From assembly GCF_016405885.1 (NCBI RefSeq), contig NZ_JAEKGC010000002.1, forward strand, positions 124,001-188,000: 64,000 nucleotides of DNA. Direction: 5' to 3'. The translations under genes and the position numbers were made by a program. This DNA comes from Arthrobacter sp. MSA 4-2 (GTDB taxonomy: Bacteria > Actinomycetota > Actinomycetes > Actinomycetales > Micrococcaceae). The notes under the pieces are model-generated. The model saw only the letters and a program-made list of their open reading frames with translations. It did not search any database and was not told where the DNA came from. Below, piece after piece: positions 1 to 64,000 of the stretch; position 1 is the stretch's first letter; every line of letters begins with the position of its first letter.

Positions 1-756
1 GGCCAGGAGGGTCGGCGCGTCGAGGACGGGGCCGCCGAACATGCCGGAGTGGACGGCGTGGTCGAGCACCTGGACCTCGATAGTGCCGTCGACGAGGCCG
101 CGGAGGCTGGTGGTCAGGGCGGGAACGCCGACCTTCCAGTTGCTGGAGTCCGCGACGACGATGCCGTCGGCCTCCAGCAGGTCGCGGTGGGTCTCCAGGA
201 ACGTGCGGAAGGTCGGCGACCCGGCCTCCTCCTCCCCCTCGATGAACAGGGTGACCCCGACGCCGAAGCGGTCGCCCAGCACCTCGGTGAGGGCGCGGAG
301 GGCGCCGACGTGGGCCATGACGCCTGCCTTGTCGTCGGCCGCTCCCCTGCCGTAGAGGCGGCCGTTGCGTTCGACGGCGGTGAAGGGGTCGCTCTCCCAC
401 AGGTCCGGATCGCCCGGGGGCTGGACGTCGTGGTGCGCGTACAGCAGCACGGTCGGCTGGCCCGGTGCCGCCGGGCGGCGGGCGACGACGGCGGGCCCGC
501 CGGGGACGCCGTTGTTGTCGACGCGCAGGATCTGCACGTCCTCGACGCCGGAGTCACGGATCAGCGCGGCGATGGCCTCGGCGCTGCGGTCGAGTTCGCT
601 CGCGTCGAAGGCCTCCCAGGCGATGCCCCGGATGCCGACGAGGGCCTTGAGCTGGTCGACGGTGGCGGGGAAGGCGGCGGAGACGCTGCGGCGCAGCTCC
701 TCCGCCGGATGGTCGGGGAGGGAGGACGGCGCGTTGGCCGGTTCGGGAGAAGTCAT
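1..756 (-). CDS. M20 family metallopeptidase (dipeptidase), 3' end cut by window edge
   Basis: The N-terminal 252 residues of an M20 zinc di/aminopeptidase are visible; the gene runs off the left edge. Cytoplasmic enzymes of this family hydrolyse dipeptides or acyl-amino acids with two metal ions. The first metal-site motif AHHDVQPP is at residues 107-114, the second, GRGAADDKAG, at 136-145, and the catalytic-Glu motif EGEEEAGS at 173-180, all in family order and spacing. Reading starts at the ATG at 756, with an acidic, helical N-terminus typical of the ArgE/DapE/CPG2-like group. It is divergent from the DUF3043 gene. The exact substrate cannot be told from the sequence. Confidence 0.9.
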   Translation of the reverse strand, partial: MTSPEPANAPSSLPDHPAEELRRSVSAAFPATVDQLKALVGIRGIAWEAFDASELDRSAEAIAALIRDSGVEDVQILRVDNNGVPGGPAVVARRPAAPGQPTVLLYAHHDVQPPGDPDLWESDPFTAVERNGRLYGRGAADDKAGVMAHVGALRALTEVLGDRFGVGVTLFIEGEEEAGSPTFRTFLETHRDLLEADGIVVADSSNWKVGVPALTTSLRGLVDGTIEVQVLDHAVHSGMFGGPVLDAPTLLA

Positions 757-874
757 GTCTCGACCCTACACACGCTCCTGCCGGCCCCGCAGCCCCGGGC
801 GGGCGTCCCCGGGAGCGCGCCGGCGGGTGGGCTACCCGTACAGGTGAGGGCCCTCCGACAGGTATCCTGAGGGG

Positions 875-1468
875 GTGTTTGGACGAAAGAAGGACGCCCC
901 CGTGGCCCAGGATGTCATTGACCGCGCGAGCCGCGAGCGGGAGGACCGTCAGCGCAGCGCCGGCAAGGGCGCGCCCACGCCGAAGCGCAGCGTCCAGCAG
1001 GCCGCCCGCAAACGGCCGCTGGTTCCCGAGGACCGCCGGGCGGCGCGCAGCCAGAGCCGCAACGCCGCCGCCGAGCAGCGCCTGCGGATCCGGGAGGCCC
1101 TGAACACCGGCGAGGAGCGGTACCTGCCGCTGCGGGACAAGGGCCCGAACCGCCGCTACATCCGGCAGTTCGTCGACGCCCGCTGGAATCTCGGCGAGTT
1201 CCTCATGATCGCCGCGCTCATCTTCGTCGTGCTCAGCTTCATCCAGACCGTCGAGGTGCAGAGCGCCGTGCTGCTCGGGTTCTGGGTGCTGATCATGGCC
1301 GTGATCGTCGACTGCTTCTTCCTGCGCCGCACGCTGAAGAAGCGCCTCACGGCAAAATTCGGGGCCCCGAACGCGGGTGACCTCTGGTACGGGGTAACGC
1401 GGGCCCTGCAGCTGCGCCGGCTGCGGCTCCCCAAGCCCCAGGTCAAGCGCGGGGACTACCCCGTCTAG
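875..1468 (+). CDS. DUF3043 family membrane protein
   Basis: A 197-residue protein with a highly basic, Arg/Lys-rich first 110 residues (FGRKK start, several RxxR stretches) followed by two close hydrophobic segments around residues 108-125 and 130-148 and a basic C-terminus. This layout matches the actinobacterial DUF3043 family, whose function is unknown. The GTG at 875 gives the usual family N-terminus. The gene stands alone between the divergent M20 peptidase and convergent pyrD, and a strong hairpin follows it. Function is not inferred. Confidence 0.8.
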   Translation: MFGRKKDAPVAQDVIDRASREREDRQRSAGKGAPTPKRSVQQAARKRPLVPEDRRAARSQSRNAAAEQRLRIREALNTGEERYLPLRDKGPNRRYIRQFVDARWNLGEFLMIAALIFVVLSFIQTVEVQSAVLLGFWVLIMAVIVDCFFLRRTLKKRLTAKFGAPNAGDLWYGVTRALQLRRLRLPKPQVKRGDYPV

Positions 1469-1517
1469 CCGGCAGTTCGACCGGGTCCGATCCGGCGCCC
1501 CGCGCCCGCACCCTCGT

Positions 1518-1556
1518 CCGCGCCCGGTCCCTGCAGGGGCCGGGCGCGGTTGGTTA
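1518..1556 (+). terminator. Rho-independent terminator after DUF3043 gene
   Basis: CCGCGCCCGG (1518-1527) pairs perfectly with CCGGGCGCGG (1540-1549). The 12-nt interior is itself the palindrome CCCTGCAGGG plus a T-G wobble, so the hairpin can extend to about 16 bp. A T-rich run (TTGGTT) follows. It lies 50 bp after the stop of the upstream gene and before the convergent pyrD stop. Confidence 0.75.
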
Positions 1557-1584
1557 ACCCGGGTGGTTCGAATTCGGGCGTTGT

Positions 1585-2664
1585 TTAGTCCCGGCGGCTG
1601 CGGAAGGCCCGGGCGAGCCCGCGGTTGATCCGCGCCGCCCACAGTGGACCCTCATAGAGGAAGGCGGTATAGCCCTGAACCAGGGTGGCGCCGGCGTCGA
1701 GCCGTTCAAGGACATCTTCGGCGGTCTCCACCCCGCCCACCGACACGATGGGAAGGTCCTCCCCGGCGGCGGCGCGGAGGCGCTTGAGCACCTCGAGGGA
1801 GCGCTGCTTCAGGGGCGCTCCACTCAGCCCGCCGACGCCCTTGGACATCACGGTTGCGTCGTCGGTGGTGAGTCCGCTGCGGGTGATGGTCGTGTTGGTG
1901 GCAACGATGCCGTCGAGCTTCAGGTCGAGGGCCAGGGCGGCGATGTCGTCGATGTCGGAGTCCATCAGGTCCGGAGCGATCTTCACCAGCAGGGGCACGT
2001 GCCGGCCCGCCGCCTCGTCGGCCTTGGCACGCACCGCCTTCAGGAGCGGGCGCAGCGATTCGACGTTCTGCAGGAGCCGCAGGCCCGGGGTGTTGGGTGA
2101 GCTGACGTTCACGACGAGGTAGTCCGCCGCCGGCGCCACCGCCTCGGTGCTGAGCAGGAAGTCGCCGACGGCGTCGGCGAGGTCGACGGCCTTGGTCTTG
2201 CCGATGTTCACTCCGACGATGGGACGGTTCGAGCGGTAGGTGCGCTCGAGCCGGGCCCGCGCCGCGGCGAGCCGGGGGGCCACGGCGGCCGCGCCGTCGT
2301 TGTTGAAGCCCATCCGGTTGATGACCGCGCGGTCGGCCTCGAGGCGGAACAGGCGCGGCTTCGGATTGCCGGGCTGGGCCCTGCCGGTGACGGTCCCCAC
2401 CTCGATGTGCCCGAAGCCCAGGGCCGTCAGCGCCGAAATGCCGTGGCCGCCCTTGTCGAAGCCGGCGGCCAGGCCGAAGGGTGAGGGGAACACGACGCCG
2501 AAGGCGGTGGTCTGCAGGTCGGCGCGCGGGCTGCAGTAGCGCCGCAGCAGCCAGCCGGCCGGAGTCCGGCCCACCAGCCGGATCAGCCCGAAGCCGATCC
2601 GGTGCGCGCGCTCCGCGTCCATGCGGGAGAAGGCGAGGCGGAAGAAGGCCGGATAGATCTGCAT
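1585..2664 (-). CDS. pyrD: Dihydroorotate dehydrogenase (quinone), class 2
   Basis: Membrane-associated FMN enzyme that oxidises dihydroorotate to orotate with quinone, the fourth step of de novo pyrimidine synthesis. Length (359 aa) is normal for class 2. GLAAGFDK (residues 64-71) and NRMGFNNDG (116-124) are class-specific FMN/substrate motifs, and NVSSPNTPGL (186-195) carries the serine base characteristic of class 2. The amphipathic N-terminus beginning MQIYPAFFRLAF is the quinone-tunnel/membrane helix, which supports the ATG at 2664. It is monocistronic and divergent from the hydrolase at 2734. Confidence 0.97.
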   Translation of the reverse strand: MQIYPAFFRLAFSRMDAERAHRIGFGLIRLVGRTPAGWLLRRYCSPRADLQTTAFGVVFPSPFGLAAGFDKGGHGISALTALGFGHIEVGTVTGRAQPGNPKPRLFRLEADRAVINRMGFNNDGAAAVAPRLAAARARLERTYRSNRPIVGVNIGKTKAVDLADAVGDFLLSTEAVAPAADYLVVNVSSPNTPGLRLLQNVESLRPLLKAVRAKADEAAGRHVPLLVKIAPDLMDSDIDDIAALALDLKLDGIVATNTTITRSGLTTDDATVMSKGVGGLSGAPLKQRSLEVLKRLRAAAGEDLPIVSVGGVETAEDVLERLDAGATLVQGYTAFLYEGPLWAARINRGLARAFRSRRD

Positions 2665-2733
2665 GCTCTAAAGTTCCCATGAGGACAGCCGCCCGAACAA
2701 CTCGGACGGGACTTTTCGGAAGAACCGGGGGCA

Positions 2734-3795
2734 ATGGAGAGAACGTGGGAGCCCGATCACCTCGGCCCGGCCTACGGCAGGCTCACGCTCGATCTTGAGC
2801 CCGACGAGGAGGGGCCCTGCTGCGCGACGCTTGTCGCCCACCGTGGTGTGCCCGCGCGCCGGCCCGCGGACCGCTTCCGCCGGGCCCTCGGGGCGGCGCT
2901 GGCCCGGGCCTCCGGCCGGACCCCGGAGCCGCGGCGGATTCCGGCCCTGCTCTACCTTCACGGATGGAGCGACTACTTCTTTCACACCGAACTGGCCGAG
3001 TTCTGCGCGGAGCGGGGCATCGAGTTCTTCGCCCTCGACCTGCGCAAGTACGGCAGGAGCCTGCGGGAGTGGCAGACGCCGGGCTACGTGCGGGACCTGC
3101 AGGAATACGACTCGGACCTGGAGGCGGCCCTCGCCGCGGTGCAGGAGGAGATCCGGTCGCGCCACGGGCCCGGCGCGGTGGTGGAGCTGAATCTGATGGC
3201 CCACTCGACGGGTGCCCTGACCGCGGTGTTGTGGGCGGACCGGCATCCCGGCCGGGTCGCCTCCCTGATCCTCAACAGTCCCTGGCTCGACACCCAGGGC
3301 AGCGCGCTGTTCCGCAACACCACCCAGGGCCTGCTCGAACCCCTCGTGAGGTTCCGGCCCAAGGCACGCCTGCGGCTGCCCGAGTTCGGCTACTACTGGC
3401 GGAGCATCAGCAGTGAGGCCGACGGCGAGTGGAACCTTGACCGACGGTGGCGCCCGGAGTTCGGCTTCCCGATCCGGGCCGGGTGGCTCACCGCGGTGCT
3501 CGCCGGCCACGCAGCCGTCGCCCGGGGGCTGTCCCTCGAGGTGCCGGTGCTGGTGCTCGCCTCGGCCCGCTCGGCGGTCAGCCCGACCTGGAGTACGGCA
3601 ATGCTCGAAGCGGACAGCATCCTCGACGTGTCGGTGATGGTCCGCCGGGCCACCGGCCTGGGCCGCAGGGTCACCCTTTCACGGTTCGACGGCGCCCTTC
3701 ACGACGTCCTGCTGTCCCGCCCGGAGGTGCGTGCCGAGGTCTATGCCGAACTCGACCGCTGGCTGCGGTACGCCGGCCCGGCCGCGCGGAGGTAA
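2734..3795 (+). CDS. Alpha/beta hydrolase (serine aminopeptidase S33-like)
   Basis: A 353-residue alpha/beta-hydrolase of the lysophospholipase/monoglyceride-lipase (Hydrolase_4) type. YLHGWSDYFF (about residue 74) is the oxyanion-hole strand, AHSTGA (about 154) is the nucleophile elbow with Ser, and the late H in GALHDVLLSRP supplies the expected catalytic His. A variable lid lies between the elbow and the last strands. There is no signal peptide, so it is probably cytoplasmic. It is divergent from pyrD and convergent with uppS, with no operon partner. Substrate unknown. Confidence 0.85.
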   Translation: MERTWEPDHLGPAYGRLTLDLEPDEEGPCCATLVAHRGVPARRPADRFRRALGAALARASGRTPEPRRIPALLYLHGWSDYFFHTELAEFCAERGIEFFALDLRKYGRSLREWQTPGYVRDLQEYDSDLEAALAAVQEEIRSRHGPGAVVELNLMAHSTGALTAVLWADRHPGRVASLILNSPWLDTQGSALFRNTTQGLLEPLVRFRPKARLRLPEFGYYWRSISSEADGEWNLDRRWRPEFGFPIRAGWLTAVLAGHAAVARGLSLEVPVLVLASARSAVSPTWSTAMLEADSILDVSVMVRRATGLGRRVTLSRFDGALHDVLLSRPEVRAEVYAELDRWLRYAGPAARR

Positions 3796-3832
3796 GGGTC
3801 CGGGCGTCGGGCGGGCGTCGGGCGGCCGGGTC

Positions 3833-4642
3833 TCAGGCGGGCAGGCCCGCGGCGGCGTCGACGGCGCCTCCGTAGCGGCGGTCGCGGGAGGCATACTCCT
3901 CGATGGCCCGCCACAGGGTCCGCCGGTCCACGTCGGGCCACAGCGTGTTCATGAACACCATCTCGGCGTAGGCGGACTGCCACAGCAGAAAGTTCGAAAG
4001 CCGCTGCTCGCCGGAGGTGCGCAGGAAGAGGTCGACGTCGGGAAGGTCGGGTTCGTCGAGGAAGCGCTGAATGGTCTTCTCGTTCACCGAGGACGCCCGG
4101 AGGTTCCCCGCGGCAACCTCCTCGGCGATGGCCCGCGCCGCGTCGGCGATTTCCGCCCGGCCGCCGTAGTTGACGCACATGGTGAGCGTGCACGTCGAGT
4201 TGCCCCGGGTCTGTTCCTCGGCCTCTTCGAGCTCTGCGATCACCGAGCGCCACAGGCGCGGCCGCCGTCCGGCCCACCGGATGCGCACCCCCCACTCGTT
4301 GAGCTGGTCACGCTGCCGGCGCAGCACGTCCTTGCTGAAGCCCATCAGGAACCGCACCTCCTCCGGGGAGCGCTTCCAGTTCTCGGTGGAGAAGGCGTAC
4401 ACCGACACGTGCTGAACGCCGATCTCGATGGCCCCGGCCATGACATCGAGCAGCGCGGCTTCCCCCGCCCGGTGCCCTTCGGTGCGGGGCAGGCCGCGCT
4501 CGTTGGCCCAGCGTCCGTTCCCATCCATCACGATGGCGACATGCCGCGGCACCAGCTCCGCGGGCAGGCGCGGAGGCCGCGCCCCGCTCGGGTGCGGCCA
4601 GGGTGCCGTCGGCGAAGGGGAAGGGGTTCGGTTCGGGGTCAC
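3833..4642 (-). CDS. uppS: Isoprenyl (polyprenyl) diphosphate synthase, UPP synthase family
   Basis: Cis-prenyltransferase that condenses isopentenyl diphosphate onto an allylic primer to make the polyprenyl-phosphate carrier for peptidoglycan and other envelope polymers. The diagnostic [10 protein letters not shown] motif (catalytic Asp), the EGHRAG motif and the late YGGRAEI and [15 protein letters not shown] blocks are all present; 269 aa is a normal length. The GTG start at 4642 overlaps the recO stop in a GTGA, which implies translational coupling. Actinobacteria often carry two paralogues (short-chain and decaprenyl type); which one this is cannot be decided here. Confidence 0.95.
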
Positions 4643-5388
4643 ACACGCTCCACATGTCGAAGGGATTTCACGGCCCGCTCAAGGTGCCATTGAAGATACA
4701 CCGCCACGAGCCCGGCCGCCTCGCGGCGGGCCGGGTTCTCGGAGGCATCGGCGGCGGCCCAGTCCCCCGACAGCAGGGCTGCCAGCAGCTCCATGGTGCC
4801 GGGCGCCGGCGACGCCGACCCGGGCGGCCTGCAGGCGGAGCACACGGCCCCGCCGAGGGGCGCCGAGAACGCCGAGTGCGGACCGGGTTCTCCGCACCGG
4901 GCGCAGTCGGTGAAGCTCGGCGCCCAGCCGGCCGTGGCCAGGGCCCGCAGCAGGTAGGAATCGAGGATCAGTTCGGAGGGGTGCAGCCCGCGGCTGAGCG
5001 CAGAGAACGCGCCGGCGACCAGGCCGTACTGGGCGCTGGCGGCCTCCCCGTCGGTGTCGGTGAGGCGCTCGGCCGTCTCGGCAATGGCGGCCGCCGCGGT
5101 GTACCGGCCGTAATCGGCCGCGATGCCGTGCCCGTAGGCGCCCTTGGTCTGCGCCTGCGTGATCACATCGAGGTTCCGCCCGGAGGCCAGCTGCAGGTCC
5201 ACCGCCATGAACGGCTCAAGCCGCGAGCCGAACTTGCTGCTGGTACGCCGCACGCCCTTGGCGACGGCCCGCACCTGCCCGTGCTCGCGGGTGAGCAGGA
5301 CGATGATGCGGTCCGCCTCCCCCAGCTTGTAGGTCCGCAGCACCACGCCTTCGGCGCGGTAGGTACGGGAAGCTGACATTTTGGACAT
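4639..5388 (-). CDS. recO: DNA repair protein RecO
   Basis: RecO mediates RecA loading in RecFOR recombinational repair. The N-terminal OB-fold begins [20 protein letters not shown] and contains [15 protein letters not shown]; the C-terminal half has the [14 protein letters not shown] ... CSACR zinc-binding cysteines seen in many RecO proteins. Two in-frame starts exist, at 5388 (MSKM) and 5379; I use 5388, preceded by GGGAG and GGAG. Length is about 249 aa. It lies 35 bp downstream of leuA and overlaps uppS by 4 bp, so leuA-recO-uppS may be co-transcribed. Confidence 0.95.
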
Positions 5389-5423
5389 ACTCCAAGTCTC
5401 CCACCAACGGGGGAGGAAGGGCC

Positions 5424-7330
<1,907 letters not shown>

Positions 7331-7434
7331 CTTTAAGGGGCGTCCGGCGCCTCCGGAAAACGGCTCCGCCGCCGTATGGCCGGCCCGCCGCCCCGGGCGC
7401 GCCGCACGTCGAACATTCAGAAGAGGGAGTAGCG

Positions 7435-9384
7435 ATGAAGCCCGCCGGCAGCGAAGAACACGCCGCAAAGGACCCCGTCCGCGCACAGGACGACCTGTTC
7501 CGGTACGTCAACAGCGAGTGGCTGGGGAACACGGAGATACCCGCGGACCGTGCCCGGGAGGCGGTGTTCACCCAGCTGGCCGACGCCGCCGAGCTCGCGG
7601 TGCGCGGGATTGTCGAGTCCGCGGCCTCCGCCTCCGACGTTGACGGTTCGCTGGCGAAGATCGGCACGCTCTACGCGGACTTCATGGACACCGACCGCGT
7701 CGAGGCCCTGGGCATCACCCCGGTGCAGGAGCGGCTGGCCCGGATCGAAGCGGTGACCGACATCGGCGGCTTCGTGCGCCTCTCGGCCGAGCTGACGCGC
7801 AGCGGCGTGCAGGGCCTGACCGCGCCCTACGTGAGCAACGACGCCGGAAACCCCGAACGCTACCTGCTGCACCTCTACCAGTCGGCGCTGGGCATGCCGG
7901 ATGAGTCGTACTACCGGGAGGAGCGCTTCGCCGAATCTCGGACGAAGTACACGGAGCTCCTGGAGACGCTGCTCGGCCTGGCCGGCACCGCCGTCCCGGG
8001 TGCCGCTGCGGCTGCCGTCTTCACCCTCGAGACCCGCCTCGCTGCCGCGTCGATGAGCACCGTGGACAGGCGCGACCCGCAGAAGACCTACAACCTCTCC
8101 ACCCTGGCCGAGGCGGCCGGGCTGGCTCCCTTCACCGGGCCGTGGCTCGACACGGTGACCGGCGATCCGGCCCTGGCCGCGGAACTGGTGGTCTCCCAGC
8201 CCGCCTACCTGGCAGCGGTCGAGGCCGCCCTCGCCGAGGTCCCGCTGTCCACCTGGAAGCACTGGCTGACGACCCGGGTGCTGCTGCATGCGTCGGACTA
8301 CCTCGACGAGCGCTTCGTCGATGCCGTCTTCGCCTTCTACGGAACGCACCTTGGAGGCACCCCCCAGCTGAAGGACCGGTGGAAGCGCGCGGTGTCCCTG
8401 GTCGAGGGGGCACTGGGCGAAGCGGTCGGCCAGGAGTACGTTCAGCGCCACTTCCCCGGCAATGCCAAGGAGAAGATGCTGGAGCTTGTCGCGAACCTGA
8501 TCAAGGCCTACGAGCTCAGCATCGACTCGCTCGAGTGGATGACCGACGAGACCCGCGCCCGGGCCCAGGAAAAGCTTTCACTGTTCACCACCAAGATCGG
8601 CTACCCCGACGAATGGATCGACTACGGTCCGCTCGTGATCGAGGCCGGGGACCTCTACGGCAACGTGTGCCGGGCCTACGAGTTTGAACACGTACGCCAG
8701 CTGAACCGGCTGGGCGGCCCGATCGACCGTGGAGCCTGGCTGATGACCCCGCAGACGGTCAACGCCTACTACATGCCGACGATGAACGAGATCGTGTTCC
8801 CTGCGGCCATCCTGCAGCCGCCGTTCTTTGACCTCGACGCCGACCCCGCCGACAACTATGGAGCGATCGGGGCCGTGATCGGCCATGAGATCGGCCACGG
8901 CTTCGACGACAAGGGCTCCCAGTTCGACGGCCGGGGAGCCCTTGAGAACTGGTGGTCCGACGCCGACCGGACCGCATTCGACGCCCTCACCTCGCGGCTC
9001 GTGGACCAGTACGCGGCGTTGTCCCCCACAGAGGCGCCGGACCTCACCGTCAACGGGGAGCTGACACTCGGCGAGAACATCGGCGACCTCGGCGGCCTGG
9101 GCATCAGCTACACCGCCTACCGGCTGAGCCTCGGCGGGCAGGACGCTCCGGTGATCGACGGGCAGACTGGGACCCAGCGGTTCTTTGCCTCATGGGCGCG
9201 GTGCTGGCGCCAGAAGATCCGCCCGGAGGAGGCGTCGCGCCGTATCACCGTCGACCCGCACTCCCCCAACGAGTTCCGCTGCAACCAGGTGGTGCGCAAC
9301 CTCGATGAGTTCCACGACGCGTTCTCGGTCCGGCCCGGGGACGGACTGTGGCTCGAGCCGGAGGAGCGGGTGCGCATCTGGTGA
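7435..9384 (+). CDS. M13 family metallopeptidase (neprilysin/PepO-like endopeptidase)
   Basis: Zinc endopeptidase of the neprilysin family, about 649 aa. The catalytic HEIGHGFDDKG lies near residue 484, the third zinc ligand motif GENIGDLGG near 546, and the substrate-binding NAYYMPTMNEIVFPA near 443, in the canonical M13 order. No signal peptide or membrane anchor is visible, so it is probably cytoplasmic, as for PepO. The ATG at 7435 is chosen because GAGGGAG precedes it at good spacing; longer in-frame extension reads as non-coding. It is convergent with the LCP gene, with a shared terminator. Confidence 0.95.
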   Translation: MKPAGSEEHAAKDPVRAQDDLFRYVNSEWLGNTEIPADRAREAVFTQLADAAELAVRGIVESAASASDVDGSLAKIGTLYADFMDTDRVEALGITPVQERLARIEAVTDIGGFVRLSAELTRSGVQGLTAPYVSNDAGNPERYLLHLYQSALGMPDESYYREERFAESRTKYTELLETLLGLAGTAVPGAAAAAVFTLETRLAAASMSTVDRRDPQKTYNLSTLAEAAGLAPFTGPWLDTVTGDPALAAELVVSQPAYLAAVEAALAEVPLSTWKHWLTTRVLLHASDYLDERFVDAVFAFYGTHLGGTPQLKDRWKRAVSLVEGALGEAVGQEYVQRHFPGNAKEKMLELVANLIKAYELSIDSLEWMTDETRARAQEKLSLFTTKIGYPDEWIDYGPLVIEAGDLYGNVCRAYEFEHVRQLNRLGGPIDRGAWLMTPQTVNAYYMPTMNEIVFPAAILQPPFFDLDADPADNYGAIGAVIGHEIGHGFDDKGSQFDGRGALENWWSDADRTAFDALTSRLVDQYAALSPTEAPDLTVNGELTLGENIGDLGGLGISYTAYRLSLGGQDAPVIDGQTGTQRFFASWARCWRQKIRPEEASRRITVDPHSPNEFRCNQVVRNLDEFHDAFSVRPGDGLWLEPEERVRIW

Positions 9385-9390
9385 CCGTGA

Positions 9391-9419
9391 GCGGCACCGG
9401 CCCCGAAGGCCGGTGCCGC
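9391..9419 (+). terminator. Bidirectional terminator hairpin between M13 peptidase and LCP gene
   Basis: GCGGCACCGGCC (9391-9402) and GGCCGGTGCCGC (9408-9419) form a perfect 12-bp stem with a 5-nt loop. It sits between two convergent stop codons (9384 and 9431). The T tract is weak on both sides (CGCGTTCCC on the plus strand). Confidence 0.7.
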
Positions 9420-9430
9420 GCGTTCCCGTC

Positions 9431-10969
9431 CTAGAGTCCGGAGGCCGCCTGGCAGGTGGCCTGCTCCGCCGTCTGGCCCTTCAGGCCGTCGTCGAGGCCC
9501 GCCGAGGCGACCTTCGACCCTGAGGCGAAGTCGGCGCCGACCGACAGCTCGATGCCGGTGACCGCGGCGCTGGGCACGAGCTGGACATCGGCGATGCCGA
9601 ACCGGGTCCCAAGTTCTGCCGCCGCCGCTTCGTACCCCGGCCCAAAGAGCACCTGGGTGGACGGGATTTCGGTCGACTGCAGCGTGTTGGCCAGCGTGTA
9701 GCCCTCGCCGCGGAGGATCTGCTGCAGTTCTGCGGCCCGATCGGGACTGTCGGTGCCGTTGACGACCAGCAGGGGCACCGACGCCGGGTCGATCGCCGGA
9801 GCCTCCGGCGACGCCGGGGCCGCGGGGGCGGCCGGTGAGGCCGGCGGGGAGGCAGGGGCGGTTCCGGCCCCGGGCGAGGCTGAGGCCGTGGGTTCCGGGC
9901 CGGTGAGGCTCCGGTCCTCGCGCAGGGCCGCGAACAGCTCCTCGGCGGGCCCGGGATCGAGTACCAGCCGGTTTGGATCCTGGTCCCACGGGATCGTCGG
10001 AAGCGTCACGAAGGCGATGTCGGCCAGGTCCACGTTCTTCACACGGTCGGCAAGCTTGAGGATCTCGGTGACCTGCGACAGGCCTTCGTCGACGGTGAGG
10101 TTCTTCGTGAGGGTCTCGGCAATCGAGTAGAGGCGGGGCAGGTTGGTCAGGGTTCCCTCTTCCTGGACCTTCCGGGCCAGGGAGGCCATGAACGACTGCT
10201 GGGCGCGGATGCGGCCCTCGTCCCCGCCGTCGCCAAATCCGTGGCGGGTCCGCAGGAACGCCAGGGCCTGGTCGCCCTCCACCTCGCTGGTTCCGGCGGG
10301 CAGGCTCAGCCCGGAGTATTCGTCCTCAACGGGTTCGGTGACGCAGACCTCGACGCCGCCGACGGCCTTGGACAGCTCCTTCACCGCATTAAAGTCGGCG
10401 TTCATGAAGTGGTCGACGCTGAGCCCGGTGAGCTCATTGACCGCGGCGACGGTGCAGCCGGGTCCACCGGAGTTCAGGGCCGTGTTCAGCTGGCCCAGAT
10501 CCATGGCCGGGGACGGTTCGCCGGTCTCAGGGTCCTCGCAGCTCGGCAGCGGAACCAGGAGGTCCCGCGGGAGGCTGACCACCGAGACGCTCGAACGGTC
10601 AGCCGGGAGGTTCACCAGCAGCATCACGTCGGAGTTGCCGCTGCCGGAGGAGAGGTCCTCTCCCCCGATGAACTCGCCGCTGTTCCCGGTGCGGGTGTCG
10701 CTGCCGAGGATGAGGATCTGCACGGGGTCGGTGCTGAGGTCGACGGGAAGTTTATCCTCCTGGTCGGCACCGAGGTTCAGCGGCTGCGTCTCCACATTGG
10801 ACTGCAGACGGAAGACCTGGACCGCGGCGAAGGCCGCCGCCGCGAGGAGCATCGCGGAAAGTGCAAAGGCCGCCGCCTGCAGCGCCCGCCGGCCCTTGGA
10901 CCGGCGCAGGTGCCGGCCGGGCGGCGGACCGGCAGGAACCGGCGCCGATAAACCGCTTTGTTCACTCAC
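9431..10969 (-). CDS. LCP (LytR-CpsA-Psr) family cell-wall ligase with LytR C-terminal domain
   Basis: LCP proteins transfer lipid-linked glycopolymers onto peptidoglycan outside the membrane. One N-terminal transmembrane segment (about residues 29-52) follows a basic cytoplasmic head. The LCP domain shows ILGSDTRTGN, SLPRDLLVPLP, and the FLRTRH...DEGRIRAQQSFM block with the conserved Asp/Arg residues that bind the pyrophosphate. A Pro/Ala-rich linker (about 355-395) leads to a LytR_C domain (about residue 398 on). The GTG at 10969 has a strong AAGGAGG upstream. 512 aa is typical for Micrococcales. Confidence 0.93.
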   Translation of the reverse strand: MSEQSGLSAPVPAGPPPGRHLRRSKGRRALQAAAFALSAMLLAAAAFAAVQVFRLQSNVETQPLNLGADQEDKLPVDLSTDPVQILILGSDTRTGNSGEFIGGEDLSSGSGNSDVMLLVNLPADRSSVSVVSLPRDLLVPLPSCEDPETGEPSPAMDLGQLNTALNSGGPGCTVAAVNELTGLSVDHFMNADFNAVKELSKAVGGVEVCVTEPVEDEYSGLSLPAGTSEVEGDQALAFLRTRHGFGDGGDEGRIRAQQSFMASLARKVQEEGTLTNLPRLYSIAETLTKNLTVDEGLSQVTEILKLADRVKNVDLADIAFVTLPTIPWDQDPNRLVLDPGPAEELFAALREDRSLTGPEPTASASPGAGTAPASPPASPAAPAAPASPEAPAIDPASVPLLVVNGTDSPDRAAELQQILRGEGYTLANTLQSTEIPSTQVLFGPGYEAAAAELGTRFGIADVQLVPSAAVTGIELSVGADFASGSKVASAGLDDGLKGQTAEQATCQAASGL

Positions 10970-10993
10970 GGATACAGCCTCCTTGGGCTCAGA

Positions 10994-11037
10994 ATAGTAC
11001 GGGCGGCGCCGTGCGCCACCAGAGGTCCTACAGGACC
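10994..11037 (-). promoter_or_regulatory. Candidate promoter and inverted repeat upstream of LCP gene
   Basis: On the minus strand a TACTAT -10-like hexamer occupies 10999-10994, about 25 bp before the LCP start codon. Further upstream GGTCCT-gt-AGGACC (11037-11024) is a perfect 6-bp inverted repeat around the expected -35/-45 region. No clear -35 is visible. Whether a regulator binds here is unknown. Confidence 0.3.
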
Positions 11038-11081
11038 AACGAGAGTTTAAGCCAGGACGTGCCCGGTCAGAGATGTGCCCG

Positions 11082-12011
11082 TCAGAATCCGAGCCGGACC
11101 AGCTGCTTCGGGTCCCGCTGCCAGTCCTTCGCGATCTTCACGTGGAGGTCGAGGTAGACCCTCGTGCCCAGCAGCGCCTCGATGCCGCGCCGGGCGTTCG
11201 TGCCGACCTCCCGGAGCCGGGCGCCGCCCTTGCCGATAATGATGGCCTTTTGGGAGGGACGCTCAACATAGAGGTTGACGTGGATGTCCAGCAGCGGGTT
11301 GTCCTCGCTGCGGCCCTCCCGGGGGATCATCTCCTCGACGACGACGGCCAGCGAGTGGGGCAGTTCGTCCCGCACCCCCTCGAGCGCGGCCTCCCGGACC
11401 AGTTCGGCGATCATCACGGCCTCCGGCTCGTCGGTCAGCTCCCCGCCCGGATACAGCACCGGCGACTCGGGCATGTGCTTGCTGAAGACATCGGCCACCG
11501 TGTCGACCTGGTACCCGTCGGCGGCCGACACCGGGACAACGTCGGCCCAGCCCTCGGGGCCCACGACCTCGGTGCCCAGGGCCGCCACCGCCAGAAGCTG
11601 CTCGGTGAGCGCCGCCCGGTCGACGAGGTCCGTCTTAGTGACGACGGCGATGAGGGGCTTGCGGTTCAGCCGGGCGAGCTGCTGCGCGATGAACCGGTCG
11701 CCCGGCCCGATCTTTTCATTGGCGGGAATGCAGAAGCCGACAGCGTCGACCTCGGCGAGGGTGTCCGCCACCAGGTCATTGAGGCGCTGGCCCAGCAGGG
11801 TCCGCGGACGGTGCAGGCCGGGGGTGTCGACGAGGACGATCTGCGAGTCCTCCCGGGTGACGATGCCGCGGATGGTGTGGCGGGTGGTCTGCGGCTTGGC
11901 CGAGGTGATCGCGACCTTCTGCCCCACCAGCGCATTGGTCAGCGTTGATTTTCCGGCGTTCGGCCGCCCCACCAGGGACACGAATCCCGCCCGGTGCTTA
12001 TCGCCGCTCAT
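11082..12011 (-). CDS. era: GTPase Era
   Basis: Essential GTPase that binds the 3' end of 16S rRNA in 30S maturation. G1 GRPNAGKS is at residues 15-22, followed by G3 DTPGLH, G4 TKTD and the KH-domain IIGKGGARLREVG near the C-terminus; 309 aa is normal. The ATG at 12011 is chosen by family N-terminus; it overlaps the end of the corC-like gene by 14 bp, consistent with the tightly packed phoH-ybeY-corC-era operon on this strand. Confidence 0.97.
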   Translation of the reverse strand: MSGDKHRAGFVSLVGRPNAGKSTLTNALVGQKVAITSAKPQTTRHTIRGIVTREDSQIVLVDTPGLHRPRTLLGQRLNDLVADTLAEVDAVGFCIPANEKIGPGDRFIAQQLARLNRKPLIAVVTKTDLVDRAALTEQLLAVAALGTEVVGPEGWADVVPVSAADGYQVDTVADVFSKHMPESPVLYPGGELTDEPEAVMIAELVREAALEGVRDELPHSLAVVVEEMIPREGRSEDNPLLDIHVNLYVERPSQKAIIIGKGGARLREVGTNARRGIEALLGTRVYLDLHVKIAKDWQRDPKQLVRLGF

Positions 12012-13314
12012 ATTCTTCCGCCGTTTCCTGTTCGTCGATCTGCAAATTCCCGCCGCGGTCGTTGTCCCGCGCGAAGGCGATGATGTGTGAAACCCTGTTC
12101 CGCCGGCCTTCAAGCCGCTCGGCCCGCAGGCCGATACCTTCAATTGTGACCTCACTGCCGACAATCGGCACCTTCCCCAGCGTCTTGGCGAGAAGTCCAC
12201 CCACCGTGTCGACCTCCTCGTCCTCGAGTTCGACGCCGAAAAGCTCGCCCAGGTCGTCGATGCTCATGCGGGCGCTGACGCGGTAGCCGCCGTCGGAAAG
12301 CTGTTCCTGTTCGGGCACCTCCGAGTCGTACTCGTCGACGATCTCCCCGACGATCTCCTCGATCAGGTCCTCAAGGGTCACCAGCCCTGCGGTTCCGCCG
12401 TATTCGTCGATGACGATGGCAACGTGGGTCGACTCCCGCTGCAGTTCCTGCAGGAAATCCCCGACCGGCTTGGACTCGGGGACATAGCGCGCCTCCCGGC
12501 AGATGCCGTCAACGGTGCGGCTCTGCCGCTCCGGGGCCCGGCCGTGCAGCTCGGCCACGACGTCCTTGAGGTAGAGGATGCCGCGGATGTCATCGGAGTC
12601 CTCCCCGATCACGGGCACCCGGGAGTACCCGGAGCGAAGGAACAGGGACAGGGCCTCGTCGAGGCTGGAGCCGCTCTCCAGGGAAACCATGTCGGTGCGC
12701 GGGACCATCACCGAGCGGACCTTGGTGTCCCCGAGTTCGAACACCGAGTGGATCAGTTCGGCCTCGCTGTCCTCGATCATTTCGGCGTCGGATGCCCGCG
12801 TGAGCATCTCGCGGAATTCTTCTTCGGTGAAGAACGCGGCCTCGTCGCGGGGGGCACCGGGGGTCACCATGCTGCCGATGGCGACGAACCAGCGCGGCAC
12901 CGGGCCGAGGATGCCGCAGAGGAAGGCGACGAAACCGGCGGTGAACTGCACGACGGCCGTGGCGTGGGCGCGCCCGAACTGGCGCGGCGAGACACCGACG
13001 AGGACGAAGCCGACGGCGGCCATCACCGCGGTGGCGAGCAGGCCTGCCAGCCACACGTTGTCCAGCACATCGTGGAAGAGGATGGCCACGGCCACCGCTC
13101 CGGCCATCTCGAACCAGACCCGCCAGAAACGCAGTGCGTGCATGTGCGCAGCGGGCGAAGCGAGGATTCCCCGCAGCGCCGAACTGCGCGATTCCTGGAC
13201 GAGCGTTTCCCCTTCGTGCCGCGGCAGGTAGGTGAAGGCCGCCTCGGCAGCGGTCACGAGCGCCGCCACGCACAGGAAGACCAGCGCCATGACGGCAAGG
13301 AGCGAGATGATCAA
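11998..13314 (-). CDS. Hemolysin/CorC family transporter-like protein (DUF21-CBS-CorC_HlyC)
   Basis: A 438-residue CNNM/CorC-type membrane protein. The N-terminal DUF21 region has about four hydrophobic segments (residues 3-27, 60-85, 86-105, 120-145). It is followed by a CBS pair (beginning near [14 protein letters not shown], with [25 protein letters not shown] split over the second repeat) and a C-terminal CorC_HlyC domain. Relatives are implicated in Mg2+/Co2+ homeostasis; the 'hemolysin' name is historical. It overlaps ybeY by 4 bp and era by 14 bp. Confidence 0.92.
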
Positions 13315-13784
13315 GCCCGGGTCTCCCGGGGAGCCTGCCGGCCGAGGAAGTCGCTGAGGAGCTGGCGCTGCAGTCCGAACATCTCCTTCTCCTCCTCGGG
13401 TTCCGCGTGGTCATACCCCAGCAGGTGGAGCATGCCGTGGGTGGTCAGGAGCAGCAGCTCCTCCTGGGTGGAATGGCCCGCGGCGGCGGCCTGCGACTTG
13501 GCGACCTCCGGACACAGCACGACGTCACCCAGCACCCCTGCCGGGGTGATCCGGCCCGGCGTGCCCGGGCGCAGCTCATCCATCGGGAAGGAGAGCACAT
13601 CGGTGGGGCCGGGTTCGTCCATCCACTCGACGTGCAGGCGCTCCATCGCCTCGGTGTCCACAAGGATGATCGACAGGTCGGCGTCGGGGTGGACGAACAG
13701 GCTGTCGATCAGGAAGTTCCCAAGCCGGACAAGCGATTCCTCGTCGACCGCGACACCGGACTCGTTGTTGACCTCGATGCTCAT
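13311..13784 (-). CDS. ybeY: Endoribonuclease YbeY (rRNA maturation factor)
   Basis: Zinc-dependent single-strand endoribonuclease in 16S rRNA 3'-end processing and ribosome quality control. [11 protein letters not shown] places the three zinc His ligands at residues 116, 120 and 126. The [10 protein letters not shown] block is also conserved. Length 157 aa is normal. It overlaps phoH upstream and the corC-like gene downstream by 4 bp each, so the four genes are probably translated in a coupled fashion. Confidence 0.96.
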
Positions 13785-14842
13785 TTGGTCCCCGTCCTAG
13801 CGCGGCGCACCGACGTCACAGCACCGTCGGCGGCCGACTCCCGCTCGGCCGTCTGCGCTTCGTCCCAGCGGCTGTAGGCGCTGACGATGTCGCCGACGAG
13901 GCGGTGCCGGACGACGTCGGAGGCGTCGAGTTCGCTGAAGAACACGTCGTCGACCCCCCGGAGGATGTCGTTGACGATGCGCAGGCCCGACTTGGTGCCG
14001 CCGGGAAGGTCGACCTGGGTGACGTCGCCGGTGACGACCATCTTCGATCCGAAGCCCAGGCGGGTGAGGAACATCTTCATCTGCTCGGGCGTGGTGTTCT
14101 GCGCCTCGTCGAGGATGATGAACGCGTCATTGAGGGTCCGGCCGCGCATGTAGGCCAGGGGTGCCACCTCGATGGTGCCTGCGGCCATGAGCCGCGGGAT
14201 GGAATCCGGGTCGATCATGTCGTGGAGCGCGTCGTAGAGCGGGCGCAGATAGGGGTCGATTTTATCGTTGAGCGTTCCCGGGAGGAAGCCGAGCCGCTCC
14301 CCCGCCTCGACGGCCGGGCGCGTCAGGATGATCCGGTTGACTTCCTTCTGCTGCAGGGCCTGGACGGCCTTCGCCATGGCGAGGTAGGTCTTGCCGGTGC
14401 CTGCCGGTCCGATGCCGAACACAATGGTGTTGCGGTCGATGGCATCGACGTAGCTCTTCTGGTTCAGGGTCTTCGGCCGGATCGTCCGTCCGCGCGAGGA
14501 GAGGATGTTCATCGAGAGCACATCCGAGGGCCGGCCCACGCTCTGGGTCCGAAGCATCGTGATGAGCTGTTCGAGGACCTGCGGATTGACCACGGTGTTG
14601 TTGAGGGCCATCGTGCGGACCTCGAACATCAGCCGTTCGGTGCGCAGGACGTCGGCGGCGGGTCCGGTGATCGACAGTTCGTTGCCGCGGGCCTGGAGGT
14701 TGATCCCGGGGAAGGTCGCCTCAATCAGCTTGAGCGCTTCGTCGTTGGTGCCCAGGGCCTGAACCATCTGTTCCCCGGAGTCGAAGTGCACAACCCTCGT
14801 ATCGAGCCCCGCTGCGTTTATACCGGTTGAAGATTCGCTCAT
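13781..14842 (-). CDS. phoH: PhoH family ATPase
   Basis: Cytoplasmic P-loop ATPase related to the N-terminal half of superfamily 1 helicases, conserved beside ybeY and implicated in RNA metabolism. [13 protein letters not shown] is the Walker [22 protein letters not shown] the Walker B region and [12 protein letters not shown] the sensor-like motif. 353 aa is usual. The N-terminal ~100 residues form the KH-like domain seen in this subfamily. It is the first gene of the phoH-ybeY-corC-era operon. Confidence 0.95.
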
Positions 14843-15277
14843 AGTACGGCCGTACGGCCTTCAATCGCCCCTTGTCGCTGTCTTCCGCCACGGCTGCTGG
14901 TGCCCCGCGCTGTTATGGATTCCGCCCCTGCCGCGGGGTCCGCTTCCTGCCGGTTCCGGTGTCCCAGCTCCGGCGGAGCATGCTCGCCCGCCCCCTAATC
15001 TTACGTCATGGTGTGGCGGCAGTGACTGTTTTATGGGTCCGGCAGGCACCGGGGGCGCTGCCTGGAGCGAACATACCAAGTCCGCAACATCTCGGTATCG
15101 ATACCGTTTCAGTCCGCGCAATGGACCGACTCAGAGGCTTCGACGGCCCCGCGCTGTGCAACGCTTGACCTATACGCCGTCCCCGTAGGAACCGGCGCAG
15201 AAACCCGCAGTCCGTGCCGCACAACGGCTTCACCGGAACGGCGCACAGCATACCGATCGGTGAAGGAGGCCCTCAGC
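14843..15277. other. Intergenic region between phoH and lipoprotein gene (435 bp)
   Basis: No credible coding frame. It contains the 10-bp palindrome TACGGCCGTA right upstream of phoH (14845-14854), a 7-bp inverted repeat CCCCGCG/CGCGGGG (14903-14909, 14932-14938), the 14-bp perfect palindrome described separately, and a weak TTGACC (about 15164) on the plus strand. The 3' end has ACCGATCGGT (15252-15261) directly before the AAGGAGG of the next gene. Confidence 0.5.
15093..15106. promoter_or_regulatory. 14-bp perfect palindrome, candidate operator
   Basis: CGGTATCGATACCG is a perfect dyad with a central CG, 170 bp upstream of the lipoprotein start and 250 bp from phoH. Centre-CG palindromes of this size are typical of LacI-family operators, but no such regulator is encoded nearby. 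Confidence 0.3.
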
Positions 15278-16267
15278 ATGAATTCACGGGATCCCCTTCG
15301 GCGGAGCCGCCTCGGCCTCCGCGGCCTCCTCGTTCCCGCAGCCGGCGTCCTGCTGTGCACCAGCGTGCTGCTCCTGCCGGCCTGCACCCCCGATCCTCCG
15401 GCTCCCCCGCAGTCCGGGTCGTCGAACGTCCTGCCCGCCGGGCCGCTTGCCGAAGCGGGCAGCGCCTCCGGCGAGCAGATCGGTTCCGATGGCATCCTGC
15501 CCGTGTACTGGGTGGGAGACAGCAGCGGATCGGCCCTGCTCTACCGCGAGTTCACCGGTGAGGCGGCGCCGGAAAGCGTCGGTGACCCCATCGCCGACGC
15601 GGTGCGCCTGATGACCGCCGGCCGCCCATTCGACCCCGACTTCCACAGCCTGTGGGAGCCCGCCTCCATGGTGACGACCTCGATCTCCGCGCGGAACGTC
15701 ATCACCGTCGACCTGTCCGCGGACGCGTTCCGGCCGGGGCTCCACAGCTCACGGGCCCACCTGGCCATCCAGCAGCTTGTCTTCACCGCCACGGCGGCGG
15801 CCGCCAATGCCGGCCTGATCGGCGCCGGGGAGACGAGCAGCGTGGTGCTGCTCGTCGACGGCAAGGCTGGTTCCAGCGGTCCTGCCGGGGCGGCCCTCGA
15901 CGGCGAGCTGCGTCGCGATCCGTCCCTGGTTGCGCCGGTATGGATCATCAACCCGCAGGACGGCGACGTCCGCGACCCTTCGACCGTCGTCGTGTCGGGC
16001 TCCGGCCGGTCGGATTCGTCCACGCTGAACTGGCGGATCACCTCGCTTGACCGGCTCAAGGGCGGGATCATGCCCACACCGGGCCAGCGCGTGCCGGGGG
16101 CGACGGTGAAGGAAGGCAAGGCCGAGCTGGACGGCTCCCCGGGCACCACCGGGGAGTACGAGTTCACGGTGGCGCTGCCGCCGGGGCGCTACGAAATCGC
16201 GGTGTTCCGCCTCGGCGCCGGCGACGCCGAGGAATTCGCCGACACCAAGACCATCGAAATCAAGTGA
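15278..16267 (+). CDS. GerMN domain lipoprotein
   Basis: A 329-residue exported lipoprotein. A basic head (residues 1-15) and hydrophobic core lead to the lipobox LPAC with lipidated Cys36, so it is anchored to the outer face of the membrane. A GerMN domain follows (PVYWVGD near 73 to VVLLVDGK near 196). The C-terminal ~100 residues (VWIINPQDGDVRDPSTVVVSG) resemble the Gmad2-type beta-sandwich often paired with it. The ATG at 15278 has AAGGAGG at ideal spacing. Related proteins are linked to envelope or sporulation functions; the role here is unknown. It interrupts the rsmE-phoH order. Confidence 0.85.
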   Translation: MNSRDPLRRSRLGLRGLLVPAAGVLLCTSVLLLPACTPDPPAPPQSGSSNVLPAGPLAEAGSASGEQIGSDGILPVYWVGDSSGSALLYREFTGEAAPESVGDPIADAVRLMTAGRPFDPDFHSLWEPASMVTTSISARNVITVDLSADAFRPGLHSSRAHLAIQQLVFTATAAAANAGLIGAGETSSVVLLVDGKAGSSGPAGAALDGELRRDPSLVAPVWIINPQDGDVRDPSTVVVSGSGRSDSSTLNWRITSLDRLKGGIMPTPGQRVPGATVKEGKAELDGSPGTTGEYEFTVALPPGRYEIAVFRLGAGDAEEFADTKTIEIK

Positions 16268-16287
16268 ACGGCCGGGTGGCCCTGCCC

Positions 16288-17037
16288 CTACCAGCGGGCC
16301 AGCAGGTGGTTCAGCAGCACCAGGGCGGCGGGACCGGCCGAGGATGAACGCAGGACGTGCGGACCCAGCCGGGCGGCGGCCGCTCCGGCCTCCTGCAGGG
16401 CCAGCAGCTCGCGCTCACTGATCCCGCCCTCGGGCCCGACGATGACCGCCGTCGTGCCGCCCTGGGAGGGTCCTGCCGCGAGCAGGGCCAGGCCCTCTCC
16501 CGCGGTTTCCGAGAGCACGAACACCCGGTCGAAGCGTGCGGACCAGGCGGGGAGCCGCCCCGAGTCGAGCATGGGGTACACCTCGGGAATCCACGCCCGC
16601 CGGGACTGCTTCGCCGCACCGGCGACGACCGCCTCCCATTTCCGCTGCCCCTTGAGGGCCTTCTCCGCCCGCCACCTCACGATGCTCCGCTCGGCCTGCC
16701 ACGGCACGACCGCATCGACGCCGAGCTCGGTTGCGGCCTCGATGGCCTGCTCATCACGGTCGCCCTTCGCCAGGGCCTGGATCAGTACCAGCTTTTCCCG
16801 TGGAGGCTCCTCCTGTTCGGCGGACTCGACGCGGACCGCGAGCGTGCCCGCACTCCCGTCGGTCACCGTGCCCCGGAGCCGGAAACCGGCGCCGTCGGCC
16901 ACGTCGACCCACTCACCCGGGGCGAGGCGGCGTACCGTCGTAGCGTGGCGCCCCTCGTCGCCGCCGAGGACGAACACCGAACCCACGCGGGCGGACCGCA
17001 CGGCGGCGGGCTCGCCGAAGAACAGCGGATAGGTCAC
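16288..17037 (-). CDS. rsmE: 16S rRNA (uracil1498-N3)-methyltransferase
   Basis: SPOUT-class methyltransferase that makes m3U1498 in 16S rRNA. The N-terminal PUA-like domain includes HATTVRRLAPGE, and the C-terminal SPOUT knot includes VIVGPEGGISERE and LGPHVLRSSSAGPAAL, the SAM-binding trefoil loops. 249 aa is normal. It starts 2 bp after the dnaJ stop and is therefore very likely co-transcribed with hrcA-dnaJ. Confidence 0.95.
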   Translation of the reverse strand: MTYPLFFGEPAAVRSARVGSVFVLGGDEGRHATTVRRLAPGEWVDVADGAGFRLRGTVTDGSAGTLAVRVESAEQEEPPREKLVLIQALAKGDRDEQAIEAATELGVDAVVPWQAERSIVRWRAEKALKGQRKWEAVVAGAAKQSRRAWIPEVYPMLDSGRLPAWSARFDRVFVLSETAGEGLALLAAGPSQGGTTAVIVGPEGGISERELLALQEAGAAAARLGPHVLRSSSAGPAALVLLNHLLARW

Positions 17038-17039
17038 TG

Positions 17040-18167
17040 CTAGAGGTTCCCCAGCCGCTCCCGCAGCCGGGCGAAGACCCCGGAGCCGCTGCTGGCCAGC
17101 TGACCCTCGGTCGACTCCTCGCCCCGCAGCTCGGCGAGGCGGCGCAGGAGTTCCTCCTGGGCGGCGTCGACGTTGCGTGGGGTCTCCACGTTGAGATGGA
17201 CCTGGAGGTCACCGCGTCCCTGCCCGCGCAGGTGGGTGACGCCGAGGCCGCGGAGGGTGACGACCTCACCGGACTGGGTGCCCGGCTTGATGGCGAGCTC
17301 CTGCTCCCCGTCGAAGGTGTCGAGGTTCACCGAGGTGCCCAGGGCGGCCGCCGTCATTGGGACGCTCATGGTGACATGGAGGTCATCGCCGTCGCGCAGG
17401 AAGGTGCTGTCGGTGTTGACCCGGATCTCGATGTAGAGGTCGCCCTGCGGGCCGCCGGCGGTGCCGGCCTCGCCCTGGCCGCTGAGCTGGATCCGGGTGC
17501 CGGTCGAGACGCCGGCCGGAATCTTGATGGTCAGGCTGCGACGGGCACGGATGCGGCCCTCGCCCTTGCACTCGTGGCACGGGTTGGGGATGACGGTGCC
17601 GAAACCCTGGCAGGTGCCGCAGGTGGCGCTGGTCATGACCTGGCCGAGGATGGAGCGCACGGCCCGCTGGACCTGGCCGGAGCCGCCGCAGATGTCGCAG
17701 GTCTGCGGTGAGGTGCCGGGCTGGCAGCAGGTCCCGTCGCAGGTGGGGCAGACGGCCGCGGTGTCGACCTCGATCTTCTTATTGATGCCGAAGACCGCGT
17801 CCTTGAGGTCGATCCGCACGTTGATCAGTGCGTCCTGGCCCCGGCGGGTGCGCGAGGGCGGGCCGCTGGGGCCCCCTCCTCCGAAGAAGGTCTCGAAGAT
17901 GTCCTGGAAGGCGAATCCAGAGCCGGAGTAGCCCGAGCCGAAGCCGTTGTCGGTTCCGTTCTCATTGCCGGTGGTGTCGTAGACCCGCCGCTTCTGCGGG
18001 TCGGAGAGCACCTCGTAGGCGTGGCTGACGCGCTTGAACTCCTCGGAGGCATCCGGGCCCGGGTTCACATCCGGGTGGAGCTTGCGCGCGAGCTTCCGGT
18101 AGGCCTTCTTGATTTCCTCGCTGCTCGCGCCCTGCGACACACCGAGCGCCTCATAGTGATTACTCAC
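17040..18167 (-). CDS. dnaJ: Chaperone DnaJ (HrcA-linked copy)
   Basis: Hsp40 co-chaperone of DnaK. The J domain holds HPD at residues 31-33, followed by a short Gly/Phe-rich linker and four zinc-finger repeats ([32 protein letters not shown]) and two client-binding barrels; about 375 aa. The first repeat ends in Cys instead of the usual Gly. I use the GTG at 18167 because it gives the canonical [10 protein letters not shown] start, although AGGA abuts it. Being next to hrcA instead of dnaK, it corresponds to the second actinobacterial copy (DnaJ2). Confidence 0.95.
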
Positions 18168-18264
18168 TCCTGCACATCTCTTCCTGTAGAACACGTTGTT
18201 CGGCTGACCGGCGTACCTGCCGGCCCGGGTTCCGGGTCCGGCCGACGTCGTGTGTCAGCCTTTG

Positions 18265-18319
18265 CTATCCGGCCGTGTTATCCGGCCTTGTTTTGCTTTA
18301 CTGTGCTTATCCGGCTTGG
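18265..18319. repeat. Three direct copies of TATCCGGC-type element between hrcA and dnaJ
   Basis: Copies CTATCCGGCCGTG (18265-18277), TTATCCGGCCTTG (18278-18290) and TTATCCGGCTTGG (18307-18319) share the core TATCCGGC. They lie in the 160-bp gap between the hrcA stop and the dnaJ start, which is also more T-rich than its surroundings. No function is known to me. Confidence 0.5.
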
Positions 18320-18327
18320 TTCATGCG

Positions 18328-19341
18328 CTATTCGGCGAGGACCCGCGACAGGTACCTCGCCACCGCCCGCACCGCCGCCATCGTCCCGGGATAATCCATC
18401 CGGGTGGGACCGAGGACGCCGAGCTTCGCTGTGGCGTCCGGCCCGTAGCCGGTGGCGATCACCGACGCCTCCGAAAGACCTCCGTAGGGGTTCTCGCTGC
18501 CGATCCGGACCGAGATGCCGCGGGCGTCCTGATCCATCTCCGAGAGCAGCCGAAGCATGATCACCTGCTCCTCGAGGGCTTCGAGCACCGGTCCGATACT
18601 GAGGGGAAAGTCTACTGTGGATCGGGCCAGGTTCGCTGTCCCCGCCATCACAATGCGGTCCTCACGGCTCATTCCGCCGAGACTCTCCAGGGTGGAGATC
18701 AGCGCCGCTCCGGCGGCACCAAGGGCCGGCGGCAGGACGGCGGCCGCTGCGGCGAGCTCTTTGGGCAGGGAGGACAGCGCCACCCCGGTCACCCGGGCCA
18801 GGATCCGCTGCTTGAGCTCGGCCAGTTCGGCTTCCTCGATCGGCGAGGAGACGGGGACGACCCGCTGCTGCACCGTGCCGTTGGTGGCGATCAGGACCAC
18901 GAGGATCTGCCGGGGCGCCAGGAGCACGAATTCGATATGCCGGACGGCGGCACCGCCGAGCCGGGGGAACTGGACCACGGCCACCTGGTTGGTCAGCTGC
19001 GCCAGCAGCCGCACGGTGCGGTCCATGACGTCGTCGAGGTCGCCGGCGCCCTCGAGGAGCGTCTGGATGGCCCGCTTCTCGGCCGCCGAGAGGGGCTTCA
19101 CGTCGGAGATTCGGTCAACGAACGTCCGGTAGCCCTTGTCCGTGGGAATGCGTCCCGAACTCGTGTGGGGGGCGGTGATCAGCCCCTCCTCCTCAAGCAC
19201 GGCCATGTCGTTTCGGATGGTCGCCGAGGAGACACCGAGCCGGTGCCGGTCCACCAGGGCCTTCGACCCGACCGGTTCCCGGGTATGCACGTAGTCCTCA
19301 ACAATGGCCTGCAGCACTTCGAGCCGTCGTGGTTCGCTCAT
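18328..19341 (-). CDS. hrcA: Heat-inducible transcriptional repressor HrcA
   Basis: Represses class I heat-shock genes by binding CIRCE. An N-terminal winged helix (RRLEVLQAIVEDYVHTREPV then VSSATIRNDMAVLEEEGLI) is followed by the GAF-like core and the LGPTRMDYPGTMAAVRAVA C-terminal signature. The ATG at 19341 is chosen for its GGAGGTGA ribosome site; 337 aa is normal. A CIRCE operator lies 53-79 bp upstream, so hrcA and the downstream dnaJ are almost certainly autoregulated. Confidence 0.97.
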   Translation of the reverse strand: MSEPRRLEVLQAIVEDYVHTREPVGSKALVDRHRLGVSSATIRNDMAVLEEEGLITAPHTSSGRIPTDKGYRTFVDRISDVKPLSAAEKRAIQTLLEGAGDLDDVMDRTVRLLAQLTNQVAVVQFPRLGGAAVRHIEFVLLAPRQILVVLIATNGTVQQRVVPVSSPIEEAELAELKQRILARVTGVALSSLPKELAAAAAVLPPALGAAGAALISTLESLGGMSREDRIVMAGTANLARSTVDFPLSIGPVLEALEEQVIMLRLLSEMDQDARGISVRIGSENPYGGLSEASVIATGYGPDATAKLGVLGPTRMDYPGTMAAVRAVARYLSRVLAE

Positions 19342-19393
19342 CTCGTTCACCTCCGCAGTCGCGTTGAAATTGGGCGGAGCGCCCCGTCCCTGG

Positions 19394-19420
19394 TTAGCAC
19401 TCGACACACCTAAGTGCTAA
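19394..19420. promoter_or_regulatory. CIRCE operator (HrcA binding site)
   Basis: TTAGCACTC (19394-19402), nine spacer bases, AAGTGCTAA (19412-19420). This matches the consensus TTAGCACTC-N9-GAGTGCTAA in 17 of 18 arm positions; the one change is G to A at the first base of the right arm. It is upstream of hrcA and lies in the divergent promoter region shared with the DUF3097 gene. Confidence 0.95.
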
Positions 19421-19501
19421 GTCTAGTACGTTCAGGACGATTGTTAGCATTGGAAAGACCGGCAGCAACTGTGCGTCGGCGCACACGGAAGCGAGATCAG
19501 G

Positions 19502-20356
19502 GTGGCCGACTTCGCCTGGGGGGCCCAGGACATTTCCGCCCCCAAACGCACTGTCCTGCCGGAGGTTCCGGCCGAGCCCGGCCTCGTCCTCGAAGACGTC
19601 CAGAGCGGCTTCGTGGGCGCCGTCGTGCGGGTGGAAAAGTCCGGCGGACTCCATGTGATGGTCCTCGAGGACCGCCGCGACAAGCGTCGGACCTTCCGGC
19701 TGGGGCACGGTTTCCTCGTCGACGGCGACCCCGTGAAAGTCGTCGCCCCTACGGCCGCTCCGGTGAAGTCATCCACGCGGACCGCCTCCGGTTCCGTCAA
19801 GGTTGAGGGCGCCCGGGCCCGTGTCGCCCGGGCGAGCCGGATCTGGGTCGAGGGCCAGCACGACGCCGAACTGGTGGAGAAGGTGTGGGGCGAGGACCTG
19901 CGGCTTGAGGGGATCGTCGTCGAACCCCTTCATGGTGTGGACGACCTGGCCGGGGCGGTGAGGGCCTTCGATCCCGGTCCGCAGCGGCGGCTCGGGATCC
20001 TGGTGGACCACCTCCTGCCCGGAACGAAGGAGTCGCGGATCGCCCAGGAGGCGATGGCCCTGCCCGGCGCCCGGGGCAACGTCCTGATCGTGGGGCACCC
20101 CTACGTGGATGTGTGGCAGGCGGTCAAGCCCGGCGCGCTGGGGCTCGCCGCCTGGCCGGTGGTCCCGCGCGGGCAGGACTGGAAGACGGGCATCCTCGCC
20201 GGACTCGGCTGGCCCTCCACGGACCAGGCCGCCGTCGCCCACGGGTGGAAGCGGATCCTCGGCAGCGTGAAGTCCTATGCCGACCTCGAGCCGTCCCTGC
20301 TGGGCCGGGTCGAGGAGGTCATCGACTTCCTCACCGCCGGCTCTCCCGGATCCTGA
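19502..20356 (+). CDS. DUF3097 family protein
   Basis: A 284-residue soluble protein of the actinobacterial DUF3097 family, which is habitually found next to hrcA/hemW. Conserved-looking blocks include ARASRIWVEGQHDAELVEKVWG, GPQRRLGILVDHLLPGTKESR and ILIVGHPYVDVWQAVKP-like text; the latter two resemble Toprim-like folds, but I cannot assign an activity. The GTG start at 19502 gives the family N-terminus (ADFAWGAQD). It is divergent from hrcA, so the CIRCE may also touch its promoter. Confidence 0.85.
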   Translation: MADFAWGAQDISAPKRTVLPEVPAEPGLVLEDVQSGFVGAVVRVEKSGGLHVMVLEDRRDKRRTFRLGHGFLVDGDPVKVVAPTAAPVKSSTRTASGSVKVEGARARVARASRIWVEGQHDAELVEKVWGEDLRLEGIVVEPLHGVDDLAGAVRAFDPGPQRRLGILVDHLLPGTKESRIAQEAMALPGARGNVLIVGHPYVDVWQAVKPGALGLAAWPVVPRGQDWKTGILAGLGWPSTDQAAVAHGWKRILGSVKSYADLEPSLLGRVEEVIDFLTAGSPGS

Positions 20357-20434
20357 TGCCGCCGGCGCGCGGCAGCAAGTACCCTTAGAGTAAGTCCCGG
20401 GGTCAACCCGCCTCGCTGCAAAGGAAGAAACTCG

Positions 20435-20854
20435 TTGCCAAACACTGCCGATCAACCCCAGAACTCCGGAACTGGCGGAAACCGGTCTGCTTATGAAGGA
20501 GCACCCGCCACGGCCCTGCCCCTCACGGCGCCCCAGGACCGGCAGTTTGCGACGCTGGCGCATTTCGGCGGCATTCTTGGGTTTGTGCCGTCCCTGGTGA
20601 TCTACCTGATCTTTAAGGACCGCGGCCCCTTCACCGCCCAGGAATCGAAGGAGGCGCTGAACTTCACGCTTCCCCCCACTCTCCTGGCCTTCGTGGCGTG
20701 GCTGCTCTCGCTGATGCCCGTGCTCGGTGGGGTGTTCGCGGTCGTCAACGCGCTGATCTGGGTCGGTATCGCTGTGTGCTCCGTAGCCGCCGGCATCCAG
20801 GTCAACCGGGGCAGGCCCTACCGGTACGCGTTGAACCTGCGCCCGCTGCGCTGA
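20435..20854 (+). CDS. DUF4870 domain membrane protein
   Basis: A 139-residue protein with a hydrophilic head of about 35 residues and then the DUF4870 core: AHFGGILGFVPSLVIYLIFKDRGPF, a hydrophilic AQESKEALNFTL link, and two further membrane segments (about 80-99 and 103-124). The start is a TTG at 20435 behind AAAGGAAG. The family is small, widespread and uncharacterised. It follows the DUF3097 gene by 78 bp and is convergent with hemW. Confidence 0.88.
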   Translation: MPNTADQPQNSGTGGNRSAYEGAPATALPLTAPQDRQFATLAHFGGILGFVPSLVIYLIFKDRGPFTAQESKEALNFTLPPTLLAFVAWLLSLMPVLGGVFAVVNALIWVGIAVCSVAAGIQVNRGRPYRYALNLRPLR

Positions 20855-20899
20855 CCCGTTCCGCCTCCCGGCCAAAGCCGGGAAACCGTCCCTGCGCTC

Positions 20900-22129
20900 C
20901 TAGTCCGGCAGGAGGCGGCGCACAACGGCGTCGGCCATCAGCCGGCCGTTGCACGTCAACCGCAGCCGGCCGCGGATGGCATCCGCCCCTTCGATGAGGC
21001 CGTCGGCGATGAGCCCTGCGATGGCGTGCCGTCCCGCCGGCTCAAGCCGGTCGACCGCAAGCCCCTCGCGCAGCCGCACCCGCAGCAAGACGTCCTCGAC
21101 GTACCGGTCGTGATCGCTCAGCACCTCGCGGCCCGCTGCGGGGGAGGTGCCGGGCGTGAGCGCGGCGGCGTAGGCCCGGGGATGCTTCACGTTCCACCAG
21201 CGGACGCCGCCGACGTGTGAGTGAGCGCCCGGTCCGGCGCCCCACCAGTCGTCTCCCCGCCAGTACGCCAGGTTGTGGCGGCACTCGTCGGCGGGGGTGC
21301 GGGCCCAGTTGCTGACCTCGTACCACTGGAGGCCGCCGGCGGTGAGCAGTTCGTCCGCGAGGGCGTACTTTTCGGCGTGGTCGTCGTCGTCGATCGGTGG
21401 CACCTCGCCGCGGCGGATCCGCCCGGCGAGCTTCGTCCCGTCTTCGATGATGAGGGCGTAGGCGGAGATGTGGTCCGGCCCGTAGGACAGGGCCGTGGTC
21501 AGCGAATGCCGCCAGTCCTCAAGGGACTCCCCCGGTGTGCCGTAGATCAGGTCGAGGCTGACCTTCAGGCCGGCGCGCCGCGCCCAATCGACGGCCTGCG
21601 GGACCCGCTCGGGCGAGTGGGTCCGGTCGAGGACCTTCAGGACATGGGGAACAGCCGACTGCATGCCGAAGGACACCCGCGTGAAACCGGCCGCCGCGAG
21701 GATCTGCAACGATTCCTCGGTCACCGAATCGGGGTTCGCCTCGGTGGTGACCTCCGCGCCCTCGACCAGCCCCCACTGGGCCACGGCCTCGGAGAGGATG
21801 CCGGCGAGGTCCGACGCCGGAAGCAGGGTCGGGGTGCCGCCGCCAAAGAACACCGTCGAGAGCGGCCGCCGGGGCACACCGGAGGCGTCAAGCGCCTGGC
21901 CGGCCAAAGTGAGCTCCTGGTGGACTGTCCCGGCGTACTGGTCCTGGGAGCCGCCGCCGCCCAGTTCGGTGGCGGTGTAGGTGTTGAAGTCGCAGTAGCC
22001 GCACCGGACGGCGCAGAACGGAATGTGGACGTAGAGTCCGAAATTCCGTTCAGCCGCGCCCTCGCGCGCCTGCTCGGGCAGGACTCCGTCCGACGGCGCC
22101 GGGAGTCCGAGGGGCAGTGCGCTAGGCAC
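20900..22129 (-). CDS. hemW: Radical SAM heme chaperone HemW (CPDH-like)
   Basis: Radical SAM protein once called oxygen-independent coproporphyrinogen oxidase-like; HemW relatives deliver heme. The [4Fe-4S] motif CAVRCGYC gives Cys39, 43 and 46. FFGGGTPTLLP, SFGMQS and the HemW-type CRHNLAYWRGDDWWGAGPGAHS block are present, with a C-terminal winged-helix-like HemN_C region. The GTG at 22129 is preferred (GGAGGGG six bases upstream) over a TTG at 22162. It follows lepA by 36 bp, the usual lepA-hemW pairing. Confidence 0.95.
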   Translation of the reverse strand: MPSALPLGLPAPSDGVLPEQAREGAAERNFGLYVHIPFCAVRCGYCDFNTYTATELGGGGSQDQYAGTVHQELTLAGQALDASGVPRRPLSTVFFGGGTPTLLPASDLAGILSEAVAQWGLVEGAEVTTEANPDSVTEESLQILAAAGFTRVSFGMQSAVPHVLKVLDRTHSPERVPQAVDWARRAGLKVSLDLIYGTPGESLEDWRHSLTTALSYGPDHISAYALIIEDGTKLAGRIRRGEVPPIDDDDHAEKYALADELLTAGGLQWYEVSNWARTPADECRHNLAYWRGDDWWGAGPGAHSHVGGVRWWNVKHPRAYAAALTPGTSPAAGREVLSDHDRYVEDVLLRVRLREGLAVDRLEPAGRHAIAGLIADGLIEGADAIRGRLRLTCNGRLMADAVVRRLLPD

Positions 22130-22165
22130 CGGATCCCCTCCGGATGGAGGGGGTGTTTCCAATCG

Positions 22166-24019
22166 TCACTTCTTGGCTTTGTCCTTCGACTCATCGGAGG
22201 ACAAAGCCGCAATGAAGGCCTCCTGGGGTACTTCGACCCGCCCGACCATCTTCATGCGCTTCTTGCCCTCCTTCTGCTTTTCGAGAAGCTTGCGCTTCCG
22301 GGTGATATCGCCGCCGTAGCACTTGGCCAGAACGTCCTTGCGGATGGCGCGGATGCTTTCGCGGGCGATGATGCGCGATCCGATCGCTGCCTGGATGGGC
22401 ACCTCGAACTGCTGGCGCGGGATGAGCTCGCGCAGCTTGCCCGTCATCATGACGCCGTAGGCGTAGGCCTTGTCACGGTGGGTGATAGCGCTGAAGGCGT
22501 CGACCTGCTCGCCCTGCAGGAGGATGTCGACCTTGACGAGGTCCGACACCTGGTCGCCGTCGGCCTTCCAGTCGAGCGACCCATAGCCGCGCGTCTTGGA
22601 CTTCAGCAGGTCGAAGAAGTCGAAGACGATCTCGGCCAGGGGCAGCCGGTACCGGATCTCGACGCGGTCCTCCGACAGGTAGTCCATTCCACCAAGCACG
22701 CCGCGCCGCTGCTGGCACAGCTCCATGATGGCGCCAATGAATTCCGACGGCGCCAGTATGGTCGCCGACACCATGGGCTCGCGCACCTCGGCGATCTTAC
22801 CCGCCGGGTACTCACTGGGGTTGGTGACCTTCAGGACACGCTTGTCCTCAAGGGTCACCTCGTACTCGACGTTCGGCGCCGTGGAGATCAAATCGAGGTT
22901 GTACTCACGCTCGAGGCGCTCGCGCGTGATCTCAAGGTGCAGCAGCCCGAGGAACCCGACGCGGAATCCGAAGCCCAGCGCCGCTGACGTCTCGGGCTCG
23001 TAGACGAGGGCGGCGTCGTTGAGGGTGAACTTCTCGAGGGCGTCACGCAGCACCGGATAGTCAGTACCGTCGAGGGGGTAGAGACCGGAGAAGACCATCG
23101 GCTTCGGGTCCTGGTAGCCGCCCAGCGACTCCGCCGCAGGCTTCGCGAGGTTGGTAACCGTGTCCCCCACCTTGGACTGGCGGACATCCTTCACGCCGGT
23201 GATCAGGTAGCCGACCTCGCCAACGCCCAATCCCTTGGACGGCTTGGGCTCCGGGGAGCTGACGCCGATCTCGAGGAGCTCATGGCTCGCGCGGGTCGAC
23301 ATCATCTGGATGCGTTCGCGGGGGCTGAGCTTCCCGTCAACCACCCGCACGTACGTCACGACGCCGCGGTAGGTGTCGTACACCGAATCGAAGATCATGG
23401 CACGGGCCGGTGCGTTGGGATCCCCGGTCGGCGCCGGAAGGTCGCGCACGATCTTGTCCATCAGGGCCTCGACGCCGACGCCGGTCTTCCCGGACACCAT
23501 CAGCACGTCCTCGGGCTCCCCGCCGATGAGGCTCGCCAGTTCCGCCGCGTACTTCTCCGGCTGGGCAGCCGGCAGGTCGATCTTGTTCAGTACGGGAATG
23601 ATCGTGAGGTTGTTTTCGATCGCCAGGTACAGGTTTGCGAGCGTCTGCGCCTCGATGCCCTGCGCCGCGTCGACGAGCAGGATCGCGCCCTCGCACGCAG
23701 CGAGCGACCGGGAAACCTCATAGGTGAAGTCGACGTGGCCGGGCGTGTCGATCATGTTGAGGGCGTACGCGGTGCCGTCGACCTCCCATGGGAGCCGGAC
23801 GGCCTGGGACTTGATCGTGATGCCACGCTCACGTTCGATGTCCATCCGGTCCAGGTACTGGGCCTTCATGTCACGCTGCTCCACCGCGCCGGTGAGCTGG
23901 AGCATCCTGTCCGCCAGCGTGGACTTCCCATGATCGATATGAGCGATGATGCAGAAGTTCCGAATGATCGCCGGATCAGTGGCGGCGGGCACCGGAGCGG
24001 TGCGGGCCATGGGTGACAC
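22166..24019 (-). CDS. lepA: Elongation factor 4 (LepA)
   Basis: Ribosomal back-translocase GTPase. G1 [10 protein letters not shown]3 DTPGHVDF and G4 NKIDLP are in order, followed by EF-G-like domains II, III and V and the LepA-specific C-terminal domain with [24 protein letters not shown] in two parts. 617 aa is normal. The GTG at 24019 has GAGGAA five bases upstream; an ATG four codons on is less well placed. It heads the lepA-hemW unit and diverges from the PemK-like gene. Confidence 0.98.
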
Positions 24020-24162
24020 GTGGGTTCCTCACTCTTGCGGGACGGTTGACAAGGGACCGATCGTCGTCGGGCATCCGTTGCCCTACTAGTGTCCCACGCC
24101 CTGTCCTTACCGGCCGAACGCAGCGCCCGGGGCAACGGGCAGTGCCCCGCTACTGTGGATCC

Positions 24163-24651
24163 ATGGCAATCGATGCTTCCGCACTGCTCCGATGGTCCCG
24201 GGCGGCAGCGCGCCTGCTGCGGCGCGCGTCCTCCCCCACGACGCCGGCGGGCAAGTCCGGCCCCGCAGCGACGCGGCGGCTTCCTGCCCGCGGGCGCTTC
24301 ACCTACTCGCCGCGGCCCGACGGCCGCCCCGACCCGGGCGAGATCGTCTGGACCTGGGTGCCCTACGAGGAGAACCCGAGCCAGGGCAAGGACCGTCCCG
24401 TTCTACTCATCGGGCGGGACCGGCGGCAGCTTCTGGGCCTTGCGCTCACCTCGCGGGACCGCAACAACGGGCGCTCCGCCGACGCGCGGTACGTGGACAT
24501 CGGCACGGGACCCTGGGATCCGAAGCGCCGCCCGAGCGAGGTGCGGGTGGACCGGATCCTCCGCATCGAGCCGGCGGCCATCCGGCGCAACGGCGCTGTC
24601 CTCCCGAGAGCCGCATTCGACGCCGTCGTCGGGCGCATCCCGCGCACCTGA
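24163..24651 (+). CDS. PemK/MazF-like toxin-family protein without adjacent antitoxin
   Basis: A 162-residue protein whose C-terminal ~110 residues match the PemK/MazF (CcdB-fold) family: [20 protein letters not shown], then [21 protein letters not shown], and a final strand region. Classical members cut mRNA. The N-terminal ~50 residues are Arg/Ala-rich and look like an extension. No antitoxin-sized frame adjoins it on either side, so it may be a solitary, possibly repurposed member. The ATG at 24163 is the first plausible start. Confidence 0.8.
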
Positions 24652-24697
24652 CGGGGCCCGCCAGGCTCCGCCCACCGCAGGACCGGTCGAACTCTGC

Positions 24698-24703
24698 TAA
24701 GAT
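24698..24703 (+). promoter_or_regulatory. Candidate -10 element for rpsT
   Basis: TAAGAT at 24698-24703 lies 134 bp before the rpsT start codon in a sequence that is locally AT-richer than its surroundings. No recognisable -35 stands 16-18 bp upstream, so this is tentative. It would give rpsT a long 5' leader. Confidence 0.3.
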
Positions 24704-24836
24704 AGCTAGCTGTGTGTCCGCGCAGGTCGACGGGCACTTTGGACCAATCGCCACACGGTATCCCCACGCCGCTCAGTTCATGGTTGGACCGAAATTCCCT
24801 CACGACCAGTCCGCAATACAAAGAAAGTTCTCATAC

Positions 24837-25097
24837 GTGGCAAATATCAAGTCCCAGAAGAAGCGCATCCTCACCAGCGAAAAGGCGAGGCAGCGCAACA
24901 ACTCGGTGAAGTCCGAGCTCAAGACGGCGATCCGCGCGGTAACCACCGCCCTGGATTCCTCTGATAAGGACGCCGCCGCGGCCGCGCTGCAGACTGCCAG
25001 CCGCAAGCTCGACAAGGCTGTCAGCAAGGGTGTGCTGCACAAGAACAACGCAGCGAACCGCAAGTCGGCCATCTCCAAGAAGGTCAACGCGCTCTAA
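24837..25097 (+). CDS. rpsT: 30S ribosomal protein S20
   Basis: Small-subunit protein binding the 5' domain of 16S rRNA. The 86-residue product begins with the canonical [17 protein letters not shown] after a GTG at 24837 and ends [19 protein letters not shown], both family signatures. AAAGAAAG serves as the ribosome site. Gene order rpsT-holA-comEC-comEA around here is the usual one in Actinobacteria, with rpsT on the opposite strand. A very strong terminator follows. Confidence 0.98.
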
Positions 25098-25119
25098 GCG
25101 TTCCCATGGTTTTTACGCT

Positions 25120-25155
25120 TGTGGCCGGTCCCTCGGGACCGGCCACAGGTCTTTA
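25120..25155 (+). terminator. Rho-independent terminator of rpsT
   Basis: TGTGGCCGGTCCC (25120-25132) and GGGACCGGCCACA (25135-25147) form a perfect 13-bp stem with a minimal loop, followed by GGTCTTT. Confidence 0.85.
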
Positions 25156-25290
25156 ACGGACCTGCCCGCTTAGAGTCCGGCCCATTTAGGGTCCTGCTCA
25201 TTCACGGCCCGCCCAATGACGGCCCGGCACAGCGGCCGCCAAGGAAGCCGGGGTCCGGCCGGACGGACTGCGCCGGGCTGCCTCCGGCGC

Positions 25291-26301
25291 TCAGCGGTCC
25301 CCGAGGGCGATGATGGTGACGGCGCGTTCCACCGCATACACCGGATCCCGCGACCCGCCCTTGACCTGGGCATCGGCGTCGGCGAGGGCGCGCACGCACC
25401 GTGCGAGGGACTCGGAGGAGAACCGCTGGGCTTCCCGGCGTGCCTGGTCGACCTGCCACGGAGCCATGCCCAGCGATCGCGCCAGCTGGGCGGAGGAGCC
25501 CGACGCCCCGTGGACCTTTGCGACGGCACGGACCTTCATGGCGAGGGCCGCCACCAGCGGGACCGGATCGGCCCCCGTCGCCAGGGCATGGCGCAGCATC
25601 GACAGGGCCTGCGCCGTCCGCCCGGCGAGGGCGGCGTCGGCGACCTTAAAGCCGGTCGCCTCGACCCGGCCTCCGTAATACTTCTCCACCGCTTCCGACG
25701 TGACGTCCCCGACGGTGTCGGCAATCAGCTGCTGACACGCCGCGGCGAGTTCGGAAAGCTGCGATCCGACGGCGGCGACCAGGGCACGGACGGCGTCCCC
25801 GTCGATCCGGCGCCGGGCGAGCCGGAACTCGGCGGAGACGAAGTCGGCCTTGTCTGCGTCCTTCTTCAGCGGTTGGCAGTCGACGCTGACTCCGCCGCTC
25901 GCGGCAATGGCGTCAAGGAGCTTCTTGCCGCGGTTACCGCCGCTGTGCCGCAGCACCAGCACCACGTCCGGCGCCGGATCCGCGAGGTAGGCGAGGGCAT
26001 CCTGAAGGAAGTCATCGTTCATTGAAGCGAGCCCGGCGACCTCAATGATCTTCCAGTCCCCGAACAGCGACGGGCTGGACTGCAGGCCGAGACTGCCGGC
26101 ACCATAGGCGGCGGCATCGAGGGTGACGAGTTCCGCACCGGGCTGGGCGGTACGCACCTGGGTGCGGATCAGCTCGGAGGCCTTTGAGGCCAGGTAGTCC
26201 TCCGGTCCGCTGAGCAGGACGACGGGCGCCGGGCGTGCCTCCCGCCAGGACACCGTTTGGGATTTCCCCGAGGGGCGGCTGCTGCTTGACTTGGTGGCCA
26301 C
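25291..26301 (-). CDS. holA: DNA polymerase III subunit delta
   Basis: Clamp-loader delta subunit. The 336-residue sequence opens with a low-complexity Ser/Lys tail, then RPAPVVLLSGPEDYLASKASELI, the usual start of the delta AAA+-like domain, which lacks a working Walker A as expected. SSPSLFGDWKIIEVAGL and KYYGGRVEATGFKVADAAL are recognisable family blocks. In relatives it sits directly beside comEC; here an LtrA-like gene intervenes. Confidence 0.93.
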   Translation of the reverse strand: MATKSSSSRPSGKSQTVSWREARPAPVVLLSGPEDYLASKASELIRTQVRTAQPGAELVTLDAAAYGAGSLGLQSSPSLFGDWKIIEVAGLASMNDDFLQDALAYLADPAPDVVLVLRHSGGNRGKKLLDAIAASGGVSVDCQPLKKDADKADFVSAEFRLARRRIDGDAVRALVAAVGSQLSELAAACQQLIADTVGDVTSEAVEKYYGGRVEATGFKVADAALAGRTAQALSMLRHALATGADPVPLVAALAMKVRAVAKVHGASGSSAQLARSLGMAPWQVDQARREAQRFSSESLARCVRALADADAQVKGGSRDPVYAVERAVTIIALGDR

Positions 26302-26397
26302 GATACCTTCATTCCTGCTCGAACTGCTTACCGACCCACTGTGCCATGCCGCCGACCTCCGGCAAAGCTACCCACAGGCCCACCCGCCGCAGCGCGG

Positions 26398-27633
26398 CTA
26401 GTCGATGGTTGCAGAGTTCTCTCCGTTGTCCTCACTGGTGCTGTCGTCGAGGGACCGGGTGCGGTAGTCCCACACGATGACTGCCAGCAGCACGGCGTTG
26501 CTCGTCCAGTTCATGGCCAGCGGCGAAAGAGCATTCGAGGCGGCGACGAGGCCTGCGAGCGCGAGGATCCCGGCGATATGGGATACCAGCCACGGCCGGC
26601 CGATGGCTCGTTTGAACAGGAGGTTGCCGAGCAGATAGACGGATGATGCCGTCAAAATCAGCAGGTTCGTCGGAATGTACTGATCCTCAGTCCCGATGTT
26701 GTCGCTTGGGTGAAGCAGGACGAGTTCATCTGCAACTGCGGTAAGCACGAGCCCGAGGACGAGGACCACGGGAGCCCAGGTGTACGCCGATCGGGCGACC
26801 ATGGCCGAGTTCTGGGAGGCGTTGATGAAGCGCCGGCCCCGGCTCTCGTCGTGGGCGAAGTACAGCAGCCACATCAGAACAGTACTTGCGAAAGCCGAGA
26901 GGAAGGCGCTCACCTGCGTCGGATTGCCCTCGAGCTCGCCGAATGCCGTGCCCGTGACGATGATCGTTTCCCCCAGAACCACGATGATGAATAGGCCCGT
27001 GCGTTCGGCCATGTACTCCCCGGAGACGGTCCATACGGACGGCGCTGTCGATCCCAAGACCGGCAGCCAGTAGCGGAAGAGGGGTGCCACCAGGTCGATC
27101 GCGATTGCCGCGGCCCAGAAGTACAGGCGATCCTCGGATGGAGCGAGGCCGCCGAGGATCCAAAGCACGGCCGACATCGCGAACCAGGTCGACGTCCGGA
27201 TGTAGCTCAGGCTCAGCGCTGCATCATGGTGACGTAGCGCGGTTACCATCAATACTGCGCGACCGAGTTGGAGACTTGTATAGCCCAGTGCGAAGATCAG
27301 CCCCCGACCTTCGTCGAAGGCCTCCGGTATGGCGCTGGACATCAGCAGGACGATCAGCATCGCGGCGATGAGCACCACCCGGATCAGCGACCGCTCCGGA
27401 CTCAACCAGTTCATCGACCACGTCGTGTACACCCACACCCACCACATGGCCATCGTCAGCACGAGGGTCCGGGTGAAAGTTCCGCCGTCCGGATGTTCGA
27501 TGAGCCCGTGGGAGATCTGTGTGATGGCAAAGACGAAGACGAGGTCGAAGAACAACTCGACGAATGACACCCGGTGCGACTCAGCGTTCGAGCGTGAGCG
27601 CATGAGGGAGGGTCGGGACGTGGGCGACGACAT
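26398..27633 (-). CDS. Low temperature requirement A (LtrA) family membrane protein
   Basis: About 411 residues with roughly ten transmembrane segments. The N-terminal SHRVSFVELFFDLVFVFAIT is the LtrA signature, and GEYMAERTGLFIIVVLGETI in mid-protein is a second conserved LtrA block (Glu in a membrane helix). The family was named from a Listeria cold-sensitive mutant; its biochemical role is not settled. The ATG at 27633 has only a weak AGGA upstream, and that AGGA lies inside a long hairpin (see next entry). By eye its third codon positions are less GC-rich than its neighbours, which fits acquisition by transfer. Confidence 0.88.
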   Translation of the reverse strand: MSSPTSRPSLMRSRSNAESHRVSFVELFFDLVFVFAITQISHGLIEHPDGGTFTRTLVLTMAMWWVWVYTTWSMNWLSPERSLIRVVLIAAMLIVLLMSSAIPEAFDEGRGLIFALGYTSLQLGRAVLMVTALRHHDAALSLSYIRTSTWFAMSAVLWILGGLAPSEDRLYFWAAAIAIDLVAPLFRYWLPVLGSTAPSVWTVSGEYMAERTGLFIIVVLGETIIVTGTAFGELEGNPTQVSAFLSAFASTVLMWLLYFAHDESRGRRFINASQNSAMVARSAYTWAPVVLVLGLVLTAVADELVLLHPSDNIGTEDQYIPTNLLILTASSVYLLGNLLFKRAIGRPWLVSHIAGILALAGLVAASNALSPLAMNWTSNAVLLAVIVWDYRTRSLDDSTSEDNGENSATID

Positions 27634-27635
27634 GG

Positions 27636-27690
27636 GGATCCTAGCGGTGGAATGGCCGGGCGGGCAGTGGGCCATTCCACAGTAGGATCC
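27636..27690 (-). promoter_or_regulatory. Long inverted repeat enclosing the ribosome site of the LtrA gene
   Basis: Left arm GGATCCTA-gcg-GTGGAATGGCC (27636-27657) pairs with GGCCATTCCAC-ag-TAGGATCC (27670-27690): 11 bp, an internal loop, then 8 bp, with a 12-nt apical loop. It ends 2 bp before the start codon. On the mRNA the AGGA ribosome site falls in the outer stem, so the structure could block translation; it could also be the scar or end of a mobile insertion. Confidence 0.6.
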
Positions 27691-27756
27691 GGCAGGCGAA
27701 GTGCAAAGCCTGCAGACGCCGCTCGACCGGGGTCAAGGCCCTCCTGCGAGCGGGAA

Positions 27757-27921
27757 CTAGTGAAGCCAGACGAGATGCAGCTTGTCCGGGCTCATCATCC
27801 ACATGAGCTGAGAGGCGCCATCCTCCCCGGAAGTAAGGGCGATTGCCGTCGTGACCCTGCCGTTCTCAGCGGGCGTGGCACAGGGTTGCCCATTCAATTC
27901 GACTCTTCGAAGCCCGGTCGA
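27757..27921 (-). pseudogene. Possible C-terminal gene remnant between comEC and LtrA gene
   Basis: A 54-codon open stretch ending in TAG at 27757 with protein-like composition: it reads GLRRVELNGQPCATPAENG, then a hydrophobic/acidic middle, and ends SPDKLHLVWLH. It opens right after an in-frame stop 2 bp beyond comEC, has no ATG/GTG start and no ribosome site. I read it as the tail of a truncated gene. It could equally be chance open frame; no family recognised. Confidence 0.3.
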
Positions 27922-27925
27922 TTAC

Positions 27926-30400
27926 TCAGTCGGTCAGGGTCCTCACCTCCAGGCCTGCAGTGCCGAGGGCAATGGTGAAGGTGCCGAGCCGGTCGGTGCG
28001 CGCCGCGTAGACGGACTGCCGGCGCAGGTCGGCCACCACCTGCGGATGCGGGTGGCCGTAGTCATTGCCCTCCCCCGATGAGATGAGGGCAACACCGGGG
28101 CGCAGCGCCTTGATGATCGCCGTGCCGCCGTTCCGGGCGCCGTGGTGCGGAACCTTGAGGACGTCCACCCCGGCCCGGGCCAGCTCCGGATACCCGGAGA
28201 GCAGCCGCCGCGAGGCCTCCTGCTCAATGTCGCCGGTAAACAGCACGGTAGCCGGCCGCACGGGACCAGGAATCTCGACGAGGAGCACGGCACTGGCGTC
28301 GTTCTCGTTGCCATACCAAGCCCCGGCCGACGGACCCGAATCGGCCGGACCGGTGCGCGGCCCGGGCGGCCACAGCGCTTCCCACTGCACTCCCCCGGCC
28401 CGGCCGAAGTCTCCGGCGGCGATGCGCACCGGTTCGAGCCCTGCGGCCCGGGCGAGGACACTGAGCTCACGGGGCAGTGACGGTTCACCCGATGAGTAGC
28501 GCAGTTCCCCCACCTGCCGTCCCTCGAACACCCCGGCCGCCCCCGCGTAGTGGTCCTCGTGGAGGTGGGTGACCACCAGCAGGTCCACCACCGTGACCGC
28601 CAGATCCGCAAGGCATTCATCCACTGCACCGGGATCGGGACCCGCGTCGATGACAAGGGCGCGCCCGGGCCCGGTATTGACCACGAACGCGTCGCCCTGC
28701 CCGACGTCGCAAGCGGCCACCACCCAGCCCGCCGGGACACCCGACCGGGGCTGGAGCAGGATCACTCCGGCGGCCCCCAGGGCGCAGCCGATCACCAGGC
28801 ACAGAGCCGCGGCTCCGAACCGGACCACCGCCCGGCGTGGTCCGGCTGCACGCTGCGGGCGCACGGCGGCGGCGACGGCGAGCACGACCAGCAGGGACAG
28901 TGCGGCAGCGAGGGCGGCGCCGGGCGCCCCCGGCAGCCAGGGCACCTGCGCGAAGGGCACACCGCTGCCCACCCGGGCAACGGTGGCCACCCAGCCGGAC
29001 CCCAGCTGCCCGAGCGCCAGAAGCGGTTCCGCGGCGGGCGGCCAGACGGCGATGGCGGCAACAGCGAGCATCCCGGCGATCGTCACGAACGGCACGACCG
29101 GCGCCGCGGCGACATTGGCGGGCACCGCATAGACGGACAGGGAGGGCTGCAGCATCACCAGCAGCGGCGTGCAGGCCAGTTGGGCCGCCACCGGCACAGC
29201 GAGCAGCCTGGCGGCCCAGACCGGGAGGACCGCTGCGAAGCGCGAGGAGAGGAGCGGCCCGATGAGGATCAGCCCCGCTGTGGCCGACACGGACAGCAGG
29301 AAGGCATAGGAGGAGTGCAGCCACGGGTCCGCGGCCAGGAGCACGATCACTGTCAGGAACAGCAGCGGCAGGGACATCCTCCCCCTGCCGGTCAAGACAG
29401 CGAAGATCCCGATGGCTCCCATGACCGCGGCGCGCAGCACACTCGGTTCGGGGCGGACGAGGAAGACAAAGGCACCCAGCGCGAGGAGCGCGGCACCTGC
29501 GGCGGCCGGCCGGGGCAACCTCGCCGCGCGGGCAGCCAAAAAGGCAAAGGCCAGCACGTACGAACAGTTTGTGCCGGACACCGCGGTGAGGTGGGTCAGA
29601 CCGGTGGCCTTCATCGCCTCCTCAAGCCGATCATCGAGCACCGAGCGGTCTCCGATGGCCATTCCGGGAAGCAGCCCGCCGTCTTGCGCTTCACGGGCGA
29701 GAGCCCGGCTGCTGAATTCGCGGCGGAGGTCCCGAGTGAAGTTCTCCGCTCCCCGTGCAGGTTCCACCACGGGTGGAGCGGCCGGAAGGAACACCGCCAC
29801 CTCCCTGCCGGGCCGGTCAGGAGAGCGCAGCCTCCCCAGGGAGCGCACCGTGTCGCCCCTGCCGATCCGCTCCCAATGCCCGTCCCCGAATACCACCACG
29901 GGCGACGCCGCAGTGAAGGATCGCCCGGAGCGGGAGCCCGCGGCCACTATGGCGCGCAGGATATAGCGAGCTTCCCCGTAGTCGGCCCGAACAGGAGCGG
30001 CATCGCTGGACGGGCGGAGGATGACGGTGACGAAGGCCTTCTCGCGGGCCGCCTCGTCCACAGGACCCGCAGTGAACCTTGCAAGGCTTCCGCTGGCCGC
30101 GAGCATGACCAGGCACCCCGCGGCCAGCGGCAGGAGAAGCGGGACCAGCAGTGCCGCAGCGACCCGCCCGCGATATGCAAAGCAAAGCAGACCGGCGGTC
30201 AGGCCCGCATACGCGACCACGGCACCCCAGGCTGAGGCTTCCTCCGCCGGCAGCCGGGTCGCCAGCGCCGCGGCCGTCCATGCCGCGGCGGCGGCCGGGG
30301 CCAGGCGGAAGTCGGTCGGGAGGTCAGGTTCCCGCGGCGGAACGGCCTGGGTCGATGCGTCGATGCCGAGGAAGGCCCGCGGTAGTGCACGCCAGGTCAC
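27926..30400 (-). CDS. comEC: ComEC/Rec2 competence membrane protein
   Basis: Channel protein for single-stranded DNA uptake. An N-terminal cluster of hydrophobic segments precedes the Competence domain (GLTHLTAVSGTNCSYVLAF and a run of about eight membrane helices). A C-terminal metallo-beta-lactamase-like domain carries THLHEDHYAGAAGVF and VLKVPHHGARNGG, the metal ligands of the presumed nuclease. The GTG at 30400 overlaps the comEA stop as GTGA; about 824 aa. Natural competence is not implied, since Actinobacteria keep these genes widely. Confidence 0.95.
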   Translation of the reverse strand: MTWRALPRAFLGIDASTQAVPPREPDLPTDFRLAPAAAAAWTAAALATRLPAEEASAWGAVVAYAGLTAGLLCFAYRGRVAAALLVPLLLPLAAGCLVMLAASGSLARFTAGPVDEAAREKAFVTVILRPSSDAAPVRADYGEARYILRAIVAAGSRSGRSFTAASPVVVFGDGHWERIGRGDTVRSLGRLRSPDRPGREVAVFLPAAPPVVEPARGAENFTRDLRREFSSRALAREAQDGGLLPGMAIGDRSVLDDRLEEAMKATGLTHLTAVSGTNCSYVLAFAFLAARAARLPRPAAAGAALLALGAFVFLVRPEPSVLRAAVMGAIGIFAVLTGRGRMSLPLLFLTVIVLLAADPWLHSSYAFLLSVSATAGLILIGPLLSSRFAAVLPVWAARLLAVPVAAQLACTPLLVMLQPSLSVYAVPANVAAAPVVPFVTIAGMLAVAAIAVWPPAAEPLLALGQLGSGWVATVARVGSGVPFAQVPWLPGAPGAALAAALSLLVVLAVAAAVRPQRAAGPRRAVVRFGAAALCLVIGCALGAAGVILLQPRSGVPAGWVVAACDVGQGDAFVVNTGPGRALVIDAGPDPGAVDECLADLAVTVVDLLVVTHLHEDHYAGAAGVFEGRQVGELRYSSGEPSLPRELSVLARAAGLEPVRIAAGDFGRAGGVQWEALWPPGPRTGPADSGPSAGAWYGNENDASAVLLVEIPGPVRPATVLFTGDIEQEASRRLLSGYPELARAGVDVLKVPHHGARNGGTAIIKALRPGVALISSGEGNDYGHPHPQVVADLRRQSVYAARTDRLGTFTIALGTAGLEVRTLTD

Positions 30401-31563
30401 CGCACCACCACGAGGGGCAGCATCGCCTCGAGCAGGGCGGGCCCGATCCCCGGGACGGCGTCGAGATCCTCGGCCCTTGCGAACGGCCCGTGTTCGGTCC
30501 GCCACGCGATGATCCGCTCCGCGAGGACCGGGCCCACGCGGGGCAGCATCTCCAGGGCGGGGGCATCGGCGGTGTTGAGGTTGACCATGCCCTCAGGCAT
30601 CCCGGCGCCGGCGCCCCCGGGCCCCGTTCCGCCTCCCGGCATCCGGCCGCCGGTCACCGGCCCGCCGGAGACCGCCGGTGGCCCCGGCGGAGCCGCTTCG
30701 CCCTTCCGCGGCACGTGGACCTGGCCCCCGTCCACCACGACGGCGGCCAGGTTCACTGCGGCGAGGTCCGCCTCCGGAGTGGCACCCCCGGCCAACTCGA
30801 GCACTTGGTACAACCGATAGCCCTGCGGAACCTCCCGCACCCCGGGCGAGACCACCGCGCCGGTCAAATGCACAAAGACGCCACCCGTCTCGTCTGCCGG
30901 GTCATCCCCTTCGCGGGGCGTCACCCCGCTGCCGTCGGCAAAATGACCTTCGGATCCGGCGGTTCCTGGCGCAACCCCGTCGGCTGACGGCGGGCTTGGC
31001 GGCGCTGGTCCCTGTGTGGAACCGGACGCTGCCTCCGTGCTCCGCACCCTACCCCGCTCCGTCTCCTCCCCGGAGCCTGACCGTTGCTCCTCGGACGAGA
31101 GCGGGATGGTCGCAACCGGCGGCGCAGCCTCGCTGCGGACGAAAAACAGTCCAGCGCCCAGGGTCAGCGCCAGAGCCAGGAACACCAGGGAGGCCCCGCG
31201 AGCCGCAGCCCACCGGCGGGTCCGCGGAGGCGCCACCTCGGCCCCGACCTCGGCTAGGTCATCCGGACTGCCACGGCGCGGCGGGCCACCCGGGCCGGAT
31301 GACGTTCCGGCAGCCTCGCCGGTCACGGCGACGACGGTATCTGACGAATCGTCGGAACTGTCGGCGGTTGAAGCGGACGTGCCGCTCGACGCCTCGCTCA
31401 CGGTGCCGGCCGCCGGTCCCGGCTCTGCGGTGCCGCCGGCATTGGTAGCGGCGGCGCGACCCGCGCGGCCCGGCGGAAAGGCGCCGGCTGAGCCACCGCC
31501 CCCGCCCGCGGCAGGTCGCAGAGGGAAAGTGGCAGCGGTGGTGGCCCAGCGGTGTCGTGGCAT
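30397..31563 (-). CDS. comEA: ComEA family DNA-binding competence protein
   Basis: About 388 residues. A long disordered Gly/Pro/Ser/Thr-rich cytoplasmic N-terminus (1-120) leads to a single transmembrane segment (ASLVFLALALTLGAGLFFV, about 128-146), a low-complexity linker, a SLBB domain (GVFVHLTGAVVSPGVREVPQG) and a C-terminal helix-hairpin-helix pair (VNLNTADAPALEMLPRVGP) that binds DNA outside the membrane. The ATG at 31563 is the best start; translation further upstream looks non-coding. It is coupled to comEC by a 4-bp overlap. Confidence 0.93.
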   Translation of the reverse strand: MPRHRWATTAATFPLRPAAGGGGGSAGAFPPGRAGRAAATNAGGTAEPGPAAGTVSEASSGTSASTADSSDDSSDTVVAVTGEAAGTSSGPGGPPRRGSPDDLAEVGAEVAPPRTRRWAAARGASLVFLALALTLGAGLFFVRSEAAPPVATIPLSSEEQRSGSGEETERGRVRSTEAASGSTQGPAPPSPPSADGVAPGTAGSEGHFADGSGVTPREGDDPADETGGVFVHLTGAVVSPGVREVPQGYRLYQVLELAGGATPEADLAAVNLAAVVVDGGQVHVPRKGEAAPPGPPAVSGGPVTGGRMPGGGTGPGGAGAGMPEGMVNLNTADAPALEMLPRVGPVLAERIIAWRTEHGPFARAEDLDAVPGIGPALLEAMLPLVVVR

Positions 31564-32095
31564 AGGCCACGGTAGGCACGAGCCCCGAGTGGGGCGGCCC
31601 CGCGCTGGCGCTATGTGGATAACGGGCGGGATGGATTGCTGTCCGCGGCCGTCGGCTCCACCCTCTGGACGCACGTCACCGAATCGTGGATTGCCGTGCG
31701 GCGCATCCGGCCATCTGGAGGTAGGCAACGACACGGAGGGCGTCCGGGAATCATCCAAGCGAAGGTTCGGGCCCCGACCGTGACTTTCGGCCCTAGCAGG
31801 AGCCGGTCCGGGAGCGGACGCTGAAAGTACGTCAGGTTGAAGGGGGCGCCCCGAGAGGGGCCGCGACGCCAGGACCAGCCCCGGGCGCGCATGGCGCTTG
31901 CTGGTCACCCGCCCATCGGGCACCGGTGTCCACGTCCGAATCCATCACGTGGCCGTCGGGCCCGGGCATCCCGGACGAGGGAAACTCCCGCTTCCAACGG
32001 ATCAGGGGCGAACGCGCTGCGGCCACTCTCCCGGGCGGTGTGGACCCGTGGGCCGTATCGGACATCAGGGAATCCGTGGGGCAAGGAGGAAGTCG
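31564..32095. other. Divergent intergenic region comEA / DUF4389 gene (532 bp)
   Basis: No convincing coding frame on either strand. It holds a perfect DnaA-box sequence near comEA (31614-31622), the 10-bp palindrome GGGGCGCCCC (31843-31852), and an AAGGAGG ribosome site just before the next gene. It must contain the two divergent promoters, but no consensus hexamer pair stands out. Confidence 0.5.
31614..31622 (-). promoter_or_regulatory. Single consensus DnaA box
   Basis: TTATCCACA on the minus strand, a perfect match to the DnaA-box consensus, 51 bp upstream of the comEA start. Only one copy is seen, so an origin is excluded. It may be coincidence or a DnaA-regulated promoter. Confidence 0.35.
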
Positions 32096-33739
32096 ATGAA
32101 AACCCGTTCCATCATCCTGCTCGTTGCGGGCATTCTCTTGGCGATGACCGGACTGGGCCTGCTCGCTGGCGGCATCGGCTCGTCGCTGGTGAGTGCCGCG
32201 CAGAACGACGGCGGGTACCTCAGCTCTCCTCAGGAGCGTTTCTCCGTCGATTCGCGCGCCATCACCGCCGGGGAGGTCGAGGAGCTCCGGAACGAGGACC
32301 TGCCCGGCTCACTGCCCTTTGACGTGGGCAGCATCAGGGTGCTGGCGCAGTCGGCCAACCCGGGACATGAAATTTTCGTCGGTATTGCTCCCCGGGAGGA
32401 GGTGGAGCGTTACCTTGCCGGTTCCAACTATTCCCAGGTGCTGGAGGTGGAAAACCGGCCCTTCCGTGTCGAGTACAGGGAGGTGGAGGGAGCGGCCCAG
32501 CCGGAACCGCCGGCGGAGCAGGATTTCTGGGTTGCTGCCGGCTCGGGGCCCGGCCAGCAGGAGATCGACTGGAACATCCAGCCGGGGTCCTGGACGGTTG
32601 TCGTGATGAACGCCGATGCCAGTGCTGGTGTGGCGGCGGATCTGCAGGCAGGCTTCCGGTCCGAACTTTTCGGCCCTCTCGCCGGAGGGCTGCTCATCGC
32701 AGGCTCCGTGCTGCTCCTCGTCGGCATTCCGCTGCTGATCCTCGGAGCCATGGGGCTGGGACGGGACGCCGCCCCTCCGGTCGCGCCCGGCGGGGTGGCC
32801 GGACCGGCAGGGACATCAGCGGCACCTGGATCAGCAGGACAAGGGGCGACAGGACAAGGGGCGACAGGACAAGGGGCGACAGGACAAGGGGCGACAGGAC
32901 AAGGGGCGACAGGACAAGGGGCGGCCCTGCCCGGGCCGGGGCCCGCCCGGGCGGCAGTGGATCGGGCGGCAGTAGCCGGTGCGGCACCTGCCCGGCCCGT
33001 CGAGGCTCCCGACGTCGTCGCTGGATCCCGGTATTACCCTGCCAGGCTCGTAGGACAGCTGGACCCGGTCCTTTCCCGATGGAAGTGGCTGATCAAGTGG
33101 TTCCTGGCCATCCCGCACTTCATCCTGCTGTTCTTCCTTTGGTTCGCGTTCGGAATCATCACGATCGTCGCCGGCTTTTCCATCCTGTTCACCGGCCGCT
33201 ACCCGCGGCCGCTCTTCTACTTCAACGTGGGGGTGGTGCGCTGGAACTGGCGCGTGGCGTTCTACGCATATGCGGCTGCGGGAACGGACAGATATCCACC
33301 CTTCACCCTGGCCAAGACGGACTATCCAGCCGACTACGACGTCGAGTACCCGGCACGGCTCTCACGCGGCCTGGTGCTGGTCAAGTGGTGGCTCCTGGCC
33401 ATACCGCACCTGCTGATCGTGGCTGCCTTCACGGGTTCGAACACGACCCGTTGGATTGAGACCGAAGACCTGGGGGTCACCTATGAAACCGGTGCGGGGC
33501 CGTCCCTGCTGGGACTGCTTGTCCTCGTCGCGGTGCTCATCCTGCTGTTCACCGGCCGGTACCACCGGCCCCTGTTTGAGTTCATTCTCGGCATCAACCG
33601 CTGGACCTACCGGACCATCACCTACACGGCCCTCATGCGCGACGAGTACCCTCCCTTCCGTCTTGACCAGGGCGGGCAGGATCCGGCTGCGCTCTACGAC
33701 GGGGCCGGAGAGTCGAGCCACCGCCCGCCTCCGCGGTGA
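32096..33739 (+). CDS. DUF4389 membrane protein with internal GQGAT repeat
   Basis: A 547-residue protein. One hydrophobic segment at 5-28 and an extracytoplasmic domain (30-195) precede a second membrane segment (about 200-225). A low-complexity linker then carries five exact GQGAT repeats plus a partial sixth. The C-terminal half has two DUF4389 modules, each with [19 protein letters not shown] or [17 protein letters not shown] helices, [10 protein letters not shown] / [10 protein letters not shown] and an aromatic WNWR or WTYR motif. The ATG at 32096 has a perfect AAGGAGG. Function unknown; it is monocistronic. Confidence 0.85.
32837..32926 (+). repeat. 15-bp tandem repeat (5 exact copies plus one partial)
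   Basis: GGACAAGGGGCGACA is repeated exactly at 32837-32851, 32852-32866, 32867-32881, 32882-32896 and 32897-32911; a sixth copy (32912-32926) matches its first 12 bases. The unit is a multiple of three, so copy-number change keeps frame. Perfect identity suggests recent expansion. Confidence 0.95.
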
Positions 33740-33864
33740 CCCCGGCGCTCACCGCCCGATGGTGTGGCGGCCGATGGGCCAACCCAAGGTCCCGCCCGTC
33801 ACCACGGGGCTGTCCCTCCGGGCTGGCTGGCAGGAACCACAGGCGAAAGGGCGCCGCCCTGGCG

Positions 33865-34746
33865 TTAGGCGGACAACGGGCGGGGAACGACAGCCACGGC
33901 CATCACGCCGAGGCCCGCATGCGCCGCCAGGACCGCCGGGCAGCGGGCCAGGGAGACAGGGGTGCCGGGAAGGCCTGACTCGAGCCGGGCGGCGAACCCG
34001 GCGGCCTCGTCGTCGTTCCCGAAGTGATGAACCGTGATCTCGCTGCCGCCTGACCGGGCGGCAGCGGCACCCTGGACGATCTCGAGGAGCCGGTCGAGGG
34101 CCCGGTCGGCCGTGCGCACCTTCTCCACGGGGACCACCCGCCCGTCCTGGATCTTCAGCAGCGCCTTGACCGAGAGGACGTTGCCCAGCCAGCTCGCCGC
34201 GGCGCTGATCCTCCCGCCGCGGCGCAGCTGGTCAAGGCTCGGCACGTAGAAATAGAGCTCCGAGGTGCGGCAGACGATGGCCGCGGCGGCGGCGCTGCGC
34301 TCAAGGCTCGCCCCCCGCCGCAGGGACTGCAGCGCGGCCACGGCGGCGTAGCCCAGCGGCATCCCGGCGGTGCGGCTGTCGATCACCTCGACGGGAATGC
34401 CGACCGAGGAAGCCGCCAGCCGTGCTGCGTCGACCGTCCCGGACAGGGCCCCGGAGAGGTGGATGGAGATGATCCCCGAATGGCCTTCGGCCTCCAGGGC
34501 CCGATAGGCACGCTCGAACTGACCCGGCGACGGGCGGGACGTACGCACCTCCGAGCCCTGCGCCAGCGCGATGGTCAGGGGCTCAACCAGGGAGTCCCCG
34601 CCGTCGCTGTAGATCTGGCCGGCGATCAGCACCGGCAGGGGAACCACCGTGACTCCCCCTGCGCGCCCCGGCCCGTCGAGCCAGCCCGGCGGGAACCCGG
34701 CCGCCGAGTCGGTCACGACTGCGGCCGGGAGTCCGTCGCTTGCCAT
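33865..34746 (-). CDS. DegV family fatty-acid-binding protein
   Basis: A 293-residue DegV protein; relatives (FakB) hold a fatty acid for phosphorylation by the FakA kinase. AAVVTDSAAGFP begins the first strand, RTSRPSPGQFERAYRAL includes the conserved TSRPS-like motif, and SIHLSGALSGTVDAA and VIDSRTAGMPLGY are the lipid-head-binding loops. The ATG at 34746 is 3 bp after the leuS stop, so it is probably co-transcribed with leuS. No kinase partner is encoded here. Confidence 0.92.
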   Translation of the reverse strand: MASDGLPAAVVTDSAAGFPPGWLDGPGRAGGVTVVPLPVLIAGQIYSDGGDSLVEPLTIALAQGSEVRTSRPSPGQFERAYRALEAEGHSGIISIHLSGALSGTVDAARLAASSVGIPVEVIDSRTAGMPLGYAAVAALQSLRRGASLERSAAAAAIVCRTSELYFYVPSLDQLRRGGRISAAASWLGNVLSVKALLKIQDGRVVPVEKVRTADRALDRLLEIVQGAAAARSGGSEITVHHFGNDDEAAGFAARLESGLPGTPVSLARCPAVLAAHAGLGVMAVAVVPRPLSA

Positions 34747-34748
34747 GC

Positions 34749-37247
34749 TCAGCTGGGCACGATGTTGACCAGCTTGGGCGCCCGCACAATGACCGTGCGG
34801 ATGCCCCTGCCGTCGAGGATCCGGGAAACCTGCTCGCTGGCAAGGGCCAGGCTCCGCAGCTCGTCCTCGGTGATGTCGGGTGACACGGTGAGCCGGTCGC
34901 GGACCTTGCCCTGGACCTGCACGACGGCGACGACGGACTCCTGCGCCAGCAGGTCCTGCTCGACGGCCGGCAGGGCGGCGGTGGCCACCCCGGGGTTGTG
35001 GCCCAGCCGCTCCCACAGATCCTCGGCGGTGTACGGGGCGAACATGCCCAGCAGCACCGCAACGGTCTCGGCCGCCTCACGGACGGCCGGGTCGCTGCCG
35101 CCCGGGCCGGAGTCGATGGCCTTGCGGGTGGCGTTGACCAGCTCCATCAGCCGGGCGATGACGACATTGAACTTGCTGGCGCCCATGAGCTCGGGCACGT
35201 CCGCCAGCGTGCGGTGGGTGGCCGAGCGCAGGCCCCTGTCGCCCGCAGCGAAGTCGACGCCCGCGGCGCTGGTGACGTCGGCGCCCAGGCGCCAGGCGCG
35301 GGCCAGGAACTTGGCCGAGCCCGACGGCGACACGTCGGCCCAGTCGACGTCGTCCTCCGGCGGGGAGGCGAAAATCATGGTGAGGCGCACGGCGTCCACC
35401 CCGTACTTATCGAGCTGCTCCCCGAGGTCCACCCCGTTGCCCAGGGACTTGCTCATGGCCTTGCCGCCGTTGAGCACCTGCCCCTGGTTCAGCAGGGAGG
35501 AAAACGGCTCGGTGAAGTCCACCAGGCCCAGGTCGAAGAGCACCTTGGTGAAGAACCGGCTGTAGAGGAGATGCAGGATGGCGTGCTCGACGCCTCCGAC
35601 GTACTGGCCGACCGGCATCCACCGGTTGACGGCGTCGGTGTCGAACGGAGCCGTCTCCAGGTCCGGGGTGATGAACCGCAGGAAGTACCAGGAGGAGTCC
35701 ACGAAGGTGTCCATGGTGTCGGTGTCCCGCTTGGCGGGCCCGCCGCAGGACGGGCAGGCCACGTTGACCCAGTCCTCGACGGCGGCCAGCGGCGAGACGC
35801 CCCGCGGTTTCAGCTGGGAGCCGTGAAGGCCCTCGGGCAGGGTGACCGGCAGCTGCTCGTCAGGCACCGGAACCTCGCCGCAGGTGGCGCAGTGGATGAT
35901 GGGGATTGGGGTTCCCCAGTACCGCTGGCGCGAGAGCAGCCAGTCGCGCAGCCGGAAGTTGACCGTTTCCTCGCCGGTGCCCTGCGCTGCGAGCAGCCCG
36001 ACGGCGCGGGCGATGGCGGCGGACTTGTCCAGCCCGGTCAGCTCGCCGGAGTTGACCAGGACGCCCTCGCCGGCGGTCGCGGTGCCGGTGACCGCCGGGT
36101 CCTCAGCGCCTGTGTCGACGACGGTGCGGACCGGCAGGCCGAACGCCCGGGCGAAGTCCAGGTCGCGCTGGTCATGGGCGGGAACGGCCATGATCGCGCC
36201 GGTGCCGTAGTCGGCCAGCACGTAGTCGGCGGCCCAGACGGGCAGCTTTTCCCCGTTGAGCGGGTTGACGGCGTACCGGCCGGTGAACACGCCGGTCTTC
36301 TCGCGTTCCGTGGACTGGCGCTCGATCTCGGAGAGCTTCTTGACCTGCTCCCGGTACTCCTCGAGGGCCGGCCGGTGCTCGGCGGTGACCAGGTCGAGGG
36401 CCAGCTGAGTGTCGGCGGCGACGACGAAGAAGGTCGCCCCGTAAAGGGTGTCGGGGCGGGTGGTGAACACCGGGACGTCGTGGGCCGGCCGGTCATCGGC
36501 TGCCTCGATGGTGAAGCGCACGGTGGCGCCCTCGGAACGGCCGATCCAGTTGCGCTGCATCGCCAGCACGCGCTCGGGCCAGTGGCCCTTCAGCTGGTCC
36601 ATATCCCGCAGCAGGCGGTCGGCGTAGTCGGTGATCTTGAAGTACCACTGGTTCAGGTCCTTCTTGGTGACCATCGTCCCGCAGCGGTCGCAGGCCCCAT
36701 TGATGACCTGCTCGTTGGAGAGCACCGTCTGGTCCTTGGGGCACCAGTTGACCGGCGAATTCTTCCGGTAAGCGAGGCCCTTGTTGAAGAACCGGGTGAA
36801 CAACCACTGCGTCCAGCGGTAGTACTCGGGATCGGAGGTGTGGATCCGGCGGGACCAGTCGGCGCTGATCGCGTAGCGCTTGAAGGAGTGGGCCTGCGTA
36901 TCGATGTTCGCGTAGGTCCACTCGGCCGGGTGCGCGTTGCGCTTGATGGCCGCGTTCTCCGCCGGGAGCCCGAAGGAGTCCCACCCGATCGGGTGCAGCA
37001 CGTCATAGCCCTGCAGCCGCGACCAGCGGGCGGCGACGTCGCCCATGGCGAAGGCCTCGGCGTGGCCCATGTGAAGGTCACCCGAGGGGTAGGGGAACAT
37101 GTCGAGCACGTACCGGCGCTCGCGTGAGCCGTCGTCGAGCGGCTTGAACAATTCCAGCTCATCCCACACCGCCGGCCATCGGGCCTCCATGGCGGCGAAG
37201 TCGTAGGTGTTCTCGTCGGGCTGTCCCGCCTCGGAAGGTGTGCTCAC
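34749..37247 (-). CDS. leuS: Leucyl-tRNA synthetase
   Basis: Charges tRNA-Leu. The class I HIGH-type motif appears as HMGH at residues 59-62 and the KMSKS motif as [14 protein letters not shown]1 editing domain ([18 protein letters not shown], then [12 protein letters not shown]) and zinc-type cysteines ([18 protein letters not shown]) are present, with a C-terminal anticodon-binding and LeuS tail. Length is about 832 aa from the GTG at 37247. A leader-peptide attenuator precedes it; degV follows. Confidence 0.98.
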
Positions 37248-37332
37248 TGTCTTGAACCCTGTCCTGTCATTCTTCGCGATTGCCTCATCGTCATTCGTTC
37301 CCGCGTGCCGGCCGCGTCGAATTCCGGCCCGG

Positions 37333-37386
37333 ACACACAAAAGCCCCTCGTCCAGGGAGGGGCCGCCGCACGCTGATCGCGTGCGG
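37333..37386 (-). promoter_or_regulatory. leuS transcription attenuator (two hairpins, terminator)
   Basis: In RNA order: a CCGCACGC/GCGTGCGG 8-bp hairpin (37386-37379 with 37373-37366) starts right after the leader-peptide stop. Then GCCCCTC/GAGGGGC (37363-37357 with 37349-37343) is followed by TTTTGTGTGT, an intrinsic terminator. Attenuators of leuS with leader peptides have been predicted in Streptomyces. The antiterminator pairing is not obvious by eye. Confidence 0.75.
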
Positions 37387-37413
37387 CTAGGGAAGAAGTC
37401 GCCGAGTTGACAT
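37387..37413 (-). CDS. leuS leader peptide MSTRRLLP
   Basis: An 8-codon frame, ATG at 37413 to TAG at 37387, encoding MSTRRLLP with adjacent CTT CTT leucine codons, which are uncommon in a genome this GC-rich. Stalling at these codons when charged tRNA-Leu is scarce would let transcription pass the downstream terminator. A TAAGGT hexamer ends six bases before the ATG, so the transcript may be leaderless, starting at the A of ATG. Confidence 0.65.
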
Positions 37414-37465
37414 GGAACAACCTTAGCGCAGAACTCCCGGCTTCCCCGGCGATTTCGCTGCAGGA

Positions 37466-37514
37466 GCACAGAAGCGCCCGCCCACCGGTACCGCTGGTGG
37501 ACGGGCGCCTGTGC
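37466..37514 (-). terminator. Terminator hairpin downstream of glpK
   Basis: GCACAG-aa-GCGCCCG-c-CCACC (37466-37486) pairs with GGTGG-a-CGGGCGC-CTGTGC (37496-37514): 6, 7 and 5 bp blocks separated by small bulges, with a 9-nt loop. It lies 19 bp beyond the glpK stop and before the leuS leader. No long T tract follows. Confidence 0.65.
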
Positions 37515-37532
37515 TGCCGAGGGGATCCGGCG

Positions 37533-39047
37533 CTAGGAAACGTCCTCGTCGACCCAGTCGAAGGTCTTCGTGACGGCCTTCTTCCAGAGGCGCAGCTGGC
37601 GCTCGCGCTCGGCGTCGTCCATTGAGGGGTTCCAGCGCTTGTCCTCGGACCAGTTGGTGGCGAGCTCGTCGGTGTCCTTCCAGAAGCCGACGGCGAGGCC
37701 CGCCGCGTAGGCGGCACCGAGCGCGGTGGTCTCCGTGACCTTCGGCCGGATCACCGGGATGCCGAGGATGTCCGCCTGGAACTGCATCAGGGCGTCATTG
37801 GCCACCATGCCGCCGTCGACCCGAAGATCCTCCATGTCCACCCCGGAGTCGGCGTTGGCCGCGTCCAGCACCTCGCGGGTCTGGAAGGCCGTGGCCTCCA
37901 GCGCCGCACGGGCGATGTGTCCCTTGTTCACGAAGCGGGTCAGCCCGACGATCGCGCCGCGGGCGTCCGCACGCCAGTACGGGGCGAAGAGGCCGGAGAA
38001 CGCCGGGACGATATACACGCCGCCGTTGTCATCAACCGTCGTCGCGAGCTGCTCCACCTCGGGAGAACTCTTGATGAGGCCGAGGTTGTCGCGGAGCCAC
38101 TGGATGAGCGACCCGGTGACGGCGATCGAACCTTCGAGCGCGTAGACCGGCTTGGCGTCCCCGAGGCGGTAGCAGACCGTGGTGAGCAGGCCGTTCTTCG
38201 AGTGGACGATCTCCTCGCCGGTGTTCACGATCATGAAGTTGCCGGTGCCGTAGGTGTTCTTGGCACCGCCCTTGGCGAAAGCGGCCTGGCCGAAGGTCGC
38301 CGCCTGCTGGTCACCGAGGATGCCGGCCACCGGAACCTCGCGCAGCAGCTGGGAACCGTGGACCTTTCCGTAGACCTCCGAGGAGGACTTGATGGCGGGC
38401 ATCATTGACAGCGGAACGCCGAAGTCCGCGAGGATCGATTCGTCCCAGGAGAGCGTCTCGAGGTCCATGAACAGGGTCCGCGAGGCGTTGGTGACGTCGG
38501 TGATGTGCACGCCGCCGTCCGTGCCGCCGGTGAGGTTCCAGGTGACCCAGGAGTCGGTGTTGCCGAACAGGAGGTCCCCGGCCTCCGCCTTCTCGCGGGC
38601 ACCGTCGACATTGTCGAGGATCCACTTGATCTTGGTGCCGGAGAAGTAGGTGGCCAGGGGCAGCCCGACCTTGTCCTTATAGCGCTCCACGCCGCCGTTG
38701 GCCGCCAGCTCATCGACGATGTTCTGGGTGCGGGTGTCCTGCCACACGATGGCGTTGTAGACCGCCTTGCCTGTGGTCTTGTCCCACACCACGGCGGTCT
38801 CGCGCTGGTTGGTAATGCCGACCGCGGCGATATCGTGGCGGGTCAGGTTCGCCTTGGACAGGGCACTGCCGATGACCTCACGGGTGTTGTCCCAGATCTC
38901 GGCGGGATCGTGTTCGACCCACCCCGCCTTGGGGAAGATCTGCTCGTGCTCCTTCTGACCCGAGGAGACGATGTCCCCCTTGTGGTCGAACACGATGGCC
39001 CGGCTCGATGTCGTGCCTTGGTCGATAGCGATAACGTACTGCGACAT
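37533..39047 (-). CDS. glpK: Glycerol kinase
   Basis: Phosphorylates glycerol to glycerol 3-phosphate. The 504-residue FGGY-family sequence starts [19 protein letters not shown] (phosphate 1 loop), has [16 protein letters not shown] (substrate), and [13 protein letters not shown], with the actin-like C-terminal ATPase half ([19 protein letters not shown]). It is the third gene of the minus-strand glpD-glpF-glpK series, 72 bp after glpF, with its own ribosome site (AAAGGAGTAGG). Confidence 0.98.
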
Positions 39048-39119
39048 TTCCTACTCCTTTGTTGAGATGATGTCGGATTGTGCCCGGTGCGGACGGCACC
39101 GGGCGGGCGGACGTCGACC

Positions 39120-39866
39120 CTACGCCGGGAGCGCGGGGAACTCGACCAGCTGGACGATCAGGCCGGCGAGGATGCCGCCGATGATGGGGCCGACCACCGG
39201 CACCCAGGCGTAGCCCCAGTCGGAGCCGCCCTTCCCCTTGATGGGGAGGATGGCGTGGGCGATGCGGGGGCCGAGGTCGCGGTTCGGGTTGATGGCGTAC
39301 CCGGTGGGTCCGCCGAGGGAGGCACCGATGCCCACGACGAGGAGGGCGACAGCCAGGGGGCCAAGCCCCGTCGGCGTCGAACCGAAGGCGATGATCACGA
39401 AAACGAGGACGAACGTGCCGATGATCTCGGTGACGAGGTTCCAGCCGTAGGAGCGGATGGCGGGACCGGTGGAGAAGACACCCAGCTTGTTGGCGGGTTC
39501 CGGCTCGTCATCGAAGTGCTGCTTGTACGCCAGCCAGCAGACGATTGCACCGAGGATGGATCCGATCATCTGGGCGGCGAGGTACCCCAGCGCGTTGCCG
39601 AAGTTCTTGTCCACGCCCGAGGCGAAGGACTCGACGTCGCCGTTCACCCACAGGCCCACGGTGACGGCGAAGTTCAGGTGGGCCCCGGACAGGGCCGCGA
39701 CGTAGACGCCGGCGAAGACAGCGAGCCCCCACCCGAAGGTGACCATCAGGAAGCCGCCGTTGTTACCCTTTGTCTTTGCAAGGGCAACGTTGGCTACGAC
39801 ACCACAACCGAGCAGCAACAACATCATGGTGCCGAACGTTTCGGCAACAAATACTTCAAGAGACAT
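39120..39866 (-). CDS. glpF: Glycerol facilitator / aquaglyceroporin (MIP family)
   Basis: Six-helix channel of 248 aa for passive glycerol entry; GlpK then traps it. Trp46 and Arg196-Asp197 of the selectivity filter are the glycerol-type residues. Both pore NPA boxes are altered: the first reads N65-F66-A67 (GAHLNFAVT) and the second N193-P194-N195 (AINPNRD). I checked both against the DNA codons (AACTTCGCC, AACCCGAAC). The pore Asn residues are kept. The ATG at 39866 has AAGGAG upstream. It lies between glpD and glpK on the same strand. Confidence 0.94.
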   Translation of the reverse strand: MSLEVFVAETFGTMMLLLLGCGVVANVALAKTKGNNGGFLMVTFGWGLAVFAGVYVAALSGAHLNFAVTVGLWVNGDVESFASGVDKNFGNALGYLAAQMIGSILGAIVCWLAYKQHFDDEPEPANKLGVFSTGPAIRSYGWNLVTEIIGTFVLVFVIIAFGSTPTGLGPLAVALLVVGIGASLGGPTGYAINPNRDLGPRIAHAILPIKGKGGSDWGYAWVPVVGPIIGGILAGLIVQLVEFPALPA

Positions 39867-39950
39867 CTTTGACTCCTTGTGTGTATTTACTTGTGTGCAG
39901 GTGCCGCCGCCTGAGCGGCCCCCTTCCCCCGGCAACACCTGCCGTTGGAT

Positions 39951-39977
39951 GGCCCCACCGCCCAGGGCGGCGGGGCC
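39951..39977 (-). terminator. Hairpin between glpD and glpF
   Basis: GGCCCC-a-CCGCC (39951-39962) pairs with GGCGG-c-GGGGCC (39966-39977), 11 bp with one mismatch and a 3-nt loop, 22 bp after the glpD stop. There is no T tract, so it may protect or partly terminate the glpD message instead of ending it. Confidence 0.4.
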
Positions 39978-39998
39978 GATCCCCCCGCGGACCTTCCG

Positions 39999-41744
39999 CT
40001 AGGCGATCAAGCTTCGAACCTCGACCCGGTGCGCGTCGGCGAGGACCGCCTCGGCGTGGCGGATCTCGGCTGCCGCGGCCTCCTTGTCCCAGCCCAGCAG
40101 CGGTGCGAGCACCGCGGCCAGTTCGGCGAGGAGTTCGGCGGTCACCAGACCGCGGAAAGCAAGCGAGGTGCGGCGGATCAGGATGTCGATCAAATGACCG
40201 ACCTGCTCGTTGCGCACCATGTACTCCACCTCCCGAGAACTTAGTTCCTTAGTGGAACTGAACACGGAATCTTCTCCCTGCGCAAGGAACTCGAGCACGT
40301 CGGTGGCACGCGCACCGTAGCGCGTGAGCAGAACCCCGACGCGCTCCTCGTCGTAGCCGGGCCGGACCGCGGCGGCAATCCACTGCTTTTCCGCCTTTTC
40401 ACCGGCCGGGAAGCCCTTGCCTCCGCCGATGGCGAGGTTGGCCGTCGACGTCTTCCGGGCAAGCCCGAGGACGGCGAGGGTGTCGTTGGCCAGGTGCTCC
40501 GAGAGCGCCCGAAACGTCGTCCACTTGCCGCCCACGAGGCTCAGCGTGGTCACCTTGCGGCCGCCGCGCTGTTCCTCGCGCTTCTCGATGCGGTAGTCGC
40601 GGGAGACGAAGCCGGGCGAGGTGTCATCGTGGCGCGGCAGCGGCCGGACGCCGGAGAAGCTGTACACGATGTCCTCCCGGCCGACCTTGATCGTCGGGAA
40701 GACATGGTGGACCAGGTCGAAGAAGTAGTCGATCTCCTCGTCGGTGGTGACGGCGGGCACGCTCATGTCTGCGTCGACGTCGGTGGTTCCGACCAGCACG
40801 CGGTCGCCCATGGGGTAGATCAGCACGATGCGTCCGTCGGTGTGCTCGAAGAAGATTTCGCGGCCGTTGGTGGCCTCGAGGAGCGCTTTGGAGTCGATGA
40901 CGATGTGCGAGCCCTTGGTGCCTCCCATAAAGGAGCTTTCGGCGCCGAGGGCCGCGTTGGTGCCGTCGACCCACGCCCCGGTGGCGTTGATAACGACGTC
41001 GGCCTCGAAGGTGAAGGAGGTGCCGGTGAGTTCATCGCGCAGCACCACGCCGTCGTCGGAGGCGCCGATGGCGTTGACGTGGTTCACGGCGCGTGCCTCC
41101 GGATTGGCCAGCTGGCCGTCGCGCAGGACGTCGAGGGTGAGCCGCTCGGGGTTGTGAACGGATGCGTCAAAGTAGGTGGCGGTGTACTTCACGTCGGGGC
41201 GCAGGTCCGGCATGAGGGCCAGCGACTTCTTCCGGCCGACGAACTTGTGCCGGGGCACCGAGCCGCCGTCGCGGGAGAAGGAGTCGTAGAGGCTCAGCCC
41301 GACCTTGATCAGGAAGGCGCCGCGTTCGGTGGGCTTTCCCTGCTTGTGCGTGAGGAAGCGCATGGGGGCCGCAAGGATGCCGGAGAAGGTGCTGAAGATG
41401 GGGATGGTCGTCTGGAGGGGCTTCACATAGTGGGGCGCGACCCGCAGGAGGCGGTTGCGTTCGACGACGGATTCGCGCACCAGCCGGAACTCCCCGTTCT
41501 CGAGGTACCGGATGCCGCCGTGGATCATATGGGAAGAGGCGCCCGAGGCGCCCTGGGAGTAATCGCCGCGCTCGACGAGGGCGACGTCGACGCCCTGCAG
41601 CGCAAGGTCGCGGAAGGTGCCGACGCCGTTGATCCCTCCGCCGATGATGAGTACCGAGGCACGGGGGCGCTCCTGAAGCTTTTTCACCTCGCTCCGCGGT
41701 TCGCTGACATTGCCGGTGGCACTGTTGCTGTCGACGGTGTTCAT
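39999..41744 (-). CDS. glpD: Glycerol-3-phosphate dehydrogenase (FAD, respiratory)
   Basis: Oxidises glycerol 3-phosphate to dihydroxyacetone phosphate and feeds electrons to quinone. The Rossmann motif VLIIGGGINGVGTFRDLALQ (about 31-50) is followed by GASSHMIHGGIRYLE, the G3P-binding GGTKGSHIV and YPMGDRVLVGTTD, and the C-terminal DAO_C helical domain (VLEFLAQGEDSV ... EVEYMVRNEQVGHLIDILIRRTSL split over two blocks). 581 aa. It is the first gene of the glp series and divergent from the SorC-type regulator, behind a good promoter. Confidence 0.97.
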   Translation of the reverse strand: MNTVDSNSATGNVSEPRSEVKKLQERPRASVLIIGGGINGVGTFRDLALQGVDVALVERGDYSQGASGASSHMIHGGIRYLENGEFRLVRESVVERNRLLRVAPHYVKPLQTTIPIFSTFSGILAAPMRFLTHKQGKPTERGAFLIKVGLSLYDSFSRDGGSVPRHKFVGRKKSLALMPDLRPDVKYTATYFDASVHNPERLTLDVLRDGQLANPEARAVNHVNAIGASDDGVVLRDELTGTSFTFEADVVINATGAWVDGTNAALGAESSFMGGTKGSHIVIDSKALLEATNGREIFFEHTDGRIVLIYPMGDRVLVGTTDVDADMSVPAVTTDEEIDYFFDLVHHVFPTIKVGREDIVYSFSGVRPLPRHDDTSPGFVSRDYRIEKREEQRGGRKVTTLSLVGGKWTTFRALSEHLANDTLAVLGLARKTSTANLAIGGGKGFPAGEKAEKQWIAAAVRPGYDEERVGVLLTRYGARATDVLEFLAQGEDSVFSSTKELSSREVEYMVRNEQVGHLIDILIRRTSLAFRGLVTAELLAELAAVLAPLLGWDKEAAAAEIRHAEAVLADAHRVEVRSLIA

Positions 41745-41799
41745 TAAGGCACTACTCCGTAACCGTAAAGATTGCTGCTGATGGGGGACTGCCCGACCC

Positions 41800-41828
41800 A
41801 TTCTTTGAAGTTTGAGAATAGCAGTCAA
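41800..41828 (-). promoter_or_regulatory. glpD promoter (-35/-10)
   Basis: On the minus strand TTGACT (41828-41823), exactly 17 bp spacer, AAGAAT (41805-41800), 55 bp upstream of the glpD ATG. This is the best sigma-A-type match in the divergent region and should drive glpD-glpF-glpK. Confidence 0.65.
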
Positions 41829-41834
41829 CCAGAT

Positions 41835-41854
41835 TGCACAAACGTGCACGAACG
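41835..41854 (+). promoter_or_regulatory. Candidate operator in glpD/regulator intergenic region
   Basis: Two near-identical tandem 10-mers, GCACAAACGT and GCACGAACGG, lie a few bases upstream of the glpD -35 hexamer (coordinates approximate to a base or two). A longer-range repeat of TGAGAAT flanks the region. A site for the adjacent SorC-type regulator is plausible but inferred from position only. Confidence 0.3.
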
Positions 41855-41870
41855 GGGTGAGAATGGACAC

Positions 41871-42932
41871 GTGGAACCCCGTGAACTCCCCCGCCCCCGC
41901 CGGATCCCGATCGACGGGGAGGGCGCCGGCCCCCGGTCCGGGGACGCCCTCCGCGCGGCCCAGATGTACTACCTGCAGGACCTGACGATGAACGCCATCG
42001 CCCGGGAGCTGCGGACGTCCCGCTCCACGGTGTCCCGGCTGCTGTCCCTGGCGCGCCAGACCGGCCTGGTGCAGATCTCGGTCAACAACCCCGCCGAACG
42101 CGCACCCGTCCTTGAACAGCAGATCCGCCGCCGCTTCGGCGTGGAGGCGCACGTGGTGCCGGTCGCTGACAGCGTGAGCGACTCCGAGTCACTCGAGCGC
42201 GTGGCCATCCAGGCGGCGCGCACGATCAGCCCGCTGATGGACTCCAACGCGATCATCGGCGTCGCCTGGGGTTCCACCCTGAGCGCCGTCAGCCACCACC
42301 TGACCCGCAAGGACATCCACGACAGCACGATCGTGCAGCTCAACGGGGCCGGAAACACCCAGACGACCGGCATCACCTACGCCAGTGAGATCCTGCGGCG
42401 CTTCGGCCAGGCCTACGGCGCGCGCGTTGAGCAGTTCCCTGTGCCCGCCTTCTTCGACCACGCCGAAACCAAGCGGGCCATGTGGAACGAGCGCAGTGTG
42501 CGGCGCATCCTCGACCTCCAGCACCGGATGACGGTGGCGGTCTTCGGCGTGGGCTCGATCGACGCCGGCATCCCCAGCCACGTGTACAGCGGCGGATACC
42601 TCGACGACGAGGATCTCGCGCAGCTCGCCGAGGACGAGGTGGTCGGGGATGTGGCCACGATGTTCTTTCGGGAGGACGGCAGCCACCGGGACATCCTGCT
42701 CAATCAGCGCAGCACCGGCCCCGACCTCGACCGCCTCCGGGAGGTCCGGCGTCGGATCTGCGTGGTGTCCGGGGAGACGAAGATCAATGGACTGCGGGGG
42801 GCACTGGCCGCGGGCCTTGCAACGGACCTGATCCTGGATGAGGCCTCCGCCCGCCGGCTGGTGCAGCTCGCGGCCGACGAGCAGCCCGGTGCTCCAGCGC
42901 GGCTGGCCGGCACGTCCCGCGCAGATCGGTAG
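41871..42932 (+). CDS. SorC/DeoR-type sugar-binding transcriptional regulator
   Basis: A 353-residue regulator. The helix-turn-helix lies near residues 38-65 (LTMNAIARELRTSRSTVSRL), followed by a SorC-type phosphosugar-binding domain (IIGVAWGSTLSAVSHHL, FGVGSIDAGIPSHVYSGGYL, VSGETKINGLRGALA). Its divergence from glpD and the ligand class suggest control of the glp genes in response to glycerol 3-phosphate or a related phosphorylated sugar (inference). The GTG at 41871 is chosen by protein-like onset and GGGGTGAG upstream. Confidence 0.85.
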   Translation: MEPRELPRPRRIPIDGEGAGPRSGDALRAAQMYYLQDLTMNAIARELRTSRSTVSRLLSLARQTGLVQISVNNPAERAPVLEQQIRRRFGVEAHVVPVADSVSDSESLERVAIQAARTISPLMDSNAIIGVAWGSTLSAVSHHLTRKDIHDSTIVQLNGAGNTQTTGITYASEILRRFGQAYGARVEQFPVPAFFDHAETKRAMWNERSVRRILDLQHRMTVAVFGVGSIDAGIPSHVYSGGYLDDEDLAQLAEDEVVGDVATMFFREDGSHRDILLNQRSTGPDLDRLREVRRRICVVSGETKINGLRGALAAGLATDLILDEASARRLVQLAADEQPGAPARLAGTSRADR

Positions 42933-42941
42933 AGTCGTTCC

Positions 42942-43778
42942 ATGCAACGAGCCCCCAAAGTTCCCCTGAACAACGGCGTGGAAATCGATGCCGTGGGGTA
43001 CGGCGTCTACAAGGTGCCTCCCGCCGACACCGCCGACCTCTGCACGCTGGCGCTCGAGGCCGGCTACCGCACCCTCGACACCGCCACCATGTACGGCAAC
43101 GAGGCGGGAGTGGGCGAGGCGGTGCGCCGGGCGCTGGCCGGCGGACTGGAGCGCAGCGACATCTTCGTCACCACGAAGGTCTTCAACCGGGACCAGGGCT
43201 ATGACTCGACGCTCCGGGCCTTCGACTCCTCCCTCGAACTCCTCGGCCTTGAGTATCTCGACCTCTACCTCATCCACTGGCCCATGCCCGAGCGCGGACT
43301 GTACGTCGAGACCTACCGGGCCCTCGAGCAGCTCTACCGGGACGGCCGGGTGAGGGCCATTGGGGTGTCGAACTTCCAGCGGCCCCACCTCGAGCGGCTC
43401 TTCGGCGAAACCGGGGTGGTGCCCGCACTGAACCAGATCGAGGTGCACCCCTACCTGCAGCAGCACGAGCTCCGAGCCTTCCACGTCGAATATGGCATCG
43501 CCACCCAGGCGTGGAGTCCCCTCGGACGGGGCCACGTGCTGACCGACCCGGTCATCACCGGTATCGCTGCGGACCTGGGCCGCACTCCGGCCCAGGTGAT
43601 CCTGCGCTGGCACCTCGACGGCGGGAACCTCGTCATCCCCAAGGCGAGCAGCGCCGAGCGGATCCAGGGCAACCTCGACCTCTTCGATTTCACCCTCGCC
43701 CCGGACCACCGCGCGGCCCTCGACGGGCTGGAGCGGGGCCACCGGTTCGGCTCCCACCCCGACCGGGTGAACTCGTGA
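42942..43778 (+). CDS. Aldo/keto reductase
   Basis: NADPH-dependent (beta/alpha)8 oxidoreductase of 278 aa, closest in outline to actinobacterial 2,5-diketo-gluconic acid reductase-type AKRs. The catalytic tetrad is intact: Asp46 and Tyr51 in LDTATMYGNE, Lys79 in TTKVFN and His112 in LIHWP. The cofactor-binding IPKASSAERIQGN motif is near the C-terminus. It begins 9 bp after the regulator and its stop overlaps the next gene by 4 bp. Physiological substrate unknown. Confidence 0.92.
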   Translation: MQRAPKVPLNNGVEIDAVGYGVYKVPPADTADLCTLALEAGYRTLDTATMYGNEAGVGEAVRRALAGGLERSDIFVTTKVFNRDQGYDSTLRAFDSSLELLGLEYLDLYLIHWPMPERGLYVETYRALEQLYRDGRVRAIGVSNFQRPHLERLFGETGVVPALNQIEVHPYLQQHELRAFHVEYGIATQAWSPLGRGHVLTDPVITGIAADLGRTPAQVILRWHLDGGNLVIPKASSAERIQGNLDLFDFTLAPDHRAALDGLERGHRFGSHPDRVNS

Positions 43779-44737
43779 GGCGCCGCGGCCCTGATGCCGG
43801 GACCGGGCCCGCCGCAGCCGAACCGGCCGCGCCGGCTGCCGCGCCGCGGACCGCACAGGTACGGACCGTTCCCTGGGAGGGGAGGCTGCAGCGGTACTGG
43901 GACTTCGCACCGCTCGGGCACGCCGGCCGGCCTGCCGCCCGCCAGGATGCGGCGGCACCGGTGATGTTTCTGGTCCACGGCTTCCGGGGCGATCACCACG
44001 GGCTGCTGCGGATCGTCGAGGGGCTGCCCGGCTACCGCGTGATCGTGCCCGACCTTCCCGGCTTCGGTGCGTCGGAGGCGCTGGCCGGCCGCCACGACGT
44101 TACCGCCTATGCCCGGTTTGTCCGCCACAGCCTCGAGGTGCTGGGACTCGGGCCCTCAACAGTCCTGCTGGGGCACTCCTTCGGCTCGGTCATCGCGGCT
44201 CGGTTCGCCGCGGACAACCCGGGCCGCACCGCCGCCCTGATCCTGGTCAACCCCATCTGCGAACCCGCCCTCGAGGGATCGAGCCGCCTGGCGTCCCGGG
44301 CCGCGGAACTGTATTACGCCGCCGGCGCCCGCCTGCCCGAACGGACCGGCATGGCACTCCTGACCAACCCCCTGATCGTGCGCGTCATGAGCATCTTCAT
44401 GGCCAAGACCCGGGACCGGGCGCTGCGCGCGTACATCCATGACCAGCACGCCCGCTACTTCAGTGCGTTCGCGGAGCGCAGGGTGGTCCTCGAGGCCTTC
44501 CGGGCCTCGATCGGTGCCACGGTCCGGGACAGCGCCACCGATCTGACGGGCCCGGTCCTGCTGATCGCCGCCGAACTCGACGACCTGGGGTCCCTCGAAG
44601 GACAGCGCCGCCTCGCGGCGATGATCCCCGGGGCGCGGCTGGAGGTCCTTGCGGGTACCGGACACCTCGTGCACTACGAAAAGCCGCTCGAGGCCGCGGC
44701 CCTGATCACGGCCTTCCTGAAGGAGGGCCGGCAGTGA
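43775..44737 (+). CDS. Alpha/beta hydrolase
   Basis: A 320-residue alpha/beta-hydrolase. VMFLVHGFRGDHHGLLRIV supplies the oxyanion-hole HGF, LLGHSFGSVIAARFA is the nucleophile elbow (GHSFG), AAELDDLGS the acid, and GTGHLVHYEKP the catalytic His. The first ~30 residues are Ala/Pro-rich and may be disordered. The GTG start overlaps the aldo/keto reductase stop (GTGA), and its own stop overlaps the glycosyltransferase start, so three genes are translationally coupled. Confidence 0.87.
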   Translation: MRRRGPDAGTGPAAAEPAAPAAAPRTAQVRTVPWEGRLQRYWDFAPLGHAGRPAARQDAAAPVMFLVHGFRGDHHGLLRIVEGLPGYRVIVPDLPGFGASEALAGRHDVTAYARFVRHSLEVLGLGPSTVLLGHSFGSVIAARFAADNPGRTAALILVNPICEPALEGSSRLASRAAELYYAAGARLPERTGMALLTNPLIVRVMSIFMAKTRDRALRAYIHDQHARYFSAFAERRVVLEAFRASIGATVRDSATDLTGPVLLIAAELDDLGSLEGQRRLAAMIPGARLEVLAGTGHLVHYEKPLEAAALITAFLKEGRQ

Positions 44738-45813
44738 AAATCCTCATCGATGCGCGCTTCACGCGGACCGACCACCACGATGGAATCAGCCGCTATGGGG
44801 CAAGCCTGATCGGTGCCGTCTCCAAGCTGGCCGAGGTCACGATGCTCATCAGCGATCCGCGGCAGCTGGCGCTGCTTCCCGACGTGCCGTACGTCCTGGT
44901 CAACAGCCCACTCTCCCCCGCCGAGCTCCTGGTGGCGCGGACCGTGAACCGCCTGCGCCCCGACGTCGTCGTCAGCCCCCTGCAGACCATGGGGACCTGG
45001 GGCCGGAAGTACCCGTTGATCCTGACCCTCCACGATCTGATCTACTACACCAATCCCGCGCCCCCGCCCTTTCTTCCGCTGCCGGTGCGGGCACTGTGGC
45101 GCCTCTACCACCTGGCCTACTGGCCGCAGCGGCTGCTGCTGAACCGCGCAGACGTCGTGGCGACCATCTCCGAGACCACCGCCTCCCTGATCCGTGAGCA
45201 CGCTCTGACCCGGCGGCCCGTTCACATTGTCGGCAACGCCCCGCAGGAGGCCGACGTCGTCCGCGACCCAGCGGTCGAACCGGAGAAATCCCTCCTCTAC
45301 ATGGGCTCGTTCATGCCCTACAAGAACGTCGAAACGCTCCTGGCGGGAATGGCCGGACTCGGGGAGTACACCCTGCACCTGCTCAGCAGGATCTCGAGCG
45401 AACGCCAGGCCGAGCTTGAGGCCCTGATCCCGGCCGGCGCCACTGTCGTTTTCCACAATGGCGTCAGCGACGAGGAGTACAACCGGCTCCTGGCCACCGC
45501 GACGGCGCTGATCACGCTGTCAAAGGCCGAGGGCTACGGGCTGCCGGTGATCGAGGGGATGGCGGCGGGAACCCCGGTCATCGCCAGCGACATCCCGATC
45601 TTCCGGGAGGTGGGCGGCGGGGCTGCCCTCCTGGTCGACCCGGACGACCCGGCGGCCCTCACCGACGCCGTCCGCGCTTTGGGCTCCCCCGGGCGGTGGG
45701 CCCGGGCGTCCGCGGACGGCCTGGCCCAGGCCGCCACCTACACCTGGGACCGCTCGGCCCGGCAGCTGATCGACGCGGCCGAGGCGGCGATCAAGGAGCA
45801 TCGGAGCCGCTGA
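44734..45813 (+). CDS. Glycosyltransferase family 4
   Basis: A 359-residue GT-B-fold glycosyltransferase. The N-terminal half begins MKILIDARFTRTDHHDGISRY; the C-terminal half has SLLYMGSFMPYKNVETLL and the GT4 donor-binding TLSKAEGYGLPVIEGMAAGTPV in two parts with the conserved EX7E, then SDIPIFREVGGGAALLVDPDD. Family members use nucleotide-sugars to build glycolipids or polysaccharides. It overlaps the upstream hydrolase as GTGA. Acceptor and sugar are not predictable. Confidence 0.92.
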   Translation: MKILIDARFTRTDHHDGISRYGASLIGAVSKLAEVTMLISDPRQLALLPDVPYVLVNSPLSPAELLVARTVNRLRPDVVVSPLQTMGTWGRKYPLILTLHDLIYYTNPAPPPFLPLPVRALWRLYHLAYWPQRLLLNRADVVATISETTASLIREHALTRRPVHIVGNAPQEADVVRDPAVEPEKSLLYMGSFMPYKNVETLLAGMAGLGEYTLHLLSRISSERQAELEALIPAGATVVFHNGVSDEEYNRLLATATALITLSKAEGYGLPVIEGMAAGTPVIASDIPIFREVGGGAALLVDPDDPAALTDAVRALGSPGRWARASADGLAQAATYTWDRSARQLIDAAEAAIKEHRSR

Positions 45814-45844
45814 GACGCCGGCACCGGCGAAGCCGCAGCGCAAA

Positions 45845-45880
45845 CGCCGTCCCGGTGCCGCCGCGGGCACCGGAACGGCG
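45845..45880. terminator. Bidirectional terminator between glycosyltransferase and surface protein
   Basis: CGCCGT-c-CCGGTGCC (45845-45859) pairs with GGCACCGG-a-ACGGCG (45866-45880): 8 + 6 bp with one mismatch and a 6-nt loop, between two convergent stop codons. Confidence 0.7.
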
Positions 45881-45886
45881 CTGGGG

Positions 45887-46732
45887 CTAGCTGCCGCGCT
45901 TGAGGCTGCGGATCCGCAGGGCGGCCGCGGCCGGCACGGCGATGCCCGCGGCGAGCAGGCCCGCCAGCAGGGCAGTGCCCGCATTGTCCTCGGAGGTCGA
46001 GACCGCAGCGGTCTGGATGTTCAGCCCCACGTTGGTCTTTCCGGGAGCCGGCGCAACGACGGGCGGGGCCGCCGGAGCAAGGACGGGCTGGGGAACCACG
46101 ACGGGCGGCAGCCCGGTCTGCCCCTCGCAGGCGGCGAGGAATACCTTGAACAGCGCAAGGAGGTTCGTCATGGTGGCCTCGTCGATCTCGATCCCGGCGA
46201 GGGCCATTTCGAACTCGGCGAACGCCTGGTCCAGAACCAATTCGGCCGCTGCGATCTCCGGCGTATCGATTGAGGCGTCAAAGGCCGCCTCGAGGCCGGG
46301 CAGGGCGCTTTCCGCCTGGTCGAAGCGTGTCTGGGCCGGGGCAAGGGCCGCCGTGGCGGCTTCGATCGCCAGCGGGTCCCCGGACTTCACGGCCGCTGCC
46401 AGCTTCAGCTCGGCGTCCTCAAGCGCCAGTGCGGCGGCGTCGAACTCCAGGTAACCGGCCTCGAGAGCCGGGCCGGTTTCCGCGGCGGCGACCTCGACGA
46501 GCGCGGAGTAGGCCCCTTCGGCCTGCGTGATGGCGGCGGCGGCCGTTTCGAGCCGCGTCACGGACGCCGCGGTGATTCCCGCCCCGGCCAGCGCCGAGTT
46601 GAACGCGCCCGCGGCCGTCAGGCATCCGGCGTCCCCCGGCGCGGCCGTGGCTGCCGGCGTGCCGAGGAAAAGCCCTCCGGCTAAGACGGCCGCCGCGGAA
46701 CCCGCTGCGGCCCATTTCCTTGAAGTCATCAC
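45887..46732 (-). CDS. Secreted, membrane-tethered Ala-rich surface protein
   Basis: A 281-residue protein of unknown function. A Sec signal peptide (basic MTSRK, hydrophobic core, cleavage near ATAA-PGDA at about residue 31) is followed by an Ala/Glu-rich helical region (about 60-205) likely to form coiled coil, a Pro/Val linker (210-235), a KTNVGLNIQTA segment, and a C-terminal hydrophobic helix with basic tail RIRSLKRGS. No LPXTG motif is seen, so it is probably held by the helix itself. Start GTG at 46732 behind AGGAG. The 5' leader is unusually structured. Confidence 0.75.
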   Translation of the reverse strand: MMTSRKWAAAGSAAAVLAGGLFLGTPAATAAPGDAGCLTAAGAFNSALAGAGITAASVTRLETAAAAITQAEGAYSALVEVAAAETGPALEAGYLEFDAAALALEDAELKLAAAVKSGDPLAIEAATAALAPAQTRFDQAESALPGLEAAFDASIDTPEIAAAELVLDQAFAEFEMALAGIEIDEATMTNLLALFKVFLAACEGQTGLPPVVVPQPVLAPAAPPVVAPAPGKTNVGLNIQTAAVSTSEDNAGTALLAGLLAAGIAVPAAAALRIRSLKRGS

Positions 46733-47022
46733 TGTTTATTCTCCTGAAGCCCGGAAATGCCCCGCGGGCCGTCCCCGCGGTGCCAGCTTGCGGCACCCTC
46801 CATTCGGCGCCCGAATACGGGCGCTGCAATGCCCGTGGACACCGATTGGAAGAGTGGCCGCTGGTCTTGATGCATCAGGACTCAAAGAGAACTGGGAATC
46901 GTCTGAGTTTCACCCGGAAGACCGCTGTGCGTCCAAAAGTACAGAAGGCATGTCGATATAGCAATTAGGCCCAGTCCCACCCGTAACGGCGCGCATTTCC
47001 CGTTCTTTTCCCGGCTCGGGAG
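46733..47022 (-). other. Structured 5' leader of surface-protein gene
   Basis: No coding frame. Three strong hairpins occur within 65 bp just upstream of the ribosome site: GCGCCCG/CGGGCGC with a 4-nt loop (46807-46824), GGTGCC/GGCACC (46779-46797) and CCGCGGG/CCCGCGG (46762-46780). The last two share bases 46779-46780 and cannot both form fully. Further upstream the sequence is AT-richer. Confidence 0.5.
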
Positions 47023-47190
47023 TTGAGGAAAATTCATTCCGCCCGCCGCGGCGCCTGCGGCACGGCGGAGCCCCTCCGTCTGGTTTCCGACGCCGATGCC
47101 GTGGTTGTCGATGAGGAGCTCAGCGCGTACTGCGGGTTCAGGACCACCACCTTGGAGACCGCGGACGCTCTCTGCGACGCCCTGAGCTGA
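47023..47190 (+). pseudogene. Short open frame or gene remnant
   Basis: A frame from a possible TTG at 47023 to TGA at 47190, 55 codons. The last ~40 residues look like real protein (PLRLVSDADAVVVDEELSAY, then CGFRTTTLETADALCDALS), while the first part is AT-rich and random-looking. There is no good ribosome site. It may be the 3' end of a deleted gene or a very small protein; I recognise no family. Confidence 0.3.
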
Positions 47191-47237
47191 CGTCCTTCAC
47201 ACCGCCGGGGACACGGACGGGGGCCATCGCTGGGATA

Positions 47238-47867
47238 TCAGGCCGTGCGGAGAGTGCCGGCGAGGAACTGCACGGGCGGTTCCTGGCCGGGCCAGGTGCC
47301 CACCAGCGCGAGCGGTCCCCGGATACGCCCGGAGAGGTCGGGCACCCGGAACAGGACGAGGTCGAGGTCCCGTCCGGTAACAGGAGTCTCCATCCCTGCC
47401 AGGCCGTCACCGGGCGCGGGATCCGGCACGGGGAGACCGCGGAGCACGGTGGTGCTCGCCGACTGGACGGACGGCTCAAGGCGGCCGTCGACGTCGACGA
47501 ACTCATCAGCCTGGGCGGGGCCGCCGAGCAGCGCCGCCAAAACCACCGCACTGTAGACGGGGTCGACGCAGGCGTCGTAGATCCACCGCTGCCCCAGGAC
47601 CGAATGGTCCATGGCGCCGACGAAACCGATCTCCGCTCCGGAGAGGGGTGACGAGCGGTAGGTCAGGGGAACCTGCACCACCTCCCGGCCGGTGGTGACA
47701 AGGAGGGTTTCCACGCCGACCTCGCCGTCCGGGTCGTCGAACCGAAACGAGGCGACCTTCTGCAGATCGGTGACGCTGTTGTTTCTCCACCAGGGCTGGG
47801 CGGGCAGCCAGTCGGCGAGGAGCTCCAGTTTGGTCGGGCGCAGCGTTGCTCTGTGAAGGATGGCCAT
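47238..47867 (-). CDS. Stand-alone maltokinase N-terminal cap-like protein
   Basis: A 209-residue protein whose opening MAILHRATLRPTKLELLADW, followed by FRFDDPDGEVGVETLLV, VPLTYRSSPLSGAE and DHSVLGQRWIYDACVDPVY, matches the cap domain (Mak_N_cap) found at the N-terminus of maltokinases and in the CG0192-like family. The kinase part is missing, and no maltokinase, treS or glgE gene lies nearby. The ATG at 47867 is the first plausible start, with AAGGG close to it. Role unknown; a sugar-binding or regulatory part is a guess. Confidence 0.7.
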   Translation of the reverse strand: MAILHRATLRPTKLELLADWLPAQPWWRNNSVTDLQKVASFRFDDPDGEVGVETLLVTTGREVVQVPLTYRSSPLSGAEIGFVGAMDHSVLGQRWIYDACVDPVYSAVVLAALLGGPAQADEFVDVDGRLEPSVQSASTTVLRGLPVPDPAPGDGLAGMETPVTGRDLDLVLFRVPDLSGRIRGPLALVGTWPGQEPPVQFLAGTLRTA

Positions 47868-48169
47868 ATCCCTTAGCCTAGGGACTCTCAAGGAGGATGA
47901 CAGGACTTTGTCGGCCCAATTTTCAAGAAGAGCCCAATTGCCGCGCAGGGAAAAGTGACAAACGCACCCGAAATTCCGGGTGCATTCGTCAGTTCCGGGT
48001 GCACCGCGAACCAAAATGCGACCAGCGCCCCCGAATGCGACGACCGAACGGGAAATATCAGGCGCGCCTGTCGTTTTCGGGTCCGCCTGCCGTGATTGGG
48101 TGCACCGGCCGCCGCACAAGGCACGGTGGGGCCCTGCGGCCCGACAGCGGTCCGGGCCCGGCGTTCCGG
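47868..48169. other. Intergenic region upstream of cap-domain gene (302 bp)
   Basis: No convincing gene. It holds the hairpin GCACCCG-aaattc-CGGGTGC (47964-47983), a second TTCCGGGTGCA about 20 bp further on, and a third GGGTGCA about 100 bp later. These repeats lie upstream of the cap-domain gene and downstream of iclR and could be a regulator site. Confidence 0.4.
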
Positions 48170-48925
48170 CTACCTCAGGATCCGCTCGATGGCGGCCGCG
48201 GCAACGCAGACGCGGGCGCCGATCTGTTCAGCCGGCACCTCGCTGCTCAGGTAGACAACCGCAAGGGCTGCCGGAAGCTGCCCGGTGACGCGGATAGGGG
48301 CGCCGATCGAACTGACACCGGGAATCACCTCGTCCCGGCTGAAGGCGAAGCCGGTGCGGGCCGCCGTCCGGGACTCCTTCCGGTACGGCTCCCCCGGCGC
48401 CAGTTGCTCCCACTGCTCCTCGGTCAGCGCCGACTGGATCGCGATCCCGGGTGCTCCCGCCGTGAAGGAATGCCGGGTGCCCGGCCGCTGCACGAGCGCC
48501 CCTTCGCCGCGGGGCGGTTCGACGGCCACCAGGGTGACGCACTGGCGGCGGTCCCACACGGCGATGAAGGCGCTCATCTGGAGGGAGGTGGACAGCGCCG
48601 TGAGCTCGGGCAGCGCCGCGCTCTGCAGCTTCCGCGCCACCCCCCTGGCCAGGGCCGCCAGCCCCGGGCCGGGCCAGAACCGTCCGCCGTCGTCCCTGAG
48701 CACGAGGGAGTGATCCTCGAGGGTGCGGAGAATGCGGTAGGCGATGGAGCGGTGGACCCCCAGGGAGCCGGCGATCTCGGCAATGGTCATCCCGGCGGTG
48801 GACTCGGCGAGCACTTCGAGGACCCGGATGCCGCGCGAGAGGGTCTGGGACGTGGACGACGCCGTGGCCTTCGGGGCGGTGACGCCCGGGGACACCGCCG
48901 ATTCCCCGATGCCCATCCTGCTCAC
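48170..48925 (-). CDS. IclR family transcriptional regulator
   Basis: A 251-residue regulator with a winged helix-turn-helix (about 28-90; MTIAEIAGSLGVHRSIAYRI) and an IclR effector-binding domain ending in ERILR. The start GTG at 48925 overlaps the stop of the flavoprotein monooxygenase, so it is translated with it. PcaU/PobR-type IclR members control aromatic catabolism through palindromes like the two seen at 50851-50885. An aromatic acid or ring-cleavage intermediate as effector is inferred. Confidence 0.92.
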   Translation of the reverse strand: MSRMGIGESAVSPGVTAPKATASSTSQTLSRGIRVLEVLAESTAGMTIAEIAGSLGVHRSIAYRILRTLEDHSLVLRDDGGRFWPGPGLAALARGVARKLQSAALPELTALSTSLQMSAFIAVWDRRQCVTLVAVEPPRGEGALVQRPGTRHSFTAGAPGIAIQSALTEEQWEQLAPGEPYRKESRTAARTGFAFSRDEVIPGVSSIGAPIRVTGQLPAALAVVYLSSEVPAEQIGARVCVAAAAIERILR

Positions 48926-50823
48926 GCGCTCCCGACCGGGCGGGCGAGGAGCTGGGGTGCGAAGAACGCGGCCAGCTCGGCGGTGGCCGCCAACGGAAGA
49001 ACGTTCGCCACGTACTGGTCCGGACGGACGACGACGACCGCACCGGCCCGGTCGATGCTCCGCAGGTCGAAGATGTCCGCCGCCGGGTCCACCGCGTAGA
49101 CCTTTTCGTAGTTAGTGAGCCCGAAAGGCCCGACCGGGGGCTGGAAGACGCCCGGCACATCCCCGATGTCGATCTGGGTGTGCTTCTGCTGGTGAATGAC
49201 CACGACGTCGAACCACGCGTCGGGGTCGAGGCCCTGCGGGGTGGCCGCGAGCGGGGATTCCGCCGCATTGGCCATCCAGTCGGCGAGCGCCGCCGCACCG
49301 GATCCGGCCCCCGGTGCGGCCGCATCGGCGAAGACGTAGATCCGCCAGCGGCCGTCGGCGGTCGCCTGGTGGCCAAGGTGCAGGGGAACGCCGTCGCACA
49401 CGCGCACGACGGGCGCGGACTTGAACCGCTTGCCGATCGGGAATCCTGAAGCGATGTCCTGGTGCGCTGGTTCGGCGACCAGGAGGGAGGGCGAGTACTG
49501 GGTCATGAAGCCCATCGGGAATTCGCCGGTGCGCACATAGAAGTCCTCGAGCTCGGACGGGTCCTCAAACTCCTCCGGCTTCTTGGCCATGAGCGTCGAC
49601 CACTCCTTGTCGAACTCGATGAGGTTCTTCGCCACGACCTGGCGCTCCGCCGAATAGGTCGACAGCAGGGCCTCGGGGCTGCGCCCCTCCAGCACATGCC
49701 CGAGCTTCCAGCCGAGATTGAACCCGTCCTGCATCGATACGTTCATGCCCTGGCCCGCCTTGGCGCTGTGCGTGTGGCAGGCGTCCCCGGTGATGAAGAC
49801 CCGCGGTGTGCGGAGTCCCACCTCCTCGGGGAGGACGTCGTCGAACCGGTCGCTGAGGCGGTGGCCCACTTCGTACACGCTGTGCCACGCGACGTGGCGC
49901 ACATCGAGCGTGTAGGGGCTGAGGATCGTGTTGGCCTTGGCGATGATCTGCTCGAGGGTGGTCCGGCGCACGGCACCGTTGTCGTCCGGTGGGACCTCGC
50001 CCAGGTCGACGTACATGCGGAACAGGTGCCCGCCCTCGCGCGGAATGAGCAGGATGCTGCCGCCCCCACCGGACTGGATGGCGCACTTGAGGCGGATGTC
50101 GGGGAAGTCGGTGACCGCCAGCGCGTCCATCACGCCCCAGGCGTGGCGGGCCTGGTCGCCGGCCAGGGTGCAGCCGATCGCCCGGCGCACCCGGCTCCGG
50201 GCACCGTCGGCGCCGACCACGTACTTGGCCCGCACGGTACGCGGAGTGCCCGCCCGCTCCCCCGCGGTGTGCGTCAGCGTCACCTTCACCGGGTACGCCC
50301 CGTCACCCGTGACCTCGAGGTCCTCGAACTCGAAGCCGTAGTCCGGGGTCATTCGAGTCGGGGAGTTCCTCATGAATTCCGCGAAGTAGTCGAGCACGCG
50401 CGCCTGGTTGACGATGAGGTGGGGGAACTCGCTGATCACCGCCGGGTCGTCTTCGGGGCGGGCGGTGCGGATAATCCGCGCGGGATCAGCGGGATCCGGC
50501 TTCCAGAACGCCATCTCGACAATGCGGTACGCCTCCTCGGTGATCCGCTGGGCGAAGCCGAAGGCCTGGAAGGTCTCGACGCTGCGTGCCTGGATACCGT
50601 CGGCCTGGCCGATGGCGAGCCGGGCATCGCGCCGCTCCACGATCCGGGTGGTGATCCCGGGAAACTGGGACAGCTGGGCGGCGGTGATCATGCCGGCGGG
50701 GCCGGTGCCGACGATCAGTACGTCGACCTCGTCGGGAAGCTCTTCGGGGCGGTCGATGCCGGTACCGGCCGCCGGCTGGATGCGGGGATCACCCGAGACG
50801 TATCCGTGGTGGTGGAACTGCAC
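48922..50823 (-). CDS. FAD-dependent aromatic hydroxylase (phenol 2-monooxygenase / MobA-like)
   Basis: Single-component class A flavoprotein that hydroxylates a phenolic ring with NAD(P)H and O2. GTGPAG (39-44) binds ADP, VVGADGARSRVRR is the DG motif, and FITGDACHTHSAKAGQGMN near 340 is the GD motif. A C-terminal thioredoxin-like domain as in phenol hydroxylase and 3-hydroxybenzoate 4-monooxygenase follows; 633 aa. I prefer the GTG at 50823 (QFHHHGYVSGDPR start, GAGGAAG upstream) over the GTG at 50835. Context suggests it makes 3,4-dihydroxyphenylacetate from a monohydroxyphenylacetate; 3-hydroxybenzoate is an alternative. Confidence 0.9.
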   Translation of the reverse strand: MQFHHHGYVSGDPRIQPAAGTGIDRPEELPDEVDVLIVGTGPAGMITAAQLSQFPGITTRIVERRDARLAIGQADGIQARSVETFQAFGFAQRITEEAYRIVEMAFWKPDPADPARIIRTARPEDDPAVISEFPHLIVNQARVLDYFAEFMRNSPTRMTPDYGFEFEDLEVTGDGAYPVKVTLTHTAGERAGTPRTVRAKYVVGADGARSRVRRAIGCTLAGDQARHAWGVMDALAVTDFPDIRLKCAIQSGGGGSILLIPREGGHLFRMYVDLGEVPPDDNGAVRRTTLEQIIAKANTILSPYTLDVRHVAWHSVYEVGHRLSDRFDDVLPEEVGLRTPRVFITGDACHTHSAKAGQGMNVSMQDGFNLGWKLGHVLEGRSPEALLSTYSAERQVVAKNLIEFDKEWSTLMAKKPEEFEDPSELEDFYVRTGEFPMGFMTQYSPSLLVAEPAHQDIASGFPIGKRFKSAPVVRVCDGVPLHLGHQATADGRWRIYVFADAAAPGAGSGAAALADWMANAAESPLAATPQGLDPDAWFDVVVIHQQKHTQIDIGDVPGVFQPPVGPFGLTNYEKVYAVDPAADIFDLRSIDRAGAVVVVRPDQYVANVLPLAATAELAAFFAPQLLARPVGSA

Positions 50824-50850
50824 GGGCTTCCTCACTTCGTTGTGGTGAAA

Positions 50851-50865
50851 GTTCGATTATCGAAC
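50851..50865. promoter_or_regulatory. IclR-type operator 1
   Basis: GTTCGATTATCGAAC, a perfect 15-nt dyad (7-bp arms around a central T). It closely resembles the PcaU/PobR operator consensus GTTCGATAATCGCAC. It lies 28 bp upstream of the hydroxylase start. Confidence 0.8.
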
Positions 50866-50870
50866 GCCTC

Positions 50871-50885
50871 GTTCGACTATCGTAC
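50871..50885. promoter_or_regulatory. IclR-type operator 2
   Basis: GTTCGACTATCGTAC, a second, imperfect copy of the same palindrome starting exactly 20 bp after the first, i.e. about two helical turns, on the same DNA face. Confidence 0.75.
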
Positions 50886-51007
50886 GGCTGATGCTACTGC
50901 CGGGCCGGTGAGCGGACAAGGCCCGGCTTCCCGGCACTCCGGGGGTCGAACGGCGGACCGGGCGGTGGCTCTCCATTTCCCTGGTCGGAGCGGCGTACCT
51001 CCGGTCC

Positions 51008-51036
51008 TTGACGTGCCCTCCGGCTCCTCCTAGGCT
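51008..51036 (+). promoter_or_regulatory. Promoter of the hpa catabolic operon
   Basis: TTGACG (51008-51013), 17-bp spacer, TAGGCT (51031-51036). Expected transcription start is about 51043, within the palindrome described next. Confidence 0.65.
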
Positions 51037-51046
51037 TCGTATACGA
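51037..51046. promoter_or_regulatory. GntR-type operator overlapping the transcription start
   Basis: TCGTATACGA, a perfect 10-bp palindrome fitting the FadR/GntR half-site pattern (GT...AC). It directly follows the -10 box, so binding would repress. A GntR regulator is the second gene of the operon. Confidence 0.6.
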
Positions 51047-51071
51047 TTTCGTACTGCCTGAGGAGCGCCCC

Positions 51072-52547
51072 CTGGAACTGGCCACCGAATCCACCCTGGC
51101 CGCGGCCCGCAAGGTCATCGCCGTGCACCTCAACTATCCGAGCCGGGCCGCCCAGCGGGGACGCACCCCGGAGCAGCCCTCCTACTTCCTCAAGCCGCCG
51201 TCCTCCCTGGCGCTCAGCGGATCCCCCGTCGAGCGCCCGGCCGGCTGTGAACTCCTCGGCTTCGAGGGCGAGATCGCGCTGATCATCGGCAGGCCGGCAC
51301 GCCGCGTCGGCATCGACGCCGCCTGGAGCCACGTCGGCTGGGTGAGCGCCGGCAACGACCTGGGCGTCTACGACCTGCGGTACGCGGACAAGGGCTCCAA
51401 CCTGCGGTCCAAGGGAGGCGACGGGTTCACCCCCATCGGCCCCGGCCTCATTCCCGCGGACTCTGTGGATCCGGCCTCCCTGCGCATCCGCACCTGGCAC
51501 AACGGCGCCCTGGTCCAGGACGACACCACCGCGGACCTGCTCTTTCCCTTCGCGCGGCTCATCGCCGACCTGTCCCAGCTGCTGACCCTTGAGCCCGGTG
51601 ACATCATCCTCACCGGCACCCCCGCGGGGGCCTCGGTCGCCGCGCCCGGCGACGTCATCGAGGTAGAAGTCTCGGACGCCCGGACGGCGGACGGGAGCCC
51701 CGGGCCCACCTCCGGGCGGCTGCTCACCCGCGTCGAGCAGGGATCGGTTCACTTCGCTGACTTCGGCGCTCTCCCCCGGGCCGATGACCTCCAGCGGGAG
51801 GAAGCGTATGGATCCCGCGAAGCCGCGGGCCTGCCGACACCGGAACCGGTCCTCACCCCGGCGTTGAAGGCGGCGCTTGAAAGCGTCTCCACCGCCACCC
51901 TGTCCTCCCAGCTCCGCAAGCGCGGGCTCAATAACGTGAGCATTGACGGGCTCACCTCCACCCGCCCGGAAAAGCGGATCGTGGGGCTGGCCCGCACCCT
52001 GCGGTACGTGCCCAACCGGGAGGATCTCTTTGCCGGCCATGGCGGAGGCTACAACGCGCAGAAACGGGCAATCGACTCCGTCAACGAGGGCGAGGTCCTG
52101 GTGATGGAGGCGCGGGGGGAAAAGGGAACGGGCACCGTCGGGGACATCCTGGCCCTGCGCGCCCAGGTCCGCGGCGCCGCAGCCATCATCACCGACGGCG
52201 GGGTCCGGGATGTCTCCGCCGTGGCCGCCCTGGACATGCCCACCTACTACGCCAATCCCCATCCCGCCGTCCTCGGCCGCCGGCACATCCCGTGGGACAC
52301 CGACATCACCATCGCCTGCGGCGGCGCCACGGTCCAGCCCGGCGACATCATCGTCGCGGACGCCGACGGCATCCTGGTGATCCCGCCGGCACTCGCCGGG
52401 GAACTCGCCGGAGATTCAATCGCCCAGGAGCGCGAGGAAGCGTTTATCGCCGAAATGGTCGAACAGGGCCACAGCGTCGACGGGCTCTACCCCCTGAACG
52501 CCGCCTGGCGCACCCGGTATGACCAGTGGGCGGCGGAGCGTGGCTGA
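51072..52547 (+). CDS. FAH-domain / RraA-like fusion protein of the homoprotocatechuate pathway (HpaG-like)
   Basis: About 491 residues. The N-terminal half is a fumarylacetoacetate-hydrolase fold with metal ligands Glu65 and Glu67 (GFEGEIALI) and Asp96 (GNDLGVYDLR). The C-terminal half (about 262-485) is an RraA/HMG-aldolase fold with GDILALRA and DGGVRD (about 375), the Mg/pyruvyl-binding residues. Classical HpaG has two FAH halves (decarboxylase and isomerase); here the second is replaced. The coding frame extends upstream of the first GTG (51123) to CTG at 51072, six bases after AGGAG, so I take CTG as start. It is the first gene of the hpa operon. Confidence 0.85.
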   Translation: MELATESTLAAARKVIAVHLNYPSRAAQRGRTPEQPSYFLKPPSSLALSGSPVERPAGCELLGFEGEIALIIGRPARRVGIDAAWSHVGWVSAGNDLGVYDLRYADKGSNLRSKGGDGFTPIGPGLIPADSVDPASLRIRTWHNGALVQDDTTADLLFPFARLIADLSQLLTLEPGDIILTGTPAGASVAAPGDVIEVEVSDARTADGSPGPTSGRLLTRVEQGSVHFADFGALPRADDLQREEAYGSREAAGLPTPEPVLTPALKAALESVSTATLSSQLRKRGLNNVSIDGLTSTRPEKRIVGLARTLRYVPNREDLFAGHGGGYNAQKRAIDSVNEGEVLVMEARGEKGTGTVGDILALRAQVRGAAAIITDGGVRDVSAVAALDMPTYYANPHPAVLGRRHIPWDTDITIACGGATVQPGDIIVADADGILVIPPALAGELAGDSIAQEREEAFIAEMVEQGHSVDGLYPLNAAWRTRYDQWAAERG

Positions 52548-53220
52548 GGCCGTTCCGGCGGCGCCCGCCGGCAGCAAGTCCGAGCAGGCCTACGCGCTCA
52601 TCAAGGCCCGCATCGTCGAGGGCACCTACTCCCCCGGTCACCGGCTGGTGCTCGCGCGGATCGCCGGGGACCTGGGGGTGAGCGTTGTGCCGATCCGTGA
52701 GGCGATCCGCCGGCTCGAGGCCGAAGGCCTGGTGACCTTCGAGCGCAATATCGGTGCCACCGTGGCGGGAATCGATCCCACCGAATACCTCTACACGATG
52801 CAGACCCTCAGCATCATCGAGGGCGCGGCCACCGCCTTGTCCTCACCCCTGCTCGGGGCCGCTGACATCGCCCGGGCCCGGGGCGTCAACGAGGAGATGC
52901 GCGCCTGCCTGGAGGACTTTGACCCGGTGCGCTTCACCCGGCTCAATCAGGAGTTCCACAGCGTCCTGTTCGAGCACTGCCCCAACCCGCACATCCTTGA
53001 CCTCGTGCACCGCGGCTGGAACCGGCTGGCCTCCCTGCGATCCTCGACCTTCCGCTTCGTTCCCGGCCGCGCCACCGAGTCCGTCGATGAGCATGAAGCG
53101 CTGCTGCGGCTCATCGAGTCGCAGGCGGACGCCGACGCCATCGAGAAGGCCGCCCGCCTCCACCGCAGTGCCACCCTTGACGCCTACCTCGCGCAGTCCT
53201 CTGCCGCCGATTCCAGTTAG
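52540..53220 (+). CDS. GntR family (FadR subfamily) transcriptional regulator
   Basis: A 226-residue regulator: N-terminal winged helix (EQAYALIKARIVEGTYSPGH then VSVVPIREAIRRLEAEGLV) and an all-helical FCD ligand domain with candidate metal His residues (NQEFHSVLFEHC, DEHEALL). Start taken as GTG 52540, overlapping the previous stop by 8 bp; an ATG at 52519 is possible. Likely local repressor acting at the palindrome 51037-51046, released by a pathway intermediate (inference). Confidence 0.9.
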   Translation: MAEAVPAAPAGSKSEQAYALIKARIVEGTYSPGHRLVLARIAGDLGVSVVPIREAIRRLEAEGLVTFERNIGATVAGIDPTEYLYTMQTLSIIEGAATALSSPLLGAADIARARGVNEEMRACLEDFDPVRFTRLNQEFHSVLFEHCPNPHILDLVHRGWNRLASLRSSTFRFVPGRATESVDEHEALLRLIESQADADAIEKAARLHRSATLDAYLAQSSAADSS

Positions 53221-53229
53221 GAACCTCCA

Positions 53230-54771
53230 ATGACGACCTCCAGCAGCACAGCACTCGGCCAGCACGTTCCGGAGGGGCTGCCCTCGCATATCCAGCACTA
53301 CATCGGCGGGGAGTTCGTTGACTCGCTCGGCGGGCAGACCTTCGACGTCCTGGACCCGGTGTCCAACACCACCTACGCCACCGCGGCCGCCGGTCAGCAG
53401 GAGGACGTCAACCGGGCCGTCACCGCCGCCCGGAGGGCCTTCCTCGAGGGCCCGTGGCCGACGATGAAGCCGCGCGAACGCGCCCGGGTCCTCAACCGGA
53501 TCGCCGACGCCGTCGAGGCGCAGGAATCCCGGCTCGCCGAACTCGAAACCTTCGACACCGGCCTGCCGATCACCCAGGCCAAGGGGCAGGCGCTGCGCGC
53601 GGCGGAAAACTTCCGCTTCTTCGCCGACCTCATCGTGGCCCAGTTCGACGACGCGATGAAGGTGCCCGGCTCCCAGATCAACTACGTGAACCGGAAACCG
53701 ATCGGCGTCGCCGGCCTCATCACCCCCTGGAACACCCCCTTCATGCTCGAATCCTGGAAGCTCGCGCCGGCCCTGGCCACCGGCAACACGGTCGTCCTGA
53801 AGCCGGCCGAGTTCACCCCGCTGTCGGCGTCGCTCTGGGCGCAGATCTTCCGGGACGCCGGCCTGCCCGACGGGGTGTTCAACCTCGTCAACGGCCTCGG
53901 CGAGGAGGCCGGGGACGCCCTCGTGAAACACCCGGACGTGCCGCTGATCTCCTTCACCGGCGAGACCACCACCGGACAGACGATCTTCCGCAACGCCGCC
54001 GACCGCCTCAAGGGCCTGTCGATGGAACTCGGCGGGAAGTCCCCCTGCGTGGTGTTCGCCGACGCCGACCTCGACGCCGCCATCGACTCGGCCCTCTTCG
54101 GCGTCTTCTCCCTCAACGGCGAGCGCTGCACGGCAGGCTCCCGGATCCTCGTCGAACGCGCCGTGTACGAGGAGTTCTGCGGACGGTTCGCCGCCCGGGC
54201 GAAGAACATCGTCGTGGGCGATCCGCACGATCCGAAGACCGAGGTCGGGGCCCTCGTCCACCCAGTGCACTTCGAGAAGGTCGCCTCCTACGTGGAGATC
54301 GGCAAGACCGAAGGCCGGCTCCTGGCCGGCGGCGGCCGCCCCGAGCACCTGCCGGAGGGCAACTACATCGCCCCGACGGTGTTCGCCGACGTCTCCCCCG
54401 ACGCCCGGATCTTCCAGGAGGAAATCTTCGGCCCCGTCGTCGCGATCACCGCCTTCGACACCGACGTCGAGGCCCTCGCCCTGGCGAACAACACCCGCTA
54501 CGGGCTCGCCGCGTACATCTGGACGCAGGACCTCACGCGTGCCCACACCTTCTCCCAGGGCGTCGAGGCAGGCATGGTCTGGCTCAACAGCCACAACGTG
54601 CGCGACCTGCGCACACCCTTTGGCGGGGTGAAGGCCTCCGGGCTGGGCCACGAGGGCGGGTACCGCTCCATCGACTTCTACACCGACCAGCAGGCGGTCC
54701 ACATCAGCCTCGGCCCGGTCCACACCCCGAAATTCGGAAACGTCGAGGCCTCCGCGGCCAACGAAGGCTGA
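53230..54771 (+). CDS. hpaE: 5-carboxymethyl-2-hydroxymuconate semialdehyde dehydrogenase
   Basis: NAD-dependent aldehyde dehydrogenase of 513 aa. Catalytic Cys300 lies in LNGERCTAGSRI, general base Glu266 in SMELGGKSP, and FTGETTTGQ precedes them. The neighbourhood (HpaD upstream substrate producer, HpaH, HpaI) and resemblance to HpaE support oxidation of the ring-cleavage semialdehyde to the tricarboxylate. It starts 9 bp after the GntR stop. Start ATG with AGGAACCTCCA upstream. Confidence 0.92.
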   Translation: MTTSSSTALGQHVPEGLPSHIQHYIGGEFVDSLGGQTFDVLDPVSNTTYATAAAGQQEDVNRAVTAARRAFLEGPWPTMKPRERARVLNRIADAVEAQESRLAELETFDTGLPITQAKGQALRAAENFRFFADLIVAQFDDAMKVPGSQINYVNRKPIGVAGLITPWNTPFMLESWKLAPALATGNTVVLKPAEFTPLSASLWAQIFRDAGLPDGVFNLVNGLGEEAGDALVKHPDVPLISFTGETTTGQTIFRNAADRLKGLSMELGGKSPCVVFADADLDAAIDSALFGVFSLNGERCTAGSRILVERAVYEEFCGRFAARAKNIVVGDPHDPKTEVGALVHPVHFEKVASYVEIGKTEGRLLAGGGRPEHLPEGNYIAPTVFADVSPDARIFQEEIFGPVVAITAFDTDVEALALANNTRYGLAAYIWTQDLTRAHTFSQGVEAGMVWLNSHNVRDLRTPFGGVKASGLGHEGGYRSIDFYTDQQAVHISLGPVHTPKFGNVEASAANEG

Positions 54772-54822
54772 AACCAGCACCCACCGCACCTCCCTCACCT
54801 GCTCGAAGAAGAGAGAACTCCA

Positions 54823-55899
54823 ATGACCGGCTTCGTTCCCACCCCCACCCTCCCGGCGCCCGACATCGTCCGCTGCGCCTACATGGAGATCGTTGTCACC
54901 GACCTCGCACGGTCCCGCGAGTTCTACGTCGGCGTCCTCGGCCTCCATGTCACCGAGGAGGACGAAAACACCATCTACCTGCGCTCCCTCGAGGAATTCA
55001 TCCACCACAACCTGGTCCTGCGGCAGGGGCCCGTGGCGGCCGTCGCCGCCTTCGCCTACCGGGTGAAGTCGCCCGCCGAGGTGGACGCCGCGGAGGCGTA
55101 TTACAAGGAACTGGGCTGCCGCACCGAGCGCCGCCCGGAAGGGTTCACCAAGGGGATCGGCGATTCGGTCCGCGTCGAGGACCCGCTGGGCTTCCCCTAC
55201 GAATTCTTCTACGAGACCGAGCACGTCGAACGCCTGACCCAGCGCTACGACCTCTACTCCGCCGGAGAACTGGTCCGTCTCGACCACTTCAACCAGGTCA
55301 CCCCCGACGTCCCCCGCGGCCGCAAATACCTCGAGGACCTCGGCTTCCGGGTCTCCGAGGACATTCAGGATTCCGACGGCGTCACCTACGCCGCCTGGCT
55401 GCACCGCAAGCAGACCGTCCACGACACCGCCCTGACCGGCGGCGACGGCCCGCGCATGCACCACGTCGCCTTCGCCACGCACGAAAAGCACAACATCATC
55501 CAGATCTGCGACAAGATGGGGGCCCTGCGGATCTCGGACCGGATCGAACGCGGGCCCGGCCGGCACGGGGTCTCCAACGCGTTCTACCTTTACATCCTCG
55601 ACCCGGACGGGCACCGGATCGAGATCTACACGCAGGACTACTACACGGGCGACCCCGACAACCCCACGGTGACCTGGGATGTGCACGACAACCAGCGCCG
55701 GGACTGGTGGGGAAACCCCGTCGTCCCCAGCTGGTACACCGAGGCCTCTCTCGTGCTCGACCTCGACGGCAACCCCCAGCCCGTCGTGGCCCGCGAGGAC
55801 AAGAGCGAAATGGCTGTCACCGTCGGCGCCGACGGCTTCTCCTACACCCGCCAGCCTGGCGGGGAGGACAAGGGATTCAAGGTCGGCGCCCAGCTCTGA
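54823..55899 (+). CDS. hpaD: 3,4-dihydroxyphenylacetate 2,3-dioxygenase (extradiol, type I)
   Basis: Opens the ring of homoprotocatechuate next to the diol. This 358-residue two-domain vicinal-oxygen-chelate enzyme has metal ligands His155, His214 and Glu267 and second-shell His200, Arg243, His248, Tyr257 and Trp192 at the very numbers known for the Brevibacterium HPCD / Arthrobacter MndD enzymes (Fe or Mn dependent). The metal cannot be told from sequence. A clear ribosome site (GAAGAGAG) precedes the ATG. It lies 51 bp after hpaE. Confidence 0.96.
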   Translation: MTGFVPTPTLPAPDIVRCAYMEIVVTDLARSREFYVGVLGLHVTEEDENTIYLRSLEEFIHHNLVLRQGPVAAVAAFAYRVKSPAEVDAAEAYYKELGCRTERRPEGFTKGIGDSVRVEDPLGFPYEFFYETEHVERLTQRYDLYSAGELVRLDHFNQVTPDVPRGRKYLEDLGFRVSEDIQDSDGVTYAAWLHRKQTVHDTALTGGDGPRMHHVAFATHEKHNIIQICDKMGALRISDRIERGPGRHGVSNAFYLYILDPDGHRIEIYTQDYYTGDPDNPTVTWDVHDNQRRDWWGNPVVPSWYTEASLVLDLDGNPQPVVAREDKSEMAVTVGADGFSYTRQPGGEDKGFKVGAQL

Positions 55900-55952
55900 C
55901 CCCGGGGCCCGCCGAGGGCGCCTCCCCTTCCTGCTGCTGAATGGAGCACCGA

Positions 55953-56738
55953 ATGCTGAATCCGGCCACCATCGAATCGATAGCCGACGAACTGCTTGAA
56001 GCTGGACGGTCCCGCACCCCGGTTCCCCTGCTCACGGCCCGCTACCCCGCCATGACCGTCGAGGACTCCTACGCCGTCCAGCGCCTGTGGCGACAGCGCA
56101 GCGAGGACGCCGGCCGCCGGCTGGTGGGCCGGAAGATCGGTCTCACCTCGAGGGCAATGCAGGCGGCCACGGGCATCACCGAGCCCGACTACGGTGCGAT
56201 TTTCGACGACATGGTCTTCGAATCCGGGTGCTCGGTGCAGTGGGACCGGTACACCCGTCCCCGGGTGGAGGTGGAGCTGGCCTTCGTACTCAAGACCGAC
56301 CTCGCCGGACCGGGCTGCACGATCATCGACGTCCTCAACGCCACCGACTACGTCGTGCCCGCCCTGGAGATCCTCGATTCCCGGATCGAGATGGAGGGAC
56401 GCACGATTGTGGACACCATCGCCGACAACGCCGCTATGGGCGCCATGGTGCTCGGCGGCAATCCGGTGCGCCCGGAGGCGGTCGACCTGCGCTGGGTGGC
56501 CGCCATCCTCTACAAGAACCAGACGGTCGAGGAGACGGGCGTGGCCGCCGGCGTCCTGAACCATCCCGCCGCCGGGGTGCACTGGCTCGCCAACAAGATC
56601 GCCGCCCATGGGGAGGGCATGAAGGCCGGAGACACCATCCTCGCCGGTTCCTTCACCCGGCCGCTCTGGGTCGACCCCGGAGATACGATCCACGCCGACT
56701 ACGGACCCCTGGGGAGCATCACATGCCGCTTCGACTAG
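55953..56738 (+). CDS. hpaH: 2-oxo-hept-4-ene-1,7-dioate hydratase
   Basis: Adds water to the oxo-heptenedioate made after decarboxylation and isomerisation. The 261-residue protein carries the metal ligands Glu106, Glu108 (RVEVELAF) and Glu139 (PALEILDSR) at the same positions as E. coli HpcG/HpaH, plus GRKIGLTS near 59-66. The ATG at 55953 is preferred over 55941 because GGAG lies seven bases before it. It overlaps hpaI by 16 bp. Confidence 0.95.
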   Translation: MLNPATIESIADELLEAGRSRTPVPLLTARYPAMTVEDSYAVQRLWRQRSEDAGRRLVGRKIGLTSRAMQAATGITEPDYGAIFDDMVFESGCSVQWDRYTRPRVEVELAFVLKTDLAGPGCTIIDVLNATDYVVPALEILDSRIEMEGRTIVDTIADNAAMGAMVLGGNPVRPEAVDLRWVAAILYKNQTVEETGVAAGVLNHPAAGVHWLANKIAAHGEGMKAGDTILAGSFTRPLWVDPGDTIHADYGPLGSITCRFD

Positions 56739-57535
56739 CACCCGACGCCACCTTCCGGGAGGCACTGGCCGCCGCGGACCGCCCGCTGGCCGGCATGTGG
56801 GTCTGCTCCGGCAGCCCCCTGGTCGCCGAGATCTGCGCCGGGTCCGGCCTCGACTGGCTCCTGGTGGATGCCGAACACAGCCCCAACGGCCTCGAATCCA
56901 TCCTCGCCCAGCTCCAGGCCATCAACGGGTACCCAATCACCACCCTGGTCCGCCCACCGGCCAACGACACGGTGCTCATCAAGCAGTACCTTGACCTCGG
57001 CGTGCAGAACCTGCTCGTGCCAATGGTGAACACCGCCGCCGAGGCCGCGGCGGCCGTCGCCGCAACCCGCTACCCGCCCTCCGGCGTGCGCGGTGTGGGC
57101 TCCGCCCTGGCCCGGGCCGCCCGGTGGAACCGGATCCCCGGCTACCTGGCGCGCGCAGGCGAAACCATCAGCGTCACCGTCCAGATCGAGTCCACGGCGG
57201 CGGTCGACGCCGTCGAGGACATCCTCGCCGTGGACGGGGTCGACGCGATCTTCCTCGGCCCGTCGGACCTCGCCGCGTCGATGGGGCACCTCGGGGAACA
57301 GGAACACCCGGACGTGCGCGCCGCCGTCGAGAAGTGCCTGCGCGCCGCCCACGCCGCCGGCACGCCGGCCGGCGTCAACGCCTTCCGGCCCGAAACGGCG
57401 CGCGGCTACCTCGACGCCGGTGCCTCCTTTCTCCTCGTCGGGGCCGACGTCGCCCTCCTGGCGCGCGGTTCCGAAGCCCTGGCCGCCGAGTACACCGCGG
57501 ACGACTCCACCGGCGGTTCCCCGGCCGGCTACTGA
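56723..57535 (+). CDS. hpaI: 4-hydroxy-2-oxoheptanedioate aldolase
   Basis: Class II aldolase that splits the hydrated product to pyruvate and succinate semialdehyde. His52 (DAEHSPNG), Arg77 (TTLVRPPAN), Glu156 (QIESTAAVD) and Asp182 (FLGPSDLAAS) correspond to E. coli HpaI His45, Arg70, Glu149 and Asp175 with a constant offset of 7. 270 aa. It is the last catabolic gene; no succinate semialdehyde dehydrogenase or CHM isomerase (HpaF) gene follows. Confidence 0.95.
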   Translation: MPLRLAPDATFREALAAADRPLAGMWVCSGSPLVAEICAGSGLDWLLVDAEHSPNGLESILAQLQAINGYPITTLVRPPANDTVLIKQYLDLGVQNLLVPMVNTAAEAAAAVAATRYPPSGVRGVGSALARAARWNRIPGYLARAGETISVTVQIESTAAVDAVEDILAVDGVDAIFLGPSDLAASMGHLGEQEHPDVRAAVEKCLRAAHAAGTPAGVNAFRPETARGYLDAGASFLLVGADVALLARGSEALAAEYTADDSTGGSPAGY

Positions 57536-57554
57536 GGCCGGCGGCGGGGGTTCC

Positions 57555-57582
57555 TTGCATCTGGGCGCCCCGGTGCTACATT
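57555..57582 (+). promoter_or_regulatory. Candidate promoter for small membrane protein gene
   Basis: TTGCAT (57555-57560), 16-bp spacer, TACATT (57577-57582), about 50 bp upstream of the GTG at 57633. Confidence 0.45.
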
Positions 57583-57632
57583 GGCTGCACGCGGCGGGTC
57601 ACTGGGGATTCCCGCACGGTCAGGGGGAACCG

Positions 57633-58094
57633 GTGGGGACGAGAGATGCTGCGCGCGGAGCTCAGGCAGGAGGACCGCCTTCGGGCCTGGTCCGCACCGA
57701 ACCGCTGGTCGGAATCCTTGTCCTGACGGCGGTGACCGGCTGGTTGACCAGCTGGAAGCCGGCCCCGGTGACGGCCGGTGTCCTGGCCGCCATCTTCCTC
57801 GCGTTCGCGGCCCAGCTCCTCAACGCGACCCTCGACAACCTCCGCACCTCAGGGCCGGCGGGCCCGCGCCGGCCGTCGATGGCTCTCGGCGCGGCGGCTC
57901 TCCTCCTGCCCGTCCTGCTGATCCTGCTCAGCAGCTACTCCTTGATCGTGGGGAACAACCTCTTCTCCCTCACCGGGCTCGCCGTCGGCGTCCTGCTGTT
58001 CTGGGCAGGCAGGATCTCCCTCGACGCCCTGCGGAGTACGGGAAGCCCGGAGAGGGCGCTGGTCGAACCGAACGAAGGCTCACGACAAACCTGA
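57633..58094 (+). CDS. Small four-helix membrane protein, unknown function
   Basis: A 153-residue hypothetical protein. After a hydrophilic head of about 25 residues come four predicted membrane segments: about 28-44, 48-66, 82-104 and 108-126, ending in a polar tail. The GTG at 57633 is preceded by AGGGGGAA at good spacing. It has its own candidate promoter, so it is probably independent of the hpa operon. No family recognised. Confidence 0.6.
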   Translation: MGTRDAARGAQAGGPPSGLVRTEPLVGILVLTAVTGWLTSWKPAPVTAGVLAAIFLAFAAQLLNATLDNLRTSGPAGPRRPSMALGAAALLLPVLLILLSSYSLIVGNNLFSLTGLAVGVLLFWAGRISLDALRSTGSPERALVEPNEGSRQT

Positions 58095-58127
58095 CGGCGC
58101 CGCCCTCTGGAGAGGCCTCCGCCCGAC

Positions 58128-58751
58128 TCAAGCCGGGGCGGGGACCGCCTGCCGGGTGCGCTCAGCCAGCTGGAAGGCCGTGGCAACCAGGATCAGGAGA
58201 ACTCCTACCGTGAGCCCGGGGAGCTCGACCGCCGGGCCCGTCAGTGCGATCCCTTCAACGTCACCATCCGCGAATGGCACAAGCAACCCGAGGGAGTCTG
58301 CGACGGTGGTGGTCGCCATCGCCTCGAGCATGCCCGGGATCACCGCGGCAAGGATCAGAACAACCCCGCTGGCAGCCAGGGAGGAGGAGACCGCTTTGGC
58401 GAAGGGACGGAATTGAAGGAGGCGGTGGCTCAGCAATGCGGCCGCGGCACAGACCGCCACGCCCGCGGCACACCGGATCACCGCCGCCACCGTCAGCATG
58501 ACCAGCGCGCCGATCGGAGGATCCTGCACGGTGATGAAGGCGCTTTCGTACCCGCCGGCAACGACGAACGGATTCTCCTCAGCGAACTCCGGGACGTGAC
58601 CGTTGACCAGCGGCACTGACCCGGTGAAGTCGCCCTGCCACAGCGAGGCCACCTGCACGCCGGTGCCGATCACTACGCCGGCGGCAACGGCCAGTGAGAC
58701 CCAGACCGCGCCCCAAAGCGTGCCTCGTTCGATCCTTGTAAACTTCCGCAC
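58128..58751 (-). CDS. Four-helix membrane protein, DUF2975-like
   Basis: About 207 residues with four hydrophobic segments (TLWGAVWVSLAVAAGVVIG, ALVMLTVAAVIRCAAGVAVC, a long third helix after the conserved RPFAKAV, and a C-terminal one). The F(R/K)PF stretch between helices 2 and 3 resembles DUF2975 proteins, a tentative match. GTG at 58751 is chosen for GGGGGAA upstream; an ATG at 58766 is possible. It is convergent with the preceding small membrane protein gene. Confidence 0.6.
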   Translation of the reverse strand: MRKFTRIERGTLWGAVWVSLAVAAGVVIGTGVQVASLWQGDFTGSVPLVNGHVPEFAEENPFVVAGGYESAFITVQDPPIGALVMLTVAAVIRCAAGVAVCAAAALLSHRLLQFRPFAKAVSSSLAASGVVLILAAVIPGMLEAMATTTVADSLGLLVPFADGDVEGIALTGPAVELPGLTVGVLLILVATAFQLAERTRQAVPAPA

Positions 58752-58833
58752 CGCTGATTCCCCCATCGTGTTGCTCGTGGCGCGCCGTGGCATGAACGGC
58801 GCGAGGAGAGTCTACGTGCCGACGAGGGCTTTC

Positions 58834-58877
58834 CCGGAACCTCGACCGGCCGGGGTTCCGGCCGGTCGAGGTTCCGG
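58834..58877 (-). terminator. 18-bp perfect hairpin downstream of subtilase gene
   Basis: CCGGAACCTCGACCGGCC (58834-58851) pairs perfectly with GGCCGGTCGAGGTTCCGG (58860-58877); loop of 8 nt. It begins about 30 bp beyond the subtilase stop. No T tract, but stem strength suggests termination or 3'-end protection. Confidence 0.65.
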
Positions 58878-58901
58878 CCGGTCGAGGTTCCGGCCGGTCG
58901 G
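58854..58901 (-). repeat. 16-bp tandem repeat, three copies
   Basis: GGTTCCGGCCGGTCGA at 58854-58869 and 58870-58885, and a third at 58886-58901 with the last base changed to G. Each copy can serve as the right arm of the hairpin whose only left arm is at 58834-58851. Confidence 0.9.
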
Positions 58902-58908
58902 ATGGCGC

Positions 58909-60780
58909 CTAGAGGGAGCCGGTGGTGAAGGTCCAGCTCGAACTGGCCGACGGGTTTCCGGCCGCGTCCCGGATGCCCGTGGTTCCTCCGGTGAGCGTGA
59001 CGGTGTACCGCGTGTTCGCTGCCAGGGTGACCCCGGGATTGAGGATCCACTGGTTCGTGGTGCCATTCGGTGTAACGGTCGCTGACACCGCTGCGCCGGT
59101 CGCCGTGTTCTTCAGCCGGACCGTGGTGGTCCCTGCACCCTGAATCGGCTCGCTGAAGGTGGCCGCGATGTTCGCGCCGCGCTTGACCCCGACGGCGTTG
59201 ATGCCCGGGATGCGGGCAGTCACGGTGGGGGCGGGCCCGGTGGTGAAGACCCACGTCGAGGTCGCCAGCGGATTGCCGGCGGCATCCCGGATGGCGGAGG
59301 TGCCACCGGCTAGCGTCGCCGTGTACTTACGGTCGACTGCCAGGTCCGAACCCGGATTCAGCACCGCTGTGCGGGTCGTGGCGTTGTAGGTCACCGCCGC
59401 GGGAAGAACGGACCCTGCGGCGTCCTTCAGCACGAAGGAGCCGGCACCGACGCCTTGGACAGCCTCACCGAAGGTCACCGATAGGTTGTTCGCCATCGGA
59501 ACGCTGACGGCGTTGATTCCGGGGGTGCGCGCGGTGACGGCGGGGGCGACCGCGTCGGAGTACAGCAGCCGGTTGGGCGTGCCGGTGGTCGCACCGGTGA
59601 TGCGCCCGGGGGTTGAATTGCCGATCAGTGACGCCGACACCTGGGCGGGGGTGAGCGCGGGGTTCCGTGAAAGCAACAGGGCCGCGGCGCCGGCGGCATG
59701 CGGGGCCGCCATCGAGGTCCCGGAGATGGTTTTGGTGCCATTGACCGCGGCGACGCCGGTCGACAAGGTGTGCCAGGCGGAGGTGATGCCCACTCCCGGT
59801 GCGTACAGGTCGACGCAGGTGCCGACATTGGAGAAGGTCGCCTGCGCGTCTGCACGGTCGCTGGCGGCGATGGTCAGTGCGGCCGGGACCCGCGCCGGGG
59901 AGGCGTCGCAGGCGTCCTCCCCAGAGTTTCCTGCCGCCACGACCGCCGTCACGCCGTCATTGATGACTCCCTGCAGGGCCGCCTCCACGGTCGTGCTGAC
60001 TCCGCCGCCGAGGCTGAGGTTGGCCACCGCTGGGGTGCCCGCCGGATGGTGGGCGGCGACCCAGTCAAGCCCCGCCACCACGTCGGAGGTGTAGCCGGAC
60101 CCGGCACAGTCGAGCACCCGCACCGGGATGATGGTTGCGGACTTGGCGACACCGTAGGAGGCCCCCGCGACGGTTCCGGCGACGTGCGTCCCGTGTCCGT
60201 TGCAGTCCTCGGCGCCCAACCCGTCCGGCACGGCGCTCCAGCCGGGTGCGACGCGGGTGCCGAAGTCCCTGTGCGAACCCAGCACGCCGGTGTCGATCAC
60301 ATAGGCGCTCACGCCCGCACCGGTTGCTGAAGCCGAGTACTTTCCGGACAGCGGAAGGGCCCGCTGGTCGATGCGGTCGAGGCCCCACGGGGCGGAATAC
60401 TGCGTTGCGGAGAGTCGAACCGGTGCGTCAACCTCAACGGCGGCGACCCCGGCCTTCCGCTCAAGTGCGGCGGCCTGGCCCGGGGTCGCAGTCACGACGG
60501 CGGCCCGCACCGCGGTCGAGAAGGTGCGCCCAACGCCGACGCCGCGTGAGCGCAGGTCCCGCGCCTGCGCGGCAACGTCGGAGCCGGGCGCAAACCGGAC
60601 AAGGTATCGGGTCGGGGCGCCGTCCCGCTCGGCGCTGGCGAAACCGGCCGGGGCGGGGGGCGGTGGGGCGGCGGGCGGCGGGGGCGCCGGCAGTGCCATG
60701 GCCGGAGCCGTCGATGACAGCAGGACCGGGACCACCAGGGCAGCGGTCAGCACGGATCGAAGGGGGGAAGGGATACGCAA
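58909..60780 (-). CDS. Secreted subtilisin-like serine protease (S8) with two Ig-like domains
   Basis: A 623-residue exported protease. Signal peptide 1-29 (AMA-L cleavage), Pro-rich linker, I9-type propeptide (about 55-122), then the proteinase-K-like catalytic domain with Asp163 (VIDTGV), His196 (NGHGTHVAG) and Ser356 (GTSMAAP). Two tandem Big_5-type Ig-like domains (about 410-510 and 515-623) share repeated text such as GINAV and AIRDAAGNPLA. It starts at TTG 60780 with AGGAG six bases upstream. Probably digests external protein or processes surface proteins. Confidence 0.95.
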   Translation of the reverse strand: MRIPSPLRSVLTAALVVPVLLSSTAPAMALPAPPPPAAPPPPAPAGFASAERDGAPTRYLVRFAPGSDVAAQARDLRSRGVGVGRTFSTAVRAAVVTATPGQAAALERKAGVAAVEVDAPVRLSATQYSAPWGLDRIDQRALPLSGKYSASATGAGVSAYVIDTGVLGSHRDFGTRVAPGWSAVPDGLGAEDCNGHGTHVAGTVAGASYGVAKSATIIPVRVLDCAGSGYTSDVVAGLDWVAAHHPAGTPAVANLSLGGGVSTTVEAALQGVINDGVTAVVAAGNSGEDACDASPARVPAALTIAASDRADAQATFSNVGTCVDLYAPGVGITSAWHTLSTGVAAVNGTKTISGTSMAAPHAAGAAALLLSRNPALTPAQVSASLIGNSTPGRITGATTGTPNRLLYSDAVAPAVTARTPGINAVSVPMANNLSVTFGEAVQGVGAGSFVLKDAAGSVLPAAVTYNATTRTAVLNPGSDLAVDRKYTATLAGGTSAIRDAAGNPLATSTWVFTTGPAPTVTARIPGINAVGVKRGANIAATFSEPIQGAGTTTVRLKNTATGAAVSATVTPNGTTNQWILNPGVTLAANTRYTVTLTGGTTGIRDAAGNPSASSSWTFTTGSL

Positions 60781-60820
60781 CTGGTCTCCTGTTCCGGACC
60801 ATGCTCCGGCGGCTCTGCCA

Positions 60821-60871
60821 ATGTCTCAATTTGTGACATCTTGCTCATGTTTCACATCTGACCCACATGAG
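60821..60871. promoter_or_regulatory. Two inverted repeats upstream of subtilase
   Basis: ATGTCTCAATTTGTGACAT (60821-60839) is a 19-nt dyad with 16 of 18 matching arm bases. CTCATGT/ACATGAG (60844-60850, 60865-60871) is a perfect 7-bp repeat spaced by 14. Both lie 40-90 bp upstream of the subtilase start and look like operator sites. Confidence 0.4.
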
Positions 60872-61006
60872 GCTACGGAGCAGCGAACTGCTCTGTCTAC
60901 TACTTTCTTGCCCCCGGAACCGTGCTGGACGCCCGGCCGGCGGCCGGGCCTTTCGGGCGGCTGGATCTCCGCCGCCCGCTTTCGGCGGGAGTGACAGACT
61001 TGAGAA

Positions 61007-61531
61007 ATGCTCACCTACTCCACGGACCGCCTGGCCCTGCGGAACTGGACGGAGGAGGATGCCGGCTTCGTCCTCGACCTCTATTCGCGCCCTGAGGTCC
61101 AGCGCTTTATCGGCCGAACGCCGCAGCTCATGGCGGACCCGGCGGAAGCGCGTGAGCGCCTCGAGGCCTGGCGCCGGCGGGACGACGGGGTGCACGGGAT
61201 CTGGGCGGTGGAGGTAAAGGAAAGCCGGCGGCTGGCCGGGGTGCTCCTGCTCAAACCGATTCCCCTGTCCACCGGAGTGCCCGATCCGGACGGCGAGACC
61301 GAAATCGGGTGGCACTTCCACCCGGATTTTTGGGGCCGGGGCTATGCAGCCGAGGCGGCATCCACCGTGCTGCAGCACGGCTTCGCGCAGGGCCTGCAGC
61401 GGGTCGTCGCGGTCACCCATCCGCTGAACCTGCGCTCGCAGCGGGTGTGCGGGAGGATCGGAATGCGGCACCTCGGGGTGTCCACGAGGTACTACGACAC
61501 CGCCTGCGAACTCTTCGCTGCCTCCGCCTGA
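61007..61531 (+). CDS. GNAT family N-acetyltransferase (RimJ/RimL-like)
   Basis: A 174-residue acetyl-CoA-dependent transferase of the Acetyltransf_3 type. The protein begins LTYSTDRLALRNWTEEDA, has GWHFHPDFWGRGYAAEAA with the QxxGxG-like acetyl-CoA loop (WGRGYA) and ends in the RVVAVTHPLNLRSQRVCGRIG pattern followed by MRHLG. Such enzymes acetylate protein N-termini or small molecules; the acceptor is unknown. ATG at 61007. Confidence 0.92.
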   Translation: MLTYSTDRLALRNWTEEDAGFVLDLYSRPEVQRFIGRTPQLMADPAEARERLEAWRRRDDGVHGIWAVEVKESRRLAGVLLLKPIPLSTGVPDPDGETEIGWHFHPDFWGRGYAAEAASTVLQHGFAQGLQRVVAVTHPLNLRSQRVCGRIGMRHLGVSTRYYDTACELFAASA

Positions 61532-61581
61532 CGGATAAGATTGAGGCTTTCATGCCACAGCAGTCAATGGAAAAGGACCTC

Positions 61582-62448
61582 ATGACAAATCTCGCCAACA
61601 GCGTTGAGCCGCTGGACATCCCGATCCCCGACGGCGCCGATGCGGAAGTGGTGGCCGCCGTGAGCGGGCTCTACACGGACGGAATCATCGCCCGGAAGGG
61701 CGCCTTCTCCCGCGAGTGGGCACAGCAGATGGCCGAAGACATCGACGTCGCTTTCAAGGAGGCCCTCTCCCGGCCCGGCGGCGCCGTCGGCCGGGGACCG
61801 AACCGCCACTACGTGGAGATCCACCCTGAGCAGATGCGGGGCTGGCTTGAGCTTGTCGACCACCCCTGGGTGCGGATGGTCTGCGAGTCCGTGCTCGGCC
61901 CGGATTACCAGTTCGTCGAGCTCGGCTTCGACATCCCCGGTGCCGGCGCCGTCAACCAGCCGTGGCACCGGGACTTCCCCATGCCGGAGGAGACCCGGGA
62001 GGGCGGACGCCTGACCTCGCTGGCCTTTAACCTCACGGCCGTCGACACCGAGGAGGACATGGGGCCCTTCGAGGTGGCCCCCACCACCCAGTGGGATCTG
62101 CCGGAGGAATTCGACCACGAGATGTTCCCCCCGAAGTCGGCCTACGGCCGCTACGAAGCGCTGGCGCAGCGGAAGTACCCGAAGATGGGTGACATCTCCG
62201 CCCGCTCGGCGCTGACCATCCACCGGGGCACCCAGAACTTCTCACAGAAGTCGCGGCCGGTCCTGGTGCTCGGGGTGGACGCCCCCGGCGCGGGTAATGC
62301 CGAGCACCACGACATGGCGGTCACCCGGAAGTTCTCCGACGCGCTCCCCGAGCGCGTCCGGAACCACCTGAGCTGCCCGATCGTGGACGAGTTGACGCCG
62401 ATCACCCAGAAGCACTCGATCGAGGGCCTCATGATGGGCGATGCCTAG
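61582..62448 (+). CDS. Phytanoyl-CoA dioxygenase (PhyH) family protein
   Basis: A 288-residue Fe(II)/2-oxoglutarate-dependent dioxygenase-like protein. The metal triad appears as His129-x-Asp131 (PWHRDFPMP) and His214 (TIHRGTQNFS), with the 2-oxoglutarate-binding Arg in SRPVLVLG just after. Substrate is not deducible. The ATG at 61582 is chosen from three because AAAAGGA stands five bases before it. It follows the GNAT gene by 50 bp on the same strand, and a hairpin follows it. Confidence 0.88.
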   Translation: MTNLANSVEPLDIPIPDGADAEVVAAVSGLYTDGIIARKGAFSREWAQQMAEDIDVAFKEALSRPGGAVGRGPNRHYVEIHPEQMRGWLELVDHPWVRMVCESVLGPDYQFVELGFDIPGAGAVNQPWHRDFPMPEETREGGRLTSLAFNLTAVDTEEDMGPFEVAPTTQWDLPEEFDHEMFPPKSAYGRYEALAQRKYPKMGDISARSALTIHRGTQNFSQKSRPVLVLGVDAPGAGNAEHHDMAVTRKFSDALPERVRNHLSCPIVDELTPITQKHSIEGLMMGDA

Positions 62449-62504
62449 GCGTCGGCGCGCCTGAGCCGCAACCGGCGGCGTGCCGCCCAGTCTGTCGGAC
62501 ACAA

Positions 62505-62541
62505 GCCCGGCGGGACCGCGAAGCTGCGGATCCCGCCGGGC
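62505..62541 (+). terminator. Terminator-like hairpin after PhyH-family gene
   Basis: GCCCGGCGGG (62505-62514) pairs with CCCGCCGGGC (62532-62541); an inner CCGC/GCGG extends the stem. The following bases are purine-rich, not T-rich. Confidence 0.5.
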
Positions 62542-62561
62542 AGCAGAAGGAGGGGTTCCTG

Positions 62562-63005
62562 GTGGAAACGGGACGGGAACGGGTGGAAGCCGACGCGGCC
62601 GCACGGGGCATCTCCGTCGAATTCGTGGAGCGCACACACGCCGCCGAGCTCGGGCTCGACCGGGCAGACTTCGTGAAATCGATGCTGGTCAAGCGCCATA
62701 ACGGCACCTTCCTCTTCGCGCTGGTCCCCCTGGACCGGCAGATCGCCTGGCCGAAGCTTCGGGCAGTGGTGGGCGTCAACAAGCTCCTGCTCCCCGACGC
62801 ATCCGTGGCCCTTGCCGTGACCGGGTACGAACGCGGCACCATCACCCCGCTCGGCAGCGCCATGACCTGGCCGGTGTTCGCCGACGAACGGATCGCCGGC
62901 CGGCGGATCGGCATGGGCAGCGGCGAACACGGTGTCGGGGCCGTGGTGGACGCCGATCAGCTCATCGCGGGCCTGCAGGCCACGGTCGCCGACATCTCGG
63001 CCTGA
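62562..63005 (+). CDS. YbaK/EbsC-type aminoacyl-tRNA deacylase
   Basis: A 147-residue free-standing editing-domain protein of the YbaK/ProX superfamily that hydrolyses mischarged tRNA. VKSMLVKRHNGTFLFALVP includes the conserved Lys, and GYERGTITPLGSA is the family loop; IGMGSGEHGVG follows. Start is GTG 62562 behind AGGAGGGG. It is convergent with priA. Which tRNA it edits is unknown. Confidence 0.9.
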   Translation: METGRERVEADAAARGISVEFVERTHAAELGLDRADFVKSMLVKRHNGTFLFALVPLDRQIAWPKLRAVVGVNKLLLPDASVALAVTGYERGTITPLGSAMTWPVFADERIAGRRIGMGSGEHGVGAVVDADQLIAGLQATVADISA

Positions 63006-63038
63006 GGCGCGGCGCCTGCGGGCGCCGGACCCGCCCGG

Positions 63039-64000
63039 CTACAGCAGGTCCAGGGCGTCGCAGCGGATGGACACGGGCTCGGTGGTGCGCCGGGCCGAAA
63101 GCACCGCGCGGCGGGTTCGCAGCGCCCCGACCGCCGCAGCGGCTCCGCGGTAGTTGAAGAACAGGAGCAGCCGGCTCGCCCCATCGCCGGCGAGGTGGCC
63201 TGGATCCCTTTCGGCGGCCCGCCACGGCGGCGGCGGCGCCGGAACCGGCCCGACGGTGCGCAGGAACAGGTCCGGCTCGATTCCCTCCATAAAGGCCGCC
63301 AGTGCCTCACGGCTTCCGGTCAGCGCCGCGTACCGGACCGCCGGAGGAAGGCCCAGTTCGTGGCGCAGCGCCGCCTCGCGGGCCGCAGCGCCCATCGGAT
63401 CCCAGCGCACGAGGTGCCCCGCGGTCGTGTCGTCGTCGGCCGAAACGACCACCAGGCCGCCCTCGCCGGCCGGACGGGCCAGCACGGCCGCCGCGAACCA
63501 GCGACGGAGGGTGTCCTCCCCGGCCCGCATCGACTCCCTGCTGAGCATAGCCGTGCCGTCGAGCAGGATGACGGCGGCATAGCCGCCCTCGGCGACGGGC
63601 TCGGCCCCGGGGGTGGCAATGACCACCGCCGGAGTGTCCGGCACGGTGTCGACAATGTGCTCGCCGGCCGAGGAGACGACGGCGGTTCCGGGGAAGGCCC
63701 GACCCAGCTCCTCGGCGGTACGGGTGGCGCCGACCACGGTGGCCCGGATCGCGGTGCCCCCGCACGTGGGGCAGTGCCAGTTCGGGTCGGGGCGCCCACA
63801 CCACCGGCAGCCCAGGATGCCTCCGCGGCTCTGCTGCGCCAGCGGACCGGTGCAGTGCCGGCAGCGGGCCGGCTGACGGCAGGTGGCACAGGCGGTCGCC
63901 GGGGAGAACCCGGTGCGGGCCACCTGGAGCAGCACCGGGCCCCGGGTGAGCCCGTCCTGGGCAGCGCGCCAGGCGGCCGAGGGGATCCGTGCCTGCGCGG
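63039..64000 (-). CDS. priA: Primosomal protein N' (PriA), 3' part
   Basis: The C-terminal ~320 residues of PriA; the 5' part lies beyond the right edge. The zinc-binding region (CATCRQPARCRHC, CRWCGRPDPNWHCPTCG) precedes the helicase domain 2 remnant. As in other actinobacterial PriA proteins the residual motifs look degenerate (no clear helicase motif VI), consistent with the annotated loss of helicase activity; I cannot see the Walker A. It acts in replication restart. Confidence 0.93.
   Translation of the reverse strand, partial: AQARIPSAAWRAAQDGLTRGPVLLQVARTGFSPATACATCRQPARCRHCTGPLAQQSRGGILGCRWCGRPDPNWHCPTCGGTAIRATVVGATRTAEELGRAFPGTAVVSSAGEHIVDTVPDTPAVVIATPGAEPVAEGGYAAVILLDGTAMLSRESMRAGEDTLRRWFAAAVLARPAGEGGLVVVSADDDTTAGHLVRWDPMGAAAREAALRHELGLPPAVRYAALTGSREALAAFMEGIEPDLFLRTVGPVPAPPPPWRAAERDPGHLAGDGASRLLLFFNYRGAAAAVGALRTRRAVLSARRTTEPVSIRCDALDLL

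Follow-up and report, generated by a model that had tools for sequence, protein, structure and literature searches.

How does an actinobacterium finish the homoprotocatechuate meta-cleavage pathway when the gene at the position of hpaG encodes a protein of another make-up? The question is raised by a 64,000-nucleotide stretch of Arthrobacter sp. MSA 4-2 (hereafter the window), in which a homoprotocatechuate meta-cleavage cluster has the gene order fusion-GntR-hpaE-hpaD-hpaH-hpaI (Table 1). This order is colinear with the Escherichia coli order hpaG-E-D-F-H-I, with the fusion at the G position, a regulator inserted and F absent. Classical HpaG consists of two tandem FAH domains; the window protein has one, joined in a single chain to an RraA domain, as an earlier sequence-only reading had proposed and as Pfam and a match over cut-off to family NF009399 bear out. 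We consider that in actinobacteria this fusion stands in for HpaG in the pathway, with a probability of about 0.83, on the observed architecture, gene position, co-occurrence with HpaD and lack of classical HpaG matches. Its OPET decarboxylase and HHDD isomerase activities we infer from the gene context, which strongly suggests this function.

In the Pfam search, FAA_hydrolase (PF01557) matched the first half of the fusion at 171.7 bits, against a gathering score of 23.9, and RraA-like (PF03737) matched the second half at 109.6 bits. The PF01557 score and the presence of the metal triad place the protein in the FAH superfamily. The whole protein matched NF009399/PRK12764 at 873.6 bits (cut-off 444) across model positions 14–495 of 501, and is therefore a member of that family, whose name, 'fumarylacetoacetate hydrolase family protein', carries no function. 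Both domains were present in 120/120 database relatives among the matches listed (120 of 7250), and the closest named relative is from Arthrobacter crusticola (97%). Some NF009399-type relatives bear the JGI label OPET decarboxylase/HHDD isomerase, which presumably derives from the FAH half. All HpaG models stayed under their cut-offs on the fusion: NF011750 at 119.1 versus 811 bits, TIGR02303 at 134.7 versus 276.4, and TIGR02305 at 92.7 versus 228.65. Compared with HpaG/HpcE (NF011750; TIGR02303 + TIGR02305), the fusion shares the colinear cluster position, a homologous FAH domain and the same metal triad, and presumably also substrate and product; it differs in having an RraA-fold domain in place of the second FAH domain and in the loss of the lid His-Glu pair.

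The residues named in the sequence-only reading, Glu65, Glu67, Asp96, GDILALRA (357–364) and DGGVRD (375–380), sit at the positions it gave. To compare relatives, 110 fusion sequences were extracted; one was left out for its length (L052) and the window copy (L086) was swapped for the window sequence, giving an alignment of 109 in which E65, E67, D96, D358, R379 and D380 are invariant. A CTG serves as start codon at 51072, and the equivalent codon after the same AGGAG is TTG in two relatives (L005, L007) and GTG in two others (L028, L042). Among the 109 upstream regions, only those of L003, L004 and the window copy have no in-frame ATG, GTG or TTG ahead of the conserved K14. The inverted repeat CGTATACGATTTCGTA occurs with at most three mismatches upstream of 84 of the 109 fusion genes, compared with 1/5450 base-shuffled upstreams; it is probably the site of the GntR regulator. 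More inverted repeats rich in TTCGA/TCGAA were spotted by eye in the divergent intergenic region (window 50851–50895).

Table 1 Features of the window around the fusion gene (window coordinates; scores in bits).
Feature	Position	Strand	Basis and remarks
IclR-family regulator	48170..48925	-	Pfam
FAD hydroxylase, 3-hydroxybenzoate-hydroxylase/phenol-hydroxylase type	48922..50835	-	PRK08294 1038 bits; 2dkh 659.4 bits
Operator-like element CGTATACGATTTCGTA (TACGA-TT-TCGTA inverted repeat)	51038..51053	+	Directly 5' of the ribosome-binding site
Shine-Dalgarno AGGAG	51061..51065	+	6 bases ahead of the CTG; same AGGAG in relatives
FAH-RraA fusion, 491 aa, CTG start, NF009399/PRK12764	51072..52547	+	Open frame, profile matches
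FAH (PF01557) half, residues 14-201; triad E65/E67/D96, K114; R25 and Q28 at the HpaG-C His/Glu	51111..51674	+	Pfam, alignment
RraA-like (PF03737) half, residues 274-436; D358-X20-R379-D380	51891..52379	+	Pfam, alignment
GntR/FCD regulator	52519..53220	+	Pfam; overlaps the 3' end of the fusion gene
HpaE, CHMS dehydrogenase	53230..54771	+	TIGR02299 655.5 bits, cut-off 638.35
HpaD, homoprotocatechuate 2,3-dioxygenase (VOC type)	54823..55899	+	TIGR02295 444.4 bits, cut-off 321.4
HpaH, OHED hydratase	55941..56738	+	TIGR02312 373.4 bits, cut-off 351.5
HpaI-type aldolase, putative start	56735..57535	+	TIGR02311 311.9 bits, under cut-off 368.8 but top match

The suggested check of domain architecture and gene neighbourhoods showed that the fusion belongs to a catalogued family and travels with the hpa cluster. 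Among 80 named loci (L050 included), the GntR regulator was found in 78, HpaE in 79, HpaD in 76, HpaH in 69 and HpaI in 68; the divergent hydroxylase occurred in 48. In the four loci lacking HpaD (L038, L039, L051 and L076), the sequence stops before it; six named loci gave no HpaH match and seven no HpaI match, though their sequence runs well past HpaE/HpaD. The L050 record, titled Vibrio cholerae 35D, holds an Arthrobacter-like hpa cluster with a fusion 82% identical to that of the window, and is probably a contamination or a mislabelled contig. Paenarthrobacter aurescens TC1 carries an hpa cluster with the fusion (L045), and strain Rue61a, a close relative, is reported to grow on 4-hydroxyphenylacetate and homoprotocatechuate (PMC3534580). 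The second fusion copy of P. aurescens TC1, on plasmid pTC2 (L217, 9016–10428), carries the annotation 'putative Dimethylmenaquinone methyltransferase', an older name derived from RraA.

The distribution of the fusion was surveyed in 394 genomes of the class, in which the HpaD counted was of the VOC type and clusters with a LigB-type dioxygenase (e.g., L113) lay outside the count. The fusion scored over cut-off in 31 genomes and HpaD in 32, and all 31 fusion genomes, spanning 16 genera and 9 families, carry HpaD. Several genera contain sampled members with both genes and others with neither. The co-occurrence gives a Fisher p of 3e-45 with kinship ignored, a value too small to be a true probability because the genomes are related. 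The sole HpaD genome without the fusion (G323) has a shortened HpaE adjoining HpaD, with no further match to the hpa proteins of the window within 19 kb. HpaG was counted class-wide by its C-domain (TIGR02303), with the N-domain (TIGR02305) outside the 394-genome count: the C-domain was over cut-off in 0/394 (best 228.9 versus 276.4 bits) and in 2 of 14 control genomes. Gene position, HpaD in 31/31 fusion genomes and the absence of C-domain matches over cut-off agree with the earlier claim that the fusion sits where HpaG should be. A separate complete HpaG in the window genome, which that reading had named as the finding that would count against it, was looked for with PF01557 and not found, in a search that leaves HpaH unlisted, so that divergent FAH-fold proteins can escape it; its two matches are the fusion and L001, a generic FAH protein of 257 aa. 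Counting against the replacement, the pathway annotated as homoprotocatechuate in Rhodococcus ruber is described as having a different make-up that includes a 4-oxalocrotonate tautomerase (PMC6498646).

A split version of the fusion, with adjacent FAH and RraA genes, was sought and rejected. No RraA match lay near 20 standalone FAH genes (L113–L132, of which L114–L132 were checked for matches to window proteins only), and no FAH match lay near six standalone RraA genes (L133–L138). For 19 of these 20 FAH genes (all except L124), an HpaE-like dehydrogenase lies no more than about 1.5 kb away. In L113 (7962–11257), a standalone FAH gene, akin to the FAH half, and an HpaE-like dehydrogenase flank a LigB-type dioxygenase, and the stretch has no RraA match. 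Likewise discarded as a second fusion was a 403-aa FAH protein from a Rhodococcus erythropolis BG43 plasmid (L219, 7968–9179), in which Pfam finds FAH only; its eroded RraA-like tail lacks the catalytic R-D loop, and its gene lies beside a VOC dioxygenase and near a separate 227-aa FAH.

In the mechanism we propose, the fusion would take the tri-acid made by HpaE (CHM/OPET) to OHED, on which HpaH acts. Of the two FAH domains of classical HpaG, one would have been retained and the other exchanged, in the same chain, for an RraA-fold domain. Using D358, R379 and D380, the RraA half would bind OPET by its 2-oxo acid end at a divalent metal and expel the distal carboxylate, leaving the dienol HHDD; the FAH half, which likewise has a metal site, would tautomerise CHM to OPET and/or HHDD to OHED. 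The covalent fusion may take the place of the protein–protein contact needed by the separate OPETD and HHDDI of Acinetobacter, whose complex is reported to exceed the activity of OPETD alone 60-fold and that of HHDDI alone 12-fold, each partner by itself being weak and OPETD more so than HHDDI (PMC12718150). Since the complex outperforms the single partners, tethering two unlike halves would meet the same need. We give slightly better than even odds to this division of labour, in which RraA would be the OPET decarboxylase and FAH the tautomerase. In a fuller and more doubtful version, which we offer as a tentative proposal, the RraA half would be an OPET decarboxylase of a fold unrelated to HpaG, and one chain would cover the CHM isomerase, OPET decarboxylase and HHDD isomerase steps, replacing the FAH-FAH enzyme in actinobacteria with a VOC-type HpaD.

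In the RraA half, D358, R379 and D380 share columns with D102, R123 and D124 of the Pseudomonas putida HMG/CHA aldolase (3noj), and the aldolase motif is intact in 109/109 sequences. We take D-X20-R-D to be the metal and substrate motif of HMG/CHA-type RraA-like class II aldolases. Fold family and motif columns are common to both proteins, and they differ in that 3noj matches at only 50 bits and the RraA part of the fusion is joined to FAH. Residue 404 of the fusion, the counterpart of K147 of the aldolase in the alignment, is Arg in 91 of the 109 sequences and Lys in 17. The third acidic metal ligand of the aldolase, Glu199, falls outside the aligned part; candidates for it are E453 (106/109) and E456 (93/109, with Asp in 15). 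The fusion does not reach the HMG/CHA equivalog cut-offs (PRK09262, 79.8 versus 179 bits; TIGR02798, 74 versus 304.5) and exceeds that of PRK08245 (240.5 versus 208). The best solved relative of the RraA half is 5x15 (130.1 bits), whose record is labelled a putative transferase and which we take to be RraAS2 of Streptomyces coelicolor. RraAS2, which is unfused, has been described as a member of the RNase E inhibitor family.

Precedents for decarboxylation on this fold come from two enzymes. The RraA-fold HMG/CHA aldolase is reported also to decarboxylate oxaloacetate (PMC5065237). FlDet, an RraA-family enzyme purified from Flavobacterium, strips water and CO2 from 2-keto-3-deoxyhexarate (PMC8563752); in our own chemical reading, the carboxylate it loses is distant from the 2-oxo group, as it would be in OPET. 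Set beside the fusion by its description in that paper, FlDet differs in its sugar-acid substrate, single domain and insensitivity to EDTA, which had no effect though Mg, Co and Ni activate the enzyme, and it was inactive on all four other 2-oxo acids tried. FlDet therefore falls somewhat short as a precedent for OPET decarboxylation by a metal-dependent enzyme, because its substrate use is narrow and it is EDTA-insensitive. We favour RraA as the decarboxylase because of the loss of the FAH lid His-Glu pair, the motif retained in all 109 sequences and the FlDet precedent. Nor is the RraA half needed as a spare HpaI aldolase, since an aldolase is encoded beside the fusion (HpaI-type in the window, DapA-like in L139). 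The latter, at about 8100–9079 of L139 between GntR and HpaE, is a DapA-family gene scoring 353.8 bits with TIGR02313 (below 396.7), in a stretch without an HpaH or HpaI match, and is possibly an aldolase displacement in another lineage.

The roles could also be the reverse, with the FAH half as OPET decarboxylase, like the HpaG C-domain, and the RraA half as isomerase (of HHDD and perhaps CHM) through enolisation. E65/E67/D96 align with the metal triad of the C-terminal domain of HpaG, and the two Glu are absent from its N-terminal domain. In HpcE, the C-terminal domain with the metal-binding Glu/Glu/Asp has been assigned the decarboxylase role and the N-terminal domain the isomerase role, an assignment that, according to PMC12718150, rested on the crystal structure alone. 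The triad therefore does not mark the FAH half as an isomerase, and from the alignment it would fit an FAH decarboxylase as well; the sequence-only reading, which took these residues as the mark of the kept FAH domain and proposed decarboxylation for the RraA domain, was right about their presence, but the site they form matches the HpaG domain assigned to decarboxylation. The FAH half is also closer in identity to HpaG-C (76/188) than to HpaG-N (61/193), and the HMG/CHA aldolase exchanges the methyl protons of pyruvate, an isomerase-like half reaction (PMC5065237). However, the preference for HpaG-C is generic, because L001, an FAH protein outside the pathway, shows it too (182.0 bits for HpaG-C versus 103.9 for HpaG-N), and the score preference of the FAH half was dropped as evidence. 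The Glu/Glu/Asp triad is likewise common to FAH proteins, L001 included. Moreover, the lid His and Glu of HpaG-C and L001 are replaced in the fusion by R25 (109/109) and Q28 (97/109, with Glu in 12). In FAHD1 the presumably corresponding His30-Glu33 is described as the catalytic dyad (PMC8398924), the column match to FAHD1 being drawn via HpaG-C and L001. With the triad kept, which HpaG-N lacks in its two Glu, and the lid His-Glu lost, the FAH half is neither a plain HpaG-C nor a plain HpaG-N. We regard the reversed assignment as unlikely.

An RraA half that supplies the missing HpaF (CHM to OPET isomerase), leaving a lone FAH half to decarboxylate and to isomerise HHDD, would account for a gap in the pathway. 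Of the claim that all other lower-pathway enzymes are present, the part concerning HpaE, HpaD and HpaH (over cut-off) and HpaI (best match, though under cut-off) stood, and the part concerning HpaF failed: PF02962 found no match in the window genome, in a search that recovers E. coli HpaF at 164.9 bits. PF02962 likewise gave no HpaF in the genome of P. aurescens TC1 or on pTC2, a tblastn search with the E. coli protein gave none in the 80 named loci, and no PF01361 tautomerase was found in the window genome by a search that is positive in 6 of 14 controls. Across the class, CHM isomerase was over cut-off in 26/394 genomes, of which one (G208) has the fusion, leaving 30 of the 31 fusion genomes without such a match; a single genus supplied 24 of the 27 genomes with weak matches of 24–53 bits. 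But CHM can isomerise without an enzyme, and the Acinetobacter pair OPETD and HHDDI is reported to decarboxylate the tri-acid without CHMI, which speeds the reaction (PMC12718150). HpaF thus need not be replaced: its absence may do no harm, or the fusion may make up for it; the RraA half as HpaF is an improbable reading.

The best-known role of RraA proteins is the inhibition of RNase E, and five standalone relatives that we inspected are all named 'ribonuclease activity regulator RraA'. A non-catalytic RraA half, acting as scaffold or RNase-regulating passenger, would match these names and the eroded RraA-like part of the R. erythropolis BG43 protein, but is highly improbable, given motif residues that are invariant, RNase-regulator models far under cut-off (PRK09372, 50 versus 136 bits; TIGR01935, 49.1 versus 123.8) and equal conservation of the two halves, each having 36% of its positions identical in at least 98.5% of sequences.

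The family and its domain make-up are already catalogued (NF009399), and a gene at the same position has been named hpaG in Corynebacterium. In Corynebacterium aurimucosum, the cluster order was given in 2010 as hpaGLEDHI with hpaF 'elsewhere' (PMC2830990), the same order as in the window; the passages of that paper available to us do not mention an RraA domain in its hpaG. Searching titles and the beginnings of abstracts, we found no paper tying RraA to OPET or an FAH-RraA fusion to the homoprotocatechuate pathway; subscription literature lay outside this scope, so absence is unproven, and the words RraA and homoprotocatechuate do occur together in PMC5065237. The stand-in reading offers a testable function for a widespread fusion family bearing a generic name and hints at how actinobacteria finish a textbook pathway without hpaG and hpaF. 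Should the RraA half be the decarboxylase, one catalytic half of a bifunctional enzyme would have been exchanged for an unrelated fold within a single polypeptide, the label 'RNase regulator' would conceal a catabolic enzyme, and the fusion would aid in settling the domain roles of classical HpaG.

For the upper pathway, the divergently transcribed FAD hydroxylase, whose top solved relative is a 3-hydroxybenzoate hydroxylase (2dkh), is a probable enzyme. It likely performs the ring-hydroxylating step, because an HpaB-type hydroxylase (PF03241) had no match in the window genome, by a search that finds it in 4 of 14 control genomes. Aromatic amines are likely feedstocks, as further enzymes join some of the clusters: an amine oxidase and a succinate-semialdehyde dehydrogenase on a Rhodococcus plasmid, and a phenylacetaldehyde dehydrogenase on pTC2.

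Among the five standalone RraA relatives, one gene (L227, 5989–6714) adjoins an L-arabinonate dehydratase, with an NADP aldehyde dehydrogenase also adjacent, and another (L224, 6022–6741) is one gene away from an L-arabinonate dehydratase; the remaining three have no such neighbour. The L227 and L224 proteins may act on 2-keto-3-deoxypentonate and not on RNase.
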